From: a virus | Length of the DNA: 45,635 bases | IMG/VR virus record: IMGVR_UViG_3300025736_000050 | Location: 1 to 45,635 of that record | Direction: 5' to 3' (one strand) | Shown here: positions 1-45,635 of the stretch, piece after piece | Numbering within the stretch: the first letter of the stretch is position 1 | How the letters are laid out: each line of letters begins with the position of its first letter | The notes under the pieces: model-generated | What the model was told of the DNA's origin: nothing | The model's database searches: none | What the model saw: only the letters and a program-made list of their open reading frames with translations | Made by a program: the position numbers and the translations under genes

Positions 1-469
1 ATCGAGAGCCGTTAAATCTCAGTGGAGCAATAGGGAATTTGTAATCGTTGATCTTAAACGTACAGCCAAAGCCGGTATGAAACGTACAGTCATAGTCGGT
101 ATTGAACGTACAGTCATAGTCGGTATTGAACGTACAGCCAGAGCCGGTATTGAACGTACAGCCATAGCCGGTATGAAACGTACAGCCAGAGTTGGTATTG
201 AACGTACAGCCAGAGTCGGTATTGAACGTACAGCCAGAGCCGGTATTGAACGTACAGTCATAGTCGGTATTGAACGTACAGCCAGAGCCGGTATTGAACG
301 TACAGCAAGAGTCGGTATTGAACGTACAGTCATGAATCCAATTAAAATCTAACACTAAACTATTTTCTACTGAAGAGAATGTGTTTGTTTTTTCATCCCA
401 TATAAAATCATCCAAGGATAGCGGTTCCCCGTTTTTCAACACTCTTTTTTGCACTTCTAACTTATCCAT
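1..469 (-). CDS. CTFNT octapeptide-repeat protein, N-terminal part (runs off left edge)
   Basis: The gene starts at the ATG at 467-469, with an AAGGA Shine-Dalgarno about 9 nt upstream, and stays open to the window edge. It begins MDKLEVQKRV and has about 47 ordinary residues. Twelve 8-residue units of the form C-T-F-(N/H)-T-(G/D)-(S/Y)-(G/D) follow from Cys48, and the reading then passes into the unique sequence starting at INDYKF. The same unique sequence recurs at the right end (45067-45635), so on a circular molecule the full protein would have about 230 residues. Regular Cys, Thr and Phe positions suggest a solenoid-like or cross-linked fold, but the function is unknown. The other two open frames across the array (VRSIP-type on this strand, GIERT-type on the other) are shadows: only this frame joins non-repetitive, protein-like ends and has a ribosome site. 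Confidence 0.8.
   Translation of the reverse strand, partial: MDKLEVQKRVLKNGEPLSLDDFIWDEKTNTFSSVENSLVLDFNWIHDCTFNTDSCCTFNTGSGCTFNTDYDCTFNTGSGCTFNTDSGCTFNTNSGCTFHTGYGCTFNTGSGCTFNTDYDCTFNTDYDCTFHTGFGCTFKINDYKFPIAPLRFNGSR
56..335. repeat. 24-bp tandem repeat array, left copy
   Basis: About 12 head-to-tail units of 24 bp lie here. Each has a constant core (ggtattgaacgtacag on the + strand) and a variable 8-9 base part such as gccagagcc or gtcatagtc. The unit length is a multiple of three, so unit gain or loss keeps the minus-strand CTFNT protein in frame. Unit order differs from the right-end copy although the flanking sequence is the same. Confidence 0.95.
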
Positions 470-479
470 TTCGCTATCC

Positions 480-503
480 TTCCGCCCTGTTCGGGCTTGT
501 TAG
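480..503. repeat. 24-bp direct repeat flanking the octapeptide-repeat gene (copy 1)
   Basis: These 24 bases are identical to 45072-45095. They contain a small inverted repeat (GCCC, 5-nt loop, GGGC). On the minus strand they supply part of the leader, ending in GGCGGAA just before the repeat gene start. They also overlap the stop codon of the upstream short reading frame (500-502). Together the two copies bracket the repeat-protein gene on the circular map. Confidence 0.85.
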
Positions 504-690
504 CTACATTCTTTAAGTACATCTAAACACTCCAACATTTCTTCCTCATCACCGCATTCAATAGCCTCTTCGGCTCGCTCAATCTTAGAATTTAATATGG
601 TCGCACCAAAAACACCTGGCACGCCAACATCTTTATACATTCCCAACAATTTCTTGCAACGCTTCAGTTCTTCAGTTAATTTTCTGGCAT
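500..690 (-). pseudogene. short gene with an apparent 1-base deletion (about 63-residue protein)
   Basis: A strong ribosome site (AAAGGTG, 5-nt spacer) precedes an ATG at 688-690, but that frame stops after four codons (MPEN). Adding one A in the following A-run gives a continuous protein beginning MPEKLTEELKRCKKLLGMYK, rich in Lys, Glu and Leu, and ending LDVLKECS at the TAA at 500-502. The length is 191 bases, one short of 64 codons. Either the gene is broken, the assembly misses one A in a homopolymer, or the protein starts at a weak internal ATG. Function is unknown. It lies between the DnaB-type helicase and the octapeptide-repeat gene. Confidence 0.55.
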
Positions 691-789
691 AATTTCACCT
701 TTCAAAATCGCCCACCACCGCCAACAATTTGCCTTCGGTAGTTACGCACCCGGCAAAGCTTTTACGCAATTAGTTATGACGGCAGCGGG

Positions 790-2103
790 CTAGTTTGCAT
801 CCAAGAACCTCATATTATTTCCTTCAAACTTCAGTTTAATATCACCAGTCGGACCATTCCTTTGCTTGGCAACTATAAGCGTAGCCAGACCATCATGTTG
901 TGCCTTATCCTTCTTGTAATAATCGTCACGAAGTAAGAGCAGAACCGTGTCCGAATCCTGTTCTAAATTCCCAGACTCTCTCAAGTCAGAAATAGCAGGA
1001 CGATGATTAGTTCTCTCATCAGCCATTCGGTTCAACTGACACACCACAACAATCGGGATATCAAGTTCTCTGGCCAATAGTTTAATCAGCCGAGAACATT
1101 CACCTACGGCCTCGTATCTCTTACCCTTACCCTTAATCTCCATAAGTTGCAGATAATCTATCACGACCAGTTTAATATCATGGCTTCTCCGTAGCATCCG
1201 ACATTGACTTCTCAACCCATACGGCGTCAACTTAGGATAGTCACATATAACCAGCGGTAACATAGACTCTTCTGCCGCGACAGATTCCAACATGGTTATC
1301 CCAACGTCACCCAAGTACGCCTTCTGCATCTGGTAATAGCCAAGCTCAGAGCGTGCGGCTAAATGCCTCTCTATCAAAGAGTCGGCAGACATCTCCAGTG
1401 AGAACACCGCCACCGCCCCCCCAGCGGCAGCGACGTTAGTAGCAATGTTAATGGCAAGGATAGACTTGCCCATAGACGGACGACCAGCTACGACGATCAT
1501 CTCGCCAGCATGAAGACCACCAACTACGTCATCGACATCACGGAACCCAGTAGCCAATCCCTCAGCACCATGCGTGGCCCGACTCTTCACAGTATTAACT
1601 ACCCTGGGTATGATAACAGAGATATGTTCAGGTTTAACTATTTGCTTCTTTTCAGCTATTCGTAATAATGCAGATTCAGCCTGGTCAGCAATCACAGATA
1701 AGTCAGCAGCAGGATGATATGCAGCGTCAATCAATTGCCCTGCCATTCTGATATACGACCGCAGAGTGGACTTTTCCTTCACACTCTTAGCGTAGTAGTT
1801 TCCATTAGCAGAAGTAGGAACACTCTCAGCTAGTGTTATCAGATAATCAACGCCACCAACGACATCAAGTGATTCAGTCTTATTCAGCATATCTCTCAGC
1901 GAAACAAGGTCTATCGGGATATTATCAGCTTGTAGTGACTTCATTGCCTTAAATATGATCTGATTAACATTAAGATAGAAATCGTCAGCAACTAACGTGT
2001 CGAATATATCTGGCCGGACTTCATCGTCTGTGTCAAGGATTATACTACCCAGAGTGCATGACTCTGCCTCTGGATTTTGGGGGGGGAGTTTTTCAGCCAT
2101 CAT
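790..2103 (-). CDS. dnaB-like: DnaB-type replicative DNA helicase
   Basis: This 437-residue protein has the two-domain layout of DnaB. An N-terminal helical domain opens with LPPQNPEAE, as in many DnaB proteins. A RecA-like C-terminal domain carries Walker A AGRPSMGKS (residues 206-214) and a Walker B segment VVIDYLQLM near residue 310. An Arg-rich segment (LRESGNLEQDSD) follows, as in replicative helicases. It would form the hexameric ring that unwinds DNA at the phage fork. The start overlaps the stop of the nuclease gene upstream (ATGATG), so the two are probably translationally coupled. An alternative ATG lies one codon later. A run of eight C residues occurs at codons 6-9. The length is normal for a phage DnaB. 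The family call is firm. Confidence 0.95.
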   Translation of the reverse strand: MMAEKLPPQNPEAESCTLGSIILDTDDEVRPDIFDTLVADDFYLNVNQIIFKAMKSLQADNIPIDLVSLRDMLNKTESLDVVGGVDYLITLAESVPTSANGNYYAKSVKEKSTLRSYIRMAGQLIDAAYHPAADLSVIADQAESALLRIAEKKQIVKPEHISVIIPRVVNTVKSRATHGAEGLATGFRDVDDVVGGLHAGEMIVVAGRPSMGKSILAINIATNVAAAGGAVAVFSLEMSADSLIERHLAARSELGYYQMQKAYLGDVGITMLESVAAEESMLPLVICDYPKLTPYGLRSQCRMLRRSHDIKLVVIDYLQLMEIKGKGKRYEAVGECSRLIKLLARELDIPIVVVCQLNRMADERTNHRPAISDLRESGNLEQDSDTVLLLLRDDYYKKDKAQHDGLATLIVAKQRNGPTGDIKLKFEGNNMRFLDAN

Positions 2104-3092
2104 GCTATCTCCGCATCTTTAGCATTATCTGGATTCACAGAGATAACTTCCTTCTTCCAATACTCACTTGCATTAACTTCATACGCCGACCGGGACACCT
2201 TCTTCCATTGGACAATAAACTCACCGCATAATATATCCTGACCTTCAATCAACTTCTTCTTCAGTTGCCTTTCAATAGCGTCAAACTTCTTCTTACTCAA
2301 CTGTAAATCATCACGTTGCTTCAAGAGTTCTTCTATCTCAGTATTATCGAACAACTCAAGATTACCAGTAGCAATTAAATCAGGTAGGCATTCATGGGCA
2401 AACTTACAGCGAGAACAATCCTCTGGCGAGTTAATCTTGCTAGGTAGCGTACCTGCCTTAACATGGGCATTAACTCTCTCAGCCTTCTGCAACAACCCCT
2501 CGGCATAGTCATAATCCAGGTCAAAGAATATGGACTTGATATCGTATAGATTCTGCTTATTCACAAAAATAATACAGCATTTGTCTATATCCATACCCAA
2601 GGCATATAAGAATAACTGACCTCTGTATTTCTTCGTCCACGGATATTTAGTTAAATCGTCATAAGTGTGGATAGTATTGAATACATGACTCGAACAGGTC
2701 TTGATATCGACCACACAAGCATTTAGCCATGTTCCGTCCTCACTCATTACTTGCAGGATACCGTCAATATGCCCGGTGATATCGTGAGTCCTTTGCATAT
2801 TGGCATCTATATCAGACTGAGAACCGACGATACGCCATTGAGGGGAAGATGAGCGACCCAGTGTTGCCAGTATCTTCTCGATAATCGGCTCAAGTTCGTT
2901 ACCAGTCTCAAAGATGCCCTGTAGAGATGGAGGGACCGGCTTGGCCTTCTGCCACATGGTTCGCATATAGACAAGCCTACGTTCGCATGGGTCGTCCAGT
3001 GAAGATGCCCGGTTAGTATGACATGGCCATACCTTAGATTTAGTCTTTAGAAATTCAATAGCATTCTCAGATATGTTCGGTAAATTCATCAT
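2100..3092 (-). CDS. Cas4/RecB-like PD-(D/E)XK nuclease with Fe-S-type cysteines
   Basis: The 330-residue protein has the elements of a RecB-family exonuclease of the Cas4 type: Cys36 in a PCERR context, GHIDG (107-111) as the acidic motif, VVDIKTC (127-133, with D129 and K131) as the D-x-K core, and a C-terminal cluster Cys226, Cys229 and Cys235. Four such cysteines normally hold an iron-sulfur cluster. In phages these enzymes act in recombination or end processing. It sits directly between a possible annealing protein and the helicase, which fits a replication-recombination module. The start could be either of two consecutive ATG codons, with GGAAAGGATT as ribosome site. It is not part of a CRISPR locus, since no array is present. 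Confidence 0.88.
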   Translation of the reverse strand: MMNLPNISENAIEFLKTKSKVWPCHTNRASSLDDPCERRLVYMRTMWQKAKPVPPSLQGIFETGNELEPIIEKILATLGRSSSPQWRIVGSQSDIDANMQRTHDITGHIDGILQVMSEDGTWLNACVVDIKTCSSHVFNTIHTYDDLTKYPWTKKYRGQLFLYALGMDIDKCCIIFVNKQNLYDIKSIFFDLDYDYAEGLLQKAERVNAHVKAGTLPSKINSPEDCSRCKFAHECLPDLIATGNLELFDNTEIEELLKQRDDLQLSKKKFDAIERQLKKKLIEGQDILCGEFIVQWKKVSRSAYEVNASEYWKKEVISVNPDNAKDAEIA

Positions 3093-3248
3093 CTAATCCT
3101 TTCCAAAAAGATACGGCAGCAGCAGGCTGGAAAGGTCGGGTTATTTAAGAAGTGAACCCACCGCCACCGTATGTTTCTAATTGTTCAAAATGCGGTGACA
3201 GGGGAAAACATTAAACCCCACCACCGCTGCTGCAAATGGGAGAAAACT
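3093..3248. other. intergenic stretch with long-range inverted repeat
   Basis: No gene with a credible start is seen here. GCAGCAGC and GCTGCTGC arms near the two ends could pair over about 100 nt on the minus-strand transcript. A start-less short frame on the minus strand ends in a Gly-rich FTS sequence and may be a remnant. Confidence 0.3.
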
Positions 3249-4160
3249 CTAGGTAAACATCTCTTCGGAGTTGCCACCGGTTACTTTCAAGTGTGCTTCG
3301 TATGCTTCTTTTGTCTTCTTGTGGCAAATGGCCAGTGAAGTCCCGGACATCCGAGTCGTAGTATCAAACGATACGACATTACCATCCTTACCCTTAAATG
3401 ATGTCAACTTAATGAGTTGTGTTTTCATAGCTGCCTTATCACCATTGTTCATTTCAGTGAGACAAGCAGTAATCTCTTTGCGTTTATCAGCATCACCAGA
3501 CTTATCAGCAGGGGGCTTATTCTGTGTACCACCGCCACTACCACCACCGTAAGTTACGCGGTGAATCAGGTTGGCGTCGCCACCGTGATCTGCGATAATC
3601 TTAGCCAGCTTATCAGTCTTAATACCTCGCAATCCAAGCATCTGCTTGATACCATTACCAATACAGATATGCCTCGCAGCGGCCCGGATATCGTTCTCGT
3701 TAATATCCTCTAACGCCTTCCAGCCGCCCGCTTTAGTGAAGCCAAGGAACTTATCCCTTGTCGAATAAACGCCCTCACAGGGCAAGCTACGGCCCCACAA
3801 AAAGGCAGTAGCAGAGCAGATATATGTGTACCACCGTCCTTCACCGTCAGAACCGGAGTTCTTCTTCATAGTCCAGTTATCAAAGGTGAATGGCAGGTGC
3901 TTCAAGAACCTCTCCGCACCAGCACTTGATAGACAAGCTGTACCGTCATGGTCTATCCAATCTCCTTCATGGCAAATGTTTATGAACGTAGCCATTATTG
4001 CGTTCTCTGCTCTCTTAGCGTTCCTAGCCGCCCCTTCCAGTTGCGTAACAAACGAGTCATCAAAGAGTTGTAGATTATTTACACCCGCCTCCGAACTTCC
4101 ATTCTCAATAGGTACAATCGTACCATCTTCTACATTAGCATCAATAAATTCTTCCGACAT
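3249..4160 (-). CDS. unrecognised protein, possibly a recombination or annealing factor
   Basis: From the ATG at 4158-4160 the protein has 303 residues. A good ribosome site (GGAAAGGA) precedes that ATG; an upstream TTG at 4202 is less likely. The N-terminus is acidic and the central part folded-looking, including HICIGNGIKQMLGLRGI. A Gly-rich linker (YGGGSGGGTQN) and a charged C-terminal part follow. The middle motif, ending in an LGLR sequence, resembles sequences seen in phage proteins encoded next to Cas4-like nucleases, and the Gly-rich linker is reminiscent of single-strand-binding or annealing proteins. The position immediately before the nuclease and helicase supports a DNA-metabolism role. 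No catalytic signature is visible, so function is inferred from context only. Confidence 0.6.
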   Translation of the reverse strand: MSEEFIDANVEDGTIVPIENGSSEAGVNNLQLFDDSFVTQLEGAARNAKRAENAIMATFINICHEGDWIDHDGTACLSSAGAERFLKHLPFTFDNWTMKKNSGSDGEGRWYTYICSATAFLWGRSLPCEGVYSTRDKFLGFTKAGGWKALEDINENDIRAAARHICIGNGIKQMLGLRGIKTDKLAKIIADHGGDANLIHRVTYGGGSGGGTQNKPPADKSGDADKRKEITACLTEMNNGDKAAMKTQLIKLTSFKGKDGNVVSFDTTTRMSGTSLAICHKKTKEAYEAHLKVTGGNSEEMFT

Positions 4161-4252
4161 GATAAATTCCTTTCCAGTTATAACCTTTTTGATTCTTTCC
4201 AACAGGGTAATTATGGACCATAGAAACGAGAAGTCAAATTAAAAATGATAAA

Positions 4253-7200
4253 TTATTTGAAAGGCTTTTGCTTTTCTATTTCTAATTTGGCTTCAACAGA
4301 CGCCATCCTCTTAGCCATCAATACCCGTAATCTGTCAGACCTGCTAATCTTACCCTGGTTCTCCAGCCGTTTAATGCCAGTCATTCTATCACTAGCCTCA
4401 GAAGTAGCAGCCTTCCTCATATTTTCCAACAATGCGACATCCTTAACTCCTGGATTGTCTATATTAAACTTATAGTATTTCTTGTGTATCTCAAGGTCGA
4501 ATAGCTTACCGGCCAATCTGTGCATATCATATATCTCTTCTTTAGTAAGCTGTATTGCAGGAGGCACAAGATCATCCTCTCTGTCTTCAGCAGTCACAGT
4601 TCGCCCCATATCTGAGAAATGTTTCTGGTTATTGGGATGGTTGTGGTTCCATTTCGATAACATCCACACAGCGTTCCATCCCTTACTGGTCCCTTTCATA
4701 TCTTTCTGTAGCCGTACCGGATTGAACATTGCTCGCATAAACATTCCTGTCTCTGTATCTCCAGGCCGTTCTAAATCCTCACCCAATATATCCGGTATTG
4801 GCATCATAGTACCAACTTCAGCAAACCCCAAATCATATCTAGTACGCCTCTTGTAGTTCTCAAACCAAGACTCAGTTTTGTCTGTCCTGCTATTTCTTAT
4901 TTTCCTATCAGTGGCTTTGAATGCAGAGCCAAAAAGATTAGGTACGTGCATTCTGAAAAAGTTAGTCTTCAGCTTGTCGCCATACGTTGCCCAGTCTAAG
5001 ATAGATTTATAGGCATCGCCAAGACCTTTTACAAATGTCTGATTCGATATAAGACCAGCCGTTCTTGATGTGAATTGCGCACCAAGGTCGTCTATCTTAT
5101 CTTTCAGTTCATCCTTCTGTGCGGGTGTCATCTCAGATGTATCAACATCTAATAGCTTAGATAAATCGAATAAACCTTGCACGAAATTCACACCTATCCC
5201 TAGAGTTACAGACCAAGGGCCAGCGTTCTCGTAACTATGCCAACCACCAAATAGATAGAAACTTCCTCTTGGGGTTATCTGTCTATTAGTTCCTTCCGCT
5301 GATTTCCTTACAGGGCGATAGTCCCTTGTTGGAGTAATCTTCATATCTCTGACCAGAGGCCACAGCATAGCAGTTGCCGCAATACCAGCCATTGAGTTAG
5401 TGAAATCTCTTATCGCTTGTTGTGCGGTGTATTTCTTCCCGGTAATAAGTTTTTCCATTCCCTTAACGCCCATTAAGGGCATCCCAAAGACGCTGTTCTC
5501 AATCCCTCTTGCTGTAATCTGTATCGGGGTCTTAGCAAACATAATCAATAATGTCGTGGGTTTCATACCCAATATTTCCGCGTCCCTAAGTTTAAGCACT
5601 TGCTTCTCAAGACCACTGCTGGGTAATTGAAAAGAAATCTTATACATCTCTTGTTCTCGCAATGCCCTCTGCCATGACTCACTGCCTAAATCTTCAAGTT
5701 CATTATCCATGTAGTCTTTATATGTATGTTCCTCATCAAACGTCATGCCTTTAGCTTTTGCATTTCTAGTGGCAGCTTCAGCCACAACCGCATGAGCATA
5801 CACAGTCTTAATTAACTGGTCGCCAAAGGCTGTTGGTGCAGTACCACCCTTCCTGTAAAGAGTACCGAATAATCGCCCTATCTTAGTCCCCTTTAGCTTG
5901 CCTTGGACACCAAAAGGGTAACTCATTAACTTGCCAAACGCTTTGCCATTTAATGCCTGATTAGAATACATCCAGACATTCTTAGAATCTTGAAGGTTAG
6001 CAGTTTGTATCTCGAAGGCAGGAACCTCATACCAATAAGAATAAGCAGCGTTCTGAATAGCCCTCTTCCATGTTACTTTACTGAAAAACGCCTGCCACAT
6101 AGCAGGGGCTTCTTTTAATGTTGAATCAGCAATAGACTTAGCTTTAGACACTTTAGATAAGCCCACTCTGGCTGGTATTTCTAAAGCGGTCTTCACAATT
6201 AAATCACCTATAGCGTAAAATCCAGACATGGCATTGCGAATAGGTGTTGCTGGTGCGCTCATAAGATTATTACGCAACAACTCTATATAAGCGTCCCACA
6301 TCCCAGTCGAAGAGCGAGTCATGTTTATCTCTCGCATGATTCTATACGCAACTCGAATGTCATCCTTTATCTCTCCGTCAAGATTTCTTAGGTCAACGCC
6401 CCACGATATGATTTCCTTTCTCAAATCACGAATCTCATCCATGTCAGTTTGTAATATTTTCTCTATGGCCTTAGCACTTTTCAATGCGTCTTTTTCACGG
6501 CCTTCTTTTACCGCTTCAGTATAAGCTTTCCTTTCTGTTTCTAAGGCTATCCTGCGTCTGACCGGCATCCGTACCGCCGCATTTATTAACAGCTTATGTA
6601 TTGCCCTACCCATCTGCATACGACCAGCACCCATAACTAGTATCTGTGCTTCTGTTGATCTTATGTCACCACGCCCTGCAAATAATGATATAGAATATTC
6701 TATCTTTTCGTCGTTACCACTAACAAACCCGTCTAAGGCGGCATCCTCAGCAATGATCTGCATAGCAGCCTCTTCTTCAGGTGTCGATGGAATCTTACCA
6801 TCGAATGCCCTCTGGGTGAGTTCGGCTACCTGTGCAGGGTCATTTAATATCGTCGCAGCACCGGCCCATATCTCAGGAGCAGTCTTAGTTGGTGGTGGAC
6901 GCAAAGCCACCGCAAACATTCTCTTAGTCGCAGGTATTAAACCTGGGTTCCTCTGCCTAGTTGGAGGGATTGGACCATCTTCTTCCATTAGTCTTCTGTA
7001 TCTTTGTAGAGGATTTTCTGGAGTTCTTCTGGTTACACCTTCAGGGGGAGGCTGGTTCATGTTGACTTCAGGCGTAGCTTCACCCTGTTCACGTGGCCCA
7101 ACAAACTTTCTCTCAGGTCTTCGCTTAGGCTTCTTTGTCTCTCTGGATTTCTTTGCTGGCTCTTCTAATACTTTGCCGATAACATCACCAGACTCACCGA

Positions 7201-9646
7201 TGATTTCACCCTTCTCTGTTACGGTAGGAACAAACTTGCCGCCGAATAATCTTTCAGCCATAGGCTCCCATGCAACTCTCGTTCCGTTCTTCCACTCAAT
7301 AATTGGCGTACCTGTTTCATCAACAGCAACAACCTTGGCTGTACCGTATATAGTCTCTATGGTATCACCAACCTTGTGAGTTACTGTTTCAGCAGGAGTC
7401 GGCTGTCCTTCCTCTACAGTAGTATCTATCTGCCCAGAGCTATCTACAGGGAGTTGCTGAATTGTAGGTGTAGGGGGTTCCTGTATCTGGTCAGTGCTTT
7501 CTAGCGGAGTGACTTGGATAAAGTTATTGCCTCTGGGTTTATTGCTTACAGTAACTAATCTGCCACCAGAGTCTTGAACAACGTACAATGTCTTACCACT
7601 TTTATTAGACTGCTCTTGAGCAGAATTAACAGAAGTAGATATAGACTCATCGGTAATCTCAGTAGAGTTAGCTTTATACGTTGCAACTGTATTCGCTAAT
7701 TGGAGTAATTCGCCCTGCGGCATCTGGCCAAGTTCGTGACCGGCCATAGCACCTGCTTGCAAATCTTCTACTATCCGCTTCTCTTCAATCCTATCGTATA
7801 AATCAATCTCCTCTATAGAGGCAGTACCGTTTTCAATCTTCCTTTCGAGATTGTTAAGGATGCGGTCTTCCTTACGCTGTCTTTTTTTTGCCTGCCTTTG
7901 CTGTTGTTGTGTTTGTTCTGGAACCTCAACTGGACCAAGCTCTCCTGTTGGAACGAACTTTGCCGCCAATTCACCTGTAGTTCTTTCTCCAATCTCATTC
8001 TGCCTATCTGAGATAAGGTCTCTAACACCAAGCCTGCCCTCTTCAATCTTGAACTCTATACTGTAACCCTGTTCTTGAGCATATTTAGTAAGTTTCTTTT
8101 GAACTCTCGCACTGTCTTTTGGGTCACTAATCTCAAGGAACCGCCATCCTTCCATGTTCTCTGGTGATTGCTTTAATACTTCAGCAACAAACTCTACGCC
8201 CTCACCTCGAATATGGTCTTTGAATATTAACGGAGAAGCCAAGACTGCCCTTCCAATACCGGGTGCGGCAAAGCCAATGTTGCGAGTTGTTAAATCTCTT
8301 AGCGTTGGCATCTTGAAAGATTCATCCAGGCCAGTCATTGTCCTTAAAACCTTCTCGAACTCTTCCTCTAAGTTCTCTTCCGGTAATCCATGATAAGCCG
8401 AAGCGTTAAATAGTTTAGAGAAGAAACCCTTTGGCGTTCCACCAGGATTCAATTTCTCCCATGCTCTAAATGGGATACCAATTAGCGGAATCTTCTTAAC
8501 GATTTTAGCTAATTTACCGCCCGACATCTCTGCAACATTAGATATTGTCTTTTCCATCAAAGAGATAGTTATAGGAGAGTTCTCCCCCATAGCGGCTCTG
8601 TCGCCTATATCAGAGTAAAGGCTTGGCATTAACAACGACCTTGCTGCCTGAGCTGTGACAAATGACGTTGTGTTTATTCCAAATTTAGTAAGTACATTCT
8701 TGCCTAATTTGCCTAACCCTTTAGTTAATGCCCCTTTTACTGTCTCTCTTACCGCCGTAGATGAACCTTGTGTTACAATCATTTCAGCCGCATAAGGAAG
8801 CGATTGACCTGTTATTAAGCCACCTTCGCCCAGTATTGAACCAGTACCAAGTCTATCTTCAGCACCACGTTGCATAAGCCTATTTTGAAAATACTCTAAA
8901 TAGCCCTTCTCTTCCGGGAGAAGGCTTTCATCTAACGTCTTTATCTTTTCCAGTACGCCTCTGGCAATCTCCCTTTCGCCTTCACTAATCTCTTCACCAT
9001 TCTCAAACTTATTATATATGCTTTCAAATTGAGTTTTATCCTCATCAGTAATGTTATCGTTCTTCTCTAACTTCTTAGCAATAAAGTAAGCGGCAACTGA
9101 ATGTGGTAATGTATATACATCTTCAGCGGCCCTTTTTAACCCTCTGCCTACGCCCTGCCAATAACCTATCGGCCCTTTGCCAACTAGCTTGCGAAGTTCA
9201 TCTTCGGGAACACCGGGATAATCCTTTTTGAGTTCATTAAGATAATATTCTTCGTGTGGAACATTCGGCATCTGCGTAAGTTCACTGGGTATATAATCCT
9301 CTCTTGCCTTCCCTGTCAGAATATCTATTTGAGGGGCAGGCTTCTGAGGGGTGATTCTACTGTCTTGTTTTAGTGCAGGGTCAAACTCAACACCATATTC
9401 ATTAACTGGTTTAGGTTGTATAGGTGGAGTGTATGGGGCTGCGTAGGCATCATACGTCTGCTCTTCTTGGCCAAAGCTGGGTTCAACAAACGGACTGATA
9501 TTACGTTTAGACTGCATTAACTGTGCGGCAGTCTGCATACTGGCCGCTTTCTTCTCAGCCATCAACCTTGTAACATCGGTAATATCAGATTGTGGAACTA
9601 GGGTTGCAGTCCTCTTCTGTGCCATAAGTTCTGCTACTGTAGGCAT
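4253..9646 (-). CDS. giant internal virion / large polyvalent-type protein
   Basis: At 1797 residues this is the largest gene. The first 50 residues contain three related motifs (VAELMAQKR, VTRLMAEKK, AAQLMQSKR). A Gly/Ala-rich, partly hydrophobic region follows at about 260-460. Around residue 800 there is an SH3/KOW-like stretch (VGDTIETIYGTAKVVAV), then Pro/Arg-rich linkers. The C-terminal half carries a segment like LLRNNLMSAPATPIRNAMS, which resembles the C-terminal associated domains of large phage polyvalent proteins. Such giants in podovirus-type phages are usually packaged and ejected with the DNA. It follows two other virion genes with 3-nt spacing. No protease, lysozyme or polymerase motif was recognised. 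Assignment to the virion rests on position and architecture. Confidence 0.75.
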   Translation of the reverse strand: MPTVAELMAQKRTATLVPQSDITDVTRLMAEKKAASMQTAAQLMQSKRNISPFVEPSFGQEEQTYDAYAAPYTPPIQPKPVNEYGVEFDPALKQDSRITPQKPAPQIDILTGKAREDYIPSELTQMPNVPHEEYYLNELKKDYPGVPEDELRKLVGKGPIGYWQGVGRGLKRAAEDVYTLPHSVAAYFIAKKLEKNDNITDEDKTQFESIYNKFENGEEISEGEREIARGVLEKIKTLDESLLPEEKGYLEYFQNRLMQRGAEDRLGTGSILGEGGLITGQSLPYAAEMIVTQGSSTAVRETVKGALTKGLGKLGKNVLTKFGINTTSFVTAQAARSLLMPSLYSDIGDRAAMGENSPITISLMEKTISNVAEMSGGKLAKIVKKIPLIGIPFRAWEKLNPGGTPKGFFSKLFNASAYHGLPEENLEEEFEKVLRTMTGLDESFKMPTLRDLTTRNIGFAAPGIGRAVLASPLIFKDHIRGEGVEFVAEVLKQSPENMEGWRFLEISDPKDSARVQKKLTKYAQEQGYSIEFKIEEGRLGVRDLISDRQNEIGERTTGELAAKFVPTGELGPVEVPEQTQQQQRQAKKRQRKEDRILNNLERKIENGTASIEEIDLYDRIEEKRIVEDLQAGAMAGHELGQMPQGELLQLANTVATYKANSTEITDESISTSVNSAQEQSNKSGKTLYVVQDSGGRLVTVSNKPRGNNFIQVTPLESTDQIQEPPTPTIQQLPVDSSGQIDTTVEEGQPTPAETVTHKVGDTIETIYGTAKVVAVDETGTPIIEWKNGTRVAWEPMAERLFGGKFVPTVTEKGEIIGESGDVIGKVLEEPAKKSRETKKPKRRPERKFVGPREQGEATPEVNMNQPPPEGVTRRTPENPLQRYRRLMEEDGPIPPTRQRNPGLIPATKRMFAVALRPPPTKTAPEIWAGAATILNDPAQVAELTQRAFDGKIPSTPEEEAAMQIIAEDAALDGFVSGNDEKIEYSISLFAGRGDIRSTEAQILVMGAGRMQMGRAIHKLLINAAVRMPVRRRIALETERKAYTEAVKEGREKDALKSAKAIEKILQTDMDEIRDLRKEIISWGVDLRNLDGEIKDDIRVAYRIMREINMTRSSTGMWDAYIELLRNNLMSAPATPIRNAMSGFYAIGDLIVKTALEIPARVGLSKVSKAKSIADSTLKEAPAMWQAFFSKVTWKRAIQNAAYSYWYEVPAFEIQTANLQDSKNVWMYSNQALNGKAFGKLMSYPFGVQGKLKGTKIGRLFGTLYRKGGTAPTAFGDQLIKTVYAHAVVAEAATRNAKAKGMTFDEEHTYKDYMDNELEDLGSESWQRALREQEMYKISFQLPSSGLEKQVLKLRDAEILGMKPTTLLIMFAKTPIQITARGIENSVFGMPLMGVKGMEKLITGKKYTAQQAIRDFTNSMAGIAATAMLWPLVRDMKITPTRDYRPVRKSAEGTNRQITPRGSFYLFGGWHSYENAGPWSVTLGIGVNFVQGLFDLSKLLDVDTSEMTPAQKDELKDKIDDLGAQFTSRTAGLISNQTFVKGLGDAYKSILDWATYGDKLKTNFFRMHVPNLFGSAFKATDRKIRNSRTDKTESWFENYKRRTRYDLGFAEVGTMMPIPDILGEDLERPGDTETGMFMRAMFNPVRLQKDMKGTSKGWNAVWMLSKWNHNHPNNQKHFSDMGRTVTAEDREDDLVPPAIQLTKEEIYDMHRLAGKLFDLEIHKKYYKFNIDNPGVKDVALLENMRKAATSEASDRMTGIKRLENQGKISRSDRLRVLMAKRMASVEAKLEIEKQKPFK

Positions 9647-9649
9647 TAC

Positions 9650-10897
9650 TTATTTTATTCCTTTCATGTCCTCTTCTGTTATAATCTTATCTCTAACCAT
9701 CTGGTCAAATTCAGCCTGCTGGTCTTTAGGCATTGATGTGTACCAACTTCTCTTTTGATAAGGAACAAGAACATTAACCTCTCCAGATTCCTTATTGATT
9801 ATAGCGTCAGTATCGCCAGTCTCTAATTGTTTGACTAAATCATGCAACATCTTGACCCGTTTTTTCTTGTCAACACCATCAAATGTTTCCATCGTCCAGC
9901 TTGGGTCTAAAGGTATCCCCGGCATATTGTGAAATGCCTTCGCTTGTTCGTCTGTTAATGATACGGCCTTAATAGCATTAGACATTAACCTTGTAACATC
10001 TCGTTTACGCTTCTTCTCTTGATATGGTCCCCATAGTTTTTTAGGTACAAAAGCAGTCATTTGCTCTCTAGGAGATGCTCCATAACGATCTCCTTTCATG
10101 TCTTTAGAGAATAACTCTGGAGCTTGGAGCCTTGTTATCTCTATATAGTCATCTTGTGTAACTGGGTTTTCTATAGTAGAAGCGGCTATAAATCCCGTAA
10201 CGTCGTCTTGAGAAAATACATTACCACTAATAATATTAAAAGCTTTTTTAGATGCGTTGTCAGCCGTATTGAAATGCCCTGTCATTTGCTTTGGTAACTT
10301 CGTGCGTGCAAGTTTAGCGGCCTTCTTATCCCTAATGCCCTCGGAAGCCTTAAAGACTTTCTCAAAAGCGGGACTTCGTTGTGTTTTCGTTCTTACCGGA
10401 GTAAGCTGATTATTTGCATTAGCGTTTTGCTGTAATTGATTCTGAGTTGGAACTGATAAGTCGCCAAGACTTTGCAACCCTGTAGCAATATCTTCTTGTG
10501 CTTCGGGTTGAACACCTGTGTCAAGAGTGGAACTTTGTGTTGGTGTGCCTAACCTCTGTAGCAATGGGGCCAAGACAGTAGCGGCCATCTCAGAATTTTC
10601 ACCCATAAACATATTGCCTAATGAGATTCTTTGCTGGTTCTGTCTCCATTGTTGGTCTTCCGTGTTTTCCGTCTTATCCTGTGCGGCATTCTGTGTTCTC
10701 TGGTCAAAATTCTGTTGTGCCATCTGCTGATTGAACTGGTCACGCGCAGCGACACGCTGTTCCTGCTTACGCAACTGGTCGTAATATTGCTGCTTCTGCA
10801 TCTGCTGATTCTGCATCTGCTGATAACCCATCATGGCGTTACCGACACCTGTGGACATCATCGACAATCCTTGTAATGCTCTGCCTAAATCTGCCAT
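9650..10897 (-). CDS. Gln-rich internal virion protein, putative
   Basis: The 415-residue protein has a very Gln-rich N-terminal third (YQQMQNQQMQKQQ and similar), predicted to be helical or coiled coil, then a Lys-rich globular C-terminal part. There is no signal peptide. The ribosome site AAAGGGAG precedes the ATG. It lies between a Gly-rich protein with tape-measure-like motifs and the 1797-residue protein, with only a few bases on either side. That position is typical of the internal core or ejection proteins of podovirus-type phages. No enzymatic motif is visible, so the call is by context and composition. Confidence 0.6.
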   Translation of the reverse strand: MADLGRALQGLSMMSTGVGNAMMGYQQMQNQQMQKQQYYDQLRKQEQRVAARDQFNQQMAQQNFDQRTQNAAQDKTENTEDQQWRQNQQRISLGNMFMGENSEMAATVLAPLLQRLGTPTQSSTLDTGVQPEAQEDIATGLQSLGDLSVPTQNQLQQNANANNQLTPVRTKTQRSPAFEKVFKASEGIRDKKAAKLARTKLPKQMTGHFNTADNASKKAFNIISGNVFSQDDVTGFIAASTIENPVTQDDYIEITRLQAPELFSKDMKGDRYGASPREQMTAFVPKKLWGPYQEKKRKRDVTRLMSNAIKAVSLTDEQAKAFHNMPGIPLDPSWTMETFDGVDKKKRVKMLHDLVKQLETGDTDAIINKESGEVNVLVPYQKRSWYTSMPKDQQAEFDQMVRDKIITEEDMKGIK

Positions 10898-10910
10898 TTC
10901 ATAACTCCCT

Positions 10911-12446
10911 TTAGCCTATATTAGCCATTTTCCAATCAGACACCTTCTCTTGAGATGGCAATAATGGTTGATTAGACCCGAACATCGCTTGCATAAACTG
11001 CTGTAATCCAGCCATTCTCGTCATAGTCTTTTTAGCACCGCCACGTTGACTCATATATGCAGGCTGATCTAAACCAATATTCGCTGGATTTCCAAGCAGT
11101 TGTCTTCGTCGCTTCGTCTGCTGGGGTGTATCGCCTCCGCCACCTATACGACCACCTTGGGCAAACTTCTGGACAACATTACCCGTCACATCGGTATCTG
11201 GGAACGCTCCATATATCTGTGGTTCCAATTGGGATAGTGCATTACGATCACTTTCACTAGTGGCATTAAATATATTCCGGTACTCAGCCAAATCTCTTGC
11301 CGGTTGTAAGGGGTCGCCAAAAGTATCCATCATAATAGGCATTGCCTGTAATTGCCTGTTCGCTTGGCTCTCTAATGCCGCGGTTTCTCTGTCCCTGCCA
11401 GCGGTTTGCATTGCAGACCTTTGGGCCTCTAATCCCTCAGCCATCTGTCCTGCTTGTCTGGTAATATATCGAGGTGTTTCCTCACCTGTAGCACTACCAG
11501 ACATCAATGCCTGCTCACGCATAAACGGAGCCAAGTTCGTAGAGAAGTTCGTCATAGCCGGATTGAAGACCTGCTCCTGAAACTCCTGATTAACAGTATT
11601 AGGGTCATATTGGTATGTTGGCCCCTGTGCCATCACTCTGCTGGTCATCTCACCGGCAATCGGCCCCTTTTGCTGTAAGGCACTGGTCGTCTGCTGTGGG
11701 GTAAATAATGGCTGCTGGGATACCGTATTTGCCAGTGCATACTGAGAACCGGGGTATGATGGCTGGTATGGTGCTGGCTGATAGTTAGCCAGACTTGCAC
11801 TATCACCTCTACCGCCTCCTATGTCGCCTCCAGCACCCACAGAACCGCCTACAGGCCCGCCCTCTGCCTTTGGCTGTATAGCTATCTCTTTGTCGCCACC
11901 GACCTGCTGTGGCCCCTTACCGCCCGCCATAGACGCAGGGAGGTTCTTATTAGGGACAACTGTACCCTTAGATGCAGGGTCAAAGAACTCCGGGCCACTC
12001 TCACCAATCATATTCATTCTTCCAGCGTCAGATACAAACAACTCCGGGCCTATCTCGCCAACTAGATTTATAACGTCAGTTGGAGGACGACCACCTTTGG
12101 CAAAAGTAAGACTTCTCGGCACGTTTTTAGGTGTGATCTCTAATGCCATCATCATCATACGATCATATAACTCTCGTTCGAGTTTATTAGCCTCTGGCTT
12201 AATTAGACCGGGATTCATAGGTGGTGGAGGTGCTTTTTTTTCATCGCCACCGCCAAACATAGCACCAGCTCCACCCAATACACTGCCAAGCCCGGCAAGG
12301 CCCATGCCTACACCGCCCAGACCGCCGCCGCCGCCGCCATCTGTGGGAGCAGGCGTGGGTGATGCTGCTCCACCACCACTTCCACTTTTTGCTAACATCG
12401 GACCTGCGGCTTGTGCTAACATCATCATTGTTGCAGGGTCTAACAT
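10911..12446 (-). CDS. Gly-rich virion protein with duplicated GExGPE motif
   Basis: The 511-residue protein starts with a hydrophobic and Gly-rich region (GGGGGGLGGVGMGLAGLG), likely flexible or membrane-active. It then has GEIGPELFVSD followed closely by GESGPEFFDPAS and a GTVVPN sequence. The combination GE-x-GPE plus GT-V-x-PN is common near the C-termini of phage tape-measure and tail-associated proteins. Here it is duplicated and lies near the N-terminal third. A Gln-rich region with repeated QQ segments follows. The neighbours are tail and internal virion genes, with AAGGAG as ribosome site. A structural or ejection role is likely; the exact role is unknown. Confidence 0.6.
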   Translation of the reverse strand: MLDPATMMMLAQAAGPMLAKSGSGGGAASPTPAPTDGGGGGGLGGVGMGLAGLGSVLGGAGAMFGGGDEKKAPPPPMNPGLIKPEANKLERELYDRMMMMALEITPKNVPRSLTFAKGGRPPTDVINLVGEIGPELFVSDAGRMNMIGESGPEFFDPASKGTVVPNKNLPASMAGGKGPQQVGGDKEIAIQPKAEGGPVGGSVGAGGDIGGGRGDSASLANYQPAPYQPSYPGSQYALANTVSQQPLFTPQQTTSALQQKGPIAGEMTSRVMAQGPTYQYDPNTVNQEFQEQVFNPAMTNFSTNLAPFMREQALMSGSATGEETPRYITRQAGQMAEGLEAQRSAMQTAGRDRETAALESQANRQLQAMPIMMDTFGDPLQPARDLAEYRNIFNATSESDRNALSQLEPQIYGAFPDTDVTGNVVQKFAQGGRIGGGGDTPQQTKRRRQLLGNPANIGLDQPAYMSQRGGAKKTMTRMAGLQQFMQAMFGSNQPLLPSQEKVSDWKMANIG

Positions 12447-12458
12447 ATCTCTAACTCC

Positions 12459-12800
12459 TTATGGGCCAACCGCAATAGCGGTCAACCCGACGTAGTACAT
12501 GACTCCGCCTAACATAACTTGTAATTCGTGGTTTTTATCGTGTGTAAACTTAATCTCACCGTTATCTATATTGTCTGCAATAGTCCAAGTATCCGCCCTG
12601 ACTTCGTGCCTCGATCTTCCTTGAGATAAATCCTTATACAGATTAGAAGATAAACCCTCTATTGAAGCCTGAAGATGCTGAAGGTATGAGGTCAATATAC
12701 CTACATCACTCTTAACATCTTCCAGCGTAGCGTCCACACCTTTAGTCTGAGAGGCTAAAACAGGTATCTTCGGCAACGATATTATCTGTGTTTGATTCAT
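12459..12800 (-). CDS. small putative virion protein
   Basis: This 113-residue protein has no recognised family. The N-terminal half looks alpha-helical (TLEDVKSDVGILTSYLQHLQ). The C-terminal half has alternating beta-type sequence ending in YYVGLTAIAVGP. Its start overlaps the stop of the 708-residue tail gene (TAATG), so it is probably translationally coupled and made with the tail proteins. Confidence 0.55.
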   Translation of the reverse strand: MNQTQIISLPKIPVLASQTKGVDATLEDVKSDVGILTSYLQHLQASIEGLSSNLYKDLSQGRSRHEVRADTWTIADNIDNGEIKFTHDKNHELQVMLGGVMYYVGLTAIAVGP

Positions 12801-14926
12801 TAGTGGGTTGCTCCATCCTCATATCTCATAGTAAAAGACCTCACAGAGAAGGTTTCACTAAGAGTCGAATTGGCAAATCTTATCTTTAAGAATCTGGCTT
12901 GTTGGTGGAAGCCAACCGTGTACCAGTCATAGCTGGATGTCAGTACCTTTGTCTCAATCTCTTGCCAGTCACCGTCATCTGCCTTGATACTTACCGTGAT
13001 ACCGTCACCCTTAGCCTCAAAGTCAAGACCGTTCCACGCGGTAATCTCTGCCCTCTCACTCTTCGGATTAGAGAATGCTTTGGAAATCCAATAAGCATCA
13101 ATAGCGTTACTGCCATCATTCTTAGCGGATGTATCAAACTCATAGAACTCACCAGATGAGTTACCGAAGTGGACAGAATGCTCCAGGTTCGTTTCTGTTC
13201 CCTCAGTTACCAATCCGATAGCATAGTCAGAAGCAGTTATATTTGAACTTGTACCATCCGAGAAGTCCCATATCGCCCACACCTTTTCATCCGGATTGAA
13301 CATGAACGCTTTGTCTGGATAATTACTACTGGCAGGAACCATAATTCCAACCAGATTAACTATACTCATATCCAGCCAGAAACTTCGTCGATGAAACTCG
13401 CCATCGTTGTATTCAATCCCATCTGTAGAATAAAACTCTGACTCTATGGCGTCACCGATAGGACTCATTGTTGTTCCAGAACCAAAGGCATATACATTCT
13501 TACGGCCAACCCAGTAACAATAGTCACCGATTACCTGCACCATCTTAGCGGCCAGTAAAGCATCCTCTTGGAATACGGTGTTATATGAGAATATAGCAGA
13601 CTCTCCACCTAAGAATGACTGTCTCACAATAGCGTCTGTCTTAAATATATAGTTATTGTCATCGGTCAGTCTCACAGCATTGAGAATAGCACCAGATGTA
13701 TCTGCCACGTTCCTTGCAGTAGCAACGCCGGACTGCCATTCCTCCGCGTCATTAGTGGCACTCCATCTATCTTGTAATAGTTTATCCACCGCACCTGTAC
13801 CTGCTGTATCTTCGCTGCCTCCCAGCAAATGCAACTTCTCTTTGTATCCGCTTATCGCTTTGCACCTATGGTAATCAGAAGAGCCGGGGTCATTATAACC
13901 ACTGCCTGCATCATTGGCTCCAGTAAGTAACTTTAACAACGGGTTGGATATTCCATTATCAACGTAACGGACATAGTGATCTTGCTCGTAGTTCGTTACC
14001 ATTAGATATGATTGCGTACTACCTGATACATTAGCAAGGACAGAATCCGATAAGGTTGGAGATATTTTAGTTGAGCCTGCGCTCAGCGAAGTGGCCTCAT
14101 TACCTCTAAAGAACTGAAGTGCGTCAATATATCCCACTCGTGTAAAGACCAATGGAGAATCATTATTCATTTTAATTTTTATTAACCGGCTAGTTACCGC
14201 TGAAAAACTATTACCAAGCATTCCCCCGAAATTGCCTGAATGATATTGCCATGTACTGTAGGTTCCACCACTTTGAATGAATACAGGGGACTCTACCCGT
14301 GCAGCCTCCGCATCATTATACACCACAACCCTGACTCCGTCATTGCCCCAAAGGTCATTAACGTACATCCAAAAACCTACAGAAGATACCGCAGAGTAGC
14401 TTTGGGCAGAAAGCCTCTTGAACACCATGTCGCCTTCAAACGATGGTATGGCGCATATTTTTATACATTTTGACCCTACGATACAACTACCTAGCGGCCC
14501 TGTAGAGCTATTTACAACAACAGAAAGAGCTGTAACGCCGGAGCATTCGTCCCAACCTTCCCCGTCCAAGTCTTCGCCTACAATCTTATCTGTCATTATT
14601 GTCCATTTGCCAGAGGCGGGGATGTAATAAAAAGAATCTTCCAGCGAAAAACTATACAACCTCTTGGTGGATGTTGAAACATTGATATTCGATTCGTGCA
14701 TCTTCATGTGCGTCACTTCTTCAACGATAGTTGACGTAATCGGGACTCCTTCAGGGTCTTGGATAATCTTCCGTGCCCCATATCCAAATCTTTTGATTAT
14801 CTGCCCATTACGGAAATAGACATTCTTACAGTCAGAGCAATGCTGGTCAGAGATGTTTGCATCCTGTTCATTCAACATTAAGCCACGGTCAGGCTTATTA
14901 ACTATGATGTATTTATAATTAGCCAT
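12800..14926 (-). CDS. tail / head-tail junction structural protein
   Basis: The 708-residue protein opens with DRGLMLNEQDANISDQHCSD, then CKNVYFRNGQIIKRFGYG. An early segment in which a list of nodes is followed by NVxFxxGxIxKRxGY is characteristic of podovirus tail-tube and stabilisation-type proteins. The rest is beta-rich with many aromatic-Gly repeats, compatible with a propeller or stacked beta domains, and has no signal peptide. It is followed directly by the 113-residue gene. A role in the tail tube, tail needle region or connector completion is inferred. Confidence 0.65.
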   Translation of the reverse strand: MANYKYIIVNKPDRGLMLNEQDANISDQHCSDCKNVYFRNGQIIKRFGYGARKIIQDPEGVPITSTIVEEVTHMKMHESNINVSTSTKRLYSFSLEDSFYYIPASGKWTIMTDKIVGEDLDGEGWDECSGVTALSVVVNSSTGPLGSCIVGSKCIKICAIPSFEGDMVFKRLSAQSYSAVSSVGFWMYVNDLWGNDGVRVVVYNDAEAARVESPVFIQSGGTYSTWQYHSGNFGGMLGNSFSAVTSRLIKIKMNNDSPLVFTRVGYIDALQFFRGNEATSLSAGSTKISPTLSDSVLANVSGSTQSYLMVTNYEQDHYVRYVDNGISNPLLKLLTGANDAGSGYNDPGSSDYHRCKAISGYKEKLHLLGGSEDTAGTGAVDKLLQDRWSATNDAEEWQSGVATARNVADTSGAILNAVRLTDDNNYIFKTDAIVRQSFLGGESAIFSYNTVFQEDALLAAKMVQVIGDYCYWVGRKNVYAFGSGTTMSPIGDAIESEFYSTDGIEYNDGEFHRRSFWLDMSIVNLVGIMVPASSNYPDKAFMFNPDEKVWAIWDFSDGTSSNITASDYAIGLVTEGTETNLEHSVHFGNSSGEFYEFDTSAKNDGSNAIDAYWISKAFSNPKSERAEITAWNGLDFEAKGDGITVSIKADDGDWQEIETKVLTSSYDWYTVGFHQQARFLKIRFANSTLSETFSVRSFTMRYEDGATH

Positions 14927-15361
14927 TTAGATTCCAAATGCTGTGTATTCAATTGAGTATTCGTAATAATCATCTGCTCTAACTTGTATATTATATGGTA
15001 CGTTTGACGCTACGGCATTAGGTTGTAAGTAGATTTGCTCCCCATCACCCAATCGTTGCCATCCAGCAGATATCGTACCAACGGAAGTGCAAACTATAAA
15101 CACGCCACTATGAGACGATAAACCTGCGCACGCAAGGGCGTTTACCCAGCTAGATACAACGCGAACATAAATACCCTTTAGCCCACCACTGGCCATTGTC
15201 CCGAAACCAACAGCAACACTCGTCTCGCCACTTACGGTTAGAGTCCCTGTTCCTCCTACTTTTGTGTAAAGACCAGATAACGTGAAGTTATTATCTTTTA
15301 GAACAGGGTCGCCCATGTTACGCATCTGAAGTTTAACGCCTGCTTCTATTAGTGCTGCCAT
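14927..15361 (-). CDS. putative small virion protein, beta-rich
   Basis: The protein has 144 residues, is rich in Gly, Ser, Thr and Val, and is likely all-beta. Its C-terminus (YSIEYTAFGI) resembles that of the 103-residue protein at 16746-17057 (RFTFTAFGITT), so the two may share a domain. TATAGGAG is the ribosome site, and its stop abuts the start of the 708-residue tail gene. No family was recognised. A decoration, joining or tail-associated role is inferred from its place in the structural operon. Confidence 0.55.
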   Translation of the reverse strand: MAALIEAGVKLQMRNMGDPVLKDNNFTLSGLYTKVGGTGTLTVSGETSVAVGFGTMASGGLKGIYVRVVSSWVNALACAGLSSHSGVFIVCTSVGTISAGWQRLGDGEQIYLQPNAVASNVPYNIQVRADDYYEYSIEYTAFGI

Positions 15362-15370
15362 GACATTCTC

Positions 15371-16039
15371 CTATATTGCGGGAACCGATAATCCCGATGT
15401 CCTGTTTCTTAAATTCTGCTTGGAAGCATACTGCGGTGTCCAGTCCTGGAAGTTACCATCTGATACAGCTATCCGCTTACATTGCTTTCCAAATATATTG
15501 TTAAAGAAGTTTCTCGTCTGGAAATCTCTCATCGCAGTTGCACCCCAGACAGTAGCCCTTGCTATTACTGCCAAATCCAACAGGCTACCCAGTGGATTAT
15601 TATCATCTGCGTTTGTATCGAACGGTATCGGCCATTGAGTCAAAAACAACTCGATAGGGATACCAGTTGTAGCGGGTGTTGGGTACAGCTTGATATACTC
15701 ACCTTCGTAAGTGTAATACTTAACCGGACCACCACCGCTGTCAGTTGGAGAAGAGAAAGCGTCCCGATATTCTTCAGGTGTTATATATTTCAGCGGTCTT
15801 GAATTTGAGCCGCTCATATAGATAGCGTCAAGTACTGTCTTTGTTCTGTTGGGAACGGGGTAGTAAAGCTTATTAGCAACCGTCTTGACCGATGTGCTAT
15901 CCAGCACTTTCATCTTACGCCAGTTACGCAAGGCCGCTGTATCTTGTAACGCAAAGTTCAGCCAGTCAGTCTCAAGGGCAGATATACTTCTATTGCCTAG
16001 ATTCTGCTGAAGATGCGTTTTCATTTCCGATTGTTTCAT
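15371..16039 (-). CDS. phage head-tail adaptor-like protein
   Basis: The 222-residue protein has the look of podovirus adaptor proteins that sit below the portal. A helical N-terminus (MKTHLQQNLGNRSISALETDWLNFALQD) contains a tryptophan-rich turn. A central strand-rich part with an ITPEEYRD segment and an LYPTP motif follows, then helices ending in Arg/Asn-rich sequence. Its start overlaps the stop of the NeuD-like gene (ATGA-type overlap). The order portal, capsid, adaptor, tail is as expected. The evidence is family resemblance plus position, without a catalytic motif. Confidence 0.65.
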   Translation of the reverse strand: MKQSEMKTHLQQNLGNRSISALETDWLNFALQDTAALRNWRKMKVLDSTSVKTVANKLYYPVPNRTKTVLDAIYMSGSNSRPLKYITPEEYRDAFSSPTDSGGGPVKYYTYEGEYIKLYPTPATTGIPIELFLTQWPIPFDTNADDNNPLGSLLDLAVIARATVWGATAMRDFQTRNFFNNIFGKQCKRIAVSDGNFQDWTPQYASKQNLRNRTSGLSVPAI

Positions 16040-16680
16040 GCTCTCACCATTTCCGCTGATTTAATGACTCTGGCCGGTACTCCAACCACAGTTGTATTTG
16101 CTTCTACGTCTTCCAGTACCACCGAACCAGCACCTATAATAGCACCGTCACCGATAGTTATATCTTGGACAACCGTAGCACCTATTCCGATAAATGCTCC
16201 TTCTCCCACATTCACCCTTCCAGCCAACTTAGCACCCGGACATATATGTGATGCTCTTCCTATCTTACACTCATGGTCAATAATAGAACCCGTATTAAGA
16301 ATAACAGAGTCGCCAATATCACAATGGGTACACACATGCGACCCTGCCGCTACCGTGACATTACTGCCTATCTTCGCATTACCAGCTATCGTAGCATAAG
16401 GATGTATGGCATTAACCAGAGAGATATGGTGGCACTTCAAATGCTGGGCAATTTTATTCCTGATTTCGTTGTCACCGATAGCAACAATGACACTATTAAA
16501 CTGATACCGCATAAAGCCAACATTGTCAGGCTGTCCAATAATAGGAATGCCGTCAACATTACGACCTTGCATTTGAATGTTGTTGTCCAAAAAACCAACG
16601 ACATCAAACTGGTGATTATTGCGTAGAATATCCAGTACGACACGACCATGCCCCCCTGCACCAATGATAGCAACCTTCAT
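16036..16680 (-). CDS. neuD-like: NeuD/PglD-type sugar O/N-acyltransferase (hexapeptide repeat)
   Basis: The 214-residue protein has the full two-domain layout of the NeuD/PglD family. A Rossmann-like N-terminus has the sugar-nucleotide-binding signature IIGAGGHGRVV (5-15). A left-handed beta-helix of hexapeptide repeats follows, with the catalytic-type histidine in IIDHECKIG (H136). The C-terminus is the usual VVGVPARVIK. Enzymes of this family use acetyl-CoA to acetylate UDP-amino sugars or sialic-type acids. It lies inside the virion operon, overlapping the adaptor gene, unlike its usual location in glycan loci. It probably works with the NeuB-, NeuA- and Maf-like proteins encoded elsewhere in this genome. 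The exact acceptor cannot be read from sequence. Confidence 0.92.
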   Translation of the reverse strand: MKVAIIGAGGHGRVVLDILRNNHQFDVVGFLDNNIQMQGRNVDGIPIIGQPDNVGFMRYQFNSVIVAIGDNEIRNKIAQHLKCHHISLVNAIHPYATIAGNAKIGSNVTVAAGSHVCTHCDIGDSVILNTGSIIDHECKIGRASHICPGAKLAGRVNVGEGAFIGIGATVVQDITIGDGAIIGAGSVVLEDVEANTTVVGVPARVIKSAEMVRA

Positions 16681-16695
16681 AGTACCTCCATAGGT

Positions 16696-16727
16696 GGGGC
16701 AGGCCGCGAAAGGTAACAGCCTGCCCC
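16696..16727 (-). other. intercistronic stem-loop before the NeuD-like gene
   Basis: A perfect 9-bp inverted repeat (GGGGCAGGC and GCCTGCCCC) with a 14-nt loop lies between the 103-residue gene and the NeuD-like gene. On the minus-strand transcript no U-run follows it, so it is not a typical terminator. It may set mRNA processing or stability and so lower enzyme relative to virion-protein expression (inference). Confidence 0.55.
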
Positions 16728-16745
16728 AGAGACAAAAAAATGGAA

Positions 16746-17057
16746 CTATGTTGTAATTCCGAACGCAGTAAAGGTAAACCTAACAACCTCAGCAGCATCA
16801 ACAAAACCACCATTCGATGCCTGTATCTCAATAAAGATACCGGAACCGGGGTCGCCTTGCTTTTTCCATACTACTTGTGCCTTCCCAGATAACATATTGA
16901 TAGCAACATTATCAATAGACTGATAATAACTTTCAAATCCGCTTCCGGGGAATGTAGAAGCACCACTTGCTACTGCACTGAAGCTGATTATAGAATAGCC
17001 TCTACCGCCCGAACTTACTCGTACCGGCCTTGACTTTCTTGTAACAGTTATAGCCAT
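16746..17057 (-). CDS. small putative virion protein
   Basis: From the ATG at 17055-17057 the protein has 103 residues. GGGAGG lies 6 nt upstream; a longer frame starting at 17105 has no such site. It begins MAITVTRKSRPVRVSSGG, is rich in beta-forming residues, and ends RFTFTAFGITT, similar to the 144-residue protein at 14927-15361. It follows the two tandem 257-residue paralogues and shares their leader sequence (18 identical bases). A capsid decoration or head-associated role is plausible but unproven. Confidence 0.6.
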   Translation of the reverse strand: MAITVTRKSRPVRVSSGGRGYSIISFSAVASGASTFPGSGFESYYQSIDNVAINMLSGKAQVVWKKQGDPGSGIFIEIQASNGGFVDAAEVVRFTFTAFGITT

Positions 17058-17062
17058 AACAA

Positions 17063-17078
17063 ACCTCCCTTCAGAGGT
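17063..17078 (-). promoter_or_regulatory. Shine-Dalgarno-sequestering hairpin, copy B
   Basis: ACCUC, a 6-nt loop and GAGGU form a 5-bp hairpin on the minus-strand mRNA. The ribosome site GGGAGG lies in the loop and 3' arm. An 18-nt block containing it (17061-17078) is identical to 17867-17884 before the 17863 gene start. Confidence 0.5.
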
Positions 17079-17089
17079 GTAAGGGGTTA

Positions 17090-17863
17090 TTATTCCATGC
17101 ACCAATCAACAGCAAAGTAATTATCAGCACCAACCGCACCATCAATAGCATGGCCCCACGGGAGCGCTAGTACTGTTGTTGAGTTAGTGGTTGTGGATAG
17201 TAACCCTGCACTAACTGGAACTACTGGCGTACCAGCAGCCACGGTTGCCCTACTGTACCCCATGCCCGGCCCTTTAGTCTGCACCAGACAATAGCCCGAT
17301 GTTGCCACACTAATAACAGCAGCACCACCAGGAAGGATTCGCCCTTTGCCTGATACTGTGCTTGCTATCTCTAAGCCGTAATATGGATTAGTACGCAAAA
17401 CTGCGTAAGATGTCGTATCTAATGCAATAACTAAGCCTTGCTTGAGCCGCAAACGAGAGATGCCAGTGCCTCCGATCTCGTAAGAGTTTACCGGGTACGC
17501 AAAGCCATGACCTGTACCGGACACAACTTCAAATGTACCATCTTCGTAGCGAGTCATAGACGATAGCCCAGCGGATACGCCATACAGCTTGATATTAACA
17601 TCTCCGATACTACCACCCCAACCTGCGGCTGCACTGTTTAAGTGACCGCCGGGGCCAGAGACTATTTTAGTACTTGCTGTAGAGACATAACTGTGTTTCT
17701 TAAATACGTGACCGGGTACGGCAGAAGCCATTGCGCAATAAGCCCAACGGAATGTCCGCATACCATCTTCAAACTTTGTGCCTAAAGGAATATCACCTTT
17801 AGTAGATTGGACACCAGCGGTCAATAGTGCCTGCACGCCTCTTCCATAACTGTGAACTTGCAT
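17090..17863 (-). CDS. tandem paralogous virion-type protein, copy 2
   Basis: This 257-residue protein is collinear with the 257-residue product of 17895-18668 and starts with nearly the same sequence (MQVHSYGRGVQALLTAGVQS). Both end PWGHA...YFAVDWCME. It is rich in Gly, Ser and Thr and mainly beta-forming, with a central GGTGISRLRLKQGLVIALDT segment. No enzyme motif is visible. The position right after the major capsid gene suggests an abundant capsid surface, head-fibre or vertex protein. The many surface-type Ser/Thr residues and the nearby NeuD-like gene make it a candidate acceptor for the phage-encoded glycosylation enzymes (inference). The Shine-Dalgarno lies in a small hairpin shared with the 17057 gene. 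Confidence 0.7.
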   Translation of the reverse strand: MQVHSYGRGVQALLTAGVQSTKGDIPLGTKFEDGMRTFRWAYCAMASAVPGHVFKKHSYVSTASTKIVSGPGGHLNSAAAGWGGSIGDVNIKLYGVSAGLSSMTRYEDGTFEVVSGTGHGFAYPVNSYEIGGTGISRLRLKQGLVIALDTTSYAVLRTNPYYGLEIASTVSGKGRILPGGAAVISVATSGYCLVQTKGPGMGYSRATVAAGTPVVPVSAGLLSTTTNSTTVLALPWGHAIDGAVGADNYFAVDWCME

Positions 17864-17868
17864 AGTAA

Positions 17869-17884
17869 ACCTCCCTTCAGAGGT
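17869..17884 (-). promoter_or_regulatory. Shine-Dalgarno-sequestering hairpin, copy A
   Basis: The 16-nt inverted-repeat element is the same as at 17063-17078 (ACCUC, 6-nt loop, GAGGU) and holds the GGGAGG ribosome site of the gene starting at 17863. Confidence 0.5.
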
Positions 17885-17894
17885 ATGATGTTAA

Positions 17895-18668
17895 TTATTC
17901 CATACACCAGTCAACAGCGAACCAATCTCCACCACCGGCTGTACCTCGCACCGCATGTCCCCAAGGGAACGCTAGTGCTGTTTTTGAATTAGTGGTTGTT
18001 GACATCAATCCACTTCCAACTGGCATGACCGGCGCACCGGCACTTAATTTAGCATTAGACTCACCTATACCCGGACCCTTGGTCTGGACAAGGCAATAGC
18101 CCGATGCGGTAACACTTACTGTTGCTGCACCACCCGGGAGGATACGGCCCTTGCCGGATACTGTGCTTGCAAAGTCTAAACCATAATAGGGGTTAGGTCT
18201 TAGAACTGCGTAAGATGTCGTATCTAATGCAATTATTAGCCCCTGTTTGATTTTAACATTAGAAACACCAGTGCCGCCAACTTCATACGAATTGACTGGA
18301 TATGAAAAACCTGCACCCGTACCGGAAACGATCTCAAGTGTTCCGTCTTCGTAACGAGTGTTTGATGTTAATCCACCAGAAACGCCGTATAGTCTAACGT
18401 TGGTATCTCCAATTCTACCGCCCCAGCCATCAATAGCACTATTGAAATGACCACCGGGGCCAGACAAGACCTTAGTGCTTGCAGTTGAAACGTAGCTGTG
18501 TTTTTTGAACACATTGCCGGGGAGTGCTGACGCCATCGCAATATAAGCCCAACGGAACGTTCGCATCCCGTCCTCAAACTTCTGACCTAAAGGAGTGTCT
18601 CCTTTAGAGGATTGGACGCCCGCGGTCAATAACGCCTGCAATCCCTTTCCGTAACTATGTACTTGCAT
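17895..18668 (-). CDS. tandem paralogous virion-type protein, copy 1
   Basis: The 257-residue protein is the paralogue of the one at 17090-17863. The two proteins have the same length and align throughout without visible gaps, with differences spread along the sequence. That indicates an old tandem duplication, not an assembly artefact. This copy directly follows the major capsid gene. It shares Thr-Thr-Asn-Ser-rich segments (LMSTTTNSKT) and a Trp-Cys-Met-Glu end with the other copy. A capsid decoration, head-fibre or portal-vertex function is inferred from position and composition. Confidence 0.7.
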   Translation of the reverse strand: MQVHSYGKGLQALLTAGVQSSKGDTPLGQKFEDGMRTFRWAYIAMASALPGNVFKKHSYVSTASTKVLSGPGGHFNSAIDGWGGRIGDTNVRLYGVSGGLTSNTRYEDGTLEIVSGTGAGFSYPVNSYEVGGTGVSNVKIKQGLIIALDTTSYAVLRPNPYYGLDFASTVSGKGRILPGGAATVSVTASGYCLVQTKGPGIGESNAKLSAGAPVMPVGSGLMSTTTNSKTALAFPWGHAVRGTAGGGDWFAVDWCME

Positions 18669-18677
18669 AATAATTCT

Positions 18678-18691
18678 CCTGAATAATCAGG
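18678..18691 (-). promoter_or_regulatory. hairpin overlapping the Shine-Dalgarno of the first paralogue
   Basis: CCUGA, a 4-nt UUAU loop and UCAGG form a 5-bp stem. The 3' arm merges with the ribosome site (UCAGGAGAA) of the gene starting at 18668. This is the same arrangement as, but not the same sequence as, the elements at 17063 and 17869. Confidence 0.45.
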
Positions 18692-18725
18692 TTAAAAATT
18701 TAGATACACTATCAATCAACAACTA

Positions 18726-19730
18726 TTAGTCGCCATTAGCACTAATATTGAAGATACAACCATGCGACCGGGCCGATGTACGAGCCATCGCACAAACCGT
18801 CACAAGTTGACGGAACTTAGTGAGAGGCAAATTTACAGCCTCTTTGCTATCCGTCCACTTCATGTAATAACCAGGGTCAACACACCACAGAAGGCCACTA
18901 TTAGTAACCATACGCAGTTCGCCACTCGGAGCATACTTATCGAAGATGATAGGTAAGCCTTTGAACTTTACCGTTTCAAATGTAGCGTCACCGATTTTGG
19001 TCTTAGAATCCGTAGTCATAAATGACATAGCATTCTTCTCGTAAATCTGCTTCACATCTTTGTGGGTGAAGATAACGTCCGGCGTACCAGTTTCCAACTC
19101 GATGATATCGTGCATATCAATCATCTCAGATTCCAGGTTGGTCGTTGCCGGTGAACCACTCATGTTAGTACCCTGCGTTCTCCACCAAGCTTTAGTAGAT
19201 GGTGACAAACCGCCAATAGAAATTGACTGACTGGCAGGTACGGTTGCCGGGATAAGACGAGTCAACCCTTCAGGTTGCTTGCCTGCTCCACCAGAACCAT
19301 TGAAAACCGCCTGAGCCAGAAGATTCTTGACAGATTTAATTGTCACTTCTTCTTTGTGTTCGATGATGGAATACTTCTTGTTGGAGCCACGGTTGACTCT
19401 CTGTTGATATCTCGGCCACCTTGTACCGTAAGCCAATGTCTTAGCCCAGTAGGTAGCACCATCATCAGGATCGAAGTCGTCCATCGAGACTCCCTCTTCC
19501 TCATTTATCCACCCACCATTAGGATTCTCTTCGACCAGCAGCGGAACAATAAACTGTTCGCCACCCTCGCCTAACATATTGGTGTTCTTACGAGACAGCA
19601 TCCACGACAGTGTTGGATGTTCATGAAATATCTGGTCTTCAATGGTCTTCCACCGCTGGTCCCATGAACTCATAAAAAGCATATCAAGATATGCGGTATT
19701 ACCCTTTTTGTAATAGGTTGCTTTAGCCAT
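18726..19730 (-). CDS. major capsid protein (HK97-fold type)
   Basis: The 334-residue protein has the size and position of a major capsid protein. It follows a scaffold-like gene and precedes decoration-type genes. The N-terminal arm (TAYLDMLFMSSW) is followed by a helical and acidic segment (GGWINEEEGVSMDDFDPDDG), a typical E-loop and spine region, and a C-terminal beta-rich segment ending LVTVCAMARTSARSHGCIF. It also has the TPDVIFTHKDVKQIYEKN region common in phage capsid proteins. The leader has an unusual potential pseudoknot (19743-19795) that ends in the Shine-Dalgarno GGAGG (19740-19744). The call rests on length, order and general sequence character. Confidence 0.85.
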   Translation of the reverse strand: MAKATYYKKGNTAYLDMLFMSSWDQRWKTIEDQIFHEHPTLSWMLSRKNTNMLGEGGEQFIVPLLVEENPNGGWINEEEGVSMDDFDPDDGATYWAKTLAYGTRWPRYQQRVNRGSNKKYSIIEHKEEVTIKSVKNLLAQAVFNGSGGAGKQPEGLTRLIPATVPASQSISIGGLSPSTKAWWRTQGTNMSGSPATTNLESEMIDMHDIIELETGTPDVIFTHKDVKQIYEKNAMSFMTTDSKTKIGDATFETVKFKGLPIIFDKYAPSGELRMVTNSGLLWCVDPGYYMKWTDSKEAVNLPLTKFRQLVTVCAMARTSARSHGCIFNISANGD

Positions 19731-19739
19731 AATAGCTTT

Positions 19740-19795
19740 CCTCCGGCACTTTTGCCTTAGACAAAGAGCAAGTGTAAGTGCCGGTACACTTGCTC
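19740..19795 (-). promoter_or_regulatory. potential H-type RNA pseudoknot in the major capsid gene leader
   Basis: In the minus-strand mRNA, GAGCAAGUGUA (19785-19795) pairs perfectly with UACACUUGCUC (19766-19776), giving an 11-bp stem. The 8-nt loop CCGGCACU (19777-19784) is the exact complement of AGUGCCGG (19743-19750), 15 nt after the stem. The last bases of that strand overlap GGAGG, the capsid gene ribosome site (19740-19744). A pseudoknot or two mutually exclusive hairpins are possible. Either could control access to the capsid start codon. Confidence 0.7.
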
Positions 19796-19846
19796 AAAGA
19801 AGCCAGTCGGAAAACTGACATATCTTCTTGTTGTTTCGTAACTCTC

Positions 19847-20674
19847 TTACCTACCAGCCCGCGCCTCTGCCGCATCAACAGCTTCCCTTATCGAAGGGAC
19901 TCTGGTTGACTTTGGCTTTTGCACCTGAGTAGGTCTTGTAGAGCCGCGTCTTGCTTTGACCTTGCGTTTCCGCTGGGCCTTCTGAGACTGCTTGCTCTGC
20001 TTTTGGAGGGACGATACCTGCTTCTTAGCAGCTAATCCGTCCGCTGTTTGCATAGCCATCTGGAAGCTTATTGTCGGATTCTTTTGCATCATTACTAATG
20101 CGTCAGAAATCATCTGCTTCTGTGGGTGGCCTTGCAATGCTGTGTCCAGTAGGTTGTCGTAGATATTCAATCTTTTCGAGAGATTGTTCACCAGCTCATT
20201 CATCACAGCGTTATTTTGCTCTTGTGATTGTTCAACAGCATATTGAATAGTCTGTTGAGGGCTGTAGTCATCTACGTCTTCAGGCATTGTTATGTGCGGT
20301 TTAACGACACGCTGAGGGGCAGGTTGCTGGACTGGGGCTTGTTGCTGACCGCCTTGTTGAACAAAGCTGGCCATAGCTGTAACAACGCCCTGTAACTGCT
20401 CCATTTGCTGCGACATTTTGTCGAAGCGTTTGTCTTGATCTGATACTGGTTTTGCTGGCTCACCGGCTTCTTCGTCGGCTGAGTCGTCATCAGAATCCTC
20501 ATTTTCCGCATCGTAGGATTCTTCAGTATCGTCAAAGACTTCTTCCTGGTCTTCGTCATTTGCATCCGTATCAGTTTCGGGGACAATTACGTCGCCTACT
20601 TCCTCATCGAGGTCTGTCGTTGCTTCTGACTGAGACTCTGGTATTTCTTCGTTATTGTATTCTTGTTCTGACAT
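19847..20674 (-). CDS. scaffolding-type protein, acidic and coiled coil
   Basis: The 275-residue protein has a strongly acidic N-terminal third (many Asp/Glu blocks such as DDTEESYDAENEDSDDD), a central Gln-rich helical region (QMEQLQGVVTAMASFVQQ), and a Lys/Arg-rich C-terminus (QKAQRKRKVKARRGSTR). This charge polarity and helicity, directly before the major capsid gene, is typical of phage scaffolding proteins, whose basic C-termini contact the capsid shell. It overlaps the 153-residue gene upstream by 23 bases. No protease motif was seen. Confidence 0.7.
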   Translation of the reverse strand: MSEQEYNNEEIPESQSEATTDLDEEVGDVIVPETDTDANDEDQEEVFDDTEESYDAENEDSDDDSADEEAGEPAKPVSDQDKRFDKMSQQMEQLQGVVTAMASFVQQGGQQQAPVQQPAPQRVVKPHITMPEDVDDYSPQQTIQYAVEQSQEQNNAVMNELVNNLSKRLNIYDNLLDTALQGHPQKQMISDALVMMQKNPTISFQMAMQTADGLAAKKQVSSLQKQSKQSQKAQRKRKVKARRGSTRPTQVQKPKSTRVPSIREAVDAAEARAGR

Positions 20675-21113
20675 TGCTCACTTTACCTTTCTTTGCTGCT
20701 GCTTTCTTTTTTTCAGACTCTATTAACGGGTCAACAGGCGGTTCTATCACTGCTTCAGTTAAATCGACTTTGACTTTGGCAGGAGGAGCAGCATCAAGGT
20801 TTATCTGATTCTGTCTGATATTCTGGAATACCTGCTTCTGGATACTACGCCAGTCACCGAACGTCCACGGCCCCATCATCTCAGTATGAACCAGGCCATT
20901 TGCCTCCATCTGGATTGTCATCATTTTGTCACGATTAAGGCCATCTATCTTCCGCATCAGGATACGATGCTTTTTCTCGACCTCGTTATACTTCTGGGAT
21001 AGATTGCTATTAGCCTCTTCTGCCTCCTGAAGACGCTTTTCGGAAATCTCTACCTTTTCTTCCAGCCGCCTCTTCTGCGCACTCAACAGATTGTATTCTT
21101 CTTGTGAAATCAT
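20652..21113 (-). CDS. coiled-coil protein of unknown function
   Basis: The 153-residue protein is an almost continuous heptad-type coiled coil in its first half (LLSAQKRRLEEKVEISEKRLQEAEEANS). A short folded segment (ETMMGPWTFGDWRS-like) and a basic tail follow. It overlaps both neighbours: its start overlaps the stop of the 226-residue gene and its end overlaps the scaffold start. It probably belongs to head assembly, but its function is not established. Confidence 0.55.
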   Translation of the reverse strand: MISQEEYNLLSAQKRRLEEKVEISEKRLQEAEEANSNLSQKYNEVEKKHRILMRKIDGLNRDKMMTIQMEANGLVHTEMMGPWTFGDWRSIQKQVFQNIRQNQINLDAAPPAKVKVDLTEAVIEPPVDPLIESEKKKAAAKKGKVSNVRTRIQ

Positions 21114-21790
21114 ATAGCCACTTCCCTTTCATAGACTGTTTGTACGATATTCTTATTAGCATCCATCTTTTCCTGTATATCTTCTAATAGGATGTGACTC
21201 TGAGCCGCATCCTCCATAACTTCCATAATGTGTGCGTATGCTAAGTATTGTGAAGAACCTACATCCTGAGCCAGTAATTCAAGGTCCGGGTCTTCTCGGA
21301 CCACGACTTCACCGTCAACCTCATGCAATAGCGTATTGATTATCGGTATTGCGTAGCTTTCGTAGCTTCCCCAATCTACCACTTCTATATCCAGTAGCTT
21401 ACCTAAGTTATCATCCGTAAGATCGTCAAGCTTCTTCTGGTCGAATAAATAATAGTCAACCGATATACCGGTTATAATCGTCCGCATACGCCATCTGGTT
21501 AAAGCGGCAAGCTCATCAGTGTCCGTGATCTTCAGAATATTATTATATAAGTCCAGCATTCGCTCCATCTTATAAATGTCTGATTTCTGATAGACCTTAC
21601 AATCTACCAAGTCCATCAACTTCAAATAATACGAGATATAGTAATTGAACCTGCAAAAATCTATCATCAGGTCCATGTTCTGATTATGCTTTATGCTCTC
21701 TTTCATCCATTCGATAGCAGGCTTCACATAATCGTTAAACTTAACACAAGCGTCACTAATCTTCTTATCTATATTACCTTTATTTTCCAT
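21110..21790 (-). CDS. unrecognised protein in head-assembly operon
   Basis: The 226-residue protein is mostly helical and soluble, with Asp, Ile and Leu-rich segments (LMDLVDCKVYQKSDIYKMERM) and no signal, membrane segment or clear motif. It ends in a 4-base overlap with the next gene and begins 24 bases downstream of the FmdB-like gene. Conserved tail, head or chaperone roles cannot be distinguished. Confidence 0.5.
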   Translation of the reverse strand: MENKGNIDKKISDACVKFNDYVKPAIEWMKESIKHNQNMDLMIDFCRFNYYISYYLKLMDLVDCKVYQKSDIYKMERMLDLYNNILKITDTDELAALTRWRMRTIITGISVDYYLFDQKKLDDLTDDNLGKLLDIEVVDWGSYESYAIPIINTLLHEVDGEVVVREDPDLELLAQDVGSSQYLAYAHIMEVMEDAAQSHILLEDIQEKMDANKNIVQTVYEREVAI

Positions 21791-21814
21791 CTTGCCAAAT
21801 ATTCCTTTACTTTT

Positions 21815-22081
21815 TTACAGATTTACCGGAGTTCCGGCGTTCCTTTCCTTGCATAATTCCCTGAAATGCTGCTTATTCTTCACATAGACAGGCTTACCTG
21901 GTAGCGACCTACATAGACCCGGTATCCGGTCGCCTGCTCCTGTGTTAATATCTGGGATTGACACTAGCTTTTCTGTCTTAATCTTGCATACAGGGCAATC
22001 AGGGCAGTTATTCCGGTCTGCTACCCTTCGATATTCTTCTATTGTTCTCTGGCATTTAGGGCATTGATATTGATAAATCAT
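21815..22081 (-). CDS. FmdB-type zinc-ribbon protein
   Basis: The 88-residue protein starts MIYQYQCPKCQRTIEEYRRV. It has a second pair of cysteines in CPDCPVC (26-32), so Cys7/Cys10 and Cys29/Cys32 would bind one zinc. The layout matches the FmdB family of small zinc ribbons found in bacteria and phages. The C-terminal half has no further motif. Its start overlaps the stop of the NeuB-like gene by 4 bases, so the two are translationally coupled. The role is unknown; nucleic-acid or protein binding is usual for zinc ribbons. Confidence 0.8.
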   Translation of the reverse strand: MIYQYQCPKCQRTIEEYRRVADRNNCPDCPVCKIKTEKLVSIPDINTGAGDRIPGLCRSLPGKPVYVKNKQHFRELCKERNAGTPVNL

Positions 22082-22857
22082 GCGTAAACCTCCACACCGC
22101 GAGCCATAGTGATATAAGTTTTTAATTCGTCTGGTTCAAAAGACATCTTCTGGTCTGGTCCCGGCATGTTGTGGTCCAGCGTAAAATGCTTCTCCAAGCA
22201 CGTAGCCCCATTGATAACCGCGCAAGAACCGGCATATATATCGGTAGTATGGTCTGAGAAGCCAACTCCTACTTCATTACCAAACCGCGTCTGCAACTGC
22301 CGAATCTTCTTCATATTGGCCTGTTCAGGCGGCGTTGGGTATTTGCTGACACAGTGCATGAGGACAAGGCTTTCCACTCCCTCAGTAAAGCTATTATTAA
22401 GCAATCTCTCGATATCAGAGCCTTGAGCCATACCCAATGACACGTACAGCGTATTGGCATACTGATAGATTAGGTCCATCAACGGAACATCGAATATGCG
22501 GTCTGAGCCGACCTTGAAATCTCTGCAACCCAGTGCCATCATAATATCCGCCCACTGGCAATCGAATGGCGTAGCCAGGAAATCTATCTCTGCCTTTGCA
22601 CACATATCCATGATCGCAGATACATTCGCCCTTGTGAGTTCACATTGTTTAAGAAGCCCTCTAATATTTACCCGCTTCTGGATAATCTCATCTCTAGCCC
22701 TCGTTTGGGTCTTTGGTTCTGATATCAACCTGGTTGTATTATATAGCTGGAACTTAATACAATCTGCCCCGGCCTGCTTTGCGGCATCAATCATTGCCCT
22801 TACAATATCCATATCGCCATTATGGTTAATCCCTGCTTCTGCGATTATATACGTCAA
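22078..22857 (-). CDS. neuB-like: NeuB-type nonulosonic acid synthase (TIM barrel only)
   Basis: The 259-residue protein carries the whole catalytic barrel of the NeuB family: AEAGINHNGD (6-15), KFQ (35-37), TPFD (96-99), KVGSD (115-119), SKYPTP (171-176), FSDHT (200-204, H203) and EKHFTLD (222-228, H224), then PGPDQKMS. The two histidines match metal ligands in characterised synthases. These enzymes join phosphoenolpyruvate to an N-acylmannosamine-type sugar to make sialic, legionaminic or pseudaminic acid. The usual C-terminal antifreeze-like (SAF) domain is absent, since typical enzymes have about 340-350 residues. Translation starts at a TTG with GGAGG 9 nt upstream, overlapping the portal stop (TTGA). 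The location in the late operon is unusual. Confidence 0.93.
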   Translation of the reverse strand: MTYIIAEAGINHNGDMDIVRAMIDAAKQAGADCIKFQLYNTTRLISEPKTQTRARDEIIQKRVNIRGLLKQCELTRANVSAIMDMCAKAEIDFLATPFDCQWADIMMALGCRDFKVGSDRIFDVPLMDLIYQYANTLYVSLGMAQGSDIERLLNNSFTEGVESLVLMHCVSKYPTPPEQANMKKIRQLQTRFGNEVGVGFSDHTTDIYAGSCAVINGATCLEKHFTLDHNMPGPDQKMSFEPDELKTYITMARGVEVYA

Positions 22858-24590
22858 CCTATTTGTCCTCCAAGTTGTCCCATTAACTGAGCTATCCCCG
22901 GTTCGTTCTGAGGCATCTGCTGACCAAACTGCTGTTGGTACTGGCTAAATGGCATTGATTGTGGCTGTTGTGGCATAGGGACAAGAGAGTCGATATCCCA
23001 GTCACTATTGAGTCTCGATAGATATTGCCGGTACAATACTCTAGGGTCAACAACCCCCATCTGGACACCCGGCATTGTCTGTGCCAGAATCATGTTCGCC
23101 TCTTCCGTTCTCTGCTGCTGATTTTTAGCCCTCATCGAGTCCAGTGAGATTTTGAACCGATAATCACCTCTCAGGTCTGCTCCCTTAAACTCCACTACTA
23201 CCTGATTACCCATCGCGTCGTATGTCTGAATCTGTTGGGGTTCGTCCCAGAACTCAAATATCAATTCTGACCAGTTCTTGAATATCTCGATATATACGTC
23301 ACGGATAACCTTCAGCCTCGGAGTCAGTGACATATCGAAACCGCCCTCAGCTACCTGTGTCTCATATTTCGTATGCCTACCGGGGGCCATCTGACCTCTC
23401 TGGTGCGGGCCTACTCCCAGACCGAACTCTTGAATCTCAGACTTACACAACTGCAACTGGGCAGTCATGTCAGGCATCTGATGTGGAGTGAACTGTTGGA
23501 TAAATCTTGTCGGGTCGCCGTTAATCCCTATCAACGCCATAGCCTCATCTGAGGTCATCGAGGCCAGTGCCTTCTCGAAGTTCTCCATATCCGTTTCATC
23601 TTCCAGCATGTTCTTATCGTAGAACCCCTTTGACTTCTGGAGATTTCTCAATATGACTTGAGCCGTTCTTATATCGTTTATCTCTTTGGCATTATCTTCT
23701 TGGAAGTTGAAATCAGAAGTGCCCCAGAACATTCGGCTGTTTCGATTGAATATGATAGAGTGAAGGGGCAGTCGGTCTATCCGAATCATTATCTCGTCAA
23801 CATCGTCTGCCATTGCGAAACCATAGTTTTCATTATAGCTTGTTCGCTTACTATCCTTGTAATTATAGAAGTCCTGTAATATGACATGCTCAAGATCGAC
23901 ATCACGATTAAAACTACCGGCCATTCCAACTGTTGTATCTGCAATGTTGACATCTGGTTTGAGCTTGGCCCGATGTTTCTTCATGTATTTTTCATCTGCT
24001 TTTACATCGTCAATGTGTCTGATATATCTATGCCAGAATCCAGAGCAGTCGGCCTCTCTGATTGTACCTGAAGGAACCAAAATGTCTGACGGATGCGCTC
24101 GAAGTGTCCAAGGCATATTATCCTGGATATTCTCATGGTATTCGATTCTATGATACTTATCATCATACCGGGAGTCGTCAATTCCTTCATTGGCAGTTGA
24201 ATAAGATGTTCCATACTGACTGCCATAACCATCAAGCAAAAAACCAGTACCCAAAGTTATAGCGTCCTGAACAGCATCCTGCATCTGGTCAGCTATTTTC
24301 ATATTCCTAGCCAGTTGATTTAACTGTGCCGCTATCACGCGGGCCGCTGGGATAAGCTCAGGTTGGTTAGTGGATAGTTCAAGCATCGGCGTAGCACCTG
24401 TCAGGGAGGCCATCTGTCTTTGTGCGTCTGATACTAACACCGGGACACAAAGTATCCCCTCTTCGTTAGGATACTTTGCCATCCAGTAATCTTCGTACTC
24501 ACGCCAGTCGGCATCTTTATACAGAGACTCGCGATAGTCCATCGCAGCCTTCTGCCTGGCTTTTAAGTCTGATAAATCCTTAACTTTCAT
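22854..24590 (-). CDS. portal protein
   Basis: The 578-residue protein follows the large terminase (with one small gene between them) and precedes the capsid cluster, the expected portal position. Residues 50-130 (VSDAQRQMASLTGATPMLELS, ARVIAAQLNQLARNMK, DAITLGTGFLLDGYGSQYG) match the early region of portal proteins. A C-terminal Gln/Met/Pro-rich tail lies beyond the helical stem and crown region. It would form the dodecameric ring through which DNA is packaged and ejected. Confidence 0.85.
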   Translation of the reverse strand: MKVKDLSDLKARQKAAMDYRESLYKDADWREYEDYWMAKYPNEEGILCVPVLVSDAQRQMASLTGATPMLELSTNQPELIPAARVIAAQLNQLARNMKIADQMQDAVQDAITLGTGFLLDGYGSQYGTSYSTANEGIDDSRYDDKYHRIEYHENIQDNMPWTLRAHPSDILVPSGTIREADCSGFWHRYIRHIDDVKADEKYMKKHRAKLKPDVNIADTTVGMAGSFNRDVDLEHVILQDFYNYKDSKRTSYNENYGFAMADDVDEIMIRIDRLPLHSIIFNRNSRMFWGTSDFNFQEDNAKEINDIRTAQVILRNLQKSKGFYDKNMLEDETDMENFEKALASMTSDEAMALIGINGDPTRFIQQFTPHQMPDMTAQLQLCKSEIQEFGLGVGPHQRGQMAPGRHTKYETQVAEGGFDMSLTPRLKVIRDVYIEIFKNWSELIFEFWDEPQQIQTYDAMGNQVVVEFKGADLRGDYRFKISLDSMRAKNQQQRTEEANMILAQTMPGVQMGVVDPRVLYRQYLSRLNSDWDIDSLVPMPQQPQSMPFSQYQQQFGQQMPQNEPGIAQLMGQLGGQIG

Positions 24591-24593
24591 TTG

Positions 24594-25181
24594 TTACCAT
24601 CCTGATATTGAAAAGCCCAGACCGATACCTGCACCCAATGTACCTAACATATTTACAGCTATCATTCCTCTGCCTTCCCAGTCCAAAGATAGCATTGCTC
24701 TTCCGTTATCGCTGGCTGCATCTTCAAGGTCGATTGTGTGATTGTAATCTTCAGTCAGATTAAGGAAGTCTGCGTAACGACCAGAAGCGATAGTATAGCC
24801 ACCGTAGGTACTCAAGCCTTCATCATCTTTGAAGAATTTATACCCCCCAGCCGTACCGGAAACAGTGCATACTCTTTCAAGGTTATTCTCTCTGCCACGG
24901 AAAGCATCTACCTGGAATTTGAAATTGACATTATTTAATGTCGCCGTCGAATTGGTCGTCAGATACGGAGAAATCTTAATGCCATTTGGTGCATCCTTAC
25001 CCCTCCATAATCTGTCCAATGGGATTGCGTTCCATAGAGTTTCCCTGAGTGCAAAACCTCCATTGCTAAGGATAGAGCCACTTAGCTTAAACGATGGGGC
25101 CGAACCCGTCAGGAGGTTTCGCCTTAAAACTCTCCAGTTATAAACATCTGTTCCTAATATTGCGTGTACTCGTTGACTCAT
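24594..25181 (-). CDS. unrecognised protein between terminase and portal
   Basis: The 195-residue protein is Gly/Ser/Asn-rich and beta-forming, with no signal sequence and a hydrophobic Gly-rich end (GTLGAGIGLGFSISGW). Its start overlaps the terminase stop by 4 bases and its stop precedes the portal start by 3 bases, so it is tightly embedded in the packaging genes. The beta-rich sequence suggests a virion component, but no family was recognised. Confidence 0.55.
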   Translation of the reverse strand: MSQRVHAILGTDVYNWRVLRRNLLTGSAPSFKLSGSILSNGGFALRETLWNAIPLDRLWRGKDAPNGIKISPYLTTNSTATLNNVNFKFQVDAFRGRENNLERVCTVSGTAGGYKFFKDDEGLSTYGGYTIASGRYADFLNLTEDYNHTIDLEDAASDNGRAMLSLDWEGRGMIAVNMLGTLGAGIGLGFSISGW

Positions 25182-26794
25182 GCTACATACTCCTTAACAT
25201 TATCTCGCAAGCGTCTGCCTTGCTTTCTAAATAATTTCTTACCACCACCATAGATTCTGGTGTCTCTGCTTTTAATACTGTCTTTCATTTCCTTCATGGT
25301 GAACTGTGTTCTTGGTTCATATATTTGAACCGGCTCATCCTTCGGTATGATAGGGCCGCGTATAAAGTCCATGATATACCCGCAACTATCTATAATATCT
25401 TTCCACGGCGTATATGGGAAATCTCTCATCTCTTGCATAAGGTCAACATGCTCTGCCTTGAGATGGAACGCGCCTTGCTGATGGTGGGGTTGTAGCCTAA
25501 GAATACGAGCATCTTTATTTCTGTTTTTAGGTTTTAGCGGCTCAATCCTATAGAATACATTTTCCCGCACCATCGCATTGCGCAGAACAAACCGGAGTGT
25601 TTCTTTGTATAGGTTTTCCTCGATGTGCACTTTTGTCAGCTTATACTTTCGCACCATCCGATGTATCAACTCTATCTTGCCTACAGTATCAAGTCTCTGC
25701 CTTATAGCTTCACCGAGCCAGATATGATTGTCCTGGTCAACCCACAAAACTACAAACGAAGTATAACAACTCGACGCAGTTGCTACGTCTGCCATATCCA
25801 TAAGAGCATAGATTCGATAATGATTCTGGTTGCCTTTTTTATCTTGTTGTGGTGGTTGGTTGCCCTGCCAGAAAACATTAAGCTCAGGCGGGAACCCTCT
25901 ATCGGCAGGATTGTACGGACGACATTCCATCTGTGTGAAATACATGAAGTCACCCATCGCCTGCCTTGCCTGTGCAAGATACTCTTCTGTCATCACGGAG
26001 GGCCAGAGAAGATCGCCGTCATCTTTATGTGCTGCCATTTGTAAGAAATTGAATCCGTGTGGACTCTCTTCTGTTTTGAGATGGTTAGACATAATGTGTT
26101 CGGCAAAATCCTTCGGCCCCCAACGATTAACGATGAACTGCACTTCCGTTTTCTTTCCCTTGCGATTTACTGACAATCCTTGCGCGGTAATCTTATACCA
26201 GCCGATTGCCTTTTCCACTTCCTCTGGACGGAGAATAATCATGCCGCCCTCTTTCATATCATCTTTCTTAGCGGCTACTACATCGTCACCTAATATTAAA
26301 TCAAAATGCAATGAAGCTAAATCCGTATTGACACCAGCGGCCATGATAGTTGGTTCTCTATAAACCCTGTCACGATTGACCTCTATCGACGATTTACTCC
26401 ACGCAACTTTGTGCGTATTCTTAGGAATGATATCTGGAACCATTCTTCGTAGCTTTTGATTTCTCTCGAAGTGGTCCTTAATCTCACCCAATGTTTTCTG
26501 GGCATTGTCCTCTGTGTTCTGGACTATAAGTATCCGTATATTAGGATTCTTAATAACTCGCTGTATAGCGTAGGCTACCGTTCCAAAGCAGGTCTTGTAT
26601 ATCCCGCGTGTACCAACGAGAAGTTTTCTGTCTCCACCGTTCTGTATAAAATTACACAATCTTAGATGTGGTTCTGGTTCTGCATCTTCGTACCCAAGGA
26701 TATGCTTACCGAAATAATATAATGACTTCTCACTATTGATAAGGTCTATCTGTCGATGTGCTTCAGTGTAGTTATCAGGGATAGCGTGAATCAT
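25178..26794 (-). CDS. terL-like: terminase large subunit (packaging ATPase/nuclease)
   Basis: The 538-residue protein has an N-terminal ATPase with a slightly unusual P-loop, GTRGIYKT (61-68), and a Walker B segment FDLILGDD (164-171). The C-terminal nuclease-type half has an acidic strand (YALMDMADV) and a later DSCGYIMDFIRG segment. This is the standard layout of the motor that cuts and translocates DNA into the prohead. Its start overlaps the small-terminase stop by 4 bases. The size and order (small terminase, large terminase, portal) are normal. Confidence 0.93.
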   Translation of the reverse strand: MIHAIPDNYTEAHRQIDLINSEKSLYYFGKHILGYEDAEPEPHLRLCNFIQNGGDRKLLVGTRGIYKTCFGTVAYAIQRVIKNPNIRILIVQNTEDNAQKTLGEIKDHFERNQKLRRMVPDIIPKNTHKVAWSKSSIEVNRDRVYREPTIMAAGVNTDLASLHFDLILGDDVVAAKKDDMKEGGMIILRPEEVEKAIGWYKITAQGLSVNRKGKKTEVQFIVNRWGPKDFAEHIMSNHLKTEESPHGFNFLQMAAHKDDGDLLWPSVMTEEYLAQARQAMGDFMYFTQMECRPYNPADRGFPPELNVFWQGNQPPQQDKKGNQNHYRIYALMDMADVATASSCYTSFVVLWVDQDNHIWLGEAIRQRLDTVGKIELIHRMVRKYKLTKVHIEENLYKETLRFVLRNAMVRENVFYRIEPLKPKNRNKDARILRLQPHHQQGAFHLKAEHVDLMQEMRDFPYTPWKDIIDSCGYIMDFIRGPIIPKDEPVQIYEPRTQFTMKEMKDSIKSRDTRIYGGGKKLFRKQGRRLRDNVKEYVA

Positions 26795-27222
26795 TCTGTT
26801 TGCGCCTCCGCTGCCTTTATCTCTTCCAAGACTTTAGCTTGGTCGCCTTCCGGTACAACATCAACAACCTTAGCTTCGACCAGTACCCTTTGCTTGTCTA
26901 CGGTATGTAATAGCTCCTTGAAGATATTTGCGTATTGCTGTGGCCATAGTTTCATTAAGTGATTCTGTCCGCGTAGTTGAATTGCCGGGTCGTTAGACAT
27001 TATCCAGCCGACAGCGTTCATTACGATTTTGTTTCTTACTATATCTTTATCAGGATTCTTTTTTAACTGGGCAAGTTCTTTAAGAAGAGGCATGAAAAAC
27101 TCAATTGCCTTCAGTGGAACTTCTGCCTTCACAGCTATAGCCCTTGCCTTTGAACCGTTATAAGCCAAAGCCAATATCGTTTCGTGCAAGTCTTCTTCTG
27201 GTTGTGTCTTTTTCTTTGCCAT
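26791..27222 (-). CDS. terminase small subunit-like protein
   Basis: From the ATG at 27220-27222 (MAKKKTQPEED) the protein has 143 residues; a TTG four codons earlier is an alternative. It is Lys-rich and helical, with an N-terminal helix-turn-helix-like part (LAYNGSKARAIAVKAEVPLKAIEFF) and an acidic C-terminus, as in DNA-recognising small terminase subunits. The call rests on position immediately before the large subunit plus this layout. Confidence 0.7.
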   Translation of the reverse strand: MAKKKTQPEEDLHETILALAYNGSKARAIAVKAEVPLKAIEFFMPLLKELAQLKKNPDKDIVRNKIVMNAVGWIMSNDPAIQLRGQNHLMKLWPQQYANIFKELLHTVDKQRVLVEAKVVDVVPEGDQAKVLEEIKAAEAQTE

Positions 27223-27261
27223 ATTACTCTGCAAAATAACTATGTGGTCCGTATAAAATGT

Positions 27262-29244
27262 TTATTCTTTAGGTGCTAAGACTTTAATGTTTGATATTTC
27301 CCCGTAACCGTCTACTGTAGCACCTGTGTCGTCAGTTTCTAAGGATACCTCGATATATAACAGAGTGCCCGGTTCAAGCTCATCACCAGTCGCATTACCA
27401 TCAATCGTAAAGTCATGGTCTGCAAAGGCTACTACCGCCTTAATATCCATTGGTGTTGTGGTACATATATCAGTAGCATCCAAACCTGCATCAACTACTC
27501 GTTTAACTACTACATCAAGCAATGATTCAGCGTTTCGAGCAACATGAACCTGAGCACGTATCCGTATTGTGAGGTCAAGCTGTGTTCGATAATTTGGTGG
27601 GACTCTGTAATAAAACGCTAAAGTTTCAGTCGCACTTGCTGTTGCTCCACCATTTGTAGTTGTGCCTACAATCGTACTACCAGCCGCAGCAGCCAGGCCG
27701 AGAGTTGTTTCATCAGGGGTGTCGGGTAGGGTGGTTTTCATTGCTGCAACCTGCATAGCTTTATTTAATGGAATGACCTCTGACGATAAACCATAAATAC
27801 TAACCGTACCATCAATCATCCTCATGCCTTCCAAGGTAACGTCTTTCCCGGTTGTATCATCTACTATATCAGCAGAAGCAGTAGAACCTAACGCATAAGC
27901 CACATCACGCACAACAGTACCTTTTAAGTCTCCACTACCAGGGCCACGGAACCACATAGGATTCACTGCGTGCCCAGTGATATAACCGTTTGTAATCTTG
28001 TTATCATGGCCAGAAGCGTTAGTCATTTTCACTACCATACCATAACCAGACACTTCATCGGCTCCCCCGTTACCGGACCCGTTTTGGCCAAAAATACTAA
28101 AGTTTGTAATCTTACAATTTATAATACTGTCCAGATAAATTCCATATTGATTAGCTAATTCTCGACCGTAACAAAGAACAATTATCCCGTTAACCGTACA
28201 GTGAGACCCGTTCAGTTTAAGACCAAACAATCCATTATCATAAACATATGACTGCATCAATTGTAAGCCGTCGCAACTAACCATATCAATCCCTATCCCA
28301 TCATTATATGCTGAAAAATGATTGCTTACATAACATTGTGCGCCATGATTTATATATAATCCTGTGCCGTAGCAGACTTCTGTTATCGAATTATTAAGCT
28401 TCAATCCCCAAGGATAGCTAAAATACATACCATATTCTTTACAATGTATGCACATTACATGGTCTATGTGAATGTCATAAATGCTGCCACCACCAGTTGA
28501 CTTGTCGATATAGATACCGCTTCCAGAAGCCATATTATTAAAGTTACCGTCAATGGTAAACTCAGCTAAAGTTATCCAGCCGATAGATTGTGCACCAGAT
28601 ATGATACATTGCATTACATTACAATCAGCCCCAGCCGTAGGCCGAATCGACGTGCTACTTGTACCAGCCCCGACTAGTGCAACATTATTACCACTTGTTG
28701 CATCCGCCCGGTAAAAGTCTATCGGTGCTGCCACATTAAAATAACCACTCGAAAGCTGAACCTTACCACCTGGAGTAGTGGCCGCAGCCGCTATGATTGC
28801 AGCATTTATCTGAACCTCATCAGCCGTGCCGTCACAGACATAATCAGCGTTTGATTTAAGATATAAGGGGGCATCAGAAGCTGCAACTTCGACACACAAA
28901 TTACCGGAATAATATCGCCCAGTATCTGTGCAGGTTATTCCTAGCAAAGAATAAGTAGTTGCTGTAATTGTTGGTGTAGTAGATAAAACAGCCGAATCGC
29001 GATGTTTATGTAAAGCAACCACACCCACATAATCCGTATCCATTGTTAAAGCATCGGTATATGTTCCTGGAGTCAATATCAACCATCGCCAATTTGTAGC
29101 CGACAATGCACCCATATTGCCATCACGACCGGACGACTTGAGCCAATCATACTTCGTCTGTAAATCGTCATCTGATGTGATTGTAAGGGAATTTTCACCC
29201 TCAATAAACGGTTTACCTTTTCTATACCTGCCTCTAGTACTCAT
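27262..29244 (-). CDS. tail spike with right-handed beta-helix
   Basis: The 660-residue protein has a short N-terminal part likely to attach to the tail. It then has a long series of short strands with recurrent Gly-Asn/Asp turns (SIYDIHIDHVMCIHCKEYGM, GLKLNNSITEVC, GIGIDMVSCDGL), typical of pectate-lyase-like beta-helices. The C-terminal 120 residues look like a separate beta domain. Such proteins bind and often cleave host surface polysaccharide. No catalytic acids can be assigned from sequence alone. It lies upstream of the terminase genes. Confidence 0.75.
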   Translation of the reverse strand: MSTRGRYRKGKPFIEGENSLTITSDDDLQTKYDWLKSSGRDGNMGALSATNWRWLILTPGTYTDALTMDTDYVGVVALHKHRDSAVLSTTPTITATTYSLLGITCTDTGRYYSGNLCVEVAASDAPLYLKSNADYVCDGTADEVQINAAIIAAAATTPGGKVQLSSGYFNVAAPIDFYRADATSGNNVALVGAGTSSTSIRPTAGADCNVMQCIISGAQSIGWITLAEFTIDGNFNNMASGSGIYIDKSTGGGSIYDIHIDHVMCIHCKEYGMYFSYPWGLKLNNSITEVCYGTGLYINHGAQCYVSNHFSAYNDGIGIDMVSCDGLQLMQSYVYDNGLFGLKLNGSHCTVNGIIVLCYGRELANQYGIYLDSIINCKITNFSIFGQNGSGNGGADEVSGYGMVVKMTNASGHDNKITNGYITGHAVNPMWFRGPGSGDLKGTVVRDVAYALGSTASADIVDDTTGKDVTLEGMRMIDGTVSIYGLSSEVIPLNKAMQVAAMKTTLPDTPDETTLGLAAAAGSTIVGTTTNGGATASATETLAFYYRVPPNYRTQLDLTIRIRAQVHVARNAESLLDVVVKRVVDAGLDATDICTTTPMDIKAVVAFADHDFTIDGNATGDELEPGTLLYIEVSLETDDTGATVDGYGEISNIKVLAPKE

Positions 29245-29250
29245 ATCTAA

Positions 29251-29832
29251 TTATCCTTCATATTCATGTAGTCCAATAAAAAAACTGGCGGTCGCGTTAT
29301 CTGTTGCACATTTGATCATTGCAGATACAGCATGTACTCCCCATTGGAGTCTTGGCATCTGTATAGGTATTGGAACTCCACCGGCCTTAGAGCCAGCTGG
29401 ATTATTATTTACCATTATAGTTGTATATTGTTCTGCCGTTAAAGCATTTGCTATAGTTTGAGCACCTGATAACCAAACCACTCTAATTAAATATGGCGTA
29501 TCAACACTCAAGTTAGTGATAAATATTCTGTGTAAATCATAATAAACTCCATCACCAATAGCAGAAGCGTCACCAAGTCCGATTAACTTAGCATAATCAC
29601 TGGCCACAGCACTAAAAATCCCGTCACCAGATATAGCTACGTATGGATTTAAGGTATCTTCTAATGCCCAGTCTGTACCAGATTGATCAGCAGATATTCC
29701 GAACCACCGTTCGACAGAATGAAAATGAGTTTCAATTTCATGGACTCGATAAGCCAAAGAATTATGTGTACCCAGCAAACCTTTGGTTGCCTGGTTATCT
29801 ATCTTGGGATTGTTACGCGGATATCGACTCAC
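29251..29832 (-). CDS. putative tail-associated protein
   Basis: The 193-residue protein begins MSRYPRNNPKIDNQATKGLL. It has a helical segment, then a Gly/Ser-rich beta-type C-terminal part (AGGVPIPIQMPRLQWGVHAV). It precedes the tail spike by a few bases and its start overlaps the stop of the 100-residue gene. It may be a receptor-binding adaptor or attachment protein, but the family is unrecognised. Confidence 0.5.
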   Translation of the reverse strand: MSRYPRNNPKIDNQATKGLLGTHNSLAYRVHEIETHFHSVERWFGISADQSGTDWALEDTLNPYVAISGDGIFSAVASDYAKLIGLGDASAIGDGVYYDLHRIFITNLSVDTPYLIRVVWLSGAQTIANALTAEQYTTIMVNNNPAGSKAGGVPIPIQMPRLQWGVHAVSAMIKCATDNATASFFIGLHEYEG

Positions 29833-30131
29833 TTAACTCTCTCCAGTAGCCGGTCAACCTTCTCATCCATTCTGCAAATCTGAGCCCGAACCAGTTTCAT
29901 ATCCCTTTCCATCGCCTTCATACACTCATGGTATTGCTTCTCGTCCACCTTCTTAGCCAACTCGCACTGAACATAATCCTTGTTCTCAGAAAAAGTCTTA
30001 TTAGCGTATGTGATGTGTTTAGTTACAGTTGTACTTAAACTACCCCACGCCACGGCCATACCGACAACTGATATCAAAACTAGGATAGTCAACGCTGTAA
30101 TCTTGAAACTTCCGTTTGTTGGCTGTGCCAT
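29829..30131 (-). CDS. small membrane-anchored coiled-coil protein
   Basis: The 100-residue protein has an N-terminal membrane segment (ITALTILVLISVVGMAVAW, about 12-30). A soluble Lys/Glu-rich coiled coil with several Cys residues follows. This one-span topology fits a holin/spanin-type or membrane-sensor protein. It heads the late packaging-tail operon. No clear endolysin was found nearby, so a lysis role is only a possibility. Confidence 0.55.
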   Translation of the reverse strand: MAQPTNGSFKITALTILVLISVVGMAVAWGSLSTTVTKHITYANKTFSENKDYVQCELAKKVDEKQYHECMKAMERDMKLVRAQICRMDEKVDRLLERVK

Positions 30132-30312
30132 GTGTGGTCATGCCTCATCCTTTGAAGTTGTGTATATTCTCTAAATTAACATATTAGCTATATTAACATT
30201 GACTATTTTTCCTATCTTGTCAAATTAACCAAATAATTATTTTACCCGACAAAACAAACAGATATGTATAAACGTCTTACAGATATGAACTTACAGAAAT
30301 GACCGACCGTAA
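30132..30312. other. intergenic region with ACAGATATG-type repeats
   Basis: No gene is seen. ACAGATATG occurs at 30258-30266 and 30279-30287, and ACAGAAATG at 30293-30301. The first two are 21 bp apart, about two helical turns. They lie between a strong minus-strand terminator (30315-30344) and the start of the late packaging genes, so they could be operator or activator sites for a late promoter. A TTGACA lies on the minus strand at 30218-30223 but lacks a good -10 box at the normal spacing. Confidence 0.35.
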
Positions 30313-30314
30313 AT

Positions 30315-30344
30315 AAAAAAATGGCAAGACCGAAGCCCTGCCAT
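30315..30344 (-). terminator. strong Rho-independent terminator
   Basis: On the minus strand, AUGGCAGGGC, a UUCG loop and GUCUUGCCAU form a 10-bp stem with G-U pairs. A run of seven U residues, broken by one A, follows. It would end transcripts of the small genes at 30386-31274 and separate them from the late operon. Confidence 0.85.
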
Positions 30345-30385
30345 AATCTTCTCTAAATTGTTGTGAATAAAAAAATTAGCTCATG

Positions 30386-31093
30386 TTAGCGTATCACAAT
30401 GTCAAAGTTCGTTTCCCTTGTCCCATTCCCCATAAAGAGTTTGAAATGGCCCATACGCACGAATCTCACAATACGCTTCAGTTTGGCATCCGGCGACAAA
30501 GCTCTTATGTTTTCAGTAGCCTTATATATCTTATCCATCTCTTCAAGGGTCAACTGAGGACCCATCGGAAGACCATTCTCTTCGTAGCCCTCCCTCATAC
30601 AGGCTGGAAAGAAATTCGACACCTCTTCAGAGATGCCAAAAGGCTTATTATCCGAGCCCAGAACCTCACCAGAGCCAATACCACCCTCCCCACACTTCAC
30701 GTACCGATAAGTGCCAAAGGCAGTCTCAGTCTTATCGCCCAGAGTAGGCTTGATAGTGATCTTAGCGTGATTCTTCTGCCAGGCCAACGCCTTCTCCACC
30801 TCTTCCGGGGTGATATCAGTGGTAGGTCCCCGTTCAACCTCCGCAGTATCGTCTTCAAAGATTGCTGCGTAATGAGGATTCCACATATCCTTCGGAACTG
30901 AAATGTCAAGACCTTTGGCCGGACCAAAATCATATTTCAGAAAAGGGTTTACAGATGCCAATTTCCCAAATACCGCATCGTGAATAGCCTTCTGATTATC
31001 CGGAAGGTCCATAATGCCGTTCAGAACACGATTCAAAGCCGCTGCCGAATGCTTAATACTCTCAACAAAAGGGACGCAGCAGTACCTCAACAC
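30386..31093 (-). CDS. unrecognised acidic protein
   Basis: The frame can start as early as a GTG at 31093 (235 residues), overlapping the preceding gene. An ATG at 31012 beginning MDLPDNQKAIHD (208 residues) is another option. Neither has a strong ribosome site, so the start is uncertain. The product is soluble, acidic and helical, with a short Gly-rich segment (GEGGIGSGEVLG), and ends FKLFMGNGTRETNFDIVIR. No family was recognised. It is followed by a strong terminator. Confidence 0.6.
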   Translation of the reverse strand: MLRYCCVPFVESIKHSAAALNRVLNGIMDLPDNQKAIHDAVFGKLASVNPFLKYDFGPAKGLDISVPKDMWNPHYAAIFEDDTAEVERGPTTDITPEEVEKALAWQKNHAKITIKPTLGDKTETAFGTYRYVKCGEGGIGSGEVLGSDNKPFGISEEVSNFFPACMREGYEENGLPMGPQLTLEEMDKIYKATENIRALSPDAKLKRIVRFVRMGHFKLFMGNGTRETNFDIVIR

Positions 31094-31238
31094 CAGCCGC
31101 GTCTAAGTCAATGCTAGTGCGAGAACCAAGAAGCACCAACCCACTCTCGCGGTCAGTAGCCAATAATAGCCCCTCATCCAATATCTTCTCACCGTCATGT
31201 ATCACATACTCAAATACAATCTTCTTGACTTCTTCCAT
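31062..31238 (-). CDS. small protein of unknown function
   Basis: From the ATG at 31236-31238 (MEEVKKIVFEYVIHDG) the protein has 58 residues; a longer frame from 31274 is less likely. It looks like one compact alpha/beta domain with acidic residues. Its end overlaps the possible start of the 235-residue gene. Position suggests an early gene. Confidence 0.5.
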   Translation of the reverse strand: MEEVKKIVFEYVIHDGEKILDEGLLLATDRESGLVLLGSRTSIDLDAAGVEVLLRPFC

Positions 31239-31305
31239 GATAATACCTAATTCCTTTCTAAAAGTAAATTCCAATAAACATATCTAAACCGAGTTCTTAT
31301 CTCAT

Positions 31306-31334
31306 ATTATACTAATGAGAGTATTTAAGATACT
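31306..31334 (-). promoter_or_regulatory. TATAAT box with adjacent 5-bp palindrome
   Basis: On the minus strand a perfect TATAAT lies at 31306-31311, and AGTAT-N5-ATACT (31320-31334) lies just upstream. No good -35 box is seen at the usual spacing. The palindrome would overlap it and could be an operator for the gene beginning at 31238. Confidence 0.35.
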
Positions 31335-31399
31335 GGCTTAATTGTAATTCAAAGATCAGTAAAATGCTTCTGCTCGTATTGCCCCAGTATAGCCGTAGT

Positions 31400-31543
31400 T
31401 TAACAATGAGACCGGCCAGCTTCCAGATAAATGGAACTCGTACCGCTGGTTTCTTCCGAGGGGTTGAACATAGAATTTTTAGAGAATCCGCCCAGTATGT
31501 AACAATTCTCTTGGATTAACTCTTCTTTAATTGTAACCGTCAT
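31400..31543 (-). CDS. 47-residue small protein
   Basis: An ATG at 31541-31543 follows AGGATAG at good spacing and gives MTVTIKEELIQENCYILGG and a Ser/Thr-rich C-terminal half ending RSHC. A longer frame reading upstream to 31645 passes through a terminator-like hairpin and is unlikely. The gene lies directly after that hairpin. Function is unknown; two cysteines, Ser/Thr richness and a short acidic leader are all that can be noted. Confidence 0.45.
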   Translation of the reverse strand: MTVTIKEELIQENCYILGGFSKNSMFNPSEETSGTSSIYLEAGRSHC

Positions 31544-31555
31544 TTTAACTATCCT

Positions 31556-31596
31556 AAAAAAACGTGAACCAATGTAAAATTTGGTTACAATCTCAC
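31556..31596 (-). terminator. bulged terminator-like hairpin, family member 1
   Basis: On the minus strand an outer stem GUGA/UCAC, a 7-nt left bulge, an inner 5-bp stem ACCAA/UUGGU and an 8-nt loop are followed by seven U residues. The architecture matches the hairpins at 31657, 33879 and 34772. It sits just before the 47-residue gene, so it may act as an attenuator. Confidence 0.6.
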
Positions 31597-31656
31597 ACCA
31601 GCTCACGTCACTAATTAAATATACCCCATAGATTTCATAATGCAAATTTTATTTCT

Positions 31657-31710
31657 AAAAAAAAAAAGACCCCACACCAGTTCACGAGTACCGGATTATG
31701 TCGTAGGGTC
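31657..31710 (-). terminator. bulged terminator hairpin, family member 2
   Basis: On the minus strand the order is: 8-bp outer stem (GACCCUAC with GUGGGGUC, one G-U), 8-nt left bulge, 5-bp inner stem (CCGGU/ACUGG), 8-nt loop, one unpaired U, then eleven U residues. No minus-strand gene lies just upstream, so it may end a short non-coding transcript from the control region. Confidence 0.7.
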
Positions 31711-32359
31711 CCACTCATGTACATATCTTAACCTCTATCCTTAGACTGTCAATGACATTTCTGAAAGTGATTGGAAAGTAGATACATTAAAAAAACCCCC
31801 TTAATGGGTGTGAAAATCAGGATTATTCACTGTCAGAGAAAGTAGATCGAAAGTAGGAAGCCTTTTGGTTAGAGAAATTAGTGGTTTCTATTCCCATTCT
31901 ATTCCCAATATGTCCTAACTCTCACATAATAAAACTCTTATAACTATTCAACCACTTGACGGTAGGTGTTTTTAATAGAGAAATTAGAGGTTAAGTAACA
32001 CGTATATGCCGCAGGGGGGCCGGGGGGGTTGCACCGGGGGGCCGTTAATTCCTTCTGATAGGCGGTAGGGGGTATAATGAGCCTTATTGAGCCTTATTGC
32101 GTCTTAACTCAACTATAGAACGTGAGAACAGCGACAACACGCTCAGAACCTAGCTAACATAAGGACTTACAACACTAATATCAGACTAGTTGATATGACA
32201 ATACATTGATTGCTTGCCAGCATAAGCCCATTGATTGCTGTTACTCAACCTTGCTTGCCTGCTGTTAAGTAGTAACTCTCTGTCTTCACCTGTCCATCGG
32301 TGTATATCTATATCGTCCCTTCTAACAATCAATAGCATTATACATATATCTCAATAGAT

Positions 32360-32399
32360 TGTGATGTATATCACAGTTTGGTTAATTATCGATTATAAT
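32360..32399 (+). promoter_or_regulatory. CRP-type palindrome and TATAAT box (class II-like promoter)
   Basis: TGTGA-N6-TCACA is perfect at 32360-32375, followed by TATAAT at 32394-32399. A start about 9-10 nt after the TATAAT would place the palindrome centre near -41.5, the standard class II CRP/FNR position, and the -35 hexamer is absent. This is strong pattern evidence; use by a host CRP-family regulator is inferred. Confidence 0.55.
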
Positions 32400-32470
32400 C
32401 TTTGGATGAATAAAACTATATAACAGTATCTATTGTATAACACTCTCTTACTCTCTTAATAAAGAGAATA

Positions 32471-32484
32471 TCTTAATATTAAGA
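32471..32484. repeat. 14-bp perfect AT palindrome
   Basis: TCTTAATATTAAGA is a perfect palindrome in the control region. It could bind a dimeric regulator or take part in strand opening. Confidence 0.5.
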
Positions 32485-32659
32485 GCAATAAGCATACCAT
32501 TTTACATATTGTAATAGATATGGTCTGAATAGCTGTGATTGTTGTTATCTCAAGATTATACAATTATCTCAACAATTATTTAATTGATATAATCCTATGA
32601 TTGATAGTGTATTAGAGTGATAATTGACTAGCTGAGATAATAATCTTCTCAAGTATCGT

Positions 32660-32687
32660 TTGCTTTTTGTCCGATACGTTGTATAGT
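32660..32687 (+). promoter_or_regulatory. candidate sigma70-type promoter for the rightward small-gene operon
   Basis: TTGCTT (32660-32665) is separated by 16 nt from TATAGT (32682-32687), and the first gene of the rightward operon starts 44 nt further on. The -10 box matches at five of six positions and the -35 only at TTG. Confidence 0.4.
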
Positions 32688-32730
32688 TAAGGTGAAAGCA
32701 ACGGTTATTATTCAAACACGGAGCAAAAAG

Positions 32731-32961
32731 ATGTCAAAGTCAAAGATATTATATCGAACGTGGCCGACGACAGGGAACGTTATAGCGGTGTTCCCTGATA
32801 TTGCTGTGGGACAATTTGTCCCTGATAAATGGTGTATTGGTCTATCAATAACTGGCAATAAATTACCTGTTGACCTTGACTTAATCAAAGCCAAGACCAG
32901 ACCGGCCACCACTAATGAGATATCCAGCTATAAACAAGCAATCAAAGCAATAAGGGCTTGA
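32731..32961 (+). CDS. small protein, first gene of rightward operon
   Basis: From the ATG at 32731 (MSKSKILYRTWPTTGNV) the protein has 76 residues and is basic, ending ISSYKQAIKAIRA. A CACGGAG ribosome-site leader precedes it, and this leader (CAAACACGGAG) recurs before the gene at 33587. An upstream GTG at 32692 is less likely. No family was recognised. It is probably an early host-takeover-type gene. Confidence 0.6.
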   Translation: MSKSKILYRTWPTTGNVIAVFPDIAVGQFVPDKWCIGLSITGNKLPVDLDLIKAKTRPATTNEISSYKQAIKAIRA

Positions 32962-32993
32962 ATGGTTATTATTCTAATTGGAAAGGTTATATT

Positions 32994-33308
32994 ATGAAAC
33001 AAGTAACAAAAAAACACTTCAAAGAATTACATTCTACTGGCAAGTTGTGGCTTGTTAGCGCTTGTCCTAATAGGTATCCGGCGGATGTATATGATATTCT
33101 AGTTGACCGGAAGGGCGATTATCCACAGCACGAAACAACACGGGCAAGCTTAGACAACTACGGCGATTATAGCAAGACAGTAGCTACCACGTTTGAATTG
33201 CGCGGTAGAGTCTTTTACTTCGTAACAACTACAATCGACAACTCAAAGTGCGATACATGTAGTATGACAGACACGAGAACCGATGTTGTAATATATATCG
33301 AAAAATAA
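32994..33308 (+). CDS. small protein of unknown function
   Basis: From the ATG at 32994, with GGAAAGG 8 nt upstream, the protein has 104 residues. It begins MKQVTKKHFKELHSTGKLWL and looks like a compact alpha/beta domain with three Cys residues (including CDTC). A longer frame starting in the preceding gene lacks a ribosome site. Function is unknown. Confidence 0.6.
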   Translation: MKQVTKKHFKELHSTGKLWLVSACPNRYPADVYDILVDRKGDYPQHETTRASLDNYGDYSKTVATTFELRGRVFYFVTTTIDNSKCDTCSMTDTRTDVVIYIEK

Positions 33309-33329
33309 CCACTAAACGAAAGATATATT

Positions 33330-33557
33330 ATGAATATCACACAAGCAAAAAGACAGTTAAGCAACGATAAGAATGTTGTGTTGATTGGTAATTACTTCAA
33401 CCGTGTCGAGTGTAAACTCTTCTTATCCTCTATATATGGCCGATGTAATCGCAAGCTTGCTTTCGATCATGCTGTTAAGTGCTTTAAGCAAGACTTTGTA
33501 GAAATAAGCACTTATTACTCTGGCAGTAAATCAGATTGCAAGTTTACTTGGAAATAA
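33330..33557 (+). CDS. small Cys-containing protein
   Basis: The 75-residue protein begins MNITQAKRQLSNDKNVVLIG and has four Cys residues and basic patches. The leader CGAAAGATATATTATG is shared exactly with the small gene at 33794, within a longer near-identical block. It precedes the gene at 33587 with a short gap. Function is unknown. Confidence 0.6.
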   Translation: MNITQAKRQLSNDKNVVLIGNYFNRVECKLFLSSIYGRCNRKLAFDHAVKCFKQDFVEISTYYSGSKSDCKFTWK

Positions 33558-33586
33558 GGTTATTTACTCAAACACGGAGACATATA

Positions 33587-33772
33587 ATGCCATTCAATAG
33601 AACATGGGAAGAAATACACGCTGTGCAGCAGAAGAAAAACCATCCAAAGTTGATATCGGTTAATAATAATGTTGATTATGGTTCTGACCCATTAGGCGAT
33701 AATAAGTATAAAATGATTCCTTCTGGCGATATTGTAAACTTGGTAGAGCGTAACAGAAGATTGACCAAATAA
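33587..33772 (+). CDS. small protein of unknown function
   Basis: From the ATG at 33587 (MPFNRTWEEIHAVQQKKN) the protein has 61 residues and is basic, ending NLVERNRRLTK. The leader ACTCAAACACGGAG resembles that of the first operon gene. Translation from 33536 would run through the preceding gene and is unlikely. Confidence 0.55.
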   Translation: MPFNRTWEEIHAVQQKKNHPKLISVNNNVDYGSDPLGDNKYKMIPSGDIVNLVERNRRLTK

Positions 33773-33793
33773 CCACTAATCGAAAGATATATT

Positions 33794-33952
33794 ATGAGTT
33801 GGGAACCAAGAGAAATGAATTGTGTTGCACTGATTGTGCCGAGAGTTTTTATTCATAAACAGAATATAGCCCAATATTACCCCTTCAGCGCAAGCCAGGC
33901 TCGCCACTGGCAAGGGGTTTGTGTCTTGTTTTACGAGTCTATTTTATTATGA
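33794..33952 (+). CDS. very short possible gene overlapping a terminator
   Basis: An ATG at 33794 has the same leader (CGAAAGATATATTATG) as the gene at 33330 and gives 52 codons beginning MSWEPREMNCVALIVPRVF. A strong hairpin-U-run terminator lies within the frame (33879-33932). Either the gene is short and disrupted by the terminator, or the conserved leader drives only the start of a regulatory peptide. Evidence is the leader only. Confidence 0.35.
   Translation: MSWEPREMNCVALIVPRVFIHKQNIAQYYPFSASQARHWQGVCVLFYESILL
33879..33932 (+). terminator. bulged terminator hairpin, family member 3
   Basis: Outer 7-bp stem ACCCCTT/AAGGGGT, 8-nt left bulge, 5-bp inner stem GCCAG/CTGGC, 8-nt loop, then a T-rich tail. 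The architecture is the same as members 31657 and 34772. Confidence 0.75.
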
Positions 33953-33966
33953 AAGAGGTAAAAAAC

Positions 33967-34140
33967 ATGGAAGCGATTATTGAAAAAAACGAGTTAATAG
34001 TAAGGATTCCAATTAGTGAGCGCAGCAGTAAAAGCGGCAAGTCAACCGTTATTGCGTCAAGCGGCGGCAATATTGCAACGTCGGCAATTCATAAGGGTAA
34101 GCCTGTGATTGTCGGTTGTAATGCCTATATCGCCAAATAG
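33967..34140 (+). CDS. small Ser/Lys-rich protein
   Basis: From the ATG at 33967, with AGAGGT upstream, the protein has 57 residues, beginning MEAIIEKNELIVRIPISERS and containing SSKSGKSTVIASSGGNIATS. The compact, hydrophilic sequence has no recognised family. The start at 33949 lacks a good ribosome site. The hairpin at 34151 follows it. Confidence 0.5.
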   Translation: MEAIIEKNELIVRIPISERSSKSGKSTVIASSGGNIATSAIHKGKPVIVGCNAYIAK

Positions 34141-34150
34141 TCAACCGGAA

Positions 34151-34181
34151 GCCCTGCCAGGTTTATATCTGGCGGGGTTTT
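34151..34181 (+). terminator. terminator hairpin, family member 4 (no bulge)
   Basis: GCCAG, an 8-nt loop and CTGGC, directly extended by CCCT/GGGG (one G-U) and then TTTT. The inner stem and loop length match members 33879 and 34772, but the left bulge is missing. Confidence 0.7.
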
Positions 34182-34205
34182 CTAACATCTTATAAGGGAA
34201 AAACA

Positions 34206-34487
34206 ATGACTTCATTACCAATGTTTGCAAGTTACGGGAATTATAGTGATAAAATGGGCAATATACGGGCTTTGGTATTCTCGTTTGGCAGTTTTGAAAT
34301 ATACTACAGCTATAAAACGCCGGTGGCGTTCCGTCAAAATGGCCGATTAGTAGTACGCGAAAATGACTGGGGACCGACAACCGGAAAACACCTGAACTGG
34401 ATTGATGGCGGTAATAAAAAAGACCGTATCAAGGGCGGACCGTTTGAATTGGAATTGTCTGGCATAATGGCGGAGCTGCAAAAATGA
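34206..34487 (+). CDS. small conserved-looking phage protein
   Basis: The 93-residue protein has a KTPVAFR segment and RLVVRENDWGPTTGKHLNWI, a pattern seen in small phage and plasmid proteins of unknown function. It is followed by a 4-base overlap with a 30-residue membrane gene. Possible DNA- or protein-binding roles are not determinable. Confidence 0.6.
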   Translation: MTSLPMFASYGNYSDKMGNIRALVFSFGSFEIYYSYKTPVAFRQNGRLVVRENDWGPTTGKHLNWIDGGNKKDRIKGGPFELELSGIMAELQK

Positions 34488-34576
34488 AAGTCTTAGCTTA
34501 TATCCTAGCCTATGGAATATGGGGCACAATATTTATAGCTGGAATAGTTTATCAACTACACAAGGAAAAGAGGTGA
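34484..34576 (+). CDS. 30-residue single-span membrane peptide
   Basis: MKVLAYILAYGIWGTIFIAG and a short Lys-rich tail (QLHKEKR) form a single membrane helix. The ATG overlaps the preceding stop by 4 bases (ATGA), so it is translated by coupling. The size resembles phage membrane peptides such as antiholin- or host-modulating types; the role is unknown. Confidence 0.55.
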   Translation: MKVLAYILAYGIWGTIFIAGIVYQLHKEKR

Positions 34577-34580
34577 TACA

Positions 34581-34763
34581 ATGAAGAAGCAAGAGATGCG
34601 AAACCACTACCCAAGAGAACGTCAGAGCTTATTTAATGCTGCGTGGCGTAGATACCGGGCTTTCCGTAACGATGCGGACATTGACGATCCTGTGGCCTTG
34701 TTTGAACAGATAATTAGTCAGTTAGTGAATGATTCAAAGAGTCAATTCTATATATATGGCTAA
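34581..34763 (+). CDS. small basic protein
   Basis: The 60-residue Arg/Asn/Asp-rich protein begins MKKQEMRNHYPRERQSLFNA and ends DSKSQFYIYG. It starts 4 bases after the membrane peptide gene, with AGAGGTG as ribosome site. It is followed by terminator member 5 (34772). Function is unknown. Confidence 0.55.
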   Translation: MKKQEMRNHYPRERQSLFNAAWRRYRAFRNDADIDDPVALFEQIISQLVNDSKSQFYIYG

Positions 34764-34771
34764 CCTCTTCC

Positions 34772-34812
34772 CCCCTGAATCGTAACCAGTTTCGAACCTG
34801 GTAGGGGTTTTT
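34772..34812 (+). terminator. bulged terminator hairpin, family member 5
   Basis: Outer stem CCCCT/AGGGG, 8-nt left bulge, 5-bp inner stem ACCAG/CTGGT, 8-nt loop TTTCGAAC, then TTTTT. The same architecture as 33879. The inner arm resembles a tRNA T-arm, but no tRNA is present. Confidence 0.8.
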
Positions 34813-34845
34813 GTATCGAATAACACTAATGAAAGGATTAAGACA

Positions 34846-35121
34846 ATGGAAAAACAATTTTCAGTAAAGGCGTGCCGATGGTTTGACAAGTATTGGGGTA
34901 ATACCTATCACTCCGTAAGATGTACAAGACACTCAGACGGCGCAGAGGTAGCCGCCGAATTACAGTACGGCTATGGTGAGTGTTATCGCCAAACAGCTAT
35001 TGAGATAATGCAGAAGGCTGGCTGGCTGGCTAGTGACTACAATGACAGAACCTCTCACAATATACTGTGGGAAGTTTCAGACGGTAAAAAAAGAGACTGT
35101 AAGGCCAACGGAATACTATAA
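34846..35121 (+). CDS. small protein with Trp-rich motif
   Basis: The 91-residue protein begins MEKQFSVKACRWFDKYWGNT and includes several Trp, Tyr and Cys residues. A GAAAGGATT leader precedes it and the operon continues without terminators. No family was recognised. Confidence 0.6.
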   Translation: MEKQFSVKACRWFDKYWGNTYHSVRCTRHSDGAEVAAELQYGYGECYRQTAIEIMQKAGWLASDYNDRTSHNILWEVSDGKKRDCKANGIL

Positions 35122-35135
35122 GGAGACTAAACACA

Positions 35136-35411
35136 ATGGAACGTATGAGAACGAAAGCTAAAGAAGTACGGAAAGCAATCGGCGAAGTCGTGCTTGACAT
35201 GATTGAGAATGAACCGGAAACATTTAAGGTTAAGCACGCAATCCAGCTAGACACCGAAACATGGCTTATGATTATGAGCGCAATAACTACTGAAATTGAG
35301 AGAGTAATAAGTCGGGCCAACATGCCTACTGAGGCAAAAATGTATAATATCAATAAATTCTTTACTGCTATGGAGTTCATCCACGATTCAGTATTGGGCA
35401 CTGAATTATAA
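35136..35411 (+). CDS. small helical protein
   Basis: The 91-residue protein begins MERMRTKAKEVRKAIGEVV and is highly helical and charged. An AAGGAG ribosome site is present. No function can be assigned; a single helical bundle with DNA- or protein-binding potential is plausible. Confidence 0.6.
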   Translation: MERMRTKAKEVRKAIGEVVLDMIENEPETFKVKHAIQLDTETWLMIMSAITTEIERVISRANMPTEAKMYNINKFFTAMEFIHDSVLGTEL

Positions 35412-35445
35412 ACCTTTAACACATATAGATTTAAGGAGATAAGAT

Positions 35446-35802
35446 ATGAAAGCTATGAAAAAAACCATCGGCATTATTGACGATATAGAGTTTGTCGATG
35501 CCGACGATCTGGCTCATTATAAAGAATGCCCGCAAGCTTGTGACGCTCAAGCAAGAGTCGGGTCGGGCGTTGAGGGTGATTTTAATCACTCGGTTTGGTG
35601 TGGTTGTGGTCGGCATTTGGGGTATATTCAAAGCAGTCGGTACGAGGGGTGTCAATCTATAGAGTGTCATTCTTGCAAGCATTATTACAAGTTTTGTTCT
35701 ATATCAAGTATGCGAAACTTATGTTGGAATAAGAAGTGCTTTTATGAAGAAGGTACTGCACTTAATAATACGCCGGGTAAAATACCTTCTGGCTTATTGT
35801 AA
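35446..35802 (+). CDS. Cys-rich zinc-binding-type protein
   Basis: The 118-residue protein contains 11 cysteines arranged as pairs and clusters (CPQAC, WCGCG, CQSIECHSCKHYYKFC, CWNKKC), typical of zinc-binding folds. AAGGAGAT is the ribosome site. It precedes the serine recombinase by 17 bases. Regulatory or nucleic-acid-binding function is likely but unproven. Confidence 0.65.
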   Translation: MKAMKKTIGIIDDIEFVDADDLAHYKECPQACDAQARVGSGVEGDFNHSVWCGCGRHLGYIQSSRYEGCQSIECHSCKHYYKFCSISSMRNLCWNKKCFYEEGTALNNTPGKIPSGLL

Positions 35803-35819
35803 TTAGGAAGGGTAAAACA

Positions 35820-36563
35820 ATGAATAAAACAGCAATTTACATGCGGGTATCTACGGGCCATCAATCTACTGCTAGTCAGCGACCAGATATAGAACGGTGG
35901 TTAGAGCTATCACATATACACCCAGAAGACCAGATTTGGCTTGAGGATACCGCCTCCGGGCGTTCGCGGAGTGGTAGGCCACAATACTACGATCTGGAGC
36001 GATTGGTCTCCAGCGGCAACATAGAGCGTGTGGTAGTCTGGCGTGTTGACAGGTTGGGCAGGTCGATGATTGAAGCTTGTAAATTCTTCCAGTTGTGCAA
36101 GGATAACCAGGTCAACATCATCTCAGTGAGTGAGGGCATAGATAACTCAACTGAGCTGGGCGAGCTTATAACGAACATTATGGCCTCTTTTGCTCAATAT
36201 GAGGCCGATATGAGGGCCGAGCGTATTCGGGCCGGTATATCTGCTGCCCGTAGGTCTAATTGTCCAGAGTGTAAGGCCAAGTGTAAGCCTACCCCAGACC
36301 CGCGGAACCAATACCCCAAAGAGTTCCACTACCAGTGCAAGGTGTGCAGTCACGAGTGGAAGGGTAAAAAGTGGGGCGGTAGTCGTAAAGGCAGAAGGAC
36401 TAAACTAACCGATGCTCACGTCAAGGCTATCAATAGTCTGGCCATGAATGGTATGAAGGCTCCGACCATCGCTAAGACTCAGAATATCAGTATATCCACA
36501 GTTTATCGGGCTTTACGTATGCTTGGTCATTTACCAGAATTGCCTTCGAGTCGGGCCATGTAA
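35820..36563 (+). CDS. serine recombinase (resolvase/invertase) with zinc-ribbon insert
   Basis: The 247-residue protein has the catalytic serine Ser11 in YMRVSTGHQ and the WRVDRLGRS and FAQYEADMRAERIRAGI motifs of the resolvase/invertase catalytic domain and E-helix. Between this and the C-terminal helix-turn-helix (about 196-235) there is a zinc-ribbon-like insert with Cys148, Cys151, Cys173 and Cys176 (CPEC and CKVC). The insert replaces the usual short linker. Such enzymes recombine DNA at short dyad sites. Its target may be the control region or the exchangeable cassette; none is proven. Its 3' end overlaps the convergent NeuA-like gene by 37 bases. Confidence 0.9.
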   Translation: MNKTAIYMRVSTGHQSTASQRPDIERWLELSHIHPEDQIWLEDTASGRSRSGRPQYYDLERLVSSGNIERVVVWRVDRLGRSMIEACKFFQLCKDNQVNIISVSEGIDNSTELGELITNIMASFAQYEADMRAERIRAGISAARRSNCPECKAKCKPTPDPRNQYPKEFHYQCKVCSHEWKGKKWGGSRKGRRTKLTDAHVKAINSLAMNGMKAPTIAKTQNISISTVYRALRMLGHLPELPSSRAM

Positions 36564-37243
36564 TCTACAGCCATATCAAAATCGTGCTGGGTGTCTATGT
36601 TTACTGAGTCGCCTGGCTGTTGGACAATACAGCGGCGATCTGTACCCCAAAAGGCGTGCGGGTCGTCGCTTGTGTTTGCATCCATCAATACTTCAGTCTT
36701 GACAACTGCTGCTGCGCCATCTACGTAGTAATACTTAGGTAATTCCTGCCTGCGATACACCTGATTGTAGATGAGCTTGCTTATCTGATCGTCCTTATTC
36801 TTCTTGTGCATGAAGAATGGATGCTGCTCACTCACTTCTGTAACTGTCTGGACCGAATCACAACCTGTCTCTTTGATCTTATCAATACATGCCTTGAGTA
36901 TGCCCGGCTTGCGTACTACATTCGGGTACAGTAGGGCCACATATTCATACGAGTCGGGCTTGCGTCTATCTACGGCATGTCTTAACACCATATCTATCGG
37001 CGTATCATCTTGGCATAGACATTCAGGGCGGTCGATTATTAAATCCGTATTACAACCATATGCCCACTGGTACTTCTTTAGATATTCTGGCATATTTGTA
37101 GTCAGGACGGGGTAATATCCTTCGCTGATAGAGTAGTTCACAGCTATCTCTATCAGGGTCATGGGTCCAATCCTCTTAACATTCTTATTCTCCAACCCTT
37201 TACTACCTGCTCTGGCTGGTATTATTACTACTGTGTCTTGCAT
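36527..37243 (-). CDS. neuA-like: NeuA-type CMP-nonulosonate synthetase
   Basis: The 238-residue protein carries the cytidylyltransferase signature IPARAGSKGLENKN (8-21), a central RRQELP-YYYVDGA segment and the late DSVNIDTQHDFDMA motif of the NeuA/LegF/PseF family. It would transfer CMP to a sialic, legionaminic or pseudaminic-type acid, making the activated donor for a transferase. The gene follows the radical SAM gene on the minus strand with a 3-nt gap, and the Maf-like gene lies further upstream, so the three probably form one operon. Together with the NeuB- and NeuD-like proteins this covers synthesis, acylation, activation and transfer. The 3' end overlaps the convergent recombinase gene. 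Confidence 0.93.
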   Translation of the reverse strand: MQDTVVIIPARAGSKGLENKNVKRIGPMTLIEIAVNYSISEGYYPVLTTNMPEYLKKYQWAYGCNTDLIIDRPECLCQDDTPIDMVLRHAVDRRKPDSYEYVALLYPNVVRKPGILKACIDKIKETGCDSVQTVTEVSEQHPFFMHKKNKDDQISKLIYNQVYRRQELPKYYYVDGAAAVVKTEVLMDANTSDDPHAFWGTDRRCIVQQPGDSVNIDTQHDFDMAVDYMARLEGNSGK

Positions 37244-37246
37244 TTC

Positions 37247-38632
37247 TTAATCTCCTAAGTTAAATCCATGCTGTCTGCGGTGTTTCTTGTCTCTATCATC
37301 GAACCCCTTGAAGTTGGGTCCGTACAATTCTTTAATCTGGTCGTCTGTCATCTGTGGTTTGACCTGCTTATTAACATACTCAATCATGCTATCGTGTATA
37401 CGAGTGAGAATATCTTCTGCCATCCATTCCCAATCTCTCACTGCAATTGGCCACATCAGATTGATAAGGAAGTTATTGCAGTCTCCAGTTTCGCACAATG
37501 CTTCGATGTATTTTTCTTCGGTAATAAACTTAGCTTTAATCATACCGAACACTTGCTGATATAATTGCGTCTTCGGATATGGCGTGGCATACATCAATGA
37601 CGATAGCGGTATCTGATTATCTATGCAGAAGTTTTGCGTTTCCATTATCGTGTCTGGCCCTTCGCCCGGATAGCCAAAGATAAATGAAGTCGGGCATAGC
37701 ATACCTGCCTCTCTTGTATCTCTTATGACTTGTGCTGCCTGCTCTGCTGTCTGCTGCTTATTCATAAGCTTGAGCATCTTATCGCTACCTGATTCTATCC
37801 CATAGCTCACTGATACACAGCCGGACGCTTTCATCTCTTTAAGCATATCAAGGTCGCAGATACCTACCCGGCCAGTGCATGACCATTTGAGATTGGGTAA
37901 TCTGTTCCTTATCAACGCACAAATATTATAAACTCGCTGTTTGTTAATCACGAAACAGTCATCTTGAAATGATATAAAGTCTAGGTTGAATTTATCAACC
38001 ACCCATTCCATGTCATAGCCAAGAGGAACAACATCGAAGCTTCTCCACTTCGTGCCACTGAGCCGATAGCAGAAGTTGCAATCATAAGGACATCCCCTTG
38101 AAGTCACCATGTCCATGTCTCTACCGAAGCCAACTACTGGGTTTGCAAGATATACATTCATTGGGAATAATTCGTATGGCGTGATAGGCAGGTTATCCAA
38201 GTCTTCCGATATTGGGTCTTCCGGCTCTATCCCAAACACCTCTCTGAGTATCTTATCCTCACCTTCTCCTGCTATCAGGAAGTCGTGCGGTATATTCCTC
38301 TCTACGATCTTAGTACATGCAGTGGCAAGACCACCACCCAAAACTATCTTAGCATCAGGCAACGCCTTCTTGATTAGTGGAACCATACGCTTCTGCCATA
38401 CATATGTAGTCACCATGCCACCGATACCGATAAACTTGGGTGACTGTTTCTGTAGCTCAGTAATCACCATATCATCTGTCATACGCAAAGCGTTAGCATC
38501 TATCACACCAACATCAATGCCAGCATCAATCAACACAGCAGCGATACTTCCCAGTCCATGTGGAAAGTTACGTGGCTTATCTTGTAATCGTATCGGAGGG
38601 TTTATCAGTGTTATGTCTTTACAGTATCCCAT
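37247..38632 (-). CDS. cobalamin-binding radical SAM enzyme
   Basis: From the ATG at 38630-38632 the protein has 461 residues; the longer frame uses a TTG. The N-terminal 150 residues form a B12-binding-type domain (ITLINPPIRLQDKP, then an alternating strand-helix pattern ending in LIAGEGEDKILREV). The radical SAM core has CxxxCxxC as CPYDCNFC (Cys181, Cys185, Cys188), plus DDCFVINKQ and a GxIEpGS-like YGIESGSDK motif. B12-type radical SAM enzymes often methylate or rearrange sugars or sugar phosphates. Its place between the Maf- and NeuA-like genes suggests it modifies the nonulosonic sugar or the acceptor (inference). Confidence 0.88.
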   Translation of the reverse strand: MGYCKDITLINPPIRLQDKPRNFPHGLGSIAAVLIDAGIDVGVIDANALRMTDDMVITELQKQSPKFIGIGGMVTTYVWQKRMVPLIKKALPDAKIVLGGGLATACTKIVERNIPHDFLIAGEGEDKILREVFGIEPEDPISEDLDNLPITPYELFPMNVYLANPVVGFGRDMDMVTSRGCPYDCNFCYRLSGTKWRSFDVVPLGYDMEWVVDKFNLDFISFQDDCFVINKQRVYNICALIRNRLPNLKWSCTGRVGICDLDMLKEMKASGCVSVSYGIESGSDKMLKLMNKQQTAEQAAQVIRDTREAGMLCPTSFIFGYPGEGPDTIMETQNFCIDNQIPLSSLMYATPYPKTQLYQQVFGMIKAKFITEEKYIEALCETGDCNNFLINLMWPIAVRDWEWMAEDILTRIHDSMIEYVNKQVKPQMTDDQIKELYGPNFKGFDDRDKKHRRQHGFNLGD

Positions 38633-38637
38633 CTTTC

Positions 38638-38934
38638 TTAATCTCCACAAAAGTGTGCCACTTTCTTATTATCCAGACCCTTTTTAATTATCCCTTGCAA
38701 TCGCTCACGAACGGCTGCTACCTTCATATCTCCAAACTCAAACAGTAGCCTCTCAAGAGTAGCCAGAGCCTTTCGTGCTGCTACAGCAACCTCTTCCGTA
38801 TTGGCAAGTTGTGTCTCTAATTTATGCACTCTATCTTCATGCTTCTTATGAGACTTAATCAACTCAGCGTGCTTTTTTTCCTGTCTTTGCAACGCACCTA
38901 TCAACGCTTCTTTTGTTTTGTATTGTGGTTTCAT
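38638..38934 (-). CDS. coiled-coil protein of unknown function
   Basis: The 98-residue protein begins MKPQYKTKEALIGALQRQEK and is a Lys/Glu-rich coiled coil with Ala-Arg-Lys segments and a basic C-terminus ending KKVAHFCGD. It follows the 41-residue gene and precedes the radical SAM gene by 5 bases. No functional motif is visible. Confidence 0.55.
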   Translation of the reverse strand: MKPQYKTKEALIGALQRQEKKHAELIKSHKKHEDRVHKLETQLANTEEVAVAARKALATLERLLFEFGDMKVAAVRERLQGIIKKGLDNKKVAHFCGD

Positions 38935-38964
38935 TACTCGTTATCCTTTCGCTCTTATTCCTTG

Positions 38965-39090
38965 TCAGCAATTGCCTTTTTTGCCGCCAGTTTTTCGTCC
39001 TTTGGGCTTAGCTGTTCCGCGACCTTTTCCGCCGCCTCTTCCGTCTCTTGGCCCATTACCTTTCGGGCCTTTTCCATCTTTGTTAGCCAT
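38965..39090 (-). CDS. 41-residue Gly/Arg/Lys-rich protein (overlapping frame also open)
   Basis: An ATG at 39088-39090 with AAGGAG at good spacing gives MANKDGKGPKGNGPRDGRGG and a Gly/Arg/Lys-rich tail ending KKGNC. An ATG at 39093-39095, in a different frame, gives a 46-residue Lys/Glu/Ala helix beginning MKWLTKMEKARKVMG. Spacing favours the first, and the Gly/Arg pattern resembles small phage nucleic-acid-binding peptides. The second could be expressed too. Neither has an assigned role. Confidence 0.5.
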   Translation of the reverse strand: MANKDGKGPKGNGPRDGRGGGKGRGTAKPKGRKTGGKKGNC

Positions 39091-39102
39091 TTCATTATCT
39101 CC

Positions 39103-40887
39103 TTACATAGTTTTATTCTTTAATCCGTCACGCATTTCACTGATTATCTCATACATCTTCTCCGCTGAGTTCTGGATGGTAGATATATATTTAATGTCAC
39201 GACCAAATCTATGTTCTTTAATCTTATGCTTGTCCCACTTGTCTTCGTTTCGTTTACATATCGTATCTTCCCATCTCTTAATAAACTCCGCTATCCCGCT
39301 GAAGCTCTCTATTCGCGGGGCAAGGTGCATCAATCCATCTAGCACCTTCTTCTCCTTGATAATAATCGCTCTCGATTTATTCCACAATGTCTCGTCCTCA
39401 AACTTCCCTTCCAAAATCATATAAGCATTCACAATCTTCTTGTGAGATATGATAAATCTATCCAACTCACCCAGATATTTATCAACACTCTTAAAAACTT
39501 CGTCCATCTCTATCCCCTGCTTCACTAAACCGGGGAAGGATATTTCGCCACTATTCTTATATGTCTTAATCGCATCTTCCAGTGTCATCTCTTCGCAATG
39601 TGCTTTCTTTACGCTCTTGGGATGGGAACAATCAACGACAGTACCATCAAAGTTACGCCACATCATTTCAAACTGCTTCAGATAACTCACCATCTGCTCA
39701 TCTGAATAAACCGGGTCACCTGATTTATTCTTACACACTCTTAACATCCGATGTTGTGGTGACACCATTAACCTCGATGACTCCTTCCATTTGTGATGCT
39801 CATATACGGCCTCAGCGTAGTACTTTTCCTCCGGGAACGATAGATCATTACCAATCATAATAATGTTCTCAGCACCCAGCCATGCGGCAACCTGGAAACT
39901 CAGGTGTGCTACTGTGGAACAGCCACTGATATAGTCCTCTCGCTTCAATCCACACAACTCATTGAGCCATCCATCTGAGAAGAAACACAACTTACCACCC
40001 ATCTTCTGGATAGCTTCAATAACAGCCGGATTGACCTTTGGGTCCATTAGAAATACGACACCCTTGCATTGTTCAAGTGTAACATCATCCAGAAACCGGC
40101 CTGATATCTCATGGTAATCTAGTGCCGTAACATACGCTGGCTTGATACCATTGGCCAATAGCGGCTTGAGCATAGTTAAGCATGTCACGAATGGCGGCAT
40201 CTCGCTGAGTTGATTCAGTCCGGGCAGAACATCGTCAACACTTGGGCCTGCCGCCACCGTGACAAGCGTGGCACTCTTTTCTTTTACGCAATCTTTTAAG
40301 TTCTCAATCGTTGGGTTATGCAGGTAGAAAAATGTATTGCCCAGGATATTATCAGCCGTTACTTTGCTGTTCGTCATTTGGGTGAGCATTAGCGTCTTCT
40401 GTGCATCGGCATAATCCATAACTGTTCGTGCGGCATTGGACCAAAACACATTATCATAATTCCATATCGGCTTGACAACTTTAACGCCACGACTCAATCT
40501 ATCAACAGACAATTGCAAGCGAATAACAATCTCACTTGGGTCTTCCGTGTCAATCAGAATAATTCTATTCGTCAATATTGCCACTGATATATCTACGCGG
40601 CTAAGCGCATATCTCAAGATAGAGGGAGATTTCTCCAGAAGTATTATCACTTCGTCGTCCGAGGTCTTATCAATCAACTTCTCCAAGAATACACCGTCAC
40701 ATATTCCAGGTATGATATAAACCCAAGGGTCATCATTGACTACATCCATCACATCTGGATAGATATTACCGGATGGAAGTTTCTTACGAGTCTTTGCATT
40801 GAGCAATTTCTCTCGTATGTCTTCACCGATAACGTCCCAGTTAGATTGTAGAATCTTTGTTCGTCGCTCGCGCTTTGGTTTACTCAT
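39103..40887 (-). CDS. maf-like: Maf/DUF115-type nonulosonic acid glycosyltransferase-like protein
   Basis: The 594-residue protein has an N-terminal domain and a central Maf/DUF115-type domain with AAGPSVDD (212-219), TALDYHE (254-260), GCSTVAHL (322-329) and IIMIGNDLSFP (342-352). The C-terminal helical part is longer than usual. Characterised Maf-type proteins transfer pseudaminic or legionaminic acid from its CMP-sugar to Ser/Thr residues of flagellin. Here a NeuA-like synthetase lies downstream in the same unit. With NeuB- and NeuD-like proteins in the same genome, the phage can be read as encoding its own virion or host glycosylation system (inference). Confidence 0.88.
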   Translation of the reverse strand: MSKPKRERRTKILQSNWDVIGEDIREKLLNAKTRKKLPSGNIYPDVMDVVNDDPWVYIIPGICDGVFLEKLIDKTSDDEVIILLEKSPSILRYALSRVDISVAILTNRIILIDTEDPSEIVIRLQLSVDRLSRGVKVVKPIWNYDNVFWSNAARTVMDYADAQKTLMLTQMTNSKVTADNILGNTFFYLHNPTIENLKDCVKEKSATLVTVAAGPSVDDVLPGLNQLSEMPPFVTCLTMLKPLLANGIKPAYVTALDYHEISGRFLDDVTLEQCKGVVFLMDPKVNPAVIEAIQKMGGKLCFFSDGWLNELCGLKREDYISGCSTVAHLSFQVAAWLGAENIIMIGNDLSFPEEKYYAEAVYEHHKWKESSRLMVSPQHRMLRVCKNKSGDPVYSDEQMVSYLKQFEMMWRNFDGTVVDCSHPKSVKKAHCEEMTLEDAIKTYKNSGEISFPGLVKQGIEMDEVFKSVDKYLGELDRFIISHKKIVNAYMILEGKFEDETLWNKSRAIIIKEKKVLDGLMHLAPRIESFSGIAEFIKRWEDTICKRNEDKWDKHKIKEHRFGRDIKYISTIQNSAEKMYEIISEMRDGLKNKTM

Positions 40888-41315
40888 AACTTCTCCACTG
40901 TTATCTCAATTCTCGGTCTGTCACTATACTTTTTCTGTATCACACCGTCACAGATTATCCGGTCGTCAGACCAGAAGATACCGTTCAGTGCATCACATAC
41001 AAACTTCTCCACATTATCTCGGTCTGGATTCTTATCATGCCACGTCGGGGCATTCGGTTTCAACTCGTCACTGTGCTTGCCAGAACGATAGTGGCTCCGT
41101 GGCCGGGGAAAAAACAGCAAGAGGTCAACTCTCAGTGGCCCCGACCACGGAACGATGGGCTTATACTCCATACATTTAGCCAGAAAATCACCCTTATCGC
41201 CCTTGCTTGGGTCATACTGGCCGACAAAATCACCCCTACGGAACGTCCGATGTCGTTTCAATGCCTTCGGACTACCGGGAACCGTGAAGGTGATGATATC
41301 TTTATCCGTTTTCAT
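40884..41315 (-). CDS. rusA-like: RusA-type Holliday-junction resolvase
   Basis: From the ATG at 41313-41315 the protein has 143 residues. It begins MKTDKDIITFTVPGSPKALK and has the family motif D-x-DNVEKFVCDALNGIFWSDDRII (near residue 95-120), with the conserved acidic residues that bind metal. These small enzymes cut four-way DNA junctions and are common in phages. It lies downstream of the HNH gene, and its start overlaps the 107-residue gene. Its first coding bases have a partial copy 0.4 kb upstream (41637-41717). Confidence 0.92.
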   Translation of the reverse strand: MKTDKDIITFTVPGSPKALKRHRTFRRGDFVGQYDPSKGDKGDFLAKCMEYKPIVPWSGPLRVDLLLFFPRPRSHYRSGKHSDELKPNAPTWHDKNPDRDNVEKFVCDALNGIFWSDDRIICDGVIQKKYSDRPRIEITVEKL

Positions 41316-41625
41316 CTTGACCTTCTTCCGGCTGGTCGTCATCCATAGCCTTTGAGTCGTCTTGATTCGCCGGGTCAAACAAAGGCTCATCCCTACCCAA
41401 AGCCACAATCTGTTCCATCAGGAAATCCACAGCAGACTCATAGTTCTGCTTAGCCTCTTTGTACTGGTCATGCTTCGCTTTCATAAGCAACTGCTTCTGG
41501 TGGACACCCTGCTGTAGCCCCACTATCGTAGTAAAAGCACCAGCCCGAATATCCAATTCTTCATACGCTCCAGCCTCAATTTCCACGACTTCTACCGGTT
41601 TCTCTACTTTTTTCTTCTTAGCCAT
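41302..41625 (-). CDS. coiled-coil protein with acidic tail
   Basis: The 107-residue protein begins MAKKKKVEKPVEVVEIEAGA, is predicted to be coiled coil in the middle (QKQLLMKAKHDQYKEAKQN) and ends in a strongly acidic tail. Its stop overlaps the RusA start. GGAGACAATCG is the ribosome site. The role is unknown. Confidence 0.6.
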   Translation of the reverse strand: MAKKKKVEKPVEVVEIEAGAYEELDIRAGAFTTIVGLQQGVHQKQLLMKAKHDQYKEAKQNYESAVDFLMEQIVALGRDEPLFDPANQDDSKAMDDDQPEEGQDENG

Positions 41626-41636
41626 TCGATTGTCTC

Positions 41637-41717
41637 CTATAAAATAGTAATTTCTTCTTTCGGTTTCATTGCCTTCGGACTACTGGGAACCGTGAAGGCG
41701 ATGATGTCTTTAGTCAT
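41637..41717 (-). CDS. 26-residue partial duplicate of the RusA N-terminus
   Basis: An ATG at 41715-41717 with GGGGGA upstream reads MTKDIIAFTVPSSPKAMKPK and stops after 26 codons. It matches the RusA start over about 16 residues: DIITFTVPGSPKAL in RusA against DIIAFTVPSSPKAM here. A 43-bp segment (41670-41712) differs from the matching 41262-41304 at only 3 positions. Its start overlaps the HNH stop. This is a recombination remnant or a translated short peptide; whether it is functional is unknown. Confidence 0.6.
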   Translation of the reverse strand: MTKDIIAFTVPSSPKAMKPKEEITIL

Positions 41718-42201
41718 TTTTGAGTTCCCCCGCGGGTTCATTTGCTATTTCGCGTAAATAAGCTGTGTACCTTTTGGGTATTTCTTCGATCATTTCATCA
41801 TTCGTTAAGGCCCAATTTATCGCCTTGGCGGTTACTTTTGGTGGAAAGGGGAACCCCTTTTTGTCCTCAAACCACCCTCCCGCCGTAGCAACCCCAACGA
41901 ATACCGTCATAATTTCTCCCGCAAGGAATAATGTTTTTAAGCAATCAGCCACAGTTTCTATAACTTCCGGCATTAGCTCCGTTTCTTCTTTGTGGCATGT
42001 TTCACAAAGAGTGACTAATGCTTGATCAGGGTAGCCCCACGGTTCTTTCCCGCGGAGATAATACCTATGGTGGACATGAAGCGACGATTTGTCATCACCA
42101 CACTGCTGGCAAGCCCAATTATCTCGCTCTAACACCTTTAGCCGCATCTTCTGCCATCTAGGGTCTTTGAGCTTTTCTGCGTAGGTTGTGTTAGCCATCA
42201 C
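41710..42201 (-). CDS. HNH endonuclease
   Basis: The 163-residue protein carries CQQC, HVHHRYYLRGKEPWGY and TLCETCHKEE, the zinc-binding and catalytic pattern of HNH nucleases. The C-terminal part is a unique alpha-rich extension (FLAGEIMTVFVGVATAGG). In phages these enzymes are involved in packaging or homing, but here the neighbours are replication and resolvase genes. No intron or terminase partner is adjacent. The start is a double ATG. Confidence 0.85.
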   Translation of the reverse strand: MMANTTYAEKLKDPRWQKMRLKVLERDNWACQQCGDDKSSLHVHHRYYLRGKEPWGYPDQALVTLCETCHKEETELMPEVIETVADCLKTLFLAGEIMTVFVGVATAGGWFEDKKGFPFPPKVTAKAINWALTNDEMIEEIPKRYTAYLREIANEPAGELKND

Positions 42202-42207
42202 TATCTC

Positions 42208-42999
42208 CTAAAAAACTGCTTCTTCGGGTTCCACTACCTTTTTTTCTGTTATTTGAGGTTTCTTATATCCCTCTATCATCTCTTTAGTCTGGTCTGAGAA
42301 GTCCTCTGTCTTACCTATATTAACATCGCCACCACTCTCTTCTTCCCAGCACCGATTGTTTATCCATGTCGCAAGGTTTTTCCATTCTGGTACAAATCCT
42401 TGTGTATTCTCCCTAGTTGATATTTGCTGTTCAAGAGAAGATGTTAAGATAGGTAATATTACTTTCCAGTCTTTATGTTTCTTACAGAAGTTGTTAAATT
42501 CGGTATCAAGTCCTCTTTTAGTCCCTAGATATTTCTTTCTGAAAGTGTCGAATTTTTCTTTATCTTTTTTAATAGAAGTAGAAGAAGAAGATGAAGATGA
42601 AGATGAAGGGTTGACCTTTTGGTGTGTGACATCAGTGTGACCTTGTTGCTTTGCCCTCGCCCTCTGTTGACGCAACCTGTTCTGTTCTTTGAGTTTAGCG
42701 TCCTTCTTAGCTCGCCTGCAAACTATCGTTATTTTCCCGTATTTTTGCGTTACGTCTGCGATATTTTCGACTAAAAAATATCCTAAAATATCTTTTGTCC
42801 TGTCTTCACCTTCACCAATTATCCTTGCAATTTGAGGCAAAGTCTTAGTGATTTCGCCAGTTTGATTGTGCCAGATATGGCATAAGATTTTCATCCATGC
42901 GCCCACCATTTCGTTATGATGCTCCTGTATATCCGTCAGTAAATCTTTGTAATATAACTGCACGCTTGGGGCTTTCCCTGAGTTCTTTTTGCCTTGCAT
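42208..42999 (-). CDS. replication-module protein with DUF1376-like N-terminus
   Basis: The 263-residue protein begins with an N-terminal winged-helix-like region (VQLYYKDLLTDIQEHHNEMV, WMKILCHIW). A Lys/Arg-rich helical part follows, then a tract of nine Ser encoded by trinucleotide repeats (about 42573-42608), and a C-terminal Trp/Asp/Lys-rich domain like those of helicase loaders (TEFNNFCKKHKDWKVILPIL). It could be a replication initiator or helicase loader for the DnaB-like protein. The position next to the HNH and RusA genes fits. A terminator-like hairpin lies in its leader. Confidence 0.65.
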   Translation of the reverse strand: MQGKKNSGKAPSVQLYYKDLLTDIQEHHNEMVGAWMKILCHIWHNQTGEITKTLPQIARIIGEGEDRTKDILGYFLVENIADVTQKYGKITIVCRRAKKDAKLKEQNRLRQQRARAKQQGHTDVTHQKVNPSSSSSSSSSTSIKKDKEKFDTFRKKYLGTKRGLDTEFNNFCKKHKDWKVILPILTSSLEQQISTRENTQGFVPEWKNLATWINNRCWEEESGGDVNIGKTEDFSDQTKEMIEGYKKPQITEKKVVEPEEAVF

Positions 43000-43015
43000 T
43001 TGGGTATCTCATATC

Positions 43016-43073
43016 AAAAAAATACCTTGGTGGATGAAACGCAACGCACAAGAGGAATTGCCCACCAAGGTAT
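43016..43073 (-). terminator. 12-bp inverted repeat with U-run before the replication-module gene
   Basis: ATACCTTGGTGG (43022-43033) and CCACCAAGGTAT (43062-43073) are perfectly complementary around a 28-nt loop. On the minus strand seven U residues follow, and the gene start is 17 nt further on. It could terminate transcription of the upstream genes or act as an attenuator for the replication-module gene. Confidence 0.75.
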
Positions 43074-43153
43074 AAAAAGATAATATTTACTTGTACGAAA
43101 ACGTTTCATACTTAAACCTTACCCTACGCTTTCCGGTTTATCAAGTTTATTTG

Positions 43154-43384
43154 TTATTTTCTATACGGACGGTGGTTGTATCGGGGGCAATCCAGAGAAG
43201 TGCAGTTCCGAATATCTACCGCTGCGTGTTCATACCCCATACATTCCCGGCAAAAAGCCTTAATTGCTACCATCCTGTGATTAGTGGTACAAGCCTCTTT
43301 GTACGTCACTTTTTCGGTGTTAGGTAGCCGTAAATATTTCTTTTTCTGTGCATCACTCATCTCTCTGTTATTGTCAACTGACAT
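43154..43384 (-). CDS. small Cys-cluster zinc-binding protein
   Basis: The 76-residue protein begins MSVDNNREMSDAQKKKYLRL and has a C-terminal CRECMGYE...CTSLDCPRYNHRPYRK segment, a pattern seen in many phage proteins and likely zinc-binding. AAAGGAAC is the ribosome site. The gene is followed by the 43016-43073 hairpin. Confidence 0.7.
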   Translation of the reverse strand: MSVDNNREMSDAQKKKYLRLPNTEKVTYKEACTTNHRMVAIKAFCRECMGYEHAAVDIRNCTSLDCPRYNHRPYRK

Positions 43385-43490
43385 TGTACTGTTCCTTTCT
43401 TAAAATACGGGACTGAGTACCCTTTTTTCTAGTCTGTAACGAACTATCTTTCCTAATTGGTACTTTGATACCATCTGATATTACGGTCGC

Positions 43491-43745
43491 TTAGAATGGG
43501 ACAGAGAGGCTCCCTGCCATATCTTCGTATTCTGCTATTCGTTCATTTAATAGTAAGGTCTGACTGGATGGAGCATACGCTTGCGCCTGGACCAGCACTT
43601 CTTTGGCCTTCCTGGGTCCAATCTTCAAAGCGGTCTCTGCCTTAATCAATTGCTTAATTCCCCATATCTTCTCTCGACGTAAAGATATGGCTAACTTCGC
43701 ATCTGTACGCTTTTTATCTGCAATTCTACGCTTTCTGCTTGGCAT
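43491..43745 (-). CDS. small basic protein
   Basis: The 84-residue protein has a strongly basic N-terminus (MPSRKRRIADKKRTDAK) and a Leu/Ala-rich helical C-terminal part. It is likely DNA-binding or RNA-binding, but without a recognised family. AGAGGTG is the ribosome site. It lies 3 bases from the preceding gene. Confidence 0.55.
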   Translation of the reverse strand: MPSRKRRIADKKRTDAKLAISLRREKIWGIKQLIKAETALKIGPRKAKEVLVQAQAYAPSSQTLLLNERIAEYEDMAGSLSVPF

Positions 43746-43748
43746 TAT

Positions 43749-44108
43749 TCACCTCTTGAAAATATCACCCAGTTTAACTTTACCCTGCTTACTAAAAACA
43801 ACCACAACAGCAATCACTGACTCTGGGTCTTTAGGGTTGGCGAAACACATTAACAATCTCTCATCTTTGCCCATCGGTGGCAATTTATGCAGAACTAACG
43901 GTATCTCAACGATTGGTATCGATTCATTTTTACCGACTATCATTGCCCCAGCAAGAATTTCCTTATTGTATGACTGCCATGCTACAGGGGCAAGCCTAGC
44001 AACCTTAGCGGCTTTATTAGTAATTGCAAATAGTAAGCCTGCTCCACAAAGGACAAAAACCACTGCTATTATTAAGGCTCTTATTAAGGCTTCTTTTGCT
44101 GGTTTCAT
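43749..44108 (-). CDS. membrane-anchored protein of unknown function
   Basis: The 119-residue protein has one N-terminal membrane segment (LIIAVVFVLCGAGLLFAI, about 12-29). A mostly beta-type soluble domain follows (VVVVFSKQGKVKLGDIF at the end). The start overlaps the stop of the 61-residue gene (ATGA). It could be a membrane factor for host takeover or lysis; evidence is topology only. Confidence 0.55.
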   Translation of the reverse strand: MKPAKEALIRALIIAVVFVLCGAGLLFAITNKAAKVARLAPVAWQSYNKEILAGAMIVGKNESIPIVEIPLVLHKLPPMGKDERLLMCFANPKDPESVIAVVVVFSKQGKVKLGDIFKR

Positions 44109-44290
44109 GTCTTATCCCTTAATTCGTTTTGCAACTTCGTAAGGCCACAGTCACACTCGTAATTTTGGTTATAACTACGGTTACAGCCAGCATCATGCCT
44201 AGCCCCCAGAATAAACTCCCGCATCTCAGCGTTTTCTGCTTCAAGTCTTTTACATTTTGATACTAACTTAGCTATTTCGGTTATCATCAC
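44105..44290 (-). CDS. small Cys-containing coiled-coil protein
   Basis: The 61-residue protein begins MMITEIAKLVSKCKRLEAEN with a short leucine/lysine coiled coil and has a C-terminal CNRSYNQNYECDCG segment. The start is a double ATG and the stop overlaps the membrane protein gene. No function was recognised. Confidence 0.5.
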   Translation of the reverse strand: MMITEIAKLVSKCKRLEAENAEMREFILGARHDAGCNRSYNQNYECDCGLTKLQNELRDKT

Positions 44291-44382
44291 TCACCATCTT
44301 TTCCTTGTCGCTATCCTAAATCGGTTTCAGTGTCCACAAAACATCTTGTGGATATTTCAGTAACTACAAAGTTAAAGTCAGC

Positions 44383-44404
44383 CTGACCCGCCGAAACGGG
44401 CCAG
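44383..44404 (-). terminator. candidate terminator after the lipoprotein gene
   Basis: CUGGCCCG, a 6-nt loop and CGGGUCAG pair through eight positions including one G-U. A weak U-containing tail follows on the minus strand. It lies shortly after the stop codon of the lipoprotein gene. Confidence 0.45.
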
Positions 44405-44427
44405 ACTCCACGGTGACCGTAGCGATT

Positions 44428-45060
44428 TTATGCCGCACGTATCTCACGAACAATATTTCTAGTAGCGGGCTTTTGGTTAGCTTTCAATTCTGTAACAATT
44501 CCTATTGAGTTAACCTCATCCAAAACACCTACGCCCTTATCCACAGACTTGACAACATCAACTAAGGCGGTTTTATATCGCTTGGCTAAAATACCGCCAA
44601 GGGCAGCGAGCAAGGTTCCAGCAATACCGGAGATAGTTCCCCAAGGAGGCGGGATGGCAGGCGATACCGCTACAAGCGTTTGCCCCGCCGCCTCTATCTC
44701 GTTCCCAATGTTAGCGTTACCTTCTGCCGCAATCTTAGCAATAGCCGCCTCTGCGCCCGTCACAGCCTTGTCGATCTTAGCCTTGACTTCCAACGCCTCA
44801 GACAGTTTCTCGGCCACCATAGTTAATGTCGCTTCTATCTTTGCGGCGTCGTCTGAGGCTAATGCTGGGTCGTCAGCGGCAACCTGTAAGTTTGCCAGCG
44901 TTTGCTGTAAGGTGGCAACATCATCGTCGATCAACACAGACTGGTCCTGTGTCATGCCAAGAAACGCAACCAATCCATCAAGCCTTTCCTGTGATGTTCC
45001 ATTGCACCCCATTACTCCAATCACTGCAACAAGCAGCACGATCATCGTTAACTTTTTCAT
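44428..45060 (-). CDS. lipoprotein
   Basis: The 210-residue protein begins MKKLTMIVLLVAVIGVMGCN, with a signal peptide and lipobox Cys19 (VMGC) followed by Asn. A long Ala/Asp/Gln-rich helical segment leads to a second hydrophobic patch (WGTISGIAGTLLAALGGIL, about 145-163). The mature protein is likely anchored in a cell envelope membrane. It follows the octapeptide-repeat gene, and the shared 24-bp direct repeat supplies part of its leader. Possible roles are lysis (spanin/holin), superinfection exclusion or envelope modification. Confidence 0.7.
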   Translation of the reverse strand: MKKLTMIVLLVAVIGVMGCNGTSQERLDGLVAFLGMTQDQSVLIDDDVATLQQTLANLQVAADDPALASDDAAKIEATLTMVAEKLSEALEVKAKIDKAVTGAEAAIAKIAAEGNANIGNEIEAAGQTLVAVSPAIPPPWGTISGIAGTLLAALGGILAKRYKTALVDVVKSVDKGVGVLDEVNSIGIVTELKANQKPATRNIVREIRAA

Positions 45061-45066
45061 AACTAC

Positions 45067-45635
45067 CTACTTTCCGCCCTGTTCGGGCTTGTTAGTTACC
45101 TGTATCTCTTTGCCGAACCTATCCAGCCACTTAGCCAAAATTTCGACGTAAAATTCATATTCTTTTACCTGTCCAGGCGTGTAGCTGTTTTCTTCGGCGC
45201 ACCGCTTTATGTTTTCTTGCCACCATTTAACAGGTTTTTCGATGCAACCCGAACGGATCAGGCTTGGCCCTGATACTTCGATGTAATATCGAGAGCCGTT
45301 AAATCTCAGTGGAGCAATAGGGAATTTGTAATCGTTGATCTTAAACGTACAGCCAAAGCCGGTATGAAACGTACAGTCATAGTCGGTATTGAACGTACAG
45401 TCATAGCCGGTATTGAACGTACAGCCAGAGCCGGTATTGAACGTACAGTCATAGTCGGTATTGAACGTACAGCCAGAGCCGGTATTGAACGTACAGTCAT
45501 AGTCGGTATTGAACGTACAGCCAGAGCCGGTATGAAACGTACAGTCATAGTCGGTATTGAACGTACAGTCATAGTCGGTATTGAACGTACAGCCAGAGCC
45601 GGTATTGAACGTACAGTCATAGTCGGTATTGAACG
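45067..45635 (-). CDS. CTFNT octapeptide-repeat protein, C-terminal part (5' end runs off right edge)
   Basis: The frame is open from the right edge down to a TAG at 45067-45069. It contains about 12 CTFNT units, then a unique C-terminal domain of about 88 residues: FPIAPLRFNGSRYYIEVSG, a Cys/Trp segment, a helical KEYEFYVEILAKWLDRFGKE stretch and the end QVTNKPEQGGK. It is the same gene as 1-469, and at the first 119 bases the two copies are identical. Unit order differs, so the array varies between copies. The stop precedes the lipoprotein ATG by 6 bases. Confidence 0.8.
   Translation of the reverse strand, partial: FNTDYDCTFNTGSGCTFNTDYDCTFNTDYDCTFHTGSGCTFNTDYDCTFNTGSGCTFNTDYDCTFNTGSGCTFNTGYDCTFNTDYDCTFHTGFGCTFKINDYKFPIAPLRFNGSRYYIEVSGPSLIRSGCIEKPVKWWQENIKRCAEENSYTPGQVKEYEFYVEILAKWLDRFGKEIQVTNKPEQGGK
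45072..45095. repeat. 24-bp direct repeat flanking the octapeptide-repeat gene (copy 2)
   Basis: Identical to 480-503. Here it encodes the last residues of the repeat protein (NKPEQGG) and leads into the ribosome site of the lipoprotein gene. Confidence 0.85.
45343..45635. repeat. 24-bp tandem repeat array, right copy
   Basis: This array of the same unit as at 56-335 contains about 12 units before the window ends. The unique flanking side is identical, but unit types occur in a different order (GSG- and DYD-type units alternate more regularly here). It marks the overlap used to judge the molecule circular. Confidence 0.95.

Follow-up and report, generated by a model that had tools for sequence, protein, structure and literature searches.

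The window analysed here is a phage contig, the IMG/VR virus record IMGVR_UViG_3300025736_000050, at its full length of 45,635 bases. Both of its ends lie inside one minus-strand gene, which is read from 469 to 2 and then from 45635 to 45067 and encodes a conserved 46-aa N-terminus, at least 12 C-T-F-x-T-x-x-x units and a small C-terminal domain. The occurrence of the 24-bp array at both contig ends is far above chance, and the gene probably spans the contig junction of a circular or permuted genome. In the left-end frame, the complete N-terminus is followed by 12 CTF units up to the contig edge, and in the right-end frame 12 units are followed by a unique C-terminal domain and a stop. The N-terminal domain (MDKLEVQKRVLKNGEPLSLDDFIWDEKTNTFSSVENSLVLDFNWIH; 331..469), a solenoid N-cap that is conserved across the family and modelled by AlphaFold2 with a pLDDT of 96-98, starts with the ATG at 467-469, and a Shine-Dalgarno-like GGAAGGA (477..483, minus strand) lies 8 nt before it. 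The left array copy (57..332; 11.4 copies of the 24-bp unit, delimited by repeat detection, frame and copy alignment) is complete from N-cap to C-cap, with the turns DSC GSG DYD GSG DSG NSG GYG GSG DYD DYD GFG; the C-cap and the start of the C-terminal domain at 2..56 are a second copy of 45289-45343. The right array copy (45344..45635; 12.2 copies) runs past the contig edge and has the turns DYD GSG DYD DYD GSG DYD GSG DYD GSG GYD DYD GFG. The C-terminal domain (SRYYIEVSGPSLIRSGCIEKPVKWWQENIKRCAEENSYTPGQVKEYEFYVEILAKW...; 45067..45343, from translation; also found on other solenoids) closes with the stop at 45067-45069. An earlier note on this DNA had proposed a real minus-strand protein read through the array, with a normal N-terminus and a ribosome site, about 12 CTFNT units and a unique C-terminal domain, and the frame, start, ribosome site and stop located here agree with it in each of these respects.

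The upstream gene encodes a DnaB-like replicative helicase (790..2103, minus strand), and the downstream gene a predicted small lipoprotein (MKKLTMIVLLVAVIGVMGC...; 44428..45060, minus strand) with no family match. The commonest annotated neighbours in the relatives described below were DnaB, primase-helicase, Sak4, dUTPase, DnaD, SSB and UvsX, and none of the commonest neighbour families comprised virion genes. A hairpin-forming 24-bp direct repeat, CTAACAAGCCCGAACAGGGCGGAA, stands just before the array gene (480..503, minus strand), and an exact second copy at its 3' end (45072..45095, minus strand). Repeats of at least 20 bp bracketed 4 of 23 single-copy family genes but only 6 of 290 other ORFs (p=0.0035), and this enrichment suggests cassette-like exchange of the family genes.

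Comparison of the two end copies showed that positions 1-119 equal 45288-45406 exactly and that the first mismatch falls at 120/45407, the position that the earlier note had given. The two copies differ by 16 bases, all of them within the aligned arrays. The note's statement that the same flanks carry different unit orders was right as to the orders; only the C-terminal flank (56 bp) and 63 bp of array are common to both ends, as the right copy leaves the contig before the N-terminal flank, and its full length is not given by the contig.

The earlier note had suggested a search for the same repeat in other phages, and it was found there. Scans of IMG/VR with a degenerate motif returned 34 and 39 stretches, placing the family in more than 35 other viral contigs; in about 85,000 bacterial and archaeal species genomes the same family gave 3 stretches, 2 of them in MAGs of the Methanofastidiosum group. 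Common to the members is an N-cap (...RVLKNGxPLxLDxFxWDExTxTFSSxExxLVLDF) followed by 4-25 period-8 CTFxT units, and the window protein has both of these features, by which the family is defined in this analysis. When the window protein was searched by sequence against Pfam, NCBIfam, PHROGs and the PDB, all matches were due to chance or low complexity; none of the curated families in Pfam, NCBIfam and PHROG covers the repeat or the N-cap, and phrog_20516, considered as a candidate, does not match the window. The family is one that is easily found by motif and has neither a curated model in the searched libraries nor a solved structural match. A tblastn search of phages with the window protein (P0001) produced no matches, probably as a result of low-complexity masking, whereas queries with the C-terminal domain did. 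Five genomes (L008, L020, L024, L039 and L042) carry two array genes in tandem, and the long flanking identity of the L008 and L020 pairs suggests recent gene duplication.

Family members end in one of several ways. Some close with a VVVRRDIYEVIEL cap. Others run into a domain of about 140 aa that also occurs in Dulem virus 31 and Tetrasphaera phage TJE1 and is fused to BspA-type LRRs in Riemerella phages. Another type ends in a RyR domain (L023), and another in the window's own C-terminal domain. Most members have the C-cap CVVVRRDIYEVIEL...KLN..GY, which is common but not required; it is absent from the window, where the array ends CTFKINDYKFPIAPL and continues into another domain, and likewise from L074. 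The window C-terminal domain was also found on hexapeptide left-handed helices (L054, L055, L060 and MT835567) and on GGxFx arrays (L057, L059 and Vibrio phage 1.081.O). The phage hexapeptide proteins resemble the window protein in the C-terminal SR..GC..W..EY domain and in the layout of a repeat solenoid followed by a C-terminal domain, but their array is an LbH hexapeptide array and their N-terminus is different. The closest full-length relative, L074 (IMGVR 3300033143_006358), agrees with the window protein in its N-cap, in its period of 8 and in its C-terminal domain (42% across the part that aligns), but its octapeptides are TITAGDN-type (TITAG) units rather than CTFNT. In L023 (1757-5455), the RyR-ending array protein lies beside genes for NAMPT (3098-4582) and a PRPP-synthase-like protein (4631-5455), an NAD-rebuilding pair that may mark a counter-defence neighbourhood. 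The Dulem virus 31 protein (L048, 2590-3588) combines the ~140-aa domain with a different array of period 8 (AQLASSGD); its record, 35.8 kb long, is assigned to Microviridae, apparently by a taxonomic error.

The earlier note held that the array was changing in the sampled population or within the molecule. We searched IMG/VR for relatives and obtained three contigs, L018, L010 and L025, from two other metagenomes. In L018 (14.4 kb), the left unit order was matched over 333 of 333 bp and continues into the C-terminal domain; DSC is preceded there by a DYD unit, at the place of the N-cap in the window. Aligned with the contiguous window sequence, which carries the right copy, L018 had 16 mismatches in 14,425 bp, all 16 at array positions, and the remaining 14 kb were identical. 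In L010, 5 of 6 mismatches fell in the array and 1 outside it (window 474), and in L025 all 4 fell in the array and 0 outside. The arrays of L010 and L025, which come from two samples, start WIHD-GSG-DYD, whereas the left copy of the window starts WIHD-DSC. Pooled over the three contigs, the array had 25 differences over about 432 bp and the backbone 1 over 30,472 bp (p=6e-46 as counts).

The array is thus either hypervariable or misassembled. The anatomy of the gene, the family and the differences between contigs are solid. Different array states do stand on near-identical contigs, as the note would have it, and population variation is likely but not proven, because every array state was read from assembled, presumably short-read, contigs. 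On these contigs we consider real hypervariation of the array in the population probable. The rather unlikely, though still appreciable, alternative is an assembly artefact, by which each genome has one fixed and perhaps longer array and the differing copies are mosaic paths through a de Bruijn graph; in that case the population variation would be spurious, but the protein and its family real. Consistent with an artefact, at least 10 contigs of the family break off within the array (L007, L009/L013, L010, L011, L018, L022/L035, L025, L036, L038 and the window), and the window ends have no exact overlap, while contig 32286_001057 closes by a clean 107-bp overlap inside its array. Fungal repeat domains with high internal conservation (HIC) have, moreover, been recovered from long reads and not from Illumina-based assemblies, in which they are unreliable (PMC12222747). 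Against it, the unique C-flank and its GFG unit are the same in both window copies and in L018 while the units joined to them differ (DYD or GYD), the left order recurs over 333 bp in a contig of a second sample, the same alternative N-side start is seen in L010 and L025, and the unit differences among family members are certainly real. L030/L031, which had appeared to have the array at both contig ends, proved to be one gene split by locus boundaries and was rejected. The gene also serves as a warning that phage genomes assembled from short reads are liable to be broken or scrambled at repeat genes of this kind.

The manner in which units change was examined at the codon level. In the window arrays, 4-fold silent sites were 0.000 different between units, and about a third of the residues differed. 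In arrays from other phages, core codons vary from one phage to another yet are invariant within any single young array, and the exposed codons mostly keep the third base constant while the first two vary. Across 38 arrays, the replacement/silent ratio (N/S) was about 0.21 in the core and about 1.07 in the exposed loop. In arrays with no silent core change, the exposed codons had 56 N versus 4 S (omega about 3.6, p=0.003), a pooled figure for a 'young array' set that was picked for low silent change in the core; the window alone, with 10 N and 0 S, was not significant (about 0.12). Arrays whose fixed core codons differ show the same choices of residue, namely K/D at position 4, G/S at 6, S/Y/W at 7 and D/N/G/Y at 8. 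The units thus show concerted evolution and, in the pooled data, apparent diversification of the exposed surface, the HIC mode. That the array is a neutral minisatellite, expanded and shuffled by slippage, with a unit variety that has no function beyond frame and fold, would fit the 24-bp units, the identical silent sites and the short homogeneous blocks; it is nevertheless improbable in view of the purifying selection on core codons, the excess of replacements at exposed codons and the recurrence of the same residues in independent arrays. A diversity-generating retroelement target was rejected for want of a reverse transcriptase in the genome, none being present among the Pfam matches of 35 window ORFs or of a further ORF set. 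Lag analysis of the position-4 charges gave z=2.5 at lag 2, a hint of two units per coil that was non-significant after multiple tests.

AlphaFold2, run with the left copy and 24 relatives, yielded a model with a short strand every 8 residues (pLDDT 87, pTM 0.81), and the array is confidently predicted to fold as a beta-solenoid. The earlier note's Cys-rich solenoid with in-frame unit variation corresponds well to this predicted Cys-ladder solenoid. Within units, Cys was conserved at 94%, the second Thr at 94% and Phe at 100%, the Phe figure being built into the unit selection. From this conservation, the core would hold Cys, Phe and the second Thr, with positions 4 and 6-8 exposed; a core with reduced Cys would also fit a cytoplasmic protein. 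Foldseek with the model of the left copy found nothing better than E 0.4 in the PDB, where the nearest folds include EfsQnr (E 0.4) and AlbG (E 0.7), both non-significant, and the fold matches to ice-binding proteins, which bind ice with a flat face of repeated Thr, were likewise non-significant. In BFVD, the matches were A0A8S5N6F1 of Myoviridae sp. ctsip2 (E 2.7e-4), itself an uncharacterised protein of 71 aa, and, weakly, a DUF7666 protein (E 0.06, prob 0.80); a Pfam scan of the array proteins gave no DUF7666 match. AlphaFold2 on the array plus C-terminal domain with 2 sequences gave a pLDDT of 51 and no usable fold.

The pentapeptide-repeat proteins (Qnr, MfpA, AlbG) are cytoplasmic short-repeat beta-solenoids, some of which are DNA mimics; they have a period of 5 (A(D/N)Lxx), in contrast to the period of 8 (CTFxTxxx) of the window protein. 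With this period and no Pfam match, the window protein was rejected as a pentapeptide repeat. It might still be an acidic rod that occupies a DNA-binding site in the manner of Qnr and AlbG, as a DNA mimic or a solenoid that binds gyrase or nucleoprotein. The net charges of the window arrays (-8 and -11), the non-significant nearest PDB folds and the location of the gene among replication genes are all compatible with this role, but the charge varies across the family (in several arrays it is close to 0 or +1, and K and D alternate at position 4), the period is 8 rather than 5 and Pfam detects no pentapeptide repeat, so that we regard such a role as improbable. The replication-gene neighbours argue for an early cytoplasmic protein and not for a surface or receptor-binding role, and the surface role suggested in the earlier note finds no support in a gene that follows DnaB and has its relatives among replication rather than virion genes. 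A surface or virion protein that binds a receptor or glycan is very improbable: among the beta-helical repeat proteins of phages there are many tailspikes, to which the fold similarity is weak and non-significant, but the early-region context in the window and its relatives, an N-terminus with no visible signal peptide and sequence searches that returned no similarity to tail proteins all oppose it. The tail or receptor-binding candidate was accordingly rejected, the gene not being among virion genes and the searches run giving no similarity to tail proteins.

We tentatively favour, at somewhat short of an even chance, an early intracellular phage protein of recognition or decoy function with a shuffling binding surface. 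Such a protein, early and cytoplasmic, would consist of the N-cap, the beta-solenoid of 8-residue units and the small C-terminal domain. Slippage or unequal recombination may add, remove and homogenise its identical 24-bp units, and the variety in exposed residues would be kept by selection, as the pooled data suggest, making the lateral surface a quickly reshuffled binding face. Its most likely task would be to bind, as an inhibitor or decoy, some host-cell partner that evolves fast, such as a defence protein or a protein of a competing phage, and the interchangeable C-terminal domain may serve as a common functional or docking module. The fold of this protein is predicted; its mechanism of change, partner and function we infer.

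HIC repeats have been described in the WD40 domains of the fungal NLRs het-d/het-e (PMC12222747). Those repeats are kept near-identical by concerted evolution, have a few hypervariable exposed codons, are polymorphic in length and order and are badly reconstructed from short reads (PMC12222747). In the window arrays, too, the units of one gene are near-identical at silent sites, and the phage arrays probably resemble HIC repeats in the other respects as well. The difference is that HIC repeats form beta-propellers of much longer WD40 units within an NLR, whereas the phage array is an 8-aa solenoid; Pfam detected no NBD or effector domain of NLR-type architecture in the window protein. By analogy, the phage array may represent an HIC-like mode of change in an 8-aa solenoid rather than in a WD40 propeller. 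A broader and somewhat doubtful proposal is that phages carry modular intracellular recognition proteins, in which interchangeable solenoids (5-, 6- and 8-residue, LRR) are set on a few common C-terminal domains, the octapeptide solenoid being a hypervariable and quickly reshuffled repertoire that follows a target in the host or a rival phage, whereas the genome around it remains clonal. If so, phages would share a trick of fungal immune receptors, an internally identical repeat surface with quickly reshuffled exposed positions in a clonal genome, and the infected cell would then be expected to contain an as yet unseen partner that evolves fast.

Elsewhere in the window, sugar or cofactor genes occupy 36527-40887, encoding a cytidylyltransferase (36527-37243), a B12-binding radical SAM protein (37247-38650) and an MptE-like protein (39103-40887). 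NeuB and PglD/hexapeptide matches were also found in the window, the NeuB ORF lying outside 36527-40887, and the set is possibly one for nonulosonic acid. A serine resolvase/invertase gene (35820-36563, plus strand) was located amid small plus-strand ORFs at 34.2-35.8 kb.

Follow-up and report, generated by a model that had tools for sequence, protein, structure and literature searches.

The capsid locus and its leader

The window analysed here is the whole of the viral record IMGVR_UViG_3300025736_000050, 45,635 nucleotides in length. A gene for the major capsid protein lies on its minus strand, and the leader directly before it holds a compact set of complementary segments, read from 19795 to 19740, whose stem (S1) stands 35 nt before the capsid ATG at 19730. 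In the order of transcription, the features are:

19847..20674, minus strand: upstream gene, 275 aa, from the list of open reading frames; ends 116 nt before the capsid start
19796..19827, minus strand: upstream hairpin, abutting S1 with zero unpaired bases between; paired in the window and in the relative L001 despite sequence change
19785..19795, minus strand: S1 5' arm, GAGCAAGTGTA; 11 perfect pairs with 19766-19776; invariant in relatives
19777..19784, minus strand: loop, CCGGCACT, 8 nt; 5' strand of the proposed pseudoknot helix S2 and exact complement of 19743-19750; invariant
19766..19776, minus strand: S1 3' arm, TACACTTGCTC; pairs with the 5' arm
19751..19765, minus strand: linker, TTTGTCTAAGGCAAA, 15 nt; loop 3 of the proposed pseudoknot; 14/15 positions the same in relatives, the sole change being C to T
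19743..19750, minus strand: S2 3' strand, AGTGCCGG; exact complement of the loop, sharing 2 nt with the Shine-Dalgarno (SD)
19740..19744, minus strand: capsid SD, GGAGG, 9 nt 5' of the ATG (19730-19728)
18726..19730, minus strand: major capsid protein gene, 334 aa; phrog_9953 major head protein, E 1.7e-26

A preliminary description of this DNA had claimed a perfect 11-bp stem, an 8-nt loop with an exact complement near the SD and a 15-nt linker, overlapping the ribosome site. This layout was confirmed from the coordinates, including the overlap, in which AGTGCCGG shares two bases with GGAGG. The complement had been placed wholly before the SD, and this is corrected here, as it takes in the first two G of that motif.

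The upstream gene matched no PHROGs family; as judged from position only, it would occupy the place of a scaffolding protein. On the 3' side of the capsid gene, alignment to the close relative L001 is very poor over 17381-18191 (minus strand), pointing to a gene replacement or deletion within a region otherwise about 88% identical between the two. Elsewhere in the window, the minus-strand gene at 39103-40887 encodes a 594-aa protein with an MptE-like (6-hydroxymethylpterin diphosphokinase) domain (E 1.5e-25), which is unexpected in a phage.

Hairpins between two genes may also act on transcription, and a partial terminator or attenuator between the upstream and capsid genes, with S2 pairing opposing or favouring termination, has to be considered. 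S1 is followed by TTTGTCT and the upstream hairpin by TTCTTT, and the two hairpins account for two of the three matches of a simple, loose terminator scan (0.5 expected in shuffles). However, the T tracts are short and broken, as in TTTGTCT, only 5 of the 11 S1 pairs are G-C, and the overlap with the SD is left unexplained. Moreover, no sigma-70-like promoter was found in 19500-20100, so that a terminator here would shut off the capsid gene itself. This explanation is therefore considered improbable.

Uniqueness in the window and searches elsewhere

Both strands of the window were scanned for stems of at least 8 bp whose loop has a complement of at least 6 nt within 40 nt. The S1/S2 arrangement was the single match in the whole window at those settings, for which the chance expectation is about 0.03 per random strand of matching dinucleotide composition; with a stem of at least 10 bp and at least 8 complementary nt, there were 0 cases in 30 simulated strands. 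The earlier claim that the structure sits only at this gene, presumably the most highly expressed one, thus holds for a pseudoknot of such strength, but does not extend to weaker loop-SD matches, one of which occurs in the structured leader at 16681-16727 (minus strand). With a z of -4.4, this leader is the most structured in the window and contains a 9-bp G+C-rich hairpin. Pairing is possible between the hairpin loop, ACCTTT (16714-16709), and the SD GGAGGT (16689-16684) of the gene at 16036-16680, and the stem carries a compensatory G-C to A-U change in L001. The gene itself (minus strand) lies among the structural genes and encodes a PglD-like sugar O-acyltransferase with hexapeptide repeats, with a role perhaps in surface-sugar modification.

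Searches for the capsid leader element outside the window returned it in close relatives only. At curated thresholds, the whole window had 0 Rfam matches, riboswitches and leaders included, and nothing credible appeared at a relaxed threshold (best hit 15.1 bits; gathering score 50). Among 2.9 million viral contigs, a search for S1 with its loop left free and one for the loop plus complement with the stem left free each recovered the arrangement in close relatives only; the remaining matches to the S2 pattern belonged to other folds lacking an S1-like stem. A blastn comparison of the leader with 50,697 phage records gave short chance matches only. A model of the element (R2) matched no leader among distant relatives. 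The model's sole, weak hit (L106, E 0.04) lies across the 3' end of a capsid gene, and we attribute it to chance.

Conservation in close relatives

The close relatives found were three near-identical viral contigs, with leaders identical among them, and these represent one distinct haplotype. Between the window and these relatives, the capsid gene has 88.5% DNA identity and 68% identity at fourfold sites. Within a 4.7-kb alignment, the segment 19805-19735 is the best 71-nt block, with 70/71 positions identical; the runner-up blocks (69/71) are in coding DNA, and the spacer immediately upstream of the block has about 60% identity. The single difference falls in the linker. Local gene conversion was considered as a source of this identity and rejected as unlikely, because the first 40 capsid codons, directly adjacent, diverge normally at fourfold sites (62% identity at 13 sites). 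The block is very probably a functional RNA element.

All 19 pairs of S1 and S2 are invariant between the window and its relatives and, as these are the sole close relatives found, covariation neither proves nor refutes the pseudoknot here. Searches with the portal and terminase proteins returned very close or very distant relatives only, with no intermediates suitable for covariation. In the upstream hairpin (19796..19827), one both-sided and two one-sided changes separate the window from L001 and every pair is kept, which, coming from two distinct sequences, is weak evidence of pairing by itself. Conservation in the linker equals that in the helices, more than a pure pseudoknot would call for.

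The same conservation might reflect a purpose in mRNA stability or processing, in which stacked hairpins block a 5' exonuclease or RNase E, or provide a cleavage site for RNase III, the loop complement being no more than a stabilizing addition. The two hairpins do abut each other right before a structural gene, and conservation does not tell such purposes apart. Nevertheless, a protecting hairpin could stand anywhere, with no need for a fixed loop and linker, and the exact 8-nt loop complement on the SD would be left unexplained. Because that complement overlaps the SD, translational control is likelier than mere mRNA protection, which is regarded as an unlikely principal function.

Folding of the leader

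The capsid leader folds much more stably than its shuffles (z -3.55) and ranks second of the 39 minus-strand gene starts. S1 is kept in the nested minimum fold, in which the SD is mostly but loosely paired within a weak 3' hairpin and there is no pseudoknot. The stacking energy of S2 ranges from -16 kcal/mol (7 bp) to -19 kcal/mol (8 bp). Assuming the usual pseudoknot penalty, which we estimate at about 9-10 kcal/mol, the modelled S1/S2 knot would be about as stable as the nested fold, or stabler. Loop 1 would have 0 nt to cross an 8-bp S2, which we take to be sterically tight for an H-type pseudoknot; presumably, the likely form has a 7-bp S2 with one pair frayed and GAGG exposed beside the knot. 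Formation of the S1/S2 pseudoknot is, on balance, considered probable.

The same segments could alternatively form two exclusive hairpins and no pseudoknot, with the SD partly free in an S1 form and hidden in an S2 hairpin. Taken alone, and extended through the S1 3' arm and the linker, the S2 hairpin reaches -19.2 kcal/mol, and the relatives' linker change keeps its extended pairs as G-U; since this hairpin uses the linker, it would account for the conservation there. In the full leader, however, forcing the S2 hairpin at the expense of S1 costs 3.7 kcal/mol compared with the S1 fold, in the window and relative alike. S1 would also form first, and the pairing probability of S2 in the nested ensemble is 0.001-0.04. 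A switch of this kind is quite unlikely as the main behaviour of the leader. A separate linker hairpin (6 bp in the window) was discarded, since the relative's C to T change shifts its energy from -2.0 to +2.9 kcal/mol.

Capsid leaders of distant relatives and the R1 RNA

The capsid family extends to phage Mx9 and other phages at 20-25% identity; the window and Mx9 capsid proteins have 20% identity along their alignment (tblastn E 9e-9). The capsid leaders of these distant relatives have no sequence in common with that of the window, and many are strongly folded. Their median z is -2.2, whereas other leaders on those contigs have a median of -0.36 (25 versus 130; Mann-Whitney p 6e-4, for sequences that are not fully independent). 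Strong folds of their own are present in the capsid leaders of L021, L023, L026, L030 and L033; in L023, L026 and L033, the capsid SD is paired within a long helix of unrelated sequence.

In one branch of these relatives, a structured RNA of about 75 nt plus an outer helix, here termed R1, lies directly before the capsid genes. Its sites are:

L005 (Mx9), 3892-3965: R1
L099 (Mx8), 305-379: R1
L046-L071, more than 20 viral contigs: R1

R1 has a conserved core, GGGGCGUGAGCGA...CCACGCGC, with nested helices. The core pattern matched 26 viral stretches, of which 22 are 67-97 nt before a capsid start; a further match, in L058, precedes a similar-looking start at the end of its contig. A nearly identical core, sought across 257 billion bases of cellular genomes, had 20 matches, none of them adjoining a capsid gene. 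The R1 hairpin loop pairs with the strand after CCACGCGCAGAA. The longest loop-strand complements sum to 124, compared with 92.7 +/- 4.6 when re-dealt among phages (0/2000), and those of the outer arms to 172, compared with 135 +/- 4.9 (0/300); as judged from these sequence comparisons, the R1 pseudoknot and outer helix covary. The 3' arm of the outer helix is at or near the SD in clear cases.

Two matches outside the training set (L042 and L045; E 3e-8 and 7e-8) are both capsid leaders. Among 8 further phage records, the only convincing match was in Mx8 (L099), which is not an independent test because the identical sequence is in the training set as L059. Most of the negative records have just 10-30 nt or so before the capsid gene; BUCT555 has a long gap there and still no R1 match. 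Membership of the window element in R1 was rejected: the sequence is unrelated, the core is absent and the R1 model, run on the window at E up to 10, matched nothing. The absence of a match makes R1 a positional analogue, not proof of homology.

These distant leaders bear also on a DNA-level explanation, namely an origin, a protein-binding palindrome or a recombination site. The S1 arms do form a perfect interrupted palindrome in the DNA, but the loop complement falls on the capsid SD in the RNA sense and RNA folds recur at the same position in relatives of unrelated sequence. A DNA site is accordingly thought highly improbable.

Proposed mechanism and implications

The preliminary description had read the leader as a pseudoknot-like control element. 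The broader part of that reading stands, in that the 70/71 block, the z of -3.55, the compensatory change in the neighbouring hairpin and the occurrence of R1 at the same position all point to an RNA element that functions at the capsid ribosome site; the pseudoknot itself is predicted. Control of translation through alternative folds of the capsid leader is judged to be just on the probable side of even.

In the mechanism that we infer, including the direction of control, the element would be a cis-acting translational operator in the major capsid mRNA leader. S1 would fold first during transcription, after which the emerging AGTGCCGG may be captured by the S1 loop to give an H-type pseudoknot against the SD, with one or two SD bases held. 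The leader would thus have at least two states, one with S1 and the weak 3' hairpin and the other with the S1/S2 pseudoknot, and the 30S subunit would have to melt, or wait out, the latter. The rate of capsid translation could thereby be set independently of the upstream gene. The RNA is probably the site at which a protein tips the balance; speculative candidates for this ligand are excess capsid protein, another phage protein or a ribosomal protein.

A wider and more doubtful proposal is that capsid genes of a podovirus lineage have repeatedly acquired different pseudoknotted leaders that gate the ribosome site. Such leaders would respond to free capsid, or to some other assembly protein, as autoregulatory operators, and the window element would be one among several solutions reached independently. 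Late promoters and SD strength are usually credited with controlling phage structural genes. If a conserved knot does act on the capsid SD here, with a separate covarying family at that position in Mx8 and Mx9, capsid output would also be set at translation; if such knots have arisen repeatedly and independently, late genes would be under a general layer of control that has yet to be described. The open-access literature yielded no description of pseudoknots in phage capsid leaders, which is weak evidence of novelty. The R1 RNA, which had no match in Rfam, is possibly the weightier finding of the two, and its presence in cultured Myxococcus phages (Mx8, Mx9) makes the question of translational control testable.

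Comparison with known systems

R1 is the nearest counterpart in position, being located before the capsid gene of the same distant protein family. In both RNAs a hairpin loop pairs with a downstream strand, and the outer helix of R1 is directed toward the SD. In contrast, the sequence, the helices and the GGGGCGUGAGCGA...CCACGCGC core of R1 are not common to the window element.

The SAM-II riboswitch is likewise a compact pseudoknot controlling access to the SD. Translational riboswitches of the preQ1 type are described as compact pseudoknots acting on SD access (PMC10622847, PMC11625349). The window element differs from both in having no Rfam match and fully paired helices that would leave little room for a metabolite pocket, and its capsid gene would seem to have no metabolite link.

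The rpsO/S15 leaders of E. coli and mycobacteria form either stem-loops or a pseudoknot at the ribosome site, and the pseudoknot is the repressed state (PMC8470358). The window leader, too, may exchange stem-loops for a pseudoknot at the ribosome site. It differs in belonging to a phage capsid gene, in its 11-bp S1 and fully complementary loop, and in having no Rfam leader family. Within phages, the gene 32 leader of T4 and T2 contains a pseudoknot serving translational autoregulation; in T4 the element stands 67 nt upstream, where it serves only to nucleate binding, which then extends across the ribosome site (PMC3014915). The window leader has an exact potential for pseudoknot pairing, with no covariation within its helices. 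Unlike the T4 element, its S2 itself overlaps the SD, and the gene encodes a capsid protein (phrog_9953) rather than a single-stranded DNA-binding protein. By analogy, the window element would fit the mode of action of the rpsO/S15 and T4 gene 32 operators, while being a member of neither.
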